The notes under the pieces were generated by a model. That model was not told where the DNA came from, did no database searches, and saw only the letters and a program-made list of their open reading frames with translations. Shown one piece after another: positions 1 to 42,519 of a DNA stretch of 42,519 nucleotides; within the stretch, counting starts at the first letter, position 1; every line of letters starts with the position of its first letter. This stretch comes from Thioploca sp. (lineage in GTDB: Bacteria; Pseudomonadota; Gammaproteobacteria; Beggiatoales; Beggiatoaceae). The translations under genes were made by a program, and so were the position numbers. The stretch is taken from positions 1 to 42,519 of the forward strand of contig DAOUSL010000009.1 of assembly GCA_030627235.1 (NCBI GenBank). Direction: 5' to 3'.

Positions 1-156
1 TCGGTGTGGCATTCGGTGTGGCATTCGGTGTGGCATTCGGTGTGGCATTCGGTGTGGCATTCGGTGTGGCATTCGGCGTGGCATTTGGCGTGGCAGGAGA
101 TGTGGTATTCGGCATGGCAGTCGGTGTAGCAGGAGGTGTGGCATTCGGCGTGGCAG
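1..156 (+). repeat. 12-bp in-frame tandem repeat encoding GVAF units
   Basis: Thirteen consecutive 12-bp units can be read. The first six (1-72) are identical copies of tcggtgtggcat. The later ones (73-156) carry substitutions such as ggcgtg or gtagca. The unit is a multiple of three, so gain or loss of copies keeps the frame. The array continues past the left edge. The identical units next to diverged ones suggest recent expansion by slippage. Confidence 0.9.
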
Positions 157-1796
157 TCGGCATAACTATTATAGCCGGAGTTCTACGTCTATACTTTTGG
201 TTACCAGAACTAATTTTAACATTTTTTTTATATTTCTTTATTGAGCCAACTAAAGCTTTACGTTTTCTCCCTACTAAATTGGATGAGCTAATCATTCTAC
301 CTATCCCATTTATAGATTGCCTAATTATCCAAGCTTATCAAACCAATCCCACACTCGCCAAACAAACCATTGACCATTTAATAAATACCACTAATTTACA
401 AAAAACTGCCACCAAAGCTATGGTTGGCATAGCTATAAACGAACTTAACCACTGTAAAATCATCAAAGATATCCAAAACTTAGAACTACACTGGTTGCCA
501 TCCCCACCACCCAAAGAAGTCGGCCTACTACCAAATATATTAGACATCAGCCAAGACGTTGACTCTGCATTACAAAAATCCAGTGTTTATTTAAAACAAC
601 AAGCTCTAAATAAATGTCTAATTGCATTAAACAATCTATCCCAACAAATCAGGTTTAGCAAAGATAGCAATCAAGCCACCCAATTTGGCACTATAATCAA
701 AAAATGGCAATCTATTTTAGAAATGGCTCAGAAAGGTTTACAACTACAAGCTCAACACAACCAAGAAATTATCAACCCATATATTGCTGGAACTCCACTT
801 GAACCAGTACTTACCGGCGAACGTTTCCATGGCCGTCTTGACTTAATCCGCCAAATAGAAAGCTTAACTGTAGCCGCCCAATCACCAGTTTTACTACTTC
901 ACGGAGGTCGTCGTACTGGTAAAACTTCTTTATTAAAATACCTTCCCAACAAAGTAGAAAGCGATTTTTTACCCATAGTCATCGACATGCAAGGCTTAAG
1001 CAGTGCTAATTTAACCTTTTTTGCCAAAGACTTTTCTAGTGAATTTATCGAAAAAGCCAGACAAATCCATAACTTAACTTTACCACCCGCAGAAATTCTA
1101 CCCGAAGACCCATTTTATGCGTTAAAAGAATGGTTTAAAGCAATAGAAAAAATAATCAAACACAAAAAAATCCTACTCTGCTTAGACGAATTTGAAAGCC
1201 TCAACGACTTAATAATTAATACCAATGACCACACTCCACTTAAGTTTTTCCGTCATATCATGCAACATCGCCAACAATGGGTATTATTATTCAGCGGAGC
1301 TAATTCATTGACTGACTTACCAAAATATTGGAGCAACTACCTAATCAACACTCAAACGGTAACAGTTAGCTATTTAGACGAAGAAAACGCTCGCCAATTA
1401 ATCACCCAACCAGTGAAAGATTTTCCTAAAGATACTTACACTCCAGAAGCCGTCGATGCCATAATCCATTGGACTCACTGCCAACCCTATTTTATCCAAC
1501 TGCTATGCCTAACCTTAATCAACCATATTAACCAAGCTAAACGCAAAATAGTGGAATTAGAAGATGTCACCACAGCTATCCCAGAAGCCATCAAAACTGG
1601 TAGCCAATATTTTACCGAACTCTGGAATGATAACGAAAATCAACATGAAGCTATTCTACAAATCCTAGCCAATCAACCAGTTGTTGACCAAACAATAATA
1701 AAGAAACTTATCTTCAAGGAAATAATTAACAAAGAAAGTTTGCAATTTCAAGTGCCTATGGTTAAATATTATCTTGAACATCGAGAACAAGATTAG
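3..1796 (+). CDS. GVAF-repeat membrane protein with AAA-type ATPase domain (5' end cut off by window)
   Basis: The reading frame is open at the left edge, so the true start is outside the window. The visible protein begins with about 13 tetrapeptide units of the type G-V-A-F (roughly residues 1-50 counted from position 6). A hydrophobic stretch follows (about 50-80), then a helical linker, then a P-loop ATPase domain from about residue 260. Walker A is GGRRTGKTS (300-308) and Walker B is ILLCLDEFE (389-397), as in AAA/STAND-type ATP-binding proteins. Glycine at every fourth position resembles stacked GxxxG helix-packing motifs, so the repeats probably form or assist a membrane segment, with the ATPase in the cytoplasm. 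The cellular role is unknown. ATPases of this kind are common in cyanobacteria and filamentous sulfur bacteria. The ATPase call is secure; function is not assigned. Confidence 0.8.
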
Positions 1797-1806
1797 TTCC
1801 ATAATT

Positions 1807-1825
1807 CCATAGGTTTTACCTATGG
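1807..1825 (+). terminator. Hairpin after the ATPase gene
   Basis: A perfect 8-bp inverted repeat (ccataggt / acctatgg) with a 3-base loop lies 11 bases after the ATPase stop codon. The T-tract is poor, so it may be a weak terminator or an mRNA-end hairpin. It sits between convergent genes. Confidence 0.45.
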
Positions 1826-1899
1826 CTATTTATGTTTGATTAATTACTATTTGGTAGGGACATAACGTTTTCACTTAATACACTGTAAAAATAGTATAA

Positions 1900-2568
1900 C
1901 TAATTTAGTTTACTAACCAATTCTTGTAAATCAGTAACAATTAACGAAGGTTGAATATCCCAAGGATCAAAAACTACTTCTGGGGAACGTTGGATCCAAG
2001 CTGAATGCATTCCAACTGCTTTTGCTCCAATAACATCAAAAGGATTACTTGAGATTAACCAAGCTTCAGTATTTTTAGCACTAGTTTGTTGTAAAAAATA
2101 TTCATAAACCATAGGATCAGGTTTAAATGAATTTACATCGTGTACTGAAATAATATCAATGAAATAACCTTCAATACCTGCATTGTTCAATAATGTTTCA
2201 ACAGTTTTTTTATCTCCATTAGAAAAGGCATATAATTGATGCCCATTAGCTTTTAATTGCTCTAATCCAGTTTTGACTTCAGCAAAAGCTGGTAGTAATT
2301 TATAACGTTCTAATAATTCTTGTTTTTGTTCAGATGTTAACGATATTTTAAATCTATTGCAAGTATAATCCAATGCTTGTTTAATACACATACTAAATGC
2401 TTCATACTGTTTCATCAAACCTTTCCGAAAAGAATATTCCAATTGTTTTTCTCGCCAAGCTGAGGAAAAATCAACTGCAATATCTCCCAACCAATTTTGT
2501 AAGATTGGTACTAATCCTTGCGTATTGATTAAAGTACCATACACATCAAAAGCTAAAGTTAATTTCAT
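1900..2568 (-). CDS. Haloacid dehalogenase, type II (HAD superfamily)
   Basis: The 222-residue protein has the full HAD motif set in the order of the L-2-haloacid dehalogenase subfamily. Motif I is FDVYGTL with nucleophile Asp8. Motif II is FSNG, followed by the conserved lysine in FKPDP and the late motif SSNPFDVIGA. Family members hydrolyse 2-haloalkanoic acids to 2-hydroxy acids through an aspartyl ester intermediate, in the cytoplasm. Many environmental members annotated this way have unknown natural substrates, so dehalogenase chemistry is a family inference. The ATG start gives the usual N-terminus for the family. The gene stands alone between the convergent ATPase gene and a repeat-bearing intergenic region. 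Confidence 0.88.
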   Translation of the reverse strand: MKLTLAFDVYGTLINTQGLVPILQNWLGDIAVDFSSAWREKQLEYSFRKGLMKQYEAFSMCIKQALDYTCNRFKISLTSEQKQELLERYKLLPAFAEVKTGLEQLKANGHQLYAFSNGDKKTVETLLNNAGIEGYFIDIISVHDVNSFKPDPMVYEYFLQQTSAKNTEAWLISSNPFDVIGAKAVGMHSAWIQRSPEVVFDPWDIQPSLIVTDLQELVSKLN

Positions 2569-2604
2569 TAATTATACCTTTTCAAATAAATTGTTATAGT
2601 AATT

Positions 2605-2683
2605 GGGTGCTTCGTCTCTATCAGTTTTTAAATAATCTTGCACAATCTCTGCTACCCGAAATAAGAGATAGCGTTATGCACCC
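2605..2683. repeat. Imperfect palindromic intergenic element
   Basis: In the roughly 300-base gap between the dehalogenase gene and rsmE, gggtgc (2605-2610) is matched by gcaccc (2678-2683), with further imperfect pairing inside (tctctatc region against gagata). The rest of the gap shows no reading frame or RNA gene that I can support. The element resembles the short palindromes scattered elsewhere in the window but is too diverged to group with them. Confidence 0.35.
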
Positions 2684-2869
2684 TACAATCTAACTTTTGT
2701 TAAGTATATATCTGATACAAAAATAACGTATGAAATTTTATATGTAAGTTGTTGCTAACCAAATTATAAATTAGATCTAGCCTATGTTATAATCACTTTT
2801 AGACTTAAAATTTTTTATAAACTAACTAATTGGCAAAAATTACCAAACTTGGAATCCTATTTACGAATT

Positions 2870-3601
2870 ATGCGTAGTTCTCGTTTATTTGTAGACATAT
2901 CATTATCAGTTGGGCAAGAATTTGTTTTAGCAAAAGATTTATCTCATTATCTATTGAATGTATTACGCAAACGAATCGGTTCTTCAATAACTTTATTTAA
3001 TGGAAAAGGTGGTGAATATGTTGCTAATTTAGTTAGCATAACTAAAAAACTAGCTAAATTACAAATCTATGAATATAAAAATATTGATCGTGAATCACCA
3101 TTAAAATTAACATTAGTACAAGCAGTTTCTCGACCCGAACATATGGACTATACCATTCAAAAGGCAGTAGAATTAGGTGTCCAAAATATAGTGCCGGTGA
3201 TAACAGAACGTAGTCCACCACTACATAAGATTGACAAACGTAAACGACATTGGGATAAAATTATCGCTAGTGCTTGTGAACAATCTGGCAGAAACCGTTT
3301 ACCGCAGTTGCACGACGCAATTCCATTAATAATTTGGTTATCTAAACCTCAAATTGGTGATTGTTTAGTTCTATCTCCAACTGGAAGCCGCAGCTTATGT
3401 GTATCTTTATCCAGACACGATATTCAGCATCCAATAACAGTATTAGTTGGCCCAGAAGGAGGTTTATCTGAAATAGAAATAGAATCAGCAATTGAAGTTG
3501 GTTATTTAGATATCAATTTAGGTAAACGTATATTACGCACTGAAACAGCGGCTACTACAGTCTTATCAATTTGTCAAATATGGCATGGTGATTTATGCTA
3601 A
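2870..3601 (+). CDS. rsmE: 16S rRNA (uracil-1498-N3)-methyltransferase RsmE
   Basis: RsmE methylates N3 of U1498 in 16S rRNA using S-adenosylmethionine, acting on the assembled 30S subunit. The N-terminal part (MRSSRLFV onward) matches the PUA-like domain. The C-terminal SPOUT/trefoil-knot domain has the family signatures VLVGPEGGLS and LGKRILRTETA. I chose the ATG at 2870 (243 residues). An in-frame TTG seven codons upstream (2849) would add residues that family members lack, whereas MRSSRLF fits the usual N-terminus. The stop codon is one base from the stop of the convergent ruvX gene, so no separate terminator fits between them. Confidence 0.93.
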   Translation: MRSSRLFVDISLSVGQEFVLAKDLSHYLLNVLRKRIGSSITLFNGKGGEYVANLVSITKKLAKLQIYEYKNIDRESPLKLTLVQAVSRPEHMDYTIQKAVELGVQNIVPVITERSPPLHKIDKRKRHWDKIIASACEQSGRNRLPQLHDAIPLIIWLSKPQIGDCLVLSPTGSRSLCVSLSRHDIQHPITVLVGPEGGLSEIEIESAIEVGYLDINLGKRILRTETAATTVLSICQIWHGDLC

Positions 3602-3602
3602 T

Positions 3603-3986
3603 TTATGGATAAAACTCACTGAACCAAGTTTCTAAAATAATTTTGGCAGCAACAGCATCTAATTGGCCTGACACTATTTCAGCAGCAGCGGCTGAGGATA
3701 ATCTTTCATCGATAGTATGTATTGGTACATGATAACGTCCATGTAACTTCCGACAAAAACGTTGAACTGCAACAGTCATTATACTGTCTGATCCGTCATT
3801 ATGTTTAGGCAAACCAACTACTATTTCATGCGGTTGCCATTCTTTTACTAAGGCATTAATACTTGCCCAGTCTATTTGTTTATTTTTAACTGATACAATT
3901 GCTAAAGGACTAGCTGTTTTAGTAATAATTTGTCCTATTGCTACTCCAATTCTTTTACTACCATAATCAAATCCCATGAAATACAT
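3603..3986 (-). CDS. ruvX: YqgF/RuvX family putative pre-16S rRNA nuclease
   Basis: This 127-residue protein has the RNase H-like fold signature of the YqgF family. FDYGSKRIGVA near the N-terminus carries the first catalytic aspartate (Asp7), IVVGLP lies in the middle and DERLSS near residue 93. Family members (YqgF in E. coli) process the 5' end of 16S rRNA precursor and were earlier called putative Holliday junction resolvases. The protein is a little shorter than the E. coli one. An alternative start at Met4 (MGFDYG) is possible. In many gammaproteobacteria yqgF follows yqgE and lies near rsmE and gshB. Here only the rsmE neighbourhood remains, in convergent orientation. Confidence 0.9.
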   Translation of the reverse strand: MYFMGFDYGSKRIGVAIGQIITKTASPLAIVSVKNKQIDWASINALVKEWQPHEIVVGLPKHNDGSDSIMTVAVQRFCRKLHGRYHVPIHTIDERLSSAAAAEIVSGQLDAVAAKIILETWFSEFYP

Positions 3987-4087
3987 TTTTATAGCCGTTT
4001 AAGTTTATATCTTATTTCAGTATAATATATAAACCTAAGTATAATTAAATGAATTTATCCTATTTCAATCGACACTGAGAAAAATTT

Positions 4088-5191
4088 ATGCAAGATAAAT
4101 TGTTAATTGTTGATGATATTCCAGCTAATATCAGCTTATTATTAGATTTTTTAACTGATGTTGGCTTTAAAGTATTAGTAGCTAAAGATGGTGAAGCAGC
4201 TATAAAAAAAGCTGAATATGCTAATCCAGATCTAATTTTATTAGACGTAATGATGCCAGGTATAGATGGATTTGAAGTTTGCAAAAGATTAAAATCCCTA
4301 CCAACAACCCAAAATATTCCTATTATTTTTATGACTGCATTGTCAGATACTGTTGATAAAGTTAAAGGTTTTTCATTGGGAGCAGTAGATTATATTACTA
4401 AACCATTACAAGCTGAAGAAGTTTTAGCTAGGGTTTCATCACATTTAAATTTACGCAAGTTACAACAACAATTAGAAGATGAAATTAAAGTTAGTGATAT
4501 TTATGCAGCTGAGTTAGAAGAACGTAATTTAGAATTAAAGTCTTTTGCTCATACTGTTGCTCATGATTTAAGAGGGCCTTTAACTGGAATAATGGCTCTT
4601 AGTGATAGACTATTAACCACTGATAATGGAGTCCAATTACCTAAATATTTACAACTAATTAGTGATTCTGGGCAAAAAATGCTAGAAATTATTAATGCAT
4701 TGTTATTATTAGCTGGAGTTTCTCAACAACATACAATTAGAACTGAAGCTATTGATATGAATGATATTATAAATCAAGTTTTGGATAAAAGAATAAGTCA
4801 TTTAATCAAAGAATTACAAGGTGAAATAGTTTTTCCAGATACTTGGCCAATAGCAAATAGTTATGCTCCTTGGGTTGAAGAAGTATGGGCAAATTACATT
4901 AGTAATGGTCTAAAATATGGTGGTAGACCACCAAAATTAGAATTAGGAGCAAATATTCAAGAAGATAATATGATAAGATTTTGGATACATGATAATGGCG
5001 TTGGTCTTTCTAAATTATCTCAATCTAAACTATTCACTCCCTTTACACGTTTACACGATGATAATGTAGATGGGTATGGTTTGGGTTTATCTATAGTAAG
5101 ACAGGTAGTAGAAAAACTTGGTGGAGAAATTGGAATAGAAAGTATTGAAGGGAAAGGCAGTACATTTTATTTTACATTACCTGCTATGTAA
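4088..5191 (+). CDS. Receiver-histidine kinase hybrid signalling protein
   Basis: The 367-residue soluble protein starts with a CheY-like receiver domain: acidic pair Asp9/Asp10, phospho-acceptor Asp53 in LLDVMMPG, Thr83 and Lys105. A coiled-coil linker (about 120-150) leads to a HisKA dimerisation helix with the phosphorylation site His159 (AHDLRGPL). A HATPase_c domain follows, with N-box Asn269/Asn273, G1 box DNGVG (302-306) and G2 box GYGLG (329-333). There is no membrane segment. This receiver-first arrangement suits a kinase controlled by phosphorylation from another kinase, possibly a relay element. No dedicated response regulator lies next to it. It is transcribed divergently from ruvX across a 101-base gap, and its 3' end is 7 bases from the convergent DUF2809 gene. 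Confidence 0.9.
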   Translation: MQDKLLIVDDIPANISLLLDFLTDVGFKVLVAKDGEAAIKKAEYANPDLILLDVMMPGIDGFEVCKRLKSLPTTQNIPIIFMTALSDTVDKVKGFSLGAVDYITKPLQAEEVLARVSSHLNLRKLQQQLEDEIKVSDIYAAELEERNLELKSFAHTVAHDLRGPLTGIMALSDRLLTTDNGVQLPKYLQLISDSGQKMLEIINALLLLAGVSQQHTIRTEAIDMNDIINQVLDKRISHLIKELQGEIVFPDTWPIANSYAPWVEEVWANYISNGLKYGGRPPKLELGANIQEDNMIRFWIHDNGVGLSKLSQSKLFTPFTRLHDDNVDGYGLGLSIVRQVVEKLGGEIGIESIEGKGSTFYFTLPAM

Positions 5192-5198
5192 TAAATGT

Positions 5199-5588
5199 TC
5201 ATCCATATTTTTTCCAAAATCCAACTTCTATTAAGGAACCAATAGTAATGCCAAATGTATAGCAAACTAAATCACTCCATAAAAACCCGCGGCCAATGAT
5301 TAAAGCTATGAATTTATTTTGACGAATTTCATCAATCCAAGATTCATGGTATAACTGACTAAATTCAATACAAAATGAAAAAGATAAGGCAATAAGCACG
5401 ATTTTTAATATTGAAGCTGTTGGAAAAATAAAGCCTACTATAAAAAATACCATTAACGCCCATAATGTATCGCCAGCATAAGCATCTATAAAAGGTGATA
5501 ATGGATAATGTCGTGAAAATAATCCTAATATTATTACTAATACTATAACTATTGCATAAAGAATACGATTTCTATTAATTAATTTCAT
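5199..5588 (-). CDS. DUF2809 family membrane protein
   Basis: The protein of about 129 residues has several hydrophobic segments: residues about 8-25 (YAIVIVLVIILGLF), 40-60, 62-80, and a C-terminal one ending GSLIEVGFW. It carries the polar motifs typical of DUF2809 proteins, SRHYP near the first helix, DTLWA after it, and EFSQLY. I prefer the ATG at 5588 (MKLINRNR) to a TTG five codons upstream. Function of the family is unknown; predicted to sit in the inner membrane. It lies downstream of rpoS on the same strand, but a strong hairpin (5631-5677) separates them, so it is probably not part of the rpoS transcript. Confidence 0.75.
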   Translation of the reverse strand: MKLINRNRILYAIVIVLVIILGLFSRHYPLSPFIDAYAGDTLWALMVFFIVGFIFPTASILKIVLIALSFSFCIEFSQLYHESWIDEIRQNKFIALIIGRGFLWSDLVCYTFGITIGSLIEVGFWKKYG

Positions 5589-5630
5589 GTAAATATTTAA
5601 CAAGTAAGCTTATTAGTTTTAAAACCAATA

Positions 5631-5677
5631 TGTCACAATTGTCAAAGATAATAATTGTTCATCTTTGAAACGTGACA
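5631..5677 (-). terminator. Long hairpin downstream of rpoS
   Basis: Arms tgtcac...tcaaagat (5631-5636 and 5642-5649) pair with atctttga...gtgaca (5661-5668 and 5672-5677). This gives a 14-bp two-part stem with a small internal loop, 19 bases after the rpoS stop codon. It probably ends the lipoprotein-rpoS transcript. Confidence 0.6.
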
Positions 5678-5695
5678 TTATTCAAATGTATATAA

Positions 5696-6604
5696 TTAAC
5701 GTAATAAATTATCCAATGAAAATCCTTCTCGTTGTAGCAAATCATGTAAGCGTTTCATAGCAGTCATTTGAATTTGGCGTACTCTTTCTCTAGTAAGGCC
5801 AAGTTCTTCTCCTATTTCTTCTAAGGTATATTCTTTTTCAGTACCGATCCCAAATCGTCTTTGGATTACAATTTGTTGTTTTTCATTAAGACGAGATAAC
5901 CATAATTTAACATGATCCACAACATCAGAATCCTGTAGCATCAACATCGGATCAAGATTAAATTCATCTGGAATACTATCAACCAAAGATTTTTCAGAAT
6001 CATTAGCACGTTGAACATCCATAGATATTGCTCTCTCATTCCATTTAAAAAGTTTATCAATATCTTCAGGATTTTTATCTAACGCTTTGCCAATATCTTC
6101 AGATGTTGGTTCATGGTCTAAAGTATTTGATAAGGTATAGCTAGTTTGTAAACAAACATTGATTTCTTTTAAAACATGAATAGGCAAACGGATAGTTCGG
6201 TTTTGATTCATAATTGCACGTTCAACTGATTGCCGAATCCACCAAGTTCCATATGTTGAAAAACGAAATCCTCTTTCTGGATCAAATTTTTCAACTGCAC
6301 GCATCAATCCAATATTGCCTTCTTCAATTAAATCAAGTAAGGCCAATCCTCTGCCAATATAGTGACGAGCAATTTTAACCACTAAACGTAAATTAGACTT
6401 AATCATTCTATCACGAGCGGACTTATTACCTTTTTGAATTAACCGAGAATATTTTATCTCTTCTTCTGCGGTTAAAAGGTTAAAATTACCAATCTCTTTC
6501 AAATAAATTCGAGTAGCATCTAAGTCTCTTGTGGTTGCAGCAAATTGCTCTGTTTCAACTTGACATTCTAACTCATTAAGTGCATCACTTTTTTCAAAGT
6601 CCAT
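5696..6604 (-). CDS. rpoS: RNA polymerase sigma factor RpoS
   Basis: RpoS is the stationary-phase and general stress sigma factor of gammaproteobacteria. The 302-residue protein keeps region 1.2 (DLDATRIYLKEIG), region 2 with SNLRLVVKIARHY, LLDLIEEGNIGL, FDPERGFRFSTYGTWWIRQ, region 3 and region 4 with the helix-turn-helix EIGEELGLTRERVRQIQ. The match to E. coli RpoS is very close, with the N-terminus and some linkers a little shorter. The nlpD-type lipoprotein gene lies 11 bases upstream on the same strand, the classic arrangement in which rpoS is also transcribed from a promoter inside the upstream gene. A different group-2 sigma factor (RpoH/RpoD-like) is excluded by the RpoS-specific region 2 sequence and this context. 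Confidence 0.95.
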   Translation of the reverse strand: MDFEKSDALNELECQVETEQFAATTRDLDATRIYLKEIGNFNLLTAEEEIKYSRLIQKGNKSARDRMIKSNLRLVVKIARHYIGRGLALLDLIEEGNIGLMRAVEKFDPERGFRFSTYGTWWIRQSVERAIMNQNRTIRLPIHVLKEINVCLQTSYTLSNTLDHEPTSEDIGKALDKNPEDIDKLFKWNERAISMDVQRANDSEKSLVDSIPDEFNLDPMLMLQDSDVVDHVKLWLSRLNEKQQIVIQRRFGIGTEKEYTLEEIGEELGLTRERVRQIQMTAMKRLHDLLQREGFSLDNLLR

Positions 6605-6615
6605 AATTTATGCAA

Positions 6616-7359
6616 CTAAGGTGAAGTCAAACGTAACCTTTGACCTACAGATAAAATATATGGTTTTGATAGCCTATTCCATCGAGCAATGTTGGCAACA
6701 CTATAACCATATTTCATAGATATCCTATATAAATTTTCACCTTTAATAACCACATGAGAACGAGATTTAAATGATTTTCGAGTTGATGAAGTATTATAAC
6801 CAATCACACGAGAACGAGATTTTTGAGTTGATGAAGTATTATAACCAACCGCACGAGAACGAGATTTAAGTGATTTTCTAGTTGATGAAGCATTATAACC
6901 ACTTGTTTGAATTTCATTTCTTATAGGAGTGGTTGTTTTTATTTGTTGCCCAATTGACAAGGTAAAAGGTGGTTCTAAACTATTCCAAGATGCCAAATTA
7001 CTCAAACTGACATTATAGGCTTTAGATATACTGTATAAGGTATCTCCTTTCCTAGCAATATAGTAATCTGTAGAAGATGACGGAGTTGTAGGATAAGTCT
7101 GAGCTACTCCACAAATATCAGCTGGAATTCGTAAAGTTTGACCAGGATATACCAGATAAGGCGGTGGTATTTGATTTATATTAGCTAATTCTATATGATC
7201 ACGACATCCATAACTATTGGAAATAGTAGCAACATCTCCCCGTGATTGAACTGAATGATATAAATCAGTAGGAATATTGCTTCTACCGTTATTAGTGACA
7301 CAGGCTTGAAGTAACATCAAACCAGATAGAAAAAAGCATAATTTAATGGTATATTTCAT
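6616..7359 (-). CDS. LysM lipoprotein in the nlpD position, lacking the M23 domain
   Basis: The 247-residue protein starts with a lipoprotein signal (MKYTIKLCFFLSGLMLLQAC; lipobox LQAC, Cys20). A diverged LysM-like segment ending PPYLVYPGQTLRIP follows, then a clear LysM (YYIARKGDTLYSIS) and a second clear LysM at the C-terminus (HVVIKGENLYRIS). Between the last two lies a basic Ser/Arg-rich repeat (GYN(A/T)SST.KS, three copies). LysM domains bind peptidoglycan, so this is an envelope lipoprotein. It directly precedes rpoS, as nlpD does in gammaproteobacteria, but the degenerate M23 (LytM) domain that lets NlpD activate the amidase AmiC is absent. I infer it is an NlpD relative or replacement rather than a functional NlpD. 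Confidence 0.85.
   Translation of the reverse strand: MKYTIKLCFFLSGLMLLQACVTNNGRSNIPTDLYHSVQSRGDVATISNSYGCRDHIELANINQIPPPYLVYPGQTLRIPADICGVAQTYPTTPSSSTDYYIARKGDTLYSISKAYNVSLSNLASWNSLEPPFTLSIGQQIKTTTPIRNEIQTSGYNASSTRKSLKSRSRAVGYNTSSTQKSRSRVIGYNTSSTRKSFKSRSHVVIKGENLYRISMKYGYSVANIARWNRLSKPYILSVGQRLRLTSP
6748..6900 (-). repeat. Three in-frame repeats in the LysM lipoprotein gene
   Basis: Three consecutive units of 54, 45 and 54 bases encode peptides starting GYN(A/T)SST(R/Q)KS and rich in Ser and Arg. The middle unit lacks three codons. The DNA copies are almost identical, showing recent duplication. Confidence 0.85.
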
Positions 7360-7459
7360 AACATTTAGATCGTTTGAATTATGGATTAATTGGCAGTCCT
7401 TTGCCTTTTATGCCCTGTATAATAGCTTGCGTTCCTAAAGACTATTATTTAAGTTAAAA

Positions 7460-8674
7460 TTAACGGGCGATTTTTAATTTCATTCCTGGATATACATTGT
7501 AAGGAACTTTAAAATTATTTAAAATAGCTAAATTAGCAGCTGGAATTCCATATTTTTTACTAATGGAACCAAAGGTTTCACCAGGTTTAACTATATGCCA
7601 TTTAATATTTGATGAGCCAACTTTCTGAAAACTACCAGTACTTGGCATTAGAGTTGTTGATGAAGCAACGCGTAATCTCTGCCCAATAGAAAGAATATAA
7701 GGTGGAACTAAGTTATTCCAATCAGCTAAATCTTTTACTTTAAGTCCATATTGTCTAGCTATACTATACATAGTATCACCAGCAGCAACAGTATGATGGG
7801 TTCTACCACTAACTGGAGATAGTTGTTGTCTAGGACTAGTAGGAGTAGGAAGAATAGTAGTAGCATCAGGTGGAGTGACTCGTAACTGCTGATTTAAGTT
7901 TAATCCATAAGGTGGTTGTAAACCATTCCATGCTGCTATATCTGCCACACCAAATCCGTAATGTTTAGCAATGTTATATAAATTATCACCTTTTAATACT
8001 ATATGGTAACCTTGATTTACATTAACACTAGGAGTTCGTGGTTTAGAAATAACTTTTTTAGGAATAACCGGTCTAGGGATAACTGGTTTAGAAATAACTG
8101 GTCTAGGAAATTTAGCTGGTGGAGTATTAACGACTGGTCTCGTTGGTACTGAACCAGATTTAGAAACTATCAAATTCTGCCCAATGCTTAACGTATAAAG
8201 ACTTGGGTTAATATTATTCCATCTAGTTAAATCACTAACTTTCTTGCCATATTTACGAGCTATAGCATATAAAGTTTCACCAGCCTGTACTGTATGAGTT
8301 GCTTGTGGAATATTCGAAATAGGTCTGGATGGAGTAGTTGGATATGAATTAACTGGAACTCCAGCATTATCATTATTAGAAGGTAATACTACATTTTCAT
8401 TAGGACCATCAACTCGTAACCGTGAACCTTTAATTAAAACAAATGGTGGATTTAGACCATTCCAACGAGCAATTTCTACATAATTACGACCATAAATTCC
8501 AGCAATACCATATAAAGTTTCACCTGCTCTAACAATATGATAAGTTGCAGTATTAACATCTTCTGGAGGAGTATGTTCATAGCCAGGCTCTGTTACTGGT
8601 ACTGACGGACAACCAGCTAACAATGCTACAATAGGTAATACTAATAATAGTTTGTAGTTAAAATATTTATACAT
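7460..8674 (-). CDS. Lipoprotein with five LysM domains
   Basis: The 404-residue protein has a lipoprotein signal peptide (lipobox LLAGC near residue 22) and five LysM modules. These begin at YHIVRAGETLYGIA, HTVQAGETLYAIA, YHIVLKGDNLYNIA, HHTVAAGDTMYSIA and WHIVKPGETFGSIS. Pro/Ser/Thr-rich linkers separate them, including a VI(S/P)(K/R)P repeat before the third LysM. LysM modules bind N-acetylglucosamine in peptidoglycan. No catalytic domain follows the last LysM. The gene lies 100 bases upstream of the shorter LysM lipoprotein on the same strand, and the two probably arose by duplication of an nlpD-like gene. It may act as an outer-membrane-to-wall tether or carrier; this role is inferred. 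Confidence 0.88.
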   Translation of the reverse strand: MYKYFNYKLLLVLPIVALLAGCPSVPVTEPGYEHTPPEDVNTATYHIVRAGETLYGIAGIYGRNYVEIARWNGLNPPFVLIKGSRLRVDGPNENVVLPSNNDNAGVPVNSYPTTPSRPISNIPQATHTVQAGETLYAIARKYGKKVSDLTRWNNINPSLYTLSIGQNLIVSKSGSVPTRPVVNTPPAKFPRPVISKPVIPRPVIPKKVISKPRTPSVNVNQGYHIVLKGDNLYNIAKHYGFGVADIAAWNGLQPPYGLNLNQQLRVTPPDATTILPTPTSPRQQLSPVSGRTHHTVAAGDTMYSIARQYGLKVKDLADWNNLVPPYILSIGQRLRVASSTTLMPSTGSFQKVGSSNIKWHIVKPGETFGSISKKYGIPAANLAILNNFKVPYNVYPGMKLKIAR

Positions 8675-9043
8675 ATATACTCCTTTGGTAGAAATAATGT
8701 GACTTGAAAAATATCGAAAATTAATCTATTAAAATAATTAACTTGGAAAGTATATTTATAAACTATTAATTTTAGTATAGCAAGTTTAATTCCTAATTTA
8801 CTTAAATACTGAATATACAACAGTCTATGAAATATACTTAAGCCTATATCGTACAGTAAAAATTATTACTAGTATAACTTAAAAATTGTTGTGAAAAAAG
8901 TTTAATTTGTAAGATAATATATATCCTAATATAGTTCATTAAAAAATATATAGATTATTAGTAACCGATTTTAATCTACACATTGGTAAATAGATTTAAA
9001 TTATAGTAGAATTTGTATCAACTAAAAGTAATAGGAATTACAA
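8675..9043. promoter_or_regulatory. Divergent intergenic region upstream of the LysM lipoprotein gene and glgC
   Basis: This 369-base AT-rich gap separates two divergent genes and must hold both promoters. Towards glgC, ttggta (8983-8988) and tagaat (9007-9012) are spaced by 18 bases and could be a sigma-70-type promoter. The glgC start at 9044 is preceded by aggaa (9033-9037). I see no reading frame, repeat or structured RNA here. Confidence 0.35.
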
Positions 9044-10315
9044 ATGAATAATGAAAATACACATCGTTTCGTGAGTCGTTTAACTCGAAACACATTGGCT
9101 TTAGTATTGGCTGGTGGACGTGGAACTCGTCTTAAAAATCTTACTGATTGGCGAGCTAAACCATCCGTGCCATTTGGTGGTAAATTTCGTATTATTGATT
9201 TTCCATTATCCAATTGTATTAATTCTGGGATACGCAGGATTTCAGTAGCAACTCAATATCGTTCGCATTCCTTAATTCGACATATTCAAAAAGGCTGGAG
9301 TTTTTTACGAGCTGAGTTTGGGGAATTTGTAGAATTAATGCCAGCTGCTCAACAACGGATTGATGAATCTTGGTATGAAGGAACTGCTGATGCAGTATAT
9401 CAAAATCTTAATATTATTCGTAGTCATGCACCAGATTATGTATTAATTCTTGCTGGTGATCATATTTACAAAATGGATTATGGCCCAATGTTAGCCGAAC
9501 ATTTTGAAAATAAGGCTGATATGACTGTAGGTTGTTTAGAAGTACCGTTAGAGATGGCAAAAGAATTTGGAGTAATGAGTGTTGACAATGATGGCCGAAT
9601 TATAGAATTTGCAGAAAAACCAGAAAATCCAAATCCAAGTCCGAATAATCCTGATAACGCACTAGCATCTATGGGAATTTATGTATTTAGTGCTAAATTC
9701 TTATATGAAAAATTACATGAAGATTTTTCTAAATCAAGTTCTAGCCATGATTTTGGTAAAGATATTATTCCAGATTTGATTAAAACAGCTAATATATTTG
9801 CTTATCGGTTTCGTGATGAACAGAAAGGTGGACAGCCTTATTGGCGTGATGTTGGTACTGTAGACGCATTTTGGGAAGCTAATATGGAATTAACTTCGGT
9901 TACTCCACAATTAAATTTATATGATAAACATTGGCCAATATGGACTTATCAAGAACAATTACCACCAGCTAAATTTATATTTAATGATGAGCAAAGACGT
10001 GGGATGGCGGTTGATTCTATGGTTTCTGGAGGTTGTTTAATATCTGGGGCTAAAGTTACTAATTCCTTATTATTCTCTAACGTTAAAGTAAATTCGTATT
10101 CTGCAATAGAGGATACCGTTGTATTGCCAGATGTAGTTGTTGGGAGAAATTGTAATATTAAAAGGGCAGTTATTGATAAAGGAGTTCTTATTCCTGCTGA
10201 CACTATAATTGGTGAAAATCTTGAGGAAGATGCTAAAAGATTTTATGTGAGTGATAATGGAATCGTGTTAGTCACCCCAGAAATGTTAGATCAAAATGTA
10301 CATAATTCAGGTTAA
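9044..10315 (+). CDS. glgC: Glucose-1-phosphate adenylyltransferase (ADP-glucose pyrophosphorylase)
   Basis: GlgC makes ADP-glucose from glucose-1-phosphate and ATP, the committed step of bacterial glycogen synthesis. The 423-residue protein has the nucleotidyltransferase signature [13 protein letters not shown] near residue 20, [20 protein letters not shown] and the conserved [12 protein letters not shown]. It also has the substrate-binding FAEKPENP and a C-terminal left-handed beta-helix region (about 310-400), where GlgC enzymes bind allosteric effectors. Length matches the E. coli enzyme (431). The ATG is preceded by a good ribosome-binding site (aggaa, 9033-9037). No glgA, glgB or glgP is adjacent. 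A terminator hairpin follows at 10380-10403. Confidence 0.95.
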
Positions 10316-10379
10316 ATTTATAGATTATAGCAATTCTTAATGAATTAGGGTAACTCCACAGTTTTAATACTATTAAGTT

Positions 10380-10403
10380 AGGGCGAACCTATGTGTTCGC
10401 CCT
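10380..10403. terminator. Bidirectional terminator / palindromic repeat between glgC and the ABC ATPase gene
   Basis: A perfect 9-bp stem (agggcgaac / gttcgccct) with a 6-base loop lies between the convergent 3' ends, so it could end both transcripts. From memory, GC-rich hairpins of this gggcgaac type are common as dispersed repeats in filamentous sulfur bacteria and cyanobacteria. Confidence 0.7.
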
Positions 10404-10425
10404 GCTTCTTTAAAATTATATAACC

Positions 10426-11379
10426 TTATGCAACTCCAGTGGTTACAGAACGAAATACTTCATCTAATCTTCCTCTTTCAACATGTAATTCTTCTACCTT
10501 CCACTGTTTTTTTCGAGCTTGTTGACTGATTTCAACAACTACAGATTTGTTCTTTTTTGGAAATACTTGATAACTTAAAAAAGAACTAGTTTCAGTTAAA
10601 GTTTCTAATTTATGCACATTTGGAAGTTTCAACAAAGCTTGACGAATACTATCTGCTTGATTAGCCTCAGCTTGCATTGAAATAGTGACAGTATTATGAT
10701 ATTTGGATTTTTCTTCTAATTCAGCTGGAGTTCCATCAGCTAAAATTTTGCCATCGGCAATGATAATGGCTCGGCTACAAACTGCATGAACTTCTTCTAG
10801 AATATGGGTGGATAAAATTATAACCTTTTCTTGAGCCATATTTTTAATCAAGTTACGAACTTCAAATTTTTGATTTGGATCAAGACCATCAGTAGGTTCA
10901 TCCAAAATCAATACTTCTGGGTCATGCAAGATAGCTTGTGCTAATCCAACTCGACGTTTAAAACCTTTAGACAGAGTTTCAATTGGCTGATATAGCACTG
11001 ATTCTAAATTAACTCTAGTTATGGTATCAGCAATTCGATGGCTTTTTTCCTTGCCACTTAGTCCTCGTATTTGAGCAATAAAATCCAAAAAACTAGCTGG
11101 AGTCATATCTGGATAGGCAGGAGCTCCTTCTGGCAAATAACCAATTTTTTGTTTGACTGCAAGAGGATTTTGTATAATATCAAAACCATCGACAGTAACT
11201 GTGCCACTGGTAGGAGACAAAAAACCAGTAATCATTTTCATAGTAGTAGATTTTCCTGCTCCATTTGGGCCTAAAAAACCTAGTACTTCTCCTTTTTTCA
11301 CTTGAAATGATATGTTATCAACCGCAGTCAATGAGTCGAATTGTTTACATAAATTTTTTATTTCAATAATTGTATCCAT
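10426..11379 (-). CDS. ABC transporter ATP-binding protein (ABC-2 / GldA type)
   Basis: The 317-residue protein is a complete ABC ATPase: Walker A GPNGAGKST (37-45), Q-loop region in YLPEGAPAYPDMT, signature LSKGFKRRVGLAQA, Walker B VLILDEPTDGLDP and the switch histidine in STHILEE. A C-terminal extension of about 90 residues follows, as in exporters of the ABC-2 family that include GldA and drug or polysaccharide exporters. ATP hydrolysis would drive export through a separate membrane partner at the inner membrane. No permease gene lies next to it on either side, which is unusual, as these ATPases normally precede their permease. The substrate cannot be told from sequence. Similar ATPases occur in gliding bacteria, but gliding is not shown here. 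Confidence 0.9.
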   Translation of the reverse strand: MDTIIEIKNLCKQFDSLTAVDNISFQVKKGEVLGFLGPNGAGKSTTMKMITGFLSPTSGTVTVDGFDIIQNPLAVKQKIGYLPEGAPAYPDMTPASFLDFIAQIRGLSGKEKSHRIADTITRVNLESVLYQPIETLSKGFKRRVGLAQAILHDPEVLILDEPTDGLDPNQKFEVRNLIKNMAQEKVIILSTHILEEVHAVCSRAIIIADGKILADGTPAELEEKSKYHNTVTISMQAEANQADSIRQALLKLPNVHKLETLTETSSFLSYQVFPKKNKSVVVEISQQARKKQWKVEELHVERGRLDEVFRSVTTGVA

Positions 11380-11509
11380 ATTTTATTCTCTTATAAATTT
11401 TAATTTGATCAAGTTAATTTAAACTTAAGATTATTAAGGATTAATTCTGTAAGTTCAAGTTATAAAGTAAACCATAAATATTATACATAGATTTTTTTTA
11501 GTTCAATAC

Positions 11510-11538
11510 TTGACATTACTTTAATTCTATCTTAGAAT
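11510..11538 (+). promoter_or_regulatory. Sigma-70 promoter of tRNA-Phe
   Basis: A perfect -35 box ttgaca (11510-11515) and a -10 box tagaat (11533-11538) are separated by exactly 17 bases. The tRNA starts 15 bases after the -10 box, so transcription would begin just before the mature 5' end. Confidence 0.8.
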
Positions 11539-11553
11539 ACTCAAGATCAATTA

Positions 11554-11626
11554 GCCCAGATAGCTCAGTCGGTAGAGCAAAGGACTGAAAATCCTTGTGT
11601 CAGTGGTTCGATTCCACTTCTGGGCA
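11554..11626 (+). tRNA. tRNA-Phe (GAA)
   Basis: The 73-base sequence folds into a standard cloverleaf. The acceptor stem is gcccaga/tctgggc, the D-stem gctc/gagc, the anticodon stem aagga/tcctt with loop ctgaaaa (anticodon GAA at 11587-11589), and the T-stem agtgg/ccact with loop ttcgatt. The discriminator base is A. The CCA end is not encoded (aat follows), so it must be added after transcription. It is a single tRNA gene, not part of a cluster. Confidence 0.97.
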
Positions 11627-11734
11627 AATTTCCTACCTGATAATCCTTTCCCAAATTATTTTCTTGCATGTTATAATCAATGATGTGAAGTCTTAAACTT
11701 CAATGTAAAATATCACAACATCTTGAGGTTGGTT

Positions 11735-12919
11735 ATGCAAAAAATACTAAATATCTCTGCAATTATAATCATTGTTTTAATTATTGTCTCGATTTTTTCA
11801 GTAAAACATTTTTCTACAAAAAAAGCCAATATATATGGCCCTACTATGATGGCTTCCTCTAATAAGCTTTTAGCGATAGATACGGGTAAAACTCTTTATG
11901 TCTTTGATAAAGATGGAAAAACTACTGCTCGTAAAACTTATCAAGAACTTGGTATCCCACCTGAAGTTTCAAAAATGCAATTATTAGATAATACTCTTTA
12001 TCTAGCTATGTCTGATGATGGTAGTCTTTATAGTTGTGATTTAACTAGTTGGAAATGTGGAATTTTACCTGGTTTTAGTAATGTGGCTCGTGATAGTTTT
12101 GGTTTTATAATAACCGAAAAATATATTTATATAACTGATACTTCTAGGCATACTTTTAAAACCTTTTATAAAAATGGAACATTAATTGGTGATTCTCGTG
12201 GTACACCAGTTCCTTTATGCTATCCAAATCAATTAAGCCTAATTAATGGTGAATTATATGCAGCAGATACCAATAATCATAGATTGGCTTTAATTGATAT
12301 AACTAATCCAGAAAAAGTTAAAGTTGATACAACTATTGCAGTTACTGGCAATAACAAGACTTGGGAAGTTATAATGTCAGATCGTAATTTACCAAGTTGG
12401 TGTGCTCCAATCTCTGATAAAATTTTTGGAGAAAATGGCGATGCTTATTTTGAACGAGCTTTAGATTTTAATGAAAAAATGATACCTTCTGCTCATAAAT
12501 TAGCACGTAGAGGCAGTGTTTGGCCAACAGCTTTTGCATATGATCATAATAAAAATTGGTGGATACTTATTGGTGGAAATAATTTAAGAAATAGTGATGT
12601 ATTAATTTATGAAGATGGTAAAGCTATAAAACGTATCAATGAAAATATGGAAAAATTTGATCCAGTTGATATTAATCTTTTTCAACAAGATATGTTAGTT
12701 TCAGATTTTGCCTCAATGCAAGTTCTAAAATTCTCTGAAAGTGGTAATTGGATGGGGGAATTTGGAGAGTTAGATTTTCAGCATGACATGAGAGACCTAA
12801 AAAAGATTAAAGATAGATATTCTTTTTATGTTTCAATATCTCAGAAAATGATATATTTCTTGATATTTTTTGTGATTGTAATCGTTATTTTAGACAAGAT
12901 TTATAAGAAAGAATCTTAA
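11735..12919 (+). CDS. Beta-propeller-like protein anchored by N- and C-terminal membrane helices
   Basis: I do not recognise a named family. The 394-residue protein has an N-terminal hydrophobic helix (about 6-24) and a C-terminal one (about 370-388, YFLIFFVIVIVIL, then Lys-rich). Between them lies a domain of about 340 residues rich in beta-strand motifs such as LLAIDTGKTLYVFDKDG, GELYAADTNNHRLALIDI and DVLIYEDGKAI. These look like blades of an NHL/YVTN-type beta-propeller, so the domain is probably periplasmic. The start is the ATG at 11735, because a GAGG ribosome-binding site lies just upstream. An in-frame TTG at 11723 overlaps that site. It stands between tRNA-Phe and a repeat-rich gap; function unknown. 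Confidence 0.7.
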   Translation: MQKILNISAIIIIVLIIVSIFSVKHFSTKKANIYGPTMMASSNKLLAIDTGKTLYVFDKDGKTTARKTYQELGIPPEVSKMQLLDNTLYLAMSDDGSLYSCDLTSWKCGILPGFSNVARDSFGFIITEKYIYITDTSRHTFKTFYKNGTLIGDSRGTPVPLCYPNQLSLINGELYAADTNNHRLALIDITNPEKVKVDTTIAVTGNNKTWEVIMSDRNLPSWCAPISDKIFGENGDAYFERALDFNEKMIPSAHKLARRGSVWPTAFAYDHNKNWWILIGGNNLRNSDVLIYEDGKAIKRINENMEKFDPVDINLFQQDMLVSDFASMQVLKFSESGNWMGEFGELDFQHDMRDLKKIKDRYSFYVSISQKMIYFLIFFVIVIVILDKIYKKES

Positions 12920-12948
12920 GTTTAAATATACAGGATGTGTGGTAAGTA

Positions 12949-13102
12949 TAGACATCGTTTCCTAAATAAGGAAAATAGCTAAATATGATTGTATTAACTG
13001 ACTTTTTGTAGGATGTAATGAGTTTACGAATTACATCTTGATGCAATTCCCTTCGGTCATTGCATCCTACATTTATATAATTTTATTTAGGAAAGATGTC
13101 TA
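12949..13102. repeat. 154-bp composite element with terminal inverted repeats
   Basis: The ends are near-perfect inverted repeats of about 20 bases: tagacatcg...cctaaataa (12949-12969) against ttatttagg...gatgtcta (13083-13102), differing by one inserted base. Inside lies a 63-bp palindromic unit (13008-13070). The layout is that of a miniature inverted-repeat element without coding capacity. A 16-base piece of the right end recurs exactly at 29723-29738. Confidence 0.75.
13008..13070 (+). repeat. 63-bp cloverleaf-like palindromic repeat, copy A
   Basis: The outer arms gtaggatg / catcctac enclose two inner hairpins (gatgtaat/attacatc and gatgcaat/attgcatc). The reverse complement of copy B (17937-17999) matches at 61 of 63 positions by eye. 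Confidence 0.85.
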
Positions 13103-13205
13103 GTTTTTACTATCAAATAAAAGTAAATTATAGCATTAAACCTTGAAATACACAGTAATGAGTTAATAAAGGTTTATATTGATTATTAAAATTAAAGGAA
13201 TTAAT

Positions 13206-15875
13206 ATGGGTCCTCATTATTTAAACCATTTTTTTGCACCTAAATCAGTTGCTATTGTTGGAGCTTCTAAACGAGAAGAAAGTGTTGGTAATCGTTTACT
13301 TTTAAATATGCTGGAAGCTGAATTTCAGGGTAGATTATATCCAGTAAATCCAAAACATGAAGAAATATTAGAAATTAAAACTTATCCTAATATTGATTCT
13401 ATTCCAGATGTTTTAGAACTAGTTGTGATTGCAACTCCAGCTCCAACCATACCCAGTATTGTACGACAATGTGGTGAAAAAAATGTTGATTCGATTATTA
13501 TTATTACAGCTGGTTTTGCTGAATTAGGTGATATTGGTAAACGTTTTCAACAAGAAGTATTAGACATAGCTCATCGTTATAATATTCGTATAATTGGGCC
13601 TAATTGCTTAGGAGTCATACGGCCTAGTGAACATCTAAATGCTACTTTTGGTTATGGAGTTATTCCAACTGGGCATTTAGCTCTAGTTTCTCAATCTGGA
13701 GCAGTTTGTACAGCTATTATCGATTGGGCTCAATCACAGGAAATTGGTTTTTCTACCGTAGTATCAATGGGAGCTGGAGCTGATATTGATTTTGGGGAAA
13801 TACTAGATTTTCTAGCAATGGATGCTAAAACTACTGGAATTTTACTATATGTTGAAGGGATCACTGATTCTAGAAGATTTTTGAGTGGTTTAAAAGCAGC
13901 AGCTAGGTTAAAACCTGTAATTTTAATTAAATCAGGTCGTTATGAAACTGGTTGTAAAGCAGTAATGTCGCATACCGGAACTATGATTGGTGCTGATGAT
14001 GTGTTTGGAGCTGCGATTGAAAGAGCAGGAGTCGTCAGAGCTTATAGTATTGCCCAATTATTTTCTGCTGCTAGAGTGCTTGCTAATGATTATGTGGTAA
14101 AACGTAATCGTCTAGTTATCATAACCAATGCTGGTGGCCCTGGTGTTATGAGTGCTGATAGAGCAGAAGAAGTTGGAATTAAATTAACCGAATTGACTAC
14201 AAATACAATAAATTTATTAAATGAAGTATTACCATCTTTTTGGTCACATTCAAATCCAATTGATATTTTGGGAGATGCAACTCCAAAACGTTATAAACAA
14301 GCTTTAGAAATCTGCTTACAAGATAATAATATTGATGGAGTTTTAGTTATTTTGACACCACAGGCTATGACTAATCCGACTCAGGTAGCTCAGTTTATTA
14401 TTGATGGTGCAAAACATAGTTCCAAACCTGTATTGGCATCGTGGACTGGTGGTGGTAGAGTACAAGAAGGACGAGATTTATTTGCTAAAAGTAGAGTAGC
14501 TCATTTTAATACTCCAGAAGTAGCAGTTGATGCGTTTTCATTTTTAACTAAATATAATCAAAATCAAAAACTTTTAAAACAAATACCTTCCCCTATAGAA
14601 GAACATCTCCATTCTGATATTAAAGGTGCCCAATTAATTATTGAGCGGATATTATCTGAAGGTCGGCAGATACTAACTACCCAAGAATCAAAAGCTATTC
14701 TGGCAGCTTTCAATATTCCAGTTACTCAAACTATAAAAGTTTCCAGTGCTGAAGAAGCTATGATAGCTGCTGAAACCATGGGATTTCCGGTAGTTTTGAA
14801 GATTAATATGGCTGAGTTTGTTCACAAATCTGATGTGGGTGGAGTGCAATTAAATATTAATGGGGTACAAGAAATAGCTCATCATTTTCATGAAATGGAA
14901 CGACTTATCAAAAAAAATCATACTGATGTTGATAAAGTTATTATGACTGTTGAACCAATGTATCGTTCTGCTAGTGGCCGTGAATTAATGATTGGAGTGA
15001 TCAGAGACCCAGTATTTGGACCAGCAATCAGTTTTGGATTAGGCGGTACAATGGTAGAAGTTTTACAAGACAAAGCTGTTGCATTGCCACCATTGAATGA
15101 GTATATGGTCAAACAGATGATTTTTAAAACTAAAGCGGCTAAGTATTTACATAAATTCAGACAATTACCAGAAATTAACCGTCAAGCTTTAATTGATACT
15201 TTATTGAACGTGTCAACTATGGTGAGCGAATTATCAGAAATAGTGGAATTGGATATAAACCCATTGATTGCTGATCATAGAGGTGTTATGGCAGTGGATG
15301 CTCGGATAAGAGTTCAAGTTTCACATCAACTTATCCCTTATTCACATATGGCAATCCATCCATATCCACATGAACTTATCAGTCATTGGCAATTACCAAA
15401 TGGTACTGAAATTACGATTAGGCCAATTCGACCTGAAGATGCTGATATAGAAAAAACCTTTATTCATAATTTATCAGAGCGTAGTAAATATTTCCGGTTT
15501 ATGCAAGCATTACAAGAAATTACTCCAGAAATGATTGTTCGTTTTACCCAAATTGATTATGATCGAGAGATGGCTTTTGTAGCAGTAACAGGAACTGAAG
15601 AGTTAGGAGTTGGACGTTATATTATGAATCCAGATGGTCATTCTGTTGATTTCGCATTAGTGGTTTCTGATCAATATCATGGTATGGGGATTGGGTTTAA
15701 AATTATGCGAGCTTTAATGCAATCAGCTAAACATAAAGGTATTTCTAAGTTTGAAGGTGAAATTTTGACAATCAATAAACCAATGTTATCATTAGTTAAA
15801 AAATTAGGATTCACTATTAAACCAATTGAAGATGATTTAGAAGTTATGCGAGTTATCAAGGATTTACGGCAGTAA
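13206..15875 (+). CDS. PatZ-like protein: ADP-forming acyl-CoA synthetase fused to GNAT acetyltransferase
   Basis: The 889-residue protein matches the architecture of PatZ/Pat. It has an N-terminal CoA-binding Rossmann domain (SVAIVGAS near residue 10), a succinyl-CoA-ligase-like region, an ATP-grasp domain (about 480-700) and a C-terminal GNAT domain (about 730-889, with YHGMGIGFKIM as the acetyl-CoA loop). PatZ acetylates lysines of enzymes such as acetyl-CoA synthetase. His256 (SHTGTMIG) stands where ADP-forming acyl-CoA synthetases carry the phosphohistidine. E. coli PatZ, from memory, has an asparagine there. The ATG at 13206 is chosen because aaagga ends 6 bases upstream; an in-frame TTG at 13179 lies before this site. 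A terminator follows at 15895-15921. Confidence 0.88.
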   Translation: MGPHYLNHFFAPKSVAIVGASKREESVGNRLLLNMLEAEFQGRLYPVNPKHEEILEIKTYPNIDSIPDVLELVVIATPAPTIPSIVRQCGEKNVDSIIIITAGFAELGDIGKRFQQEVLDIAHRYNIRIIGPNCLGVIRPSEHLNATFGYGVIPTGHLALVSQSGAVCTAIIDWAQSQEIGFSTVVSMGAGADIDFGEILDFLAMDAKTTGILLYVEGITDSRRFLSGLKAAARLKPVILIKSGRYETGCKAVMSHTGTMIGADDVFGAAIERAGVVRAYSIAQLFSAARVLANDYVVKRNRLVIITNAGGPGVMSADRAEEVGIKLTELTTNTINLLNEVLPSFWSHSNPIDILGDATPKRYKQALEICLQDNNIDGVLVILTPQAMTNPTQVAQFIIDGAKHSSKPVLASWTGGGRVQEGRDLFAKSRVAHFNTPEVAVDAFSFLTKYNQNQKLLKQIPSPIEEHLHSDIKGAQLIIERILSEGRQILTTQESKAILAAFNIPVTQTIKVSSAEEAMIAAETMGFPVVLKINMAEFVHKSDVGGVQLNINGVQEIAHHFHEMERLIKKNHTDVDKVIMTVEPMYRSASGRELMIGVIRDPVFGPAISFGLGGTMVEVLQDKAVALPPLNEYMVKQMIFKTKAAKYLHKFRQLPEINRQALIDTLLNVSTMVSELSEIVELDINPLIADHRGVMAVDARIRVQVSHQLIPYSHMAIHPYPHELISHWQLPNGTEITIRPIRPEDADIEKTFIHNLSERSKYFRFMQALQEITPEMIVRFTQIDYDREMAFVAVTGTEELGVGRYIMNPDGHSVDFALVVSDQYHGMGIGFKIMRALMQSAKHKGISKFEGEILTINKPMLSLVKKLGFTIKPIEDDLEVMRVIKDLRQ

Positions 15876-15894
15876 TTTTTATAATTATTACCAG

Positions 15895-15921
15895 TAGGCT
15901 AAGTTTGTTTTACTCAGCCTA
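15895..15921. terminator. Bidirectional hairpin between patZ-like gene and rsxC
   Basis: Arms taggctaagt (15895-15904) and actcagccta (15912-15921) pair with one mismatch around a T-rich loop, between two convergent genes. It shows that rsxC is the last gene of its transcript. Confidence 0.55.
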
Positions 15922-15961
15922 TATGATACCAATTTATAATTGGATAATATTTAAAACAGAT

Positions 15962-17452
15962 TTACTTAGTAATAGATTTTTTCTCTTTTACTCTAGCTAA
16001 GGCTGCTTTAATCTTATCTTGTTTACTTTTATCAGCGGCAGCTTTTTTATGTTTAGCTTTACGTTCTTCTTTTTCTCGTTGTAATCTAAATGATCTGAAT
16101 TCATGTCTTTGTTTAGCTAATTCAGCTTTTTTCTGTTCATTTTCAGCTTTTCTAATTTCAGCTTTTGCATAGCGATAATAACTAACTAGTGGAATATGAC
16201 TTGGGCAGACATAAGAACAACAACCGCATTCAATACAATCAAATAATTTATAGTCATGGATTTTCTTCAAATCTTTAGCTTTGGCATACCAATATAATTG
16301 TTGTGGTAATAAATTAAGAGGACAAACGTCTGCACAAGCACCACATCGAATACAAGGCATCTGAGGAGGTTTATCTTTAAGGCGTTCTCCAACAGAAGCG
16401 ATTAAACAATTGGTGGTTTTAATTACTGGCATATCGTCATCTGGTTGAGAAAAACCCATCATTGCTCCACCAACGATTAATCGTTCTATCTCTGGTTTAC
16501 GACCACATTGATCAATCAGAAATCGCATTGGTGTCCCAAATGGTACTTCTAAATTTTGCGGATTTTCAACTGCTCCACCAGTTACGGTAATAATTCGTGA
16601 TATTAATGGCTGGCCTAATTGAACAGCTCTATAAGTAGCTCTGGCTGTTTCTACATTATGTACTACCATTCCATATTTTGCTGGTAGCTGTCCACGTTTG
16701 ATTTCAATCCCTGTAAGCACATTTACTAATTGTAATTCTCCACCAGTTGGATAAATAGTTTCTATCTTAATAATTTCTATTTCTGGGTCTGCTGCTTCTA
16801 ATAAGGCTGCATATGCTTCTGGTTTGTTGTCTTCTACCGCAATTATGCAACGTTCTGTGCCTCCCAAAGCATGTTTAATTATTTTAGCTCCAGCAATAAT
16901 ATCATGAGGTTTTTCTTGCATTAAACGGTCATCACAAGTGATATAAGGTTCACATTCAGAGCCATTAATAATCAGAGTATCTATTCCATCTGGCCTTAAT
17001 TTTATATGAGAAGGAAAACCAGCCCCACCTAAACCAACTACGCCTGCTCTGGCTATATAATCACGCACCATACTTGGGCTTAAAGTTGTATAATCATCCA
17101 AAGGAACTAATTTAGTCCAGGTATCTTTACCATCAGTTTCAATGATAATACAAGGAGCTGTTAGGCCAGACGGATGCGGTACAGCTCTCTCTTCAATGGC
17201 AATTACAGTACCTGAACTAGAAGCATGTAATGGAACAGTCATTAATTTACGACAATTATAAGCATGACAATGAGCGATAATCTGTCCTTTTAATACTTTA
17301 TCTCCAATATTTACCACAGGTTCTGTTGGTTCACCAATATGTTGTAATAATGGCAATATTAAAAAAGGTGGAATATTAGCTGGTACTATAGATTTATTAG
17401 TGGAAAGATTCTTATAACCGTTAGGATGAACTCCACCTGGAAATTCCCACAT
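15962..17452 (-). CDS. rsxC: Electron transport complex subunit RsxC (RnfC)
   Basis: RsxC is the peripheral NADH/flavin and iron-sulfur subunit of the Rsx/Rnf complex on the inner membrane. In E. coli the complex keeps SoxR reduced. The 496-residue protein has the typical N-terminus (FPGGVHP), the NADH/FMN-binding region with VVGLGGAGFPSHIKL and NGSECEPYITCDDRLM, and two [4Fe-4S] motifs (Cys367/370/373/377 and Cys406/409/412/416). A charged Lys/Ala/Glu-rich tail follows. The ATG overlaps the stop codon of the preceding zinc-ribbon gene (TAATG), indicating translational coupling. Unusually, it is separated from rsxB by three unrelated genes, and rsxD does not follow it. Confidence 0.95.
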   Translation of the reverse strand: MWEFPGGVHPNGYKNLSTNKSIVPANIPPFLILPLLQHIGEPTEPVVNIGDKVLKGQIIAHCHAYNCRKLMTVPLHASSSGTVIAIEERAVPHPSGLTAPCIIIETDGKDTWTKLVPLDDYTTLSPSMVRDYIARAGVVGLGGAGFPSHIKLRPDGIDTLIINGSECEPYITCDDRLMQEKPHDIIAGAKIIKHALGGTERCIIAVEDNKPEAYAALLEAADPEIEIIKIETIYPTGGELQLVNVLTGIEIKRGQLPAKYGMVVHNVETARATYRAVQLGQPLISRIITVTGGAVENPQNLEVPFGTPMRFLIDQCGRKPEIERLIVGGAMMGFSQPDDDMPVIKTTNCLIASVGERLKDKPPQMPCIRCGACADVCPLNLLPQQLYWYAKAKDLKKIHDYKLFDCIECGCCSYVCPSHIPLVSYYRYAKAEIRKAENEQKKAELAKQRHEFRSFRLQREKEERKAKHKKAAADKSKQDKIKAALARVKEKKSITK

Positions 17453-17880
17453 TATGTTGTTTGCTCCAATTTTTCTGTGTTTAGTAATTTTTTGAAAAAA
17501 GCTTCATTAGGGTGTGGTTTTATCATAGCCATTTCCTGCATATGTTGTTTTTGCTGAATCTTTGTATCATATATTTTATTTCTGCATCCACGACATCTAA
17601 CAGCACAGGAATAAAGATTTCCTTTAGCTACCTCATACCACCATTTTTGCTGTCTAGCTGTCCATATTTCTTCTAAACCACAATCACGGCATGTATATGA
17701 AATATTGATGTAATATTCAGGAAAACCATGATAAGTATGATTATGTTTAAGTTCTTCATGATTTGCCAATATGCTATCTTGAGGCAATATTTTGTGTACT
17801 GTTTTTACTTCCAGTAATTTTATAGCTTTCTTAAGTCGTTTATTTTTTATTTCTAATCGGCGTTGTTTATTACTTTTCAT
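17452..17880 (-). CDS. Zinc-ribbon domain protein upstream of rsxC
   Basis: The 142-residue protein begins with a basic region (KSNKQRRLEIKNKRLKKAIK) and has a central zinc-ribbon made of YTCRDCG and VRCRGCRNK, with a W-TARQQKWWYEVAKG segment between. This resembles the 'probable zinc-ribbon' family (zf-trcl type), whose role is unknown. Four cysteines in two CxxC pairs can bind one zinc ion. The basic N-terminus suggests nucleic-acid binding, an inference only. Its stop codon overlaps the rsxC start (TAATG), so the two are cotranslated. A 63-bp palindromic repeat lies just upstream (17937-17999). Confidence 0.75.
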   Translation of the reverse strand: MKSNKQRRLEIKNKRLKKAIKLLEVKTVHKILPQDSILANHEELKHNHTYHGFPEYYINISYTCRDCGLEEIWTARQQKWWYEVAKGNLYSCAVRCRGCRNKIYDTKIQQKQHMQEMAMIKPHPNEAFFKKLLNTEKLEQTT

Positions 17881-17936
17881 TTCTATGATAATTATTAAGT
17901 TTTATTAGAAGTATTTCCCCAAATAGGTATATAAAT

Positions 17937-17999
17937 GTAGGATGCAATGAACGAAGAGAATTGCATCAAGATGTAATTCGTAAACTCATTACATCCTAC
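17937..17999 (-). repeat. 63-bp cloverleaf-like palindromic repeat, copy B
   Basis: This is the inverted copy of the element at 13008-13070, with two differences in 63 bases. It lies in the 170-base gap between the methyltransferase gene and the zinc-ribbon gene, at one edge of the genes inserted in the rsx locus. Confidence 0.85.
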
Positions 18000-18050
18000 A
18001 TTATATTGCAATATTAATTTTGTTCTAGTCTCTTAGATTTTGGTAAGAGC

Positions 18051-18893
18051 TTAAATAGGTATCTCATAATTAGTAACAATTGCTTCAATCATTGGGCTAC
18101 GGTTTTTTTCACTAGCTCCAACATGATAAAAATGTTCACGAGTAAGTATATTAAATTCTTTCCAAATTGATTTTATATATTTATTTTCTCGATAATCATT
18201 GTGATGCCATGTAGATAAGATAAATTTGCTTTTTGTTGTAGAAAGTTCTTCATATAAATTTTGTTCATCATTTTCATCCCAACCATTATAATAATCAACA
18301 TTCCGGTCTATATATGGAGGATCACAATAAATTATGTCATTATCATTTCCAATTTTAATTGTATTTTCAAATGATTGACATTCAAACTTGAATGATTTTA
18401 GCTTTACTAGGTTTGTTATATGTTTTATTTGATTTACAATTTTTGTAATATATGCTGGTGCAAAACGTTGAGGTTTTCGGCAAAATGGAATATTAAAACC
18501 TCCTTTTTTATTAAAGCGAATCATGCCATTAAATCCAGCTCGATTTAAAAATAGAAAATCTAATGGTTGATGTTCTTCGTTAAAACGTTCTCGTATTTCA
18601 TAATAATGTATTTCTCCTTTTTCAAGTAGTTTACTTCCTTCAATTGTTAAGTAATGTCTGACAATTTCAGAAGTAATTTCACCAAAAGCTATTGCAGAAT
18701 AAAAATTGATTAAATGTGGGTTTGTATCACATAATAAAGCATTTTTAGGGGCGATATTGAAAGCAACAACTCCAGTTCCCATAAACGGTTCAATCCATAA
18801 ACCTTCAAAATTTGTAGGAACAATACTAGCAATCCATGGAACTAATTTGGTTTTAATCCCCTGTGATTTAATTGGAGGTACGTTTACTTTCAT
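18051..18893 (-). CDS. D12-class DNA adenine (N6) methyltransferase
   Basis: The 280-residue protein transfers a methyl group from S-adenosylmethionine to adenine in DNA. Motif X is [16 protein letters not shown] (6-21) and motif I is EPFMGTGVV (35-43). The Dam-family stretch [14 protein letters not shown] follows near 115-128, then KGGFNIPF and the catalytic motif IV DPPY (191-194). The conserved middle stretch is typical of Dam, DpnM and M.EcoRV relatives; the target site cannot be read from sequence. No restriction endonuclease is recognisable next to it. It lies between rsxB and rsxC with a DUF2310 gene upstream (63-base gap), which looks like an insertion into the rsx operon, perhaps by transfer. 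Confidence 0.9.
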
Positions 18894-18956
18894 GATTTAA
18901 TTGGCTAGGTAATAAGTGCTTTAAATACTGATTACTTTAACAAATAATAGATTTAG

Positions 18957-19793
18957 TTATTTTCCCATTTTACGTTTATTGTATTCCCCAATAACAGCAT
19001 GACGTTCATCATCATATGAATCAGCAAGATGTGAAACTAAACGACAATCTTCACATTTAAAAGGAAATTGATAAAAAGCAACATCTAGGTTTATTTTTTT
19101 AGATAAATTCCAAGATTTACCACAATCTGGACATTTTCTAAGTTCTTCTTTTTTACGACGACCCCAGTATCTCATAAGATAATAATAAGTTGGAATCCCT
19201 GTGATACATTCAATATTTTTACAAATTTCCCGTCCATCTTTTGATAATTGACTAAATGGACTGGCAAGTTGTTTATAAGCAGGAATCTCAAGTTCTCCAC
19301 ATCCAATCCAAATGGAATCAAAATTTTTATAATAGCCTTGCCAAGAAAAAATTTCTGCACGATTTTCATATTCACCTAGGAGCAAGTATATTGGTATTGG
19401 TTTACCATTATCTCCACGACATAATGCTGATTCATTATCATTCATATGCGTGAACAAATAAAGAAAAGGTGAATTTTTCCAAGTTATGTCTTTTTTTGGA
19501 GCATCGTCATCAATTAGATTCCATGTTGGATTCATCCCAAAATGTTCTTTAATATTCTTTAATCGTTCAATTCCATATTTACAGTGAAATATGGATAAAT
19601 TTGCTTGGATACCTTGCATATTTATATACGCACAAAGTTTTCCTTTTTGAACAACAATAAAATATTCACCATTAGCCTGACCATTGTGATACAGTGCTGA
19701 GATATAATTATGAATCAAATCTTCAGATTTATCACTATTATGTTTTTTAACATCACCAAATATAAGTTTGTATAGGATCATTTCTGTATCCAT
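18957..19793 (-). CDS. DUF2310 family zinc-ribbon protein
   Basis: The 278-residue protein matches, from memory, DUF2310 proteins of Vibrio and Legionella. Conserved segments are IFSWQGYYKNFDSIWIGCGE, SQLSKDGREICKNIE, TGIPTYYYLMRYWGR and a C-terminal zinc ribbon formed by Cys221/Cys224 (CPDCGKSW) and Cys247/Cys250 (CEDCRLVSHLA). The family is described only as possibly nucleic-acid binding; its function is unknown. It starts 17 bases after rsxB on the same strand and precedes the adenine methyltransferase gene. That place would suit a restriction partner, but no nuclease motif is visible and the DUF2310 match argues against it. Confidence 0.75.
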   Translation of the reverse strand: MDTEMILYKLIFGDVKKHNSDKSEDLIHNYISALYHNGQANGEYFIVVQKGKLCAYINMQGIQANLSIFHCKYGIERLKNIKEHFGMNPTWNLIDDDAPKKDITWKNSPFLYLFTHMNDNESALCRGDNGKPIPIYLLLGEYENRAEIFSWQGYYKNFDSIWIGCGELEIPAYKQLASPFSQLSKDGREICKNIECITGIPTYYYLMRYWGRRKKEELRKCPDCGKSWNLSKKINLDVAFYQFPFKCEDCRLVSHLADSYDDERHAVIGEYNKRKMGK

Positions 19794-19810
19794 TAATCTT
19801 CAGCCTATGG

Positions 19811-20392
19811 TTACTTTTCATCAAGTATTTTTTTATTTTGCAACTTTTCCACTTTAACTAACGGAATCACCGGATAAGGCCATTTCCAAGTAATAGTTGT
19901 CGGCGGCACTTCCACCATAGTAATACAATCAACTGGACAAGGTGCAATACATAGCTCACAGCCAGTACATTCTTGATCAATCACAGTGTGCATCTGTTTA
20001 GCAGTCCCCAAAATAGCATCCACTGGACAAGCTTTTATACATAAAGTACAACCAATACAAGCAGATTCATCTATTATTGCTAACTGTAAAGGAGGTTCTT
20101 GATATTCACCTTCCAATGGTTTAGGTTCACGATCCAATAAATTAGCAATCGCTAACATTCCAGCTTCACCACCAGGAGGACAACGATTAATTTCCTCATT
20201 TTCAGTTACAACAGCTTCAGCATAAGGTTTACAACCTGGATAACCACATTTGCCACATTGTTGCTGAGGAAGAATTTCATCAACTTTATCAACTACAGGA
20301 TCACCTTCAATTTTAAATTTTATCGCTGCATAGCCTAATAATAAACCAAATAAGACTGCTAATGTACCAAGAGTAACAATAGTGGTTATCAT
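19811..20392 (-). CDS. rsxB: Electron transport complex subunit RsxB (RnfB)
   Basis: RsxB carries electrons through the Rsx/Rnf complex from the membrane surface. The 193-residue protein has an N-terminal membrane helix (about 5-24), then a cluster with Cys46, Cys49, Cys54 and Cys71 ([11 protein letters not shown]...RCPPGG). Two ferredoxin [4Fe-4S] motifs follow: Cys112/115/118/122 and Cys142/145/148/152. Length and spacing match E. coli RsxB (192). Its start overlaps the rsxA stop by four bases (ATGA), so the two are translationally coupled. The next gene downstream is not rsxC but a DUF2310 gene. Confidence 0.96.
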
Positions 20393-20970
20393 AATTTTAC
20401 TAATCCTACAAATCCCATAAATGCTATCGACATAATACCAGCAGTAATTAAAGCTATTGGAGCTCCTTTAAACGGCAATGGAACATCGGCTTGATTAATC
20501 CGTTCTCGCATAGCAGCAAACAATACCATAACCAACGAAAATCCAACTGCTGCTCCAAAACCATAAGTAGCTGATTCTATGAAGCCATGTTTTTCCTGAA
20601 CATTTAGTAAAGCAACGCCTAATACGGCACAATTAGTAGTAATCAATGGTAAAAATATTCCTAAAATTTGATATAATAATGGACTGGTTTTATGTACCAC
20701 CATTTCAGTAAATTGGACTACGACTGCAATCACTAAGATAAATGCAATGGTACGCAAAAATTCTAGTTCTAATGGTATCAATAAATATTCATTGACTAGA
20801 TAACTAGTTACGGATGATAAAGTTAACACAAATGTAGTGGCTAACCCCATTCCGATAGCGGTTTCTAATTTAGAAGACACGCTCATAAAAGGACATAATC
20901 CTAAAAACTTAACTAATACAAAGTTATTTACTAGGACAGTACTGACAAATATTAGCAGGTATTCAGTCAT
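20389..20970 (-). CDS. rsxA: Electron transport complex subunit RsxA (RnfA)
   Basis: RsxA is an integral inner-membrane subunit of the Rsx/Rnf complex. The 193-residue protein has six predicted membrane helices. It has the two conserved cysteines thought to hold an iron-sulfur centre within the membrane with RsxE: Cys26 (LGLCPF) and Cys114 (TTNCAVLG). Length equals that of E. coli RsxA (193). It is the first gene of the rsx group. The partner genes rsxD, rsxG and rsxE, which normally follow rsxC, are not in the window. Confidence 0.96.
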
Positions 20971-21321
20971 ATTTTATTAATTTATAGGAAGTTGTGTTGA
21001 TAGTTTCATATTTAATAAGATTTATTTTTAGATAAAACACTAATATTTAGAATGATGTCAAATTATGAGTTTATCAACTATATATGTTAATAGTAAAAAA
21101 ATTAATCGTGGTGACTCTAATAATTTAGAAATTTTAGGATATATAGAATTAATGTGATTACTTACTACCACTTGATAAACTATATGAGGGAGGCGGTGGG
21201 ATGGAATCGCACAATTGGACTAGTTGATGGCAACTTAATAATTGTTTCACTAAGAATAGTTTATGGGCATCATGAAATCTTGGCAAAATTCCAGTATATT
21301 ACTTTGTATAACTTAAATTAA
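20971..21321. promoter_or_regulatory. Intergenic region upstream of rsxA
   Basis: These 351 bases lie between the 3' end of the lipoprotein gene and the rsxA start on the same strand, and should contain the rsx promoter. No convincing -35/-10 pair, RNA or repeat was recognised. Confidence 0.3.
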
Positions 21322-21807
21322 TTAACGAAATTTTATCATACAGTTCGTTACTCCACTGCATTCTACATGAATTTTATCTATGTTTAAGTTGACCCAATCT
21401 ATAATATCTTTGGGTAAATTAACGAATAAACTTTTCATAGAATCTAATGATTTTGATAGATTTTCAATTGCTTTTTTGATTGCTCCATCATCACATTTAC
21501 CTTCTTTTTCTATCCAATGGATAGTATTTCCGGTTAATACTATTGAACCTGAAACAATGGCGGAAACGGTTGCAATGACTACCACACCAGCAAGAATATA
21601 AAATAAGATTCCAAAATCATCGGAAATATCGAAACCTGTAAAATTAAGTGGTTTTTTTTTATTAGGTGGGAAAACTTCTAACGTCAGTTTTTTAGTAACT
21701 AAATTGCATTGCGTATTTTGTTTATCAGAAAATTTTGGATAAAAAGCACAACTTGATAAGTAAAATACGAGAGTTATAAATATAGTAGTTTTTTTAATGG
21801 TATTCAT
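21322..21807 (-). CDS. Small putative lipoprotein with a glycine/valine-rich membrane segment
   Basis: No family is recognised. The 161-residue protein has a lipoprotein signal (hydrophobic TIFITLVFYLSSC, lipobox LSSC, Cys20). A second hydrophobic segment near residues 68-92 (ILFYILAGVVVIATVSAIVS) is followed by a helical C-terminal half with four further cysteines or basic sites. A lipidated N-terminus plus an internal membrane helix is unusual, and the second segment may insert into a membrane or pack in an oligomer. It lies 169 bases downstream of the GHKL-nuclease gene on the same strand; whether they act together is unknown. Confidence 0.6.
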   Translation of the reverse strand: MNTIKKTTIFITLVFYLSSCAFYPKFSDKQNTQCNLVTKKLTLEVFPPNKKKPLNFTGFDISDDFGILFYILAGVVVIATVSAIVSGSIVLTGNTIHWIEKEGKCDDGAIKKAIENLSKSLDSMKSLFVNLPKDIIDWVNLNIDKIHVECSGVTNCMIKFR

Positions 21808-21976
21808 TGTAAAACAATAAGGTATTATTTGTAAATTATTTTTATTACTAGAGTTTCAAACGGGTAGTCAATGGAATATAGGGTTTTCATGTTTTAATAG
21901 ATTACATCTCGATTAGAAATGTATTGATGAAAAACAAATAACAGTTAATTAATGGATGATATGTACAATATATTTG

Positions 21977-23950
21977 CTACAATGTCTTAGTTTGCAGCTT
22001 TTCAACTATATCAGTTGTACTATCATTAGATAAATCATCAAGTTTAGAATTTAGCGTTTGTAATAAATAATCATTTGATAATTCAAACTCATCAAATATT
22101 GTGAACCAATCCTTGACGTAACATTTGATTTTATCGTTATAAGTTACTAATCCAAATTCTGATTTATCTTTTAGATTCTCAATTCTCTGTTTAATTTGAA
22201 CATCATCATTTGAAATTTTACGACCAACTAAGAGCAATTCAAACCGCATTTTATCACTTCCAAATGCTGGATGTTTAGATATTATTTCAGCATAATCATC
22301 AAGCTGACGAAGATGATTTTTATTTAATGAAATTCCAGGTCTTTTAATTTCAATTATTATACATTTGTAAATTTTATTGTTTTTAGAGTCAAAAGTAGGT
22401 AGTTTTCTAGCCAAAAATAAATCTACTTGTCTGTTAATTCCTTCAACACTAGCTCCTTCTGCAATATCTTCCTTTGTTATAATATCAATATCTTTAATTT
22501 CATTTCTTAAATTTTTCGCAATTTTATTAAACGTATCTTCTTCTGCACCTAAAGTAGTATATTGAGGACCAAAAAGCCAAGTATTATTCTCTATAATCTT
22601 TTGAAGATCAGGTGTTTCTGAAATTTTAGTAAATCTATTTACCATGACTTCTCGTAATTGATGTATAGCCATTTGACGTTTTTGAAGAGATTCAATAGTA
22701 CTGATTATATTCTCTAATGTTGTCTTTCTAAGATGTGAAGCAAATTTAGATAAATTATATTCACTCAAATCAAGAACACCACCTAATACTTCCAAAAGAG
22801 TATCATTTTCATTGGAAACCAATATCTTATCCAACAAATGAATTAATATTTTAGTTGGTTTAGAATTTAAGTTATTAAATATAGTTGGATCTGCAATGTA
22901 AATTTTTTTGAGTACTGATTTAGTATTTTGCTTTCTCCATTTTGCATAATCATGGTCAAAATTTAAGTAATTTGGAAAATAGTCCTTTTCATCATACTCT
23001 TCTATTTTTATATCCACATATTGTTTTAAATAATTTATATAAATATCTCTTTGAAGTAAAATTATTTTTTTAAAAACGTTCTCAATTGTTTGTGAATCTT
23101 CAATACTTTTTTGTTCAAATTCCAATGCTTCAGGATCATACTCATCAATCCATTCAGAAAATACATATGCACTAGTGAAAAAAATACTCTTATTATTAAA
23201 TGTACTTAATTCTTTTTTTATAATTTTATTATTACTATTTATCAAATAATTATACGATTTTTCTGAGCTAGGTTTATTTTTCCATAAAATAATTTTAGCA
23301 GTGAAAATATTTCCATTGATTTTAAACTTTTCTTCATAAAATTCATGTTCTGGAATCGGTATGGGTTTGTTATTTAATTTTACAACTCTATTATCATTCA
23401 GTGCTAAATACCAACCAAATTCCTTACTAAATTCTTCTATAAGTTCTTTTTCAATTGGTAGGTTATTATTTCTAAAATTAATTAATTCAACACAAGTTCC
23501 AGACTTTAATTTTTTAAGAAAATGGTGTTGCTTATCTTCATGAAGATAGTCACCAATATAATCTTTAATTGCATTACTTTCTATAGTTATTTTTGCATTA
23601 TATGTTTTTCTTTTGGTATACCAGATTGCTGTTTCACTTAATTTATGAAAGGACAATCTACCTTTTCCGTGAGAACCACGTTTATCATCATCATTTTTTT
23701 TCGAAGATTCATTAAATTTTTCGAAATTATTTTTAATATTTTTAACATCAATTCCTTCGCCATCATCAACAATAAACACACTATCTAAACCACTAAGATT
23801 ATTATGAGTTACCTTGATATTAACAATATTACAGTTAGCATCTAAACCGTTCCATATTAGTTCATAAATAGCATGTATTGGTTTGAAGTTTTTGAAATGT
23901 TTTTTAATTCCTTCGTCTGTAATCTTGGTAGAACCTTGAAATGATTCCAT
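21977..23950 (-). CDS. GHKL ATPase fused to a PD-(D/E)XK nuclease-like domain (candidate defence protein)
   Basis: The N-terminal third is a GHKL (Hsp90/MutL/histidine-kinase type) ATPase: N-box ELIWNGLDA (Glu30, Asn34, Asp37), G1 box DDGEG (62-66) and G2 box GSHGKG (92-97). A helical middle region (about 290-440) follows. The last 200 residues hold NNTWLFGPQY (Trp458), then QVDLFLAR (Asp510) and IIIEIKRPG (Glu534, Lys536). This Asp-X23-Glu-X-Lys pattern with the preceding 'W-LFG' helix resembles Shedu/DUF4263-type PD-(D/E)XK nucleases, several of which defend against phage. I infer an ATP-dependent clamp that gates a nuclease. It lies alone between nuoN and a lipoprotein gene, in an accessory-looking stretch. 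The ATPase call is strong and the nuclease call is good; the biological role is a hypothesis. Confidence 0.8.
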   Translation of the reverse strand: MESFQGSTKITDEGIKKHFKNFKPIHAIYELIWNGLDANCNIVNIKVTHNNLSGLDSVFIVDDGEGIDVKNIKNNFEKFNESSKKNDDDKRGSHGKGRLSFHKLSETAIWYTKRKTYNAKITIESNAIKDYIGDYLHEDKQHHFLKKLKSGTCVELINFRNNNLPIEKELIEEFSKEFGWYLALNDNRVVKLNNKPIPIPEHEFYEEKFKINGNIFTAKIILWKNKPSSEKSYNYLINSNNKIIKKELSTFNNKSIFFTSAYVFSEWIDEYDPEALEFEQKSIEDSQTIENVFKKIILLQRDIYINYLKQYVDIKIEEYDEKDYFPNYLNFDHDYAKWRKQNTKSVLKKIYIADPTIFNNLNSKPTKILIHLLDKILVSNENDTLLEVLGGVLDLSEYNLSKFASHLRKTTLENIISTIESLQKRQMAIHQLREVMVNRFTKISETPDLQKIIENNTWLFGPQYTTLGAEEDTFNKIAKNLRNEIKDIDIITKEDIAEGASVEGINRQVDLFLARKLPTFDSKNNKIYKCIIIEIKRPGISLNKNHLRQLDDYAEIISKHPAFGSDKMRFELLLVGRKISNDDVQIKQRIENLKDKSEFGLVTYNDKIKCYVKDWFTIFDEFELSNDYLLQTLNSKLDDLSNDSTTDIVEKLQTKTL

Positions 23951-23986
23951 AGTTTTATTTTGTACTTAAGTTCATTTATTAAAATT

Positions 23987-24013
23987 GGTGGGCAAGATAA
24001 ACCTTTACCCACC
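23987..24013. terminator. Weak hairpin after nuoN
   Basis: ggtggg (23987-23992) pairs with cccacc (24008-24013), with extra partial pairing inside, in the 72-base gap after the nuoN stop codon. It may be a terminator or a dispersed palindrome. Confidence 0.35.
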
Positions 24014-24022
24014 CTACTATAT

Positions 24023-25660
24023 TTAAATTCCCCAAGCTCCAAGGCATATAACCATCAATGTATTTGGCATCAAACCCAGCAACAATATGGTTAACGCATT
24101 GGCACTAAGAGCCACTCTTATATCAGTGCTAGCTTCAATCGGAGTTAAATCTACAGGTTTATCGAAATACATAAACTTAATAATGCGTAAGTAATAAAAC
24201 GCTCCAATAACCGCAAATAACACTGCTAAAACAGCCAACCAAATAAAGCCTGCATTGATAACTTGTGCTAATACTGCCCATTTAGCCCAAAAACCTATCA
24301 TTGGTGGTATTCCAGCCATTGATAACATTATGATTAACATTATAGCTGCATACCAAGGATTTCTTTCATTCAATCCTTTGAAATCTATAATATTTTCTGC
24401 TTCAAATCCAGTTCTACTTAGCAATATGATCATACCAAAAGCTCCTAATGTCATAATGGAATAAACCACTACATAAAACATAGAAGCCGCATAACCATCT
24501 GCATTAGCTGCAATTATTCCTAATAGTAAATAACCAACATGAGCAATGGTAGAATATGCCAACATACGTTTAATATTTTGTTGAGCAATTGCTATCACAT
24601 TACCAACTATTATTGATAAAATTGATAGCAAAATTAGCATTCCCTGCCAATCAGTATGTAAAGTTTGCATACCATCGACCAATAATCGCATCAGCATTGC
24701 AAATGCAGCAATTTTTGGAGCGCTGGCAATAAATAATGTCATTGAAGTTTGTGAACCTTGATAAACATCAGGTATCCACGAGTGAAATGGAACTGCCCCT
24801 AGTTTAAAACCTACTCCAATCACAATAAAAACTAATCCAAATACTAAAATAATATAGTTTTGTGAACCCGTCTTTAACATAGGCTGGATAATAATCATGG
24901 CTTCAGTTTCTATGTTAGCATCTATAGTTTCTGCAATTTTAGTTGCAATTGGACTATTGGTTATTCCAGCCACATGTTTTTCAACATTTTTTATTGCTAA
25001 CTCAATATCTTCAGTTTCACCGATTAACTGATTTACCGCTGTTATAGTAGTACGGTCATTAGCAATTTCAGTTATATTTTGCGATAATTTAGTTATATCT
25101 AAAGTAGTTGTAATACCATATAACATTGACATTCCGTACAACAACATTCCTGATGCCAATGCTCCCAATACAAAGTATTTCATCGCTGCTTCAGAGGCAA
25201 CTTTGGATTCACGATTCATGGCAATCATGGTATATAAAGATAAAGATAATAACTCTAAACCTAAGAAAATCATCAATAAATTATGGGCTGATACCATAAT
25301 TAACATGCCTAAAGTGGCAAATAAGCCTAATACAAAATATTCGCCCTTAAACATTTTACGATCTTGTAAATATTCACGAGAGTAAATAAAGGTAAAAAAT
25401 ACTATTAATACAATGAATAATTTCAATATGGTACTCATTGCATCAATAATAACCATGTCATTCATTGCTAATATTGGTTGGCTGGTAGAAGTAGCAATAA
25501 TCAATAAAGCCGCTCCTAGTAAAGTACCTTGGGTTAAGTGATAAGTTAAATTACGCAATTGTTTAGGCAAGTAAGCATCAATTATTAAAATAACACAAGC
25601 CATTGTTAATAATAATATTTCTGGTAGCAACCACGCTATATTTAAATCTGCAATTGTCAT
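24023..25660 (-). CDS. nuoN: NADH-quinone oxidoreductase subunit N, with a loop insertion
   Basis: NuoN is one of the antiporter-like, proton-pumping membrane subunits of respiratory complex I. The protein has the typical series of membrane helices, including LEQ-type motifs such as LLMIFLGLELLSLSLY, the ion-path segment GFKLGAVPFHSWIPDVYQG and GIPPMIGFWAKW. It is 545 residues, against about 485 in E. coli. The extra length lies mainly between about residues 195 and 268, a polar Thr/Glu/Ile-rich segment between helices. nuoN normally ends the nuo operon after nuoM, but no nuoM lies upstream here. The gene is divergent from rph across 212 bases. Confidence 0.94.
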   Translation of the reverse strand: MTIADLNIAWLLPEILLLTMACVILIIDAYLPKQLRNLTYHLTQGTLLGAALLIIATSTSQPILAMNDMVIIDAMSTILKLFIVLIVFFTFIYSREYLQDRKMFKGEYFVLGLFATLGMLIMVSAHNLLMIFLGLELLSLSLYTMIAMNRESKVASEAAMKYFVLGALASGMLLYGMSMLYGITTTLDITKLSQNITEIANDRTTITAVNQLIGETEDIELAIKNVEKHVAGITNSPIATKIAETIDANIETEAMIIIQPMLKTGSQNYIILVFGLVFIVIGVGFKLGAVPFHSWIPDVYQGSQTSMTLFIASAPKIAAFAMLMRLLVDGMQTLHTDWQGMLILLSILSIIVGNVIAIAQQNIKRMLAYSTIAHVGYLLLGIIAANADGYAASMFYVVVYSIMTLGAFGMIILLSRTGFEAENIIDFKGLNERNPWYAAIMLIIMLSMAGIPPMIGFWAKWAVLAQVINAGFIWLAVLAVLFAVIGAFYYLRIIKFMYFDKPVDLTPIEASTDIRVALSANALTILLLGLMPNTLMVICLGAWGI

Positions 25661-25872
25661 TTATGTCCTTCTATTGTTGGTTAATGTTACTGGTTAATTT
25701 TACATTAATTTGAAAATTTATCTAGTGTTTAGTTAGAAGAAAAGTGAAGACTGTATTATAACGAGTATTTGCTTAGTATGATAATCTATTTCTACAGCCT
25801 TCTTTATATTAAGGGTTATTCTATCATCTTTCTGAAAATTGAATTTTAAGATTTACCAAATGAGGATTTTTT

Positions 25873-26589
25873 ATGCGTCCAAGCGGTCGCTCTTCAAATG
25901 AGCTTCGTAAAGTTAACTTAACTCGTAATTATATTAAACATGCAGAGGGATCAGTATTAGTAGAATTTGGTAACACTAAAGTTATTTGTAATGCGAGCAT
26001 TAGTGAACGAGTACCAAGGTTTTTAAAAGATAAAAAATCTGGCTGGATCACAGCAGAATATGGAATGTTGCCTCGTTCTACCAATGAACGTATGGTACGT
26101 GAAGCTAGTCGTGGTAAGCAGGGAGGGCGTACTTTAGAAATCCAACGCTTAATTGGACGTTCTCTACGTTCGGTAGTGAATTTAGAAGCTTTAGGAGAAC
26201 GCACCATAACCATTGATTGTGATGTGATTCAGGCTGATGGAGGTACTCGTACAGCTTCAATTACTGGGGGCTATGTCGCTCTGGTTGATGCCATACAATA
26301 TTTATTAGATCAGAAAAAAATAACGAAGAATCCTATTCATGGGGCTCTTGCTGCTATATCAGTTGGTATTTATAAAGGCGTACCAATTTTAGATTTAGAT
26401 TATAGCGAAGATTCTAATGCTGAAACTGATATGAATATCGTTATGAATGATGGTTTTGCCTATATTGAAATTCAAGGTACTGCTGAAGGCCATGCTTTTC
26501 GAGCTGAAGAGTTGCAAACAATGTTAGATCTTGCTAAAGATGGAGTTAGTCAATTATTTACTAAACAACAAGCTGTTTTAGCAGAATAA
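25873..26589 (+). CDS. rph: Ribonuclease PH
   Basis: RNase PH trims the 3' end of tRNA precursors by phosphorolysis. The 238-residue protein matches the E. coli enzyme (238) and keeps MRPSGR, the RNA- and phosphate-binding stretch [31 protein letters not shown], the catalytic [16 protein letters not shown] and LDLDYSEDS. The ATG is the family start. It is divergent from nuoN, and its stop codon is one base from that of the convergent hslR gene. Confidence 0.96.
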
Positions 26590-26590
26590 A

Positions 26591-26980
26591 TCATTCTTCA
26601 TCCGTAATTCTGATAAATTTATGAATATCACGTTGTTGTTTTTTAGTTGGTCTACCAGTACCATGTGGGCGTAATGCAGCTGCTTGACGATATAATTCTG
26701 AGTTTTTTTCTCGTTTAGCAATACTTGCTGGAGTTTCTTCATATAATAAAATAGCCTCCTTAGCAGGCCGTCGTTTATCAGATAAACCTTGTACAATTAC
26801 TGTACGTTCATAATTACCATTACGAATAGTTAATTCATCATCAATATGTATTTCTTTGGCTGGTTTAGTGCGTTGTGAATTTAGATGCACTTTACCACCA
26901 TTGATTGCAGCAGTTGCTAAACTACGGGTTTTAAAAAATCTAGCAGCCCACAACCATTTATCTAAGCGGATTTTTTGCAT
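26591..26980 (-). CDS. hslR: Heat shock protein 15 (Hsp15), ribosome-associated S4-domain protein
   Basis: Hsp15 binds 50S subunits carrying a stalled nascent chain and helps recycle them. The 129-residue protein starts with the S4 RNA-binding domain (IRLDKWLWAARFFKTRSLA, with GGKVHLN after it). It ends in a basic region with ALRPHGTGRPTKKQQRDI, typical of Hsp15. Length matches E. coli HslR (133). It is divergent from infA (87 bases apart) and convergent with rph, with a one-base gap between the two stops. Confidence 0.92.
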   Translation of the reverse strand: MQKIRLDKWLWAARFFKTRSLATAAINGGKVHLNSQRTKPAKEIHIDDELTIRNGNYERTVIVQGLSDKRRPAKEAILLYEETPASIAKREKNSELYRQAAALRPHGTGRPTKKQQRDIHKFIRITDEE

Positions 26981-27067
26981 ATATTTTAAAAAAAACGTTG
27001 ACTTTAAGTGAGTGAGTAATATAATGTCTACAGTTATCCAGAAATTTAACTTAACAAACAGAGTAAT

Positions 27068-27289
27068 ATGCCTAAAGAAGAAAGTATTGAAATGGAAGGA
27101 GTTGTAACTGAGACCCTACCTAACACAATGTTCCGCGTTAAACTAGAAAATGATCATATTGTAACAGCTCATATTTCAGGACGGATGCGTAAGCATTATA
27201 TTCGCATATTAACTGGCGATAAGGTTACAGTACAATTAACACCTTACGATTTAAATAAAGGTCGGATAACTTATCGTTCCCGACACTAA
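27068..27289 (+). CDS. infA: Translation initiation factor IF-1
   Basis: IF-1 binds the 30S A site during initiation with IF-2 and IF-3. The 73-residue protein is the standard S1/OB-fold: [32 protein letters not shown] and [12 protein letters not shown] are almost identical to E. coli IF-1. The stop codon overlaps the stop of the convergent phosphatase gene by two bases. Confidence 0.97.
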
Positions 27290-27753
27290 GAATGTTTAGA
27301 TATTTCTGCTAACAAGCCTTTACTAGCAGCTTCTACTAAACTAAATACATGTTCAAACCCTTCTCTTCCCTCGTAAGGATCGGGGACTTCTTGTATATTT
27401 AATTCAGAAGCAAAATCAAGAAATAAATGGATTTTATGCTCATTTCCTGAGTGACATAAGGAACGTAGTATTTGCAAATTACCTCGATCCATTGCTAGTA
27501 TGTAATCAAATTCTATCAAATCATCAGTAGTAACTTGACGAGCAGATAACTGGCTTATATCAATATCATGTTGTAAAGCAGTTGCCTGTGAACGTAAGTC
27601 TGGTGATTTTCCTATATTATAGTTGTGAGTTCCAGCAGAATCAATATAAATTTGTTCACTTAAACCTGCTTGTTTAACTAAATTGGTAAATATACCTTCA
27701 GCAGTTGGTGAACGACATATATTTCCCATACACACAAATAGAACTTTAATCAT
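27286..27753 (-). CDS. Low-molecular-weight protein-tyrosine phosphatase
   Basis: The 155-residue protein has the C(X)5R(S/T) active-site loop CMGNICRSP (nucleophile Cys8, Arg14). It also has SAGT, AMDRGN and the general-acid Asp in VPDPYEG near residue 123. Enzymes of this family dephosphorylate tyrosine, often in capsule or exopolysaccharide control (Wzb/Etp) or stress responses. No tyrosine kinase gene is next to it. Its start overlaps the stop of the upstream Trm112-like gene by four bases (ATGA), so they form a two-gene unit. Confidence 0.92.
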
Positions 27754-27938
27754 TTTAATTGCTCAACTTCTTCTAAACTTAAATGGCGAGCTTCATCTGG
27801 TAACATCACTGGGATTTCTTCCCGAATCGGATAAGCTAATCTAGAACTTTTACAAAGCAATTCCTGCTTGTCTTTATCATAAATTAATGATCCCTTAGTA
27901 ACTGGGCAAACTAATATATCAAGTAATTTTTTATCCAT
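27750..27938 (-). CDS. Trm112 family protein (YcaR-like)
   Basis: The 62-residue protein has the Trm112/YcaR pattern: [14 protein letters not shown] near the N-terminus, [26 protein letters not shown] in two parts, and a Leu/Glu-rich tail. Two of the four zinc-ligand positions seem not to be cysteine (CPVTKG), as in many bacterial YcaR proteins. In E. coli, ycaR lies near lpxK and kdsB, and its role is unclear. Here it is translationally coupled to the tyrosine phosphatase gene downstream (ATGA overlap). Confidence 0.85.
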
Positions 27939-28059
27939 TGTTATCCTTTGAAATTTTAAGTAATGATGCAGAGTGATATATTTTATCAGGATTATCGAGT
28001 AATTATTAATATCTAATCGATTTATATTTTTAAGTAACAGTTTTTATTAACTTTAGAAA

Positions 28060-28845
28060 TTAAATATTAGCAAATATTCCGACTGATAGATCATCAGCTG
28101 GGTAAATTGATTGTTGAGCATATTGTTGCAAAACGTCTTTAGTATTCTGTTCAACAAATTTATCGGTTATATCTTGAAATTTTAGTAAATCATTAGCTAT
28201 TTTATAAATTGGAATTTTGTTTTGCTGATCGAAATTTATACATTGACTAGCACCGTCTGAAGCAATTGCAATATATTTAAATTTTTCCAGTGGAAATTTG
28301 AAAATTAGCTGAGTTTGAAATGGTTTTAACTCAGATTTTCCATATTCAAAATCTATTAATACTAATGGGTTAGGCTCATAAGAAGAATAGCCAAGTAAAC
28401 GTTCTTTATTATTCCAATAGGTTAAATAATATGGTGCATTGTGAGTAAATTCCACTTCAATTGTATTAATTTTGCCAGTATGCTCTTTGGTAAATAAACA
28501 ACCATCTCCATACATATAAACTATAATATTGTCTTCATGTAAAAATGCTAATATTACAGTAGCATCTAACACTTCTTCTGATAAATTTAATTTTTTAACA
28601 GTTTTTAATCCAGTATTAATTAATAATTGTCCAAACTCCAAATAATCTAAAGGCCATTTTTTTGCATTTGCTAGTATTTGTTTAGTAGTCAATGCTAGAA
28701 TTTTAGCTCCAACATCAGTATTTTTAGAAGAAGAACAACCATCACTTAATACAATAAATGGACTAGGAACATTGCCTTGTATAATATAATCTTCACAAAC
28801 AGTATGAGTAGAACCTATAGTGTAATACTGGTCATAATATAACAT
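28060..28845 (-). CDS. PP2C-like (PPM family) protein phosphatase
   Basis: The 261-residue protein shows the metal-binding pattern of PPM Ser/Thr phosphatases. An early acidic site CEDY is followed by VLSDGCSSS (DG metal ligand), then DATVILA and MYGDGCLF in the core. IASDGASQC and C-terminal DDLSVGIF complete the pattern. Only the catalytic domain is present, with no signal peptide or receiver domain, so it is likely cytoplasmic. PPM enzymes of this small type reverse Ser/Thr kinase signalling or act in partner-switching modules. No kinase, anti-sigma factor or FHA-domain gene is adjacent, so the target is unknown. The start is the ATG at 28845. Confidence 0.8.
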   Translation of the reverse strand: MLYYDQYYTIGSTHTVCEDYIIQGNVPSPFIVLSDGCSSSKNTDVGAKILALTTKQILANAKKWPLDYLEFGQLLINTGLKTVKKLNLSEEVLDATVILAFLHEDNIIVYMYGDGCLFTKEHTGKINTIEVEFTHNAPYYLTYWNNKERLLGYSSYEPNPLVLIDFEYGKSELKPFQTQLIFKFPLEKFKYIAIASDGASQCINFDQQNKIPIYKIANDLLKFQDITDKFVEQNTKDVLQQYAQQSIYPADDLSVGIFANI

Positions 28846-29115
28846 TTAGTTTTTTAAAATATATAGTTATCATTATTTTACCATATAATTAATTCAATAT
28901 TTTTTCTGTTTTAAATTTTTATCTTGATAATTTTGCACGTATTGTTAAATTTTACCTGTTTCCATAGTTATTTTGAATTATATTTCTCTTTTGATAAAAA
29001 TCTTATTAAGTATATTATGGTTTATACTGCTATCCAATAGATTTAATAATCTTGTGGATGTCGCATATCTAAATCATTATCATTAAGTAATTGGAAAAGT
29101 TAAATAGGCTATTTA

Positions 29116-29585
29116 ATGTCTTTTGAATCTTATAAGAAATCATTCTATTTTGGTATTTTTTGTTGTCCAATTGGTCTAATTATTGGTTTATATATAAAAT
29201 ACACTTCAGTAGGAGATTATAGTGAATTTCCTTATTATTCTACACTCGCAGCGTTTATTATGCCAGCTATATCGTGGGGTTTATTTGTTGAAAGAAATAA
29301 ACAAACCTCATCAATACTGACCTTTTTTTAGCTGGGAGTATAGGAGCTTTAATGGCTCATTATTTTAGTTGGTATATGATGCTTTTAGTCATTAATTTCC
29401 AATACTGGATTTTAGATATGAAAATCGGTAGTTTAAACACCCCACCTATTGACCCATTATTAGGTTTATTGGTCATGTGGATATATACTTTTTTTAGTAT
29501 ATTTTTTGTGGGATGGATAACTCTTCCGGTTGGTGCATTAATTGGTGGTATATATGGTTATTGGCAATATCGGAGAATACGATAA
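29116..29585 (+). pseudogene. Membrane protein gene with a frameshift at a T7 run
   Basis: Two open frames, 29116-29331 (71 codons) and 29352-29585 (77 codons), are parts of one gene. The first ends at TAG (29329-29331) right after a run of seven T (29323-29329). An eighth T would continue the frame as ...LTFFLAGSIGALMAHYF into the second part and give one 156-residue protein with about four membrane helices. The total length of 470 bases is one short of a whole number of codons. Product unknown. It could be a recent loss of function, a sequencing error, phase variation or programmed slippage. Confidence 0.7.
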
Positions 29586-30269
29586 AACGTATATAGAAGG
29601 CAACCTTATTTTAACTTGAGTTCAATGTAAAATTTAGGAATAATATATGAAATATTTTGTATTAAATACAGTAAATTAATTCAGTATTTTATATATAACT
29701 CAGGTTATTTTAGGAAAAAATGTTAGGAAAGATGTCTAATATGTAAAAAATACTGGTGAAGTATTTTGATTTAATAATTAGTTAAAATATTTATAATATA
29801 ATGTATTTAAAGTTAATTTATCAATCTATATATATTATATGAATTTAATTTAATACATAACTACTAAAAAATTAATCCTAAATGAACACAGCAACAAAAA
29901 AACATGTTAAACTTAACAGTTGGTGTAAAATATATTTTTTAAACTAAAGTATATTTATAACTAAAAATAATAGCAAGAAAATACCTCAATAATATTTGAG
30001 TAATTTTGCATAAATTATCAGGATAACCCAATTGTATGATGCTTCACTAAACAATTTAGACGGAATTTTTCAGAGAAATGGCCAATATTAAGTTATGAGA
30101 TATAAAATAATTTAATTATAATCCTTAAGTTTCATTATCTTATTAAAGCTATCTACAGGTGTTAGCATAGAAATATGTTTGCACCAGCATACGCTAAAAC
30201 TTGTTGAAATTAAATATACATTTTAATTAACAACCAATTCACAATTAAATCCTCCAATATACAACCTAC
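29586..30269. other. Long AT-rich non-coding region upstream of rpoC
   Basis: Almost 700 bases separate the broken membrane protein gene from rpoC. The region holds the 16-base motif ttaggaaagatgtcta at 29723-29738, identical to one end of the composite element at 13083-13102, and a small hairpin (ctcaa/ttgag, 29985-30000). No open frame, RNA or clear promoter was recognised, although a promoter for rpoC must lie here or further upstream. I see no Shine-Dalgarno sequence before the rpoC ATG. Confidence 0.4.
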
Positions 30270-33200
30270 ATGAAAGACTTACTAAACTTGTTGAATACCC
30301 AAGGCCAAATAGATGATTTCGATAAAATTTGCATTGGTCTTGCATCGCCAGAAAAAATTCGTTCTTGGTCTTATGGAGAGGTAAAAAAGCCTGAAACAAT
30401 AAACTATCGTACTTTTAGACCTGAACGCGATGGCTTATTCTGTGCCAAAATATTTGGGCCTACTAGAGATTATGAATGTCTATGTGGTAAATACAAACGC
30501 CTAAAACATAGAGGAGTGGTATGTGAAAAATGTGGAGTTGAAGTAACCCAAGCTAAAGTACGTCGAGAACGTATGGGACATATAGATCTTGCAAGCCCAG
30601 TGGCTCATATTTGGTATCTTAAATCTTTGCCTTCACGTATGGGTTTAATGTTAGATATGACTTTACGTGATATTGAACGTATTTTATATTTTGAAGCTTA
30701 CGTGGTGATTGAGCCAGGTTTAACTCCATTAAATAAAGGCCAACTATTAAGCGAAGAAGCCTATCTGGAATCTTTAGAAGAACATGGTGATGATTTTGAA
30801 GTGCAGATGGGTGCAGAAGCCATTCTGAAACTATTGAAAGCTATAATTTTATCTGATGAAGTAAATCGTTTGCGGGAAGAAATTGCTTCAACTACTTCAG
30901 ATACCAAAATCAAAAAATTATCTAAACGATTAAAACTGATCGAAGCATTTTTACATTCAGGTAACAAACCAGAATGGATGATTCTAAAAATTTTACCAGT
31001 TTTACCACCAGAATTACGCCCATTAGTTCCACTTGATGGTGGTAGATTTGCTACTTCAGATTTAAATGACTTGTATCGACGAGTTATCAACCGTAATAAC
31101 CGTTTAAAAAGATTATTAGAATTAAGTGCCCCAGAAATTATCGTGCGTAATGAAAAACGTATGTTACAAGAATCAGTGGACGCATTGCTGGATAATGGCC
31201 GCCGTGGACGAGCAATTACTGGTTCTAATAAATTACCATTAAAATCTTTAGCCGATATGATTAAAGGTAAACAAGGGCGGTTTCGGCAGAATTTACTAGG
31301 TAAACGAGTTGATTACTCCGGACGTTCAGTTATTGTGGTTGGCCCTACTTTACGTCTACACCAATGTGGTTTGCCTAAAAAAATGGCTTTAGAATTATTT
31401 AAACCATTTGTATTTGGTAAATTAGAATTGAAAGGTTGGGTTACAACTATCAAAGCTGCCAAAAAGATGGTAGAACGGGAAGATACCTTAATTTGGGATA
31501 TGTTGGAAGAAGTCATTCGTGAACATCCAGTATTACTAAATCGGGCTCCTACCTTACATCGTTTAGGAATTCAAGCCTTTGAACCAACTTTGATTGAAGG
31601 TAAAGCAATTCAATTACACCCATTAGTATGTACTGCTTTCAATGCCGATTTTGATGGTGATCAAATGGCAGTACACGTACCATTAGCGATTGAAGCTCAA
31701 TTGGAAGCTCGTACTTTAATGATGGCTTCTACTAATGTGTTATCTCCAGCTAATGGCGAACCAATTATTGTACCTTCTCAAGATGTGGTTTTAGGTTTAT
31801 ATTCCATGACTAGGGAACGAATTGGTGCTAAAGGTGAAGGTATGTGCTTTGCTGATTTGAACGAATTAAATCGAGCTTATCAGAACCGAGTAGTAGAATT
31901 AAGCGCTAAAATTACTGTACGTTTAGAAGAAACTATTGTAGTAAAACCATCTTCACTATTAAAACGACTGACTGGTAAAGAAGAAACTACTGAAACTACG
32001 AAGACTATTCGAGTACATACTACTGTTGGTAGAGCCTTAGTTTATGAAATTTTACCTCGTGGATTGCCATTTGAATTAGTTAATATAAATTTAACCAAAA
32101 GAGCTATTTCTAAATTAATTAATGTTTGTTATCGACGGCTAGAATTAAAAAAGACTGTAATTTTTGCTGATCAATTGATGAAGATGGGTTTTTCTTATGC
32201 AACTAAAGCTGGGATTTCCATTGGAGTTGAAGATATGGTAGTTCCAGATAGCAAACCTGAAATTATTGAAGCAGCTAAAAATGAAGTTGGAGAAATAGAA
32301 GAACAATACGCTTCTGGTCTTATTACTCATGGTGAACGATATAATAAGGTGATTGATATTTGGTCACACACCAATGATAAATTAACCAATGCGATGATGA
32401 AACAGTTAGGGCATGATACAGTTTTAGATGCTGATAATAATGAAGTTGCCCAAGAGTCTTTTAACTCAATTTACATGATGGCTGATTCTGGAGCTCGTGG
32501 TTCACAAGCCCAAATTCGTCAGTTAGCAGCTATGCGTGGTTTGATGGCAAAACCGGATGGTTCTATTATTGAAACTCCGATCACAGCTAATTTTCGGGAA
32601 GGTTTAGATGTATTACAGTACTTTATTTCTACCCATGGAGCTCGGAAAGGATTAGCTGATACGGCTCTGAAAACTGCTAACTCTGGTTATTTAACTAGGC
32701 GTTTAGTTGATGTCGCTCAAGACATGGTAATTTTAGAACATGACTGTCATACTCAGCGTGGATTAGAAATGACTCCATTGATTGAAGGTGGTGATGTAGT
32801 AGAGCCTTTATGTGATAGAGTTTTAGGTCGAGTGGTAGCAGAAAATGTATTTAAACGTGGAGTAGTTGATCCAATAGTAAAATCTGGAACTTTATTAGAT
32901 GAAGAATGGGTAGAACGTTTAGAAAAAGAAGGTGTAGATCGAATTCAAGTTCGTTCCCCAATAACTTGCGAATCTCGATATGGGATTTGTGCTACATGTT
33001 ATGGACGTGATTTAGGCCGAGGACAAATAGTAAATATTGGAGAAGCAGTTGGAGTAGTTGCAGCTCAATCAATTGGTGAACCTGGTACTCAGTTAACCAT
33101 GCGTACTTTCCATATCGGTGGAGCTGCTTCTCGAGCTGCCGCAGTTAGTCAAATTGAAGTTAAATCCAAGGGAACTACCAAATTTGATAACCTTAAATTA

Positions 33201-34493
33201 TTACCTCAACAGGCTGATGATGGTAGTATTCGTTACATTGCGGTATCTCGTTCTGGTGAAGTTAGTATTTTGGATGAATTTGGTTTAGAAAGAGAACGTT
33301 ATAAAGTTCCTTATGGAGCTGTGCTAAACGTTCAAGAAGGGGAAAATATTGTAGTTGGACAAATGGTAGCTAGTTGGGATCCACATACCTTTCCGATTAT
33401 TACTGAAGTAGCTGGCCAAACTCAATTTGTTGACGTGATTGAAGGTATTACTGTTAGTCGTGAAGTAGATGAAATGACTGGTTTAAGCAGTATTGTAGTA
33501 ATTGAACCTAAATTACGCCCTTCTCATGCTAAAGATATGCGACCTACAGTTAAACTAGTTGATGAACAAGGTGAAACAGTAAATATTGTTGGTACTGAAA
33601 TGCCGGCAGTTTATAGCCTTCCACCTCGAGCAGTGATTAATGTTGAAGATGGAGCTTGGGTTAAAGTTGGCGATATAATAGCACGTTTGCAACAGGAATC
33701 TACTAAAACTAGGGATATTACTGGTGGTTTGCCACGAGTTGCCGATTTATTTGAAGCCAGAATTCCTAAAGAACCATCCATATTAGCAGAACAAACTGGG
33801 ATTATAACTTTTGGTAAAGATACCAGAACTAAACAGAAAATATTAATCACTTCTCCAGATAGTTTAGTTGAAGAAATACCTATTTCTAAATGGCGACATA
33901 TCAATGTGTATGAAGGACAACATGTTGAAAAAGGTGAAGAAATTGTTGATGGAGCTCCTAATCCACATGATATCTTACGATTATTAGGAGTCAGTGCCTT
34001 AGCTGATTATATTGTGAATGAAGTACAAGAAGTATATCGATTACAAGGTGTTAAGATAAACGATAAGCATATTGAAGTAATTGTGCGACAAATGTTGCGT
34101 AAAGTTGTGATATTAGAACATGGTGATACTCGTTTATTACCTGGTGAGCTAGTGGAACGGGCTAAACTGATGGAAGAAAATGAGGAAGCTAATAGTGCCA
34201 AATTACAACCAGCAACTTGGGAACCACAATTATTAGGTATTACTAAAGCTTCTTTAGCAACAGAATCATTTATTTCAGCAGCATCTTTCCAAGAAACAAC
34301 TCGAGTCTTGACTGATGCCTCAGTAAATGGGCGTTGTGATGAATTGAGAGGCTTGAAAGAGAATGTAATCGTTGGTCGCTTGATTCCAGCTGGTACTGGG
34401 TTAATCCATCATACTGAACGTCGTTATCATCGATATCCAGATTTACGTCCTAAAGAAAAAAAGCCATCTGATGAACCATTTTCAGTAACTTAA
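30270..34493 (+). CDS. rpoC: DNA-directed RNA polymerase subunit beta'
   Basis: RpoC is the largest catalytic subunit of RNA polymerase. The 1407-residue product has the same length as the E. coli subunit and keeps its numbering. The N-terminal zinc site is Cys70/72/85/88 (CLCGKYKRL...CEKCG). The active-site motif [12 protein letters not shown] has magnesium ligands Asp460/462/464. The second zinc site is in [13 protein letters not shown]. The trigger loop and jaw regions are complete. The start MKDLLNLL matches the family. Unusually, rpoB is not upstream: 684 non-coding bases precede it, and obgE follows instead of ribosomal protein genes. Confidence 0.98.
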
Positions 34494-35946
<1,453 letters not shown>

Positions 35947-35986
35947 TTTGCTATAATTAACTTATAATATTAACAAGTCAGGATAA

Positions 35987-36080
35987 GTCCTACGTGCTAA
36001 AAATTAAAAATGTACTTCAAAACTAATTTAGATAATTTATCCTAAATTTACGAAGCTTAATGATTAAAGGTACGTGGGAC
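35987..36080. repeat. Inverted repeat downstream of obgE
   Basis: gtcctacgt (35987-35995) and acgtgggac (36072-36080) are inverted with one mismatch across a 76-base spacer, in the 228-base gap between obgE and envC. Significance is uncertain. Confidence 0.35.
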
Positions 36081-36174
36081 GTATAGTATTTCATATAATT
36101 ATTATTCCTAAATAAGATTTAATAACTATATTAAATATTTTTTTACATCTAATTTTTAACCTTCAGCAACAATT

Positions 36175-37308
36175 ATGATAATCCGTATATTCTGCCTATT
36201 TTTGGGACTAACCACTGTTATTTCAGCAGCCACTTCTCCAACAGCTACTCCAAAAGAACAACTTAATCAATTAGAATTAAAAATTCAGAAATTACAACGG
36301 CAAATGCATGATACTCGCACTAAATATGGCCGTTTACGACAACAATTACAAGATAGTGAAGAAGATATAGGCGAGGTAGCACGTAGACTAGAAATGTTAC
36401 ATGGTTCATTAACTGATAAGCAACATAGTTTAACTGATTTTCAAAATCAACGGATTGTTTTACAAGGAAAATTAGCAACTCAACGTTCTCGATTAGCCCA
36501 ACAGATACGAGATGCTTATATAGTTGGCCATCAAAATTATTTAAAATTATGGTTAAATCAAGAAAGTCCTTTTATTATCGGTCGTTTATTAACCTATTAC
36601 GATTATTTTAACCAAGCTAGAATTGACCAGATTAAGGAAATTAATTCTACTTTAGGAAGTTTAACTAATATTAAACAAACTATTAATTCTGAAACTAGTG
36701 ATTTAAACCAATTAGTAGGCAATCAAAGAGAGAAAAAAACTGAATTAGAACTTAATTATAAAGAACGTCATAAAATTCTGGATAAACTAACTAAAATTCT
36801 TGAAAATCAAGATCAAGAACTTAACAGGCTGCAAGATGATAAATATCAATTACAATCTTTACTTGGTACTTTAAAAGACGGTTTTAAAAATATACCTCAG
36901 CCAATCGGTTGGTATAATTCATTTAGCAAACTTAAAGGCCAATTACCTTATCCAATCAAAGGGAAAATTAGCAAAAATTTTGGGCAACCTTCAATTGGTT
37001 ATTTAAAATGGCAAGGGATTTTAATTAGAGCCAAAAAAGGTACTAAAATACGTTCTATAGCTTGGGGAAGAGTAGTATTTGCCCAATGGTTTCGTAATCT
37101 TGGTTTATTAATTATTATTGATCATGGTAGTGGTTATATGAGTTTATATGCACATAATCAAAGTTTATATATTAAAATTGGTGATTGGGTAAAAACTGGA
37201 GATATTATTGCTACCGTTGGTAATAGTGGCGGTCGTAAAACTCCTGCTTTGTATTTTGAAATTCGCCAACAAGGTATTCCACAATCTCCGAAAAAATGGT
37301 TGCGTTAA
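36175..37308 (+). CDS. envC: Murein hydrolase activator EnvC
   Basis: EnvC is a periplasmic protein recruited by FtsEX that activates the amidases AmiA and AmiB during cell separation. The 377-residue protein has an N-terminal signal peptide (cleavage near ISAAT, about residue 20) and a long coiled coil (about 25-225). A C-terminal M23/LytM domain follows (about 255-377). Its catalytic residues are degenerate, as in E. coli EnvC: GILIRAKKGT lacks the usual metal-binding H-x3-D, and LYFEIR replaces LHFEIR. The domain is therefore a regulator, not an enzyme. ctpA follows 318 bases downstream on the same strand, the usual gammaproteobacterial envC-ctp order. Confidence 0.93.
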   Translation: MIIRIFCLFLGLTTVISAATSPTATPKEQLNQLELKIQKLQRQMHDTRTKYGRLRQQLQDSEEDIGEVARRLEMLHGSLTDKQHSLTDFQNQRIVLQGKLATQRSRLAQQIRDAYIVGHQNYLKLWLNQESPFIIGRLLTYYDYFNQARIDQIKEINSTLGSLTNIKQTINSETSDLNQLVGNQREKKTELELNYKERHKILDKLTKILENQDQELNRLQDDKYQLQSLLGTLKDGFKNIPQPIGWYNSFSKLKGQLPYPIKGKISKNFGQPSIGYLKWQGILIRAKKGTKIRSIAWGRVVFAQWFRNLGLLIIIDHGSGYMSLYAHNQSLYIKIGDWVKTGDIIATVGNSGGRKTPALYFEIRQQGIPQSPKKWLR

Positions 37309-37626
37309 ACTAGCAACAGTTATTAATTTAACTAAAAACCTTGTTAGTTTTGCAATAAAAGTGTAGAATCTGTCATACTAAATGATATACATATTGATTC
37401 CATTTATTGTAATTTACTTATCATTCTAGTGTTATTAAAATAATAAGCTAAAATAAACTGGTATTCATAGCAGTAACAATATATTGGGGGATAGTTTAGT
37501 TGTTATAATAACTAGATTATACTAAAAACTAGTGAACATTTTCTTAGAATCTTAGTTATAATTAATTACACCCATCTGATTCTAAATTTTAATTAAAAAG
37601 ATACAATTTATTCGTGGAGCAATCAA
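37309..37626. promoter_or_regulatory. Intergenic region between envC and ctpA
   Basis: These 318 bases are AT-rich. A small hairpin just after envC (aactaa/ttagtt, 37330-37349) could be a weak terminator, and gttataataac (37502-37512) is a short palindrome. The spacing suggests that ctpA has its own promoter, but I cannot place it. Confidence 0.3.
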
Positions 37627-38934
37627 ATGAAAACTATATTTCGTTACTTACCAACTTTATTAATGGGAGTAATTTTAGGGTCTTTTATTGCGGTTGGAAC
37701 TACTGTATTTGCCAATCGTAGCCAAGTTAATTCATCTATACCATATGAAGACTTGCGTACTTTTACCGAAATTTTCGACAAAATTAAAACTGATTATGTT
37801 GAAGAAGTTAATGATAAGGATTTATTGGAAAGTGCTATTCAAGGAATGTTAGCTGGGCTTGATCCTCATTCTGGTTACTTAGACCAAGAAACTTTTCGAG
37901 AGTTACAAATTGGTACTACTGGTGAATTTGGTGGTTTAGGCATTGAAGTTGGAATGGATAATGGTTTTGTTAAAGTTATTGCCCCAATTGACGATACGCC
38001 GGCTAAACGGGCTGGAATTCAGGCTGGAGATTTAATTGTACGTCTGAATGATACTCCAGTAAAAGGAATGTCCTTAAGTGATGCTGTTAAGATCATGCGT
38101 GGTGAACCAAATACTGATATTGATTTAACTATTGTACGTGAAACTGAAGATAAGCCAATAGTTATAACTGTAACTAGAGCTATTATTAAAGTAAAAAGTG
38201 TTAAAAGCCGTACTTTAGAACCAGGTTATATTTATGTTCGTATTAGTCATTTCCAAACTCCAACTGGTAATAATTTAGAACAAGCTATTATAGATCTAAA
38301 AAAAGAAAATAAAGCAGTTGGTTTAAAAGGATTAGTATTAGATTTACGCAATAATCCAGGTGGAGTATTAAAAGCAGCAGTATCAGTATCTGATGCCTTT
38401 TTAAAAAGTGGGCTTATTGTTTATACAGAAGGAAGAGTACCTGATTCTTCACTTAGATTCAATGCTCATCCAAAAGATTTAGTGGATGGAGTTCCAATGG
38501 TAGTATTAGTTAACAGTGGTTCTGCTTCTGCATCAGAAATTGTCGCTGGAGCTTTACAAGATCATCGACGAGCAGTAATTATGGGTACAAAAACCTTTGG
38601 CAAGGGTTCAGTCCAAACTATTTTACCTATGAATAATGATTCTGCTTTAAAGTTAACAACTGCAAGATATTTCACTCCATTAGGTCGTTCCATCCAAGCG
38701 GAAGGTATTCAACCTGATATTATATTAAGTAAAGTTGAAATCGCTTCAGTGGAAAAAGAATCAGATCGAATTACGGAAGCTGATTTAAATCGACATTTAG
38801 ATAATGGTAATAAAAAATCTAAATCTACCGATACTTCCACTATAGAATCTGAAGAAGAACCATTAGTAAAGAGAGATTATGAACTTTATGAAGCTCTTAA
38901 CTTATTAAAAGGATTAAATATAATCCAAAATTAA
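37627..38934 (+). CDS. ctpA: C-terminal processing peptidase (S41 family) CtpA/Prc-like
   Basis: This periplasmic serine protease cleaves proteins from the C-terminus, in many bacteria limiting murein hydrolases. The 435-residue protein has an N-terminal membrane anchor or signal (about 7-29) and a PDZ domain (about 90-175, with GLGIEVGMDNGFVKVI and PAKRAGIQAGDLIVRLND). The S41 domain carries the Ser/Lys dyad: by spacing to E. coli Prc (25 residues) these are Ser301 in NSGSASASE and Lys326 in FGKGSVQT. A polar C-terminal tail follows. A strong terminator lies at 38947-38975. The neighbour EnvC also acts in wall turnover. Confidence 0.94.
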   Translation: MKTIFRYLPTLLMGVILGSFIAVGTTVFANRSQVNSSIPYEDLRTFTEIFDKIKTDYVEEVNDKDLLESAIQGMLAGLDPHSGYLDQETFRELQIGTTGEFGGLGIEVGMDNGFVKVIAPIDDTPAKRAGIQAGDLIVRLNDTPVKGMSLSDAVKIMRGEPNTDIDLTIVRETEDKPIVITVTRAIIKVKSVKSRTLEPGYIYVRISHFQTPTGNNLEQAIIDLKKENKAVGLKGLVLDLRNNPGGVLKAAVSVSDAFLKSGLIVYTEGRVPDSSLRFNAHPKDLVDGVPMVVLVNSGSASASEIVAGALQDHRRAVIMGTKTFGKGSVQTILPMNNDSALKLTTARYFTPLGRSIQAEGIQPDIILSKVEIASVEKESDRITEADLNRHLDNGNKKSKSTDTSTIESEEEPLVKRDYELYEALNLLKGLNIIQN

Positions 38935-38946
38935 TATGGTTTTAAT

Positions 38947-38975
38947 TATAGGAGAGCTATTCTCCTATATTTTTC
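38947..38975 (+). terminator. Rho-independent terminator of ctpA
   Basis: A perfect 9-bp stem tataggaga / tctcctata with a 5-base loop is followed by tttttctt, 13 bases after the ctpA stop codon. This is a textbook intrinsic terminator. Confidence 0.85.
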
Positions 38976-39068
38976 TTATATATTTCAGTGTGAAAATTTG
39001 TAATATTCAATTCTATAAAAGATAGCCTTCTAAATTATGGGATATGCCTCTTCTATTTAAATGTACTT

Positions 39069-41102
39069 ATGAAATCTAAAGACTACTATAAAATATTAGA
39101 GGTAACATCACATGCTGATCAGACTATTATTAAAAAATCATATCAAAAACTTGCCCATAAATTCCATCCAGATATTAGTATTGAACCAGATGCTGAACAT
39201 AGATTTAAAGAAATCAATGAAGCATATGATGTACTGAAAGATACTCACAAACGTTTTGTTTATGACTCTGCTAATTTTAAATTAGTTATTCCTTATAGCT
39301 ATCCTTGGTTTATAGCTAAAAAAACTGCTTTTATTAATAATATTATCAAACAGCACAATGTATATATTTCTAGTAATAAACCCAATGGTAAGGACGATAT
39401 AATGCAATCAACTCAGAAAATTCCTTTATTATTAATGGGAATATTTGTTTTAATTTTATCAGCAATAACTATTATTTTTTTGTTTACTATAGAACAAGTT
39501 GGACAAAAAGATAAACAAATTCAAGCCAATATATTAAAAGGTAATGAAGCAGCAATTATAACCTTAGAAAATGCAGATATTGAAACTCAAGCACAAATTC
39601 TGGCAGATAAAGATGTATCCCAAGCTGTAGTTAATTTTTATTTAAAACAAACTGATAAATCTATTTTCTATCAGTTAGAAGTATATGAATATTCTATTGA
39701 AAATATTATTTTAGCCGATAATTATCCGTCTTTAATCGCCTATTATAAACCTAAGATACAACATGATGTTGAGAATGATAATTTTGATAAAGCTTTATCT
39801 TTATTAAAAATATTTAGAAGTAAATATCCTGATTCACAGGAATTAACTGATTTAAATAAAGAAATTAAGGATAAAAAACAACAACAATTAACTATTTTGA
39901 CTAAACAATATACTAACTGTTTAGAACAAATATCAGAACCATTATTGAATAGAATTAATTGTATCGCAACAACTCGTCAAAAAATTATCCAGACTGGAAC
40001 TTCTATGCCAGCTGAAGATGCTAATTTGCAAGCTATGTATATAGAAGGGATTAAATACGCTTTTACAGAAAAAAATTACCAACAGGTTGAACAATTGTTA
40101 TCAGAATGGAACGATGTTCTGGTTAATCCTTCTGAAGAAAGAGAGAAATTACAATATAGTTTATCGTTACATCAACAACGTAAAGAGATTATTGCAGATT
40201 TGAGCGGTTATGATAAAGATAAAATTCTTAACAGAATAAATCAGTTAAAAATAGATAAAGCACTGCAAACAGAACTATTTATAATACCAGAAGTACAAAA
40301 CAGTTTACTTAGATATCATATAGATGAAGCATTAGAATTAATGTTATTAAAGGAAAATGTAGAAATTAACAAAAAAAACATTGTCATGTTAGAACAACTT
40401 CTTACTATAGCCCGTAATAGCAAAATCAATCAACCTACTAAATATTCTTCAACACCTTGGTATAATTCATCTAGTCCAAAAATTGTAAATAAAAATAAAC
40501 CAGAAATTGTTCTTCTACTCCAAAAATGTAGAAAGCATTTTGAAGCTAATCGTCTTACTACTGGCAGGTCTGGTACAGCATTATTGTGTTATCGTAAAGT
40601 ATTGAAGAAAGATTCAGGTAATCTTGATGCTAAAGCTGGTTTACGTGCAATAGAAAAACGTTATAAATCATGGGTAGAAAATGCTTTACAACGGAATAAA
40701 TTAAATAAAGCAAGAGCTTATATTGCTGGTTTAGAAAAAGTTGCTCCAAAATCTAACACTACTTTAAATCTTAAAAAACGTTTAAAGAAAGCTATGCGTA
40801 AAGTTACTGTAAAGCCTAAAATAAAACCTAAAATAAAGCCAAAGCCAAAACCAAAGTATAAACCAAAACCAAAACCAAAACCAAAACCAAAACCTAAAAT
40901 AAAACCAAAACCAAAACCAAAACCAAAACCAAAACCAAAACCAAAAATTTTGCCAACAGTTCCAATAGTAGAAAAAACTGAACCAATTAAAGATACATCT
41001 TGCAGTGGTTGTAGTTGTTCTAAACTACTTAAACAGCTATCCATGGGAGTTAAACCATTGACAAAAACACAAGATAAATTTTTTCAAAATAAATGTCATT
41101 AA
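39069..41102 (+). CDS. Membrane J-domain protein with KP-rich periplasmic tail
   Basis: The 677-residue protein begins with a J domain (1-70; YYKILEV, HPD at 33-35) that would stimulate a cytoplasmic DnaK-type ATPase. A single membrane helix (about 118-140, [20 protein letters not shown]) follows, then a long helical region with TPR-like stretches (about 170-570). A Lys-Pro repeat comes next (about 581-627). The cysteine-rich C-terminus starts [20 protein letters not shown]. The KP region resembles the periplasm-spanning rod of TonB. I infer N-in/C-out topology, so the protein could connect DnaK in the cytoplasm with the envelope. No DnaJ zinc finger or substrate domain is present, so it is not DnaJ itself. 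Specific function unknown. Confidence 0.82.
40811..40947 (+). repeat. Hexanucleotide repeat encoding Lys-Pro
   Basis: About 23 units of the type ccaaaa, with some variants (cctaaa, ccaaag), encode the KP run of the J-domain protein. Identical units at 40903-40945 suggest length variation by slippage. Confidence 0.85.
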
Positions 41103-41137
41103 TATAGATATTTGGTAGTATATAAGTAGTGGTAAAC

Positions 41138-41170
41138 ATTCTAGGCATTTGAAACCTAGAATATTTTTTA
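41138..41170 (+). terminator. Rho-independent terminator of the J-domain protein gene
   Basis: An 8-bp perfect stem attctagg / cctagaat (41138-41145, 41155-41162) with a 9-base loop is followed by attttttag, 35 bases after the stop codon. Confidence 0.8.
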
Positions 41171-41246
41171 GATCATCACTACATTCTTTAGGACTACTCT
41201 TTTTATTACATTTTAAGGAATTAACACCAATTTTAAGTAGAAAAGC

Positions 41247-42374
41247 ATGAGTAGACAATCAATAGTTTCGTTTGCATTAATCGTTTCAATCTTACTGACT
41301 ACCATTAATATTTCTAATGTTTATGCTCGATATACATTTGATGAATTAAAACAAATAGCCGAAGATTCTGCAAGAAGTTATGGGGTCGAGGATAAATTGA
41401 TATTTGCTATAATCCAACAAGAAAGTGGTTGGCAAGATAAAGTTGTTTCTAATGCTAAAGCAATTGGAGTTATGCAAGTTATACCTCCTACAGGTAAAGA
41501 TGCTTGTGGTTTGACTAGAGAAGAATTATTTGATGCAAAAAAGAATATTGATTGCGGAGTCAAGTATTTTAGCCAACAGTTAAAGGATTTTAATGGTGAT
41601 ATAAAATTAGCATTATGTGCTTACAATGCAGGGCCTAATAGAGCCGTGAAAGGCATAAATCGTTGTAATAGAATTAAAGAAACAAGGAATTATATAAAGA
41701 ATGTTCTAAGTATTTGGGATTCAGGAACTGAATATCTTAAAATACCAGATAATTTTGTCGATTCTGCAAAAACAATCGCAGATAATCATTTTATTTATGG
41801 AAATTATCAAGATTATTCTAAGTGGTGGGGATTGGTTTGTGAAGCAGTTGATAAGGTATATTATAAGAAGCTTGGTGGAAAAAAGCTTGCAATAACTAGT
41901 TCCCAACAAAAACTTTGGCGTAGAATTTTATCTGCAACCGTTAGTGATATTTATGCAGATCTTAAAAGATTGGGACAACAAAGTAAATGGCCAAAAAAAA
42001 GACTTTGGTCTAAAATAATAGGTTCTTGTCCAAAAAACTGGCAAAATAATGGTCAGCAAAACAAACCACCTTTTTCTAAATCATCTGTAAACCAAAATAA
42101 CTCAACAATAGATATAGCAAACAATTGGTTTGAACAAAAAAGTGGCTATAAATCAACAAGTGATTGGTGGAAATTGCTTTGCAAAGCTATTGACGAAGTA
42201 TATTATAAAAAAACAAGTATACAGATTACAATAACTAAAGTTCAAAAAAAGGTATGGTGGAATATCCTAGATGCAACTGTTGATGAGTTCTATACTAATG
42301 AAGTAAGCCAAGGAAATAATAGTTGGTCAAAAGAGAGAATTAAGTCTAAAATAATTGACTCATGTTCCAAATGA
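41247..42374 (+). CDS. Lytic transglycosylase (SLT) with a duplicated unknown C-terminal domain
   Basis: The 375-residue protein has a signal peptide (cleavage likely after NVYA, residue 27). A family-1 lytic transglycosylase domain (about 30-160) carries catalytic Glu59 in IIQQESGWQ, then AIGVMQVIPPTG and ALCAYNAGP. Such enzymes cleave the MurNAc-GlcNAc bond of peptidoglycan and leave anhydromuropeptides. The C-terminal half contains two copies of an ~85-residue module (about 180-268 and 290-375). Each has WW.L(V/L)C(E/K)A(V/I)D(K/E)VYYKK at the start, W..IL.ATV in the middle and SKII(G/D)SC at the end. I do not recognise this module. It could bind the wall or a partner. A Ser/Asn/Gln-rich linker separates the copies. 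Confidence 0.88.
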   Translation: MSRQSIVSFALIVSILLTTINISNVYARYTFDELKQIAEDSARSYGVEDKLIFAIIQQESGWQDKVVSNAKAIGVMQVIPPTGKDACGLTREELFDAKKNIDCGVKYFSQQLKDFNGDIKLALCAYNAGPNRAVKGINRCNRIKETRNYIKNVLSIWDSGTEYLKIPDNFVDSAKTIADNHFIYGNYQDYSKWWGLVCEAVDKVYYKKLGGKKLAITSSQQKLWRRILSATVSDIYADLKRLGQQSKWPKKRLWSKIIGSCPKNWQNNGQQNKPPFSKSSVNQNNSTIDIANNWFEQKSGYKSTSDWWKLLCKAIDEVYYKKTSIQITITKVQKKVWWNILDATVDEFYTNEVSQGNNSWSKERIKSKIIDSCSK

Positions 42375-42519
42375 GGACAAATATTACTTTGTCTAATTTC
42401 CTATAGAAAGTGTGGTAGTCCTGAAGGAAGTAGTGGTGAAAAAGATCAAATAATATTAGCATTATAATGATGAATGAAAATCCAAATGGCTCCAATATGA
42501 TTAGAAAGTTTTTTGTAAA

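What the first reader, a model, noticed from the sequence alone, without database searches (positions are those of the whole stretch)
21977..23950. Single-gene GHKL ATPase-PD-(D/E)XK nuclease fusion: candidate undescribed anti-phage system
The gene joins a full Bergerat-fold ATPase (N-box Glu30/Asn34/Asp37, DDGEG, GSHGKG) to a C-terminal domain with Asp510, Glu534 and Lys536 in PD-(D/E)XK order, after a W-LFG helix seen in Shedu-like nucleases. GHKL clamps that open and close with ATP are known to load or gate DNA enzymes (MutL, topoisomerases), so an ATP-gated nuclease defence protein is plausible. The gene sits alone among housekeeping genes.
Basis: partly seen in the sequence, partly recalled or inferred. 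Interest (0 to 1): 0.72.

Follow-up and report, generated by a model that had tools for sequence, protein, structure and literature searches.

The report
ATPase-nuclease anti-phage gene, known kind
This single gene fuses a MORC/MutL-like ATP-driven clamp to a Shedu-type DNA-cutting domain; it is a real and probably working phage-defence gene, but this kind was predicted in 2008 and shown to stop phages in 2025, so it is a new member rather than a new system.

Summary
Window 21977-23950 (-) encodes an intact 657-aa protein with a GHKL ATPase site, a MORC-like ATPase module and a C-terminal PD-(D/E)XK domain; key residues are invariant or nearly so in 45 aligned sequences. The nuclease domain looks Shedu-type: profile-profile E 1.9e-6 against 13 Shedu proteins, and E. 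coli SduA heads a structural re-ranking. "Undescribed" is wrong. The architecture was predicted as "paraMORC3" in 2008 (PMC2292703), and a protein of this architecture, VcSduA, was shown to block phages in 2025, needing both ATPase Glu and nuclease Lys (PMC12137116). Here the gene is accessory: 1 of 42 family genomes has a close homologue, its own. In 20 of 22 clade-mate viral contigs a CI/LexA-like repressor gene lies upstream. A clade-mate is in 18 of 5426 E. coli genomes; 5 of 5 inspected copies lie between psu and int of a P4-like satellite, a published anti-phage hotspot. Most likely it is a single-protein, ATP-gated nuclease acting against phage or other incoming DNA; defence by this protein is inferred, not tested. 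New member of a known kind; the prophage placement is the interesting part.

The parts
21977..23950 (-). GHKL ATPase - Shedu-type PD-(D/E)XK nuclease fusion, 657 aa (paraMORC3 / type I-D Shedu architecture)
   Evidence: ORF; PHROG_6203 over residues 7-636 at E 4.4e-82; full-length homologues
23561..23875 (-). GHKL (Bergerat) ATPase domain, Pfam match residues 26-130: E30/N34/D37, DDGEG 62-66, GSHGKG 92-97
   Evidence: HATPase_c_3 E 4.8e-18; residues conserved in 45 sequences; Foldseek top hits MORC3/MORC2/MORC4 ATPase structures, E about 5e-11; residues 80-90 and 92-94 have low model confidence
22709..23560 (-). middle region, about residues 131-414: S5-like alpha/beta part then long helices (the clamp-like region in the VcSduA model of PMC12137116)
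   Evidence: Secondary structure of the AF2 model; MORC/Hsp90/GyrB/MutL structures align over about 350-460 columns; residues 380-395 and 399-413 have low confidence. S5 identity inferred
21980..22708 (-). Shedu-type PD-(D/E)XK nuclease domain, residues 415-657: E445, NTWLFG 456-461, D510, E534, K536, Q549
   Evidence: AF2 model pLDDT 84.9, pTM 0.81; VIA-align Z 10.4 to E. coli SduA 8ps4; hhalign to 13 Shedu proteins prob 89.7, E 1.9e-6

Best explanation
A single-gene defence nuclease of the GHKL-Shedu kind. Inferred mechanism: the protein dimerises through its GHKL-S5 module, as MORC and MutL do, and ATP binding closes a clamp around DNA. Clamp closure or ATP turnover positions or licenses the C-terminal Shedu PD-(D/E)XK domain (metal site D510/E534/K536) to cut phage or other incoming DNA directly, without partner genes. 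Shown by others for a protein of the same architecture (VcSduA): phage restriction that needs both the ATPase Glu and the nuclease Lys and that preserves host viability. Inferred: clamp gating, the target DNA, the trigger, and that this copy defends its host.
For: Intact ORF. ATPase match and MORC-like fold. Catalytic residues invariant or nearly so in 45 sequences; 15 of 15 key residues checked are also kept in the E. coli P4 copy (46% identical) and a Deinococcus plasmid copy (28%). Shedu identity: PADLOC SduA E 6.6e-4 on residues 413-465; hhalign prob 89.7, E 1.9e-6 for the domain, and prob 94.2, E 1.1e-7 for the full-length profile, aligning only 415-544; VIA-align ranks 8ps4, 8ps5 and 8ti9 first at Z 10.4, 10.1, 9.6. 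1 of 42 family genomes holds a close homologue, the window's own, and 9 of 369 class genomes hold the architecture. Mobile and defence contexts: 20 of 22 clade-A viral loci with a CI-like repressor gene within 815 bp upstream (Pfam-confirmed in 9 of 10 upstream genes scanned); 5 of 5 inspected E. coli copies between psu and int of a P4-like satellite, the hotspot of PMC9122126; two plasmid relatives beside a type ISP R-M gene and an Abi gene. VcSduA phenotype.
Against: I found no phage test of this protein or of a clade-A member in the papers listed. Foldseek gave no hit at E <= 1e-3 for the nuclease domain, its best were other restriction enzymes (MspJI 0.011), and no Shedu entry was in the 50 rows shown; the Z margin over N.BspD6I (9.0) and EndoMS (8.9) is small. 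Among PADLOC profiles, two of 12 relatives match a type II restriction-enzyme profile better (best 9e-8) than any matches SduA (best 1.6e-4, 5 of 12). No DUF4263-named Pfam family was listed for any of the 12 at E <= 1. The hhalign E-values are for single comparisons and no unrelated nuclease family was run as a control. Six chromosomal clade-A loci showed no defence island (by eye, no family scan). Clades A and B are only about 20% identical, and VcSduA could not be placed in either.
Confidence: 0.8

Rival explanations
1. A DNA-repair enzyme of the host, a MutL-like ATPase carrying its own nuclease, recruited to mismatch or recombination repair.
For: Iyer et al. 2008 proposed this for paraMORCs in non-R-M contexts. 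MutL is among the nearest ATPases by sequence. The window context is housekeeping.
Against: No close homologue in 41 of 42 family genomes, the 4 congeners (63, 84, 87 and 99% complete) included; relatives in viral contigs, a P4-like satellite and plasmids; NCBIfam MutL models score far below cut-off; a protein of the same architecture defends against phage.
Confidence: 0.08
2. A component of an R-M system, working with the D12-type adenine methyltransferase 3 kb downstream (18051-18893).
For: A DNA methyltransferase gene lies nearby; paraMORCs commonly occur with R-M genes; a plasmid relative overlaps a type ISP R-M gene by 4 bp; some relatives' nuclease domains match type II restriction-enzyme profiles.
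Against: RnfA, RnfB, a DUF2310 gene and the 161-aa ORF lie between. Among the loci held the methyltransferase had one match, in a viral contig (L052). Standalone paraMORC3 genes lacked conserved neighbours in the 2008 survey.
Confidence: 0.05
3. A gene resident in this chromosome that no longer defends, a decayed or repurposed relic of a prophage gene.
For: No phage genes were recognised beside it in the window; promoter-like sites are no more frequent than in shuffles (23 against a mean of 24.9); one prophage-like copy, L072, is broken.
Against: Intact frame and catalytic residues kept; 72 bp downstream of nuoN on the same strand with no terminator-like site found in 20900-24200, so read-through is possible.
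Confidence: 0.05

Closest known systems
VcSduA, Vibrio cholerae VC_00276, type I-D Shedu (Adams et al. 2025, PMC12137116; search passages and section 12 seen)
   Same: N-terminal GHKL ATPase, middle clamp, C-terminal PD-(D/E)XK Shedu domain in one protein; single-gene system; catalytic Glu (E27; here E30) and Lys (K557; here K536)
   Different: Glu-to-Lys spacing is 530 residues in VcSduA and 506 here (500-519 in the relatives in which both could be read). Anti-phage activity is shown for VcSduA only.
paraMORC3 family (Iyer et al. 2008, PMC2292703; parts 1-3 of 4 seen)
   Same: GHKL + S5 + C-terminal RE-fold domain with E-D-ExK; a subset standalone, mainly in proteobacteria and bacteroidetes; no MORC-specific motif
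   Different: The 2008 paper likened the nuclease domain to RecB-family nucleases. The 2025 paper, and most tests here, place it with Shedu.
Canonical Shedu / SduA (PDB 8ps4, 8ps5, 8ti8, 8ti9)
   Same: Same nuclease-domain profile and motif order: E...Q, N-x-W-x-[LF]-G, D, E-x-K, Q
   Different: The 13 Shedu proteins aligned here are shorter (318-512 aa) and align to the window's family only over the nuclease domain; their N-termini were not scanned. Plasmid relatives of the window gene, where annotated, are called 'ATP-binding protein' or 'hypothetical protein', not Shedu.
MORC ATPases (MORC2, MORC3, MORC4)
   Same: Nearest solved structures to the N-terminal part (Foldseek E about 5e-11)
   Different: The MORC S5 motif is absent in 45 of 45; a nuclease domain stands where eukaryotic MORCs carry chromatin-reader domains (named in PMC2292703).

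Membership tests
Shedu (SduA) | PD-(D/E)XK nuclease domain with D, E-x-K and Q in order | tested here: met
   Invariant in 45 sequences; AF2 model aligns to PD-(D/E)XK nucleases
Shedu (SduA) | Sequence homology to the Shedu nuclease domain | tested here: met
   hhalign A4 vs 13 Shedu proteins prob 89.7, E 1.9e-6, with D, ExK and Q aligned; A5 itself matches PDB Shedu chains at E 1.2e-51 and 7e-22. No unrelated nuclease family run as control
Shedu (SduA) | Nearest solved fold is Shedu | tested here: inconclusive
   Top three in VIA-align (Z 10.4, 10.1, 9.6), but next rows 9.0 and 8.9, and no Shedu in the 50 Foldseek rows shown
Shedu (SduA) | Hit by curated Shedu profiles | tested here: inconclusive
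   PADLOC SduA E 6.6e-4 for the window, 5 of 12 at E <= 1, while 2 of 12 match a REase_II profile at up to 9e-8; no DUF4263-named Pfam family listed at E <= 1
Type I-D Shedu with GHKL domain (VcSduA kind) | N-terminal GHKL ATPase motifs I-IV in the same protein | tested here: met
   HATPase_c_3 E 4.8e-18; motif residues conserved
Type I-D Shedu with GHKL domain (VcSduA kind) | Anti-phage activity that needs ATPase Glu and nuclease Lys | not testable with these tools
   Bench test; shown for VcSduA
Type I-D Shedu with GHKL domain (VcSduA kind) | Direct sequence homology to VcSduA | not testable with these tools
   I found no way to fetch VcSduA's sequence by name with the tools at hand
paraMORC3 | GHKL + S5 + C-terminal RE fold with E-D-ExK | tested here: met
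   (E445, D510, E534, K536 invariant); the S5 part rests on fold similarity to MORC and other GHKL proteins, and that E445 is the paper's E is inferred
paraMORC3 | Lacks the MORC motif GhXhhpXXRhl | tested here: met
   0 of 45 sequences hold it
MORC | GhXhhpXXRhl motif in the S5 domain | tested here: not met
MutL | NCBIfam MutL equivalog score above cut-off | tested here: not met
   26.4 bits against a cut-off of 756; 25.9 against 180

The most novel reading that the evidence does not exclude
The window gene's clade (clade A) is a separate lineage of GHKL-Shedu nucleases, largely phage- and satellite-borne in the sample seen, that serves as a superinfection-exclusion module. In prophages it is expressed with the immunity repressor (a Rex-like position), in P4-like satellites it occupies the psu-int defence slot, and in some chromosomes, as here, it is a solo gene. 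If so, lysogens use an ATP-gated clamp nuclease, distinct in sequence from the clade-B proteins, to destroy competing phages.
Probability: 0.42. Interest if true: 0.5.

Novelty: new member of a known kind. Interest (0 to 1): 0.34.

Why it matters
It joins two literatures, MORC/MutL-type ATPase clamps and Shedu nucleases, and gives a well-conserved set of natural variants for testing how ATP gates a defence nuclease. Clade A links the architecture to lysogeny: a CI-like repressor gene upstream in 20 of 22 viral loci, and a known satellite defence slot in 5 of 5 E. coli copies inspected. Plasmid and E. coli copies are annotated no further than ATP-binding or hypothetical protein, and the window's relatives match PADLOC's Shedu profile weakly, so such genes are probably under-counted.

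Tried and rejected
Chance motif or misread frame: rejected. Pfam PYRIN and HSDR_N_2, PADLOC TmtA: weak matches to the window protein, not used, though HSDR_N_2 matches 12 of 12 sequences weakly (best 8.2e-4), as a PD-(D/E)XK fold would. NCBIfam's sacsin-type ATPase model matches at E 9.3e-7 but below its cut-off (29.2 against 50 bits). Clean empty-site test: failed, because gene order round nuoN and rnfA differs between congeners. Composition as proof of transfer: the gene has the lowest G+C of 30 ORFs compared (25.9%; the other 29 range 27.8-37.8%), but its third-position G+C (15.7%) is ordinary, so this is weak. Boundary repeats: only A+T-rich chance-like repeats. Neighbour 21322-21807 as a partner: no Pfam or PADLOC match and no match in the other loci held. 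Profile search of the C-terminal domain against PDB sequences: none at E <= 10. Search of viral contigs with the window protein alone: no relative among 8 candidate stretches; with the alignment A1: 59 loci. Canonical Shedu found by PADLOC profile in 1 of 229 class genomes (a fragment, not used) and 1 of 398 phylum genomes (used as seed). Direct comparison with VcSduA: not possible. Its E27 is a position seen in several clade-B proteins and earlier than any clade-A value read (30 or more), a hint that VcSduA is not clade A, not a test.

Counting notes. One search covers 24 loci, L052-L075, on clade A's side; L066 (no upstream DNA) and L075 (714 bases upstream, outside clade A in the tree) are left out of the 22. 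The two misses are L052 (none found) and L059 (1.6 kb away). Of the 20, 11 lie within 62 bp and 9 at 155-815 bp, some with small ORFs between. The profile was built from nine of the counted repressors, which is circular for those; several contigs are near-identical; and the profile would miss repressors of other kinds, so the clade-B figure (4 of 35 within 2.5 kb, three on the same strand) is not a fair contrast. Alignments A3 and A4 hold 45 sequences: the window, 4 genome loci and 40 of the 59 viral loci; 19 near-duplicates and broken or short frames were dropped by eye. The tree holds 43 rows picked by hand. A5 took 12 of the 28 plasmid records plus the seed.

Full report
WHAT IS THERE. Window 21977-23950 (-) encodes a 657-aa protein, the only such protein in its 4.58-Mb, 471-contig genome. 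The N-terminal part is a GHKL ATPase (HATPase_c_3, E 4.8e-18, residues 26-130). Two alignments were made: 12 sequences from genomes, window included (A1), and 45 sequences, the window with 4 genome and 40 viral-contig relatives (A3). In A3 the ATPase residues N34, D37, D62, G64, G66, G92, G95 and G97 and the nuclease residues E445, D510, E534, K536 and Q549 are invariant, and E30 is at least 90% conserved. The E. coli P4-satellite copy (46% identical) and a Deinococcus plasmid copy (28%) keep 15 of 15 key residues checked.

FOLD. The full-length AlphaFold2 model has mean pLDDT 80.6 and pTM 0.53, with low confidence at 80-94 and 380-413. Its best Foldseek matches in the PDB are MORC3, MORC2 and MORC4 ATPase structures (E about 5e-11); Hsp90, GyrB and MutL structures come among and after them. 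The C-terminal part (residues 415-657) modelled alone has pLDDT 84.9 and pTM 0.81. Foldseek gave it no match at E <= 1e-3; the best was the restriction enzyme MspJI at 0.011, and no Shedu entry was in the 50 rows shown. VIA-align, re-aligning Foldseek's top 1000, ranks E. coli SduA first (8ps4 Z 10.4, 167 aligned, rmsd 4.4; 8ps5 Z 10.1) and B. cereus Shedu third (8ti9 Z 9.6), before N.BspD6I (9.0) and EndoMS (8.9). All these are PD-(D/E)XK nucleases (recalled for the last two), so the fold class is well supported; that Shedu is the nearest fold has a narrow margin.

SHEDU BY SEQUENCE. PADLOC's SduA profile touches residues 413-465 at E 6.6e-4; 5 of 12 genome sequences match it (best 1.6e-4), while 2 of 12 match a type II restriction-enzyme profile better (best 9e-8). 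As a stronger test I took 12 of 28 plasmid proteins found with a PADLOC-found seed (L133), 11 of them annotated as Shedu and one hypothetical (Calothrix), and aligned them with the seed (A5). A5 matches the PDB Shedu chains at E 1.2e-51 and 7e-22. hhalign of the window's C-terminal family (A4) against A5 gives probability 89.7 and E 1.9e-6, with the D, the E-x-K and the Q of both families in register. The full-length clade-A profile (A2) gives 94.2 and E 1.1e-7 and aligns only residues 415-544. These are single comparisons; no unrelated nuclease family was run as a control. The shared order E...Q, N-x-W-x-[LF]-G, D, E-I-K-R-P, Q is visible by eye.

RELATIVES AND CLADES. A maximum-likelihood tree of 43 hand-picked proteins has a fully supported split. 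Clade A (19 rows, support 100/100) holds the window, G060, Shewanella, a gammaproteobacterial MAG, Electrothrix (Thermodesulfobacteriota), Micavibrio (Bdellovibrionota by the tree's label), L029, the E. coli P4 copy and viral-contig genes. Clade B holds 22 rows. A Deinococcus plasmid protein and viral L075 join clade A's side on long branches. The two clades are about 20% identical. Such a phylum-mixing tree points to transfer.

THE GENE IS ACCESSORY. In the class sample 9 of 369 genomes hold the architecture at E <= 1e-20. By the tree, with G240 taken as the record behind L003 from its equal contig length, 4 are clade A and 5 clade B. In the family 4 of 42 genomes match at E <= 1e-3: the window's own, one clade-B gene (G284) and two ATPase-part matches (G398, G402, not followed), so only the window's genome has a close homologue. 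The 4 congeners (63, 84, 87 and 99% complete) have none. Alignment to congeners ends at 23949-24025 on the nuoN side and at 20974-21082 on the rnfA side. Gene order differs there, so no clean empty site can be shown.

MOBILE AND DEFENCE CONTEXT. Of 22 clade-A viral loci with at least 1 kb upstream, 20 have a CI/LexA-like repressor gene within 815 bp upstream on the same strand, 11 of them within 62 bp. L059 has one 1.6 kb away and L052 none found (the profile was built from nine of these). Of 10 upstream genes scanned with Pfam, 9 have Peptidase_S24, 8 of these with a helix-turn-helix; the tenth (L059) is an endonuclease I gene. This resembles the place of the lambda rex genes (recalled). In E. 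coli one clade-A gene is present in 18 of 5426 genomes at 99% identity or more. In 5 of 5 inspected it lies between psu (polarity suppression protein) and the integrase of a P4-like satellite at tRNA-Sec, the locus that Rousset et al. 2022 described as an anti-phage hotspot (PMC9122126; passages and section 8 seen; its main text does not name GHKL, HATPase or Shedu). The 18 copies are nearly identical, so they are not independent events. Among plasmid relatives that were not put in the tree (23-24% identical to the window protein), one overlaps a type ISP restriction-modification gene by 4 bp (Phaeobacter) and one lies beside an abortive-infection gene and near toxin-antitoxin genes (Bradyrhizobium). 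The Salmonella plasmid copy (clade B) lies among siderophore and adhesin genes, and the Deinococcus copy has a DNA methyltransferase gene 1.5 kb away. Two Pasteurella phage records carry a relative. Against this, six chromosomal clade-A loci showed no evident defence island (by eye, without a family scan; L029 looks like a prophage, and L005 has recombinase- and reverse-transcriptase-like neighbours).

WHAT IS KNOWN. Iyer et al. 2008 (PMC2292703; parts 1-3 of 4 seen) described paraMORC3: GHKL + S5 + C-terminal RE-fold domain with E-D-ExK, a subset standalone in proteobacteria and bacteroidetes, perhaps with functions outside R-M. Adams et al. 2025 (PMC12137116; search passages and section 12) showed that VcSduA, a GHKL-Shedu protein, protects E. 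coli against T1-like phages, that E27A and K557A abolish this, and that growth data fit direct restriction rather than cell suicide; they report homologues in about 1.2% of genomes (543 hits), note that such proteins were annotated as paraMORC3 and class them as type I-D Shedu. Gu et al. 2025 was not held. One other held paper names both Shedu and GHKL, on gyrase (listing only). The finding is therefore not an undescribed system.

MECHANISM. The best reading is an ATP-gated dimeric clamp nuclease that acts alone on phage or other foreign DNA. Conservation, fold class and context are shown here; the phenotype of the kind is shown by others; clamp gating, the DNA target and the trigger are inferred. 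The gene lies 72 bp downstream of nuoN on the same strand, with no terminator-like site found in 20900-24200, so it may be read from that transcript.

VERDICT. Real, functional-looking, already-known kind. The value added is its placement in a distinct clade tied to prophage immunity regions and a P4-like satellite, which makes a specific superinfection-exclusion hypothesis testable.

Noticed in passing
window 15962-20970: The rnf operon is split: rnfA-rnfB and rnfC are separated by a zf_Tbcl protein, a D12-type DNA methyltransferase and a DUF2310 protein, whereas in several other genera of the family rnfC follows rnfB directly. Congeners G378 and G379 carry other genes after rnfB.
   Followed up: partly
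window 38344-38656 (-): Rfam Rp_sR47 (Rickettsia sRNA47) match above gathering score, antisense inside a peptidase S41 gene (37627-38934 +); probably the family reflects conserved coding sequence.
   Followed up: no
window 21322-21807 (-): 161-aa ORF with a lipoprotein-like N-terminus (by eye) and no Pfam match, directly downstream of the gene, with no match in the other loci held.
   Followed up: partly
L111 and L112 (E. coli P4-like satellite at tRNA-Sec): In these two strains the neighbouring yicI gene is interrupted by an insertion that carries ISEcp1 and a CTX-M-14 beta-lactamase gene; described only.
   Followed up: no
L049, L050, L051, L035, L036, L037 (congeners): The genes beside nuoN or rnfA differ from the window's in the congener stretches read, suggesting a much rearranged gene order in this genus.
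   Followed up: no
L072 5906-7908: A clade-A viral-contig copy broken into two frames (217 and 412 aa), so the gene can decay.
   Followed up: no
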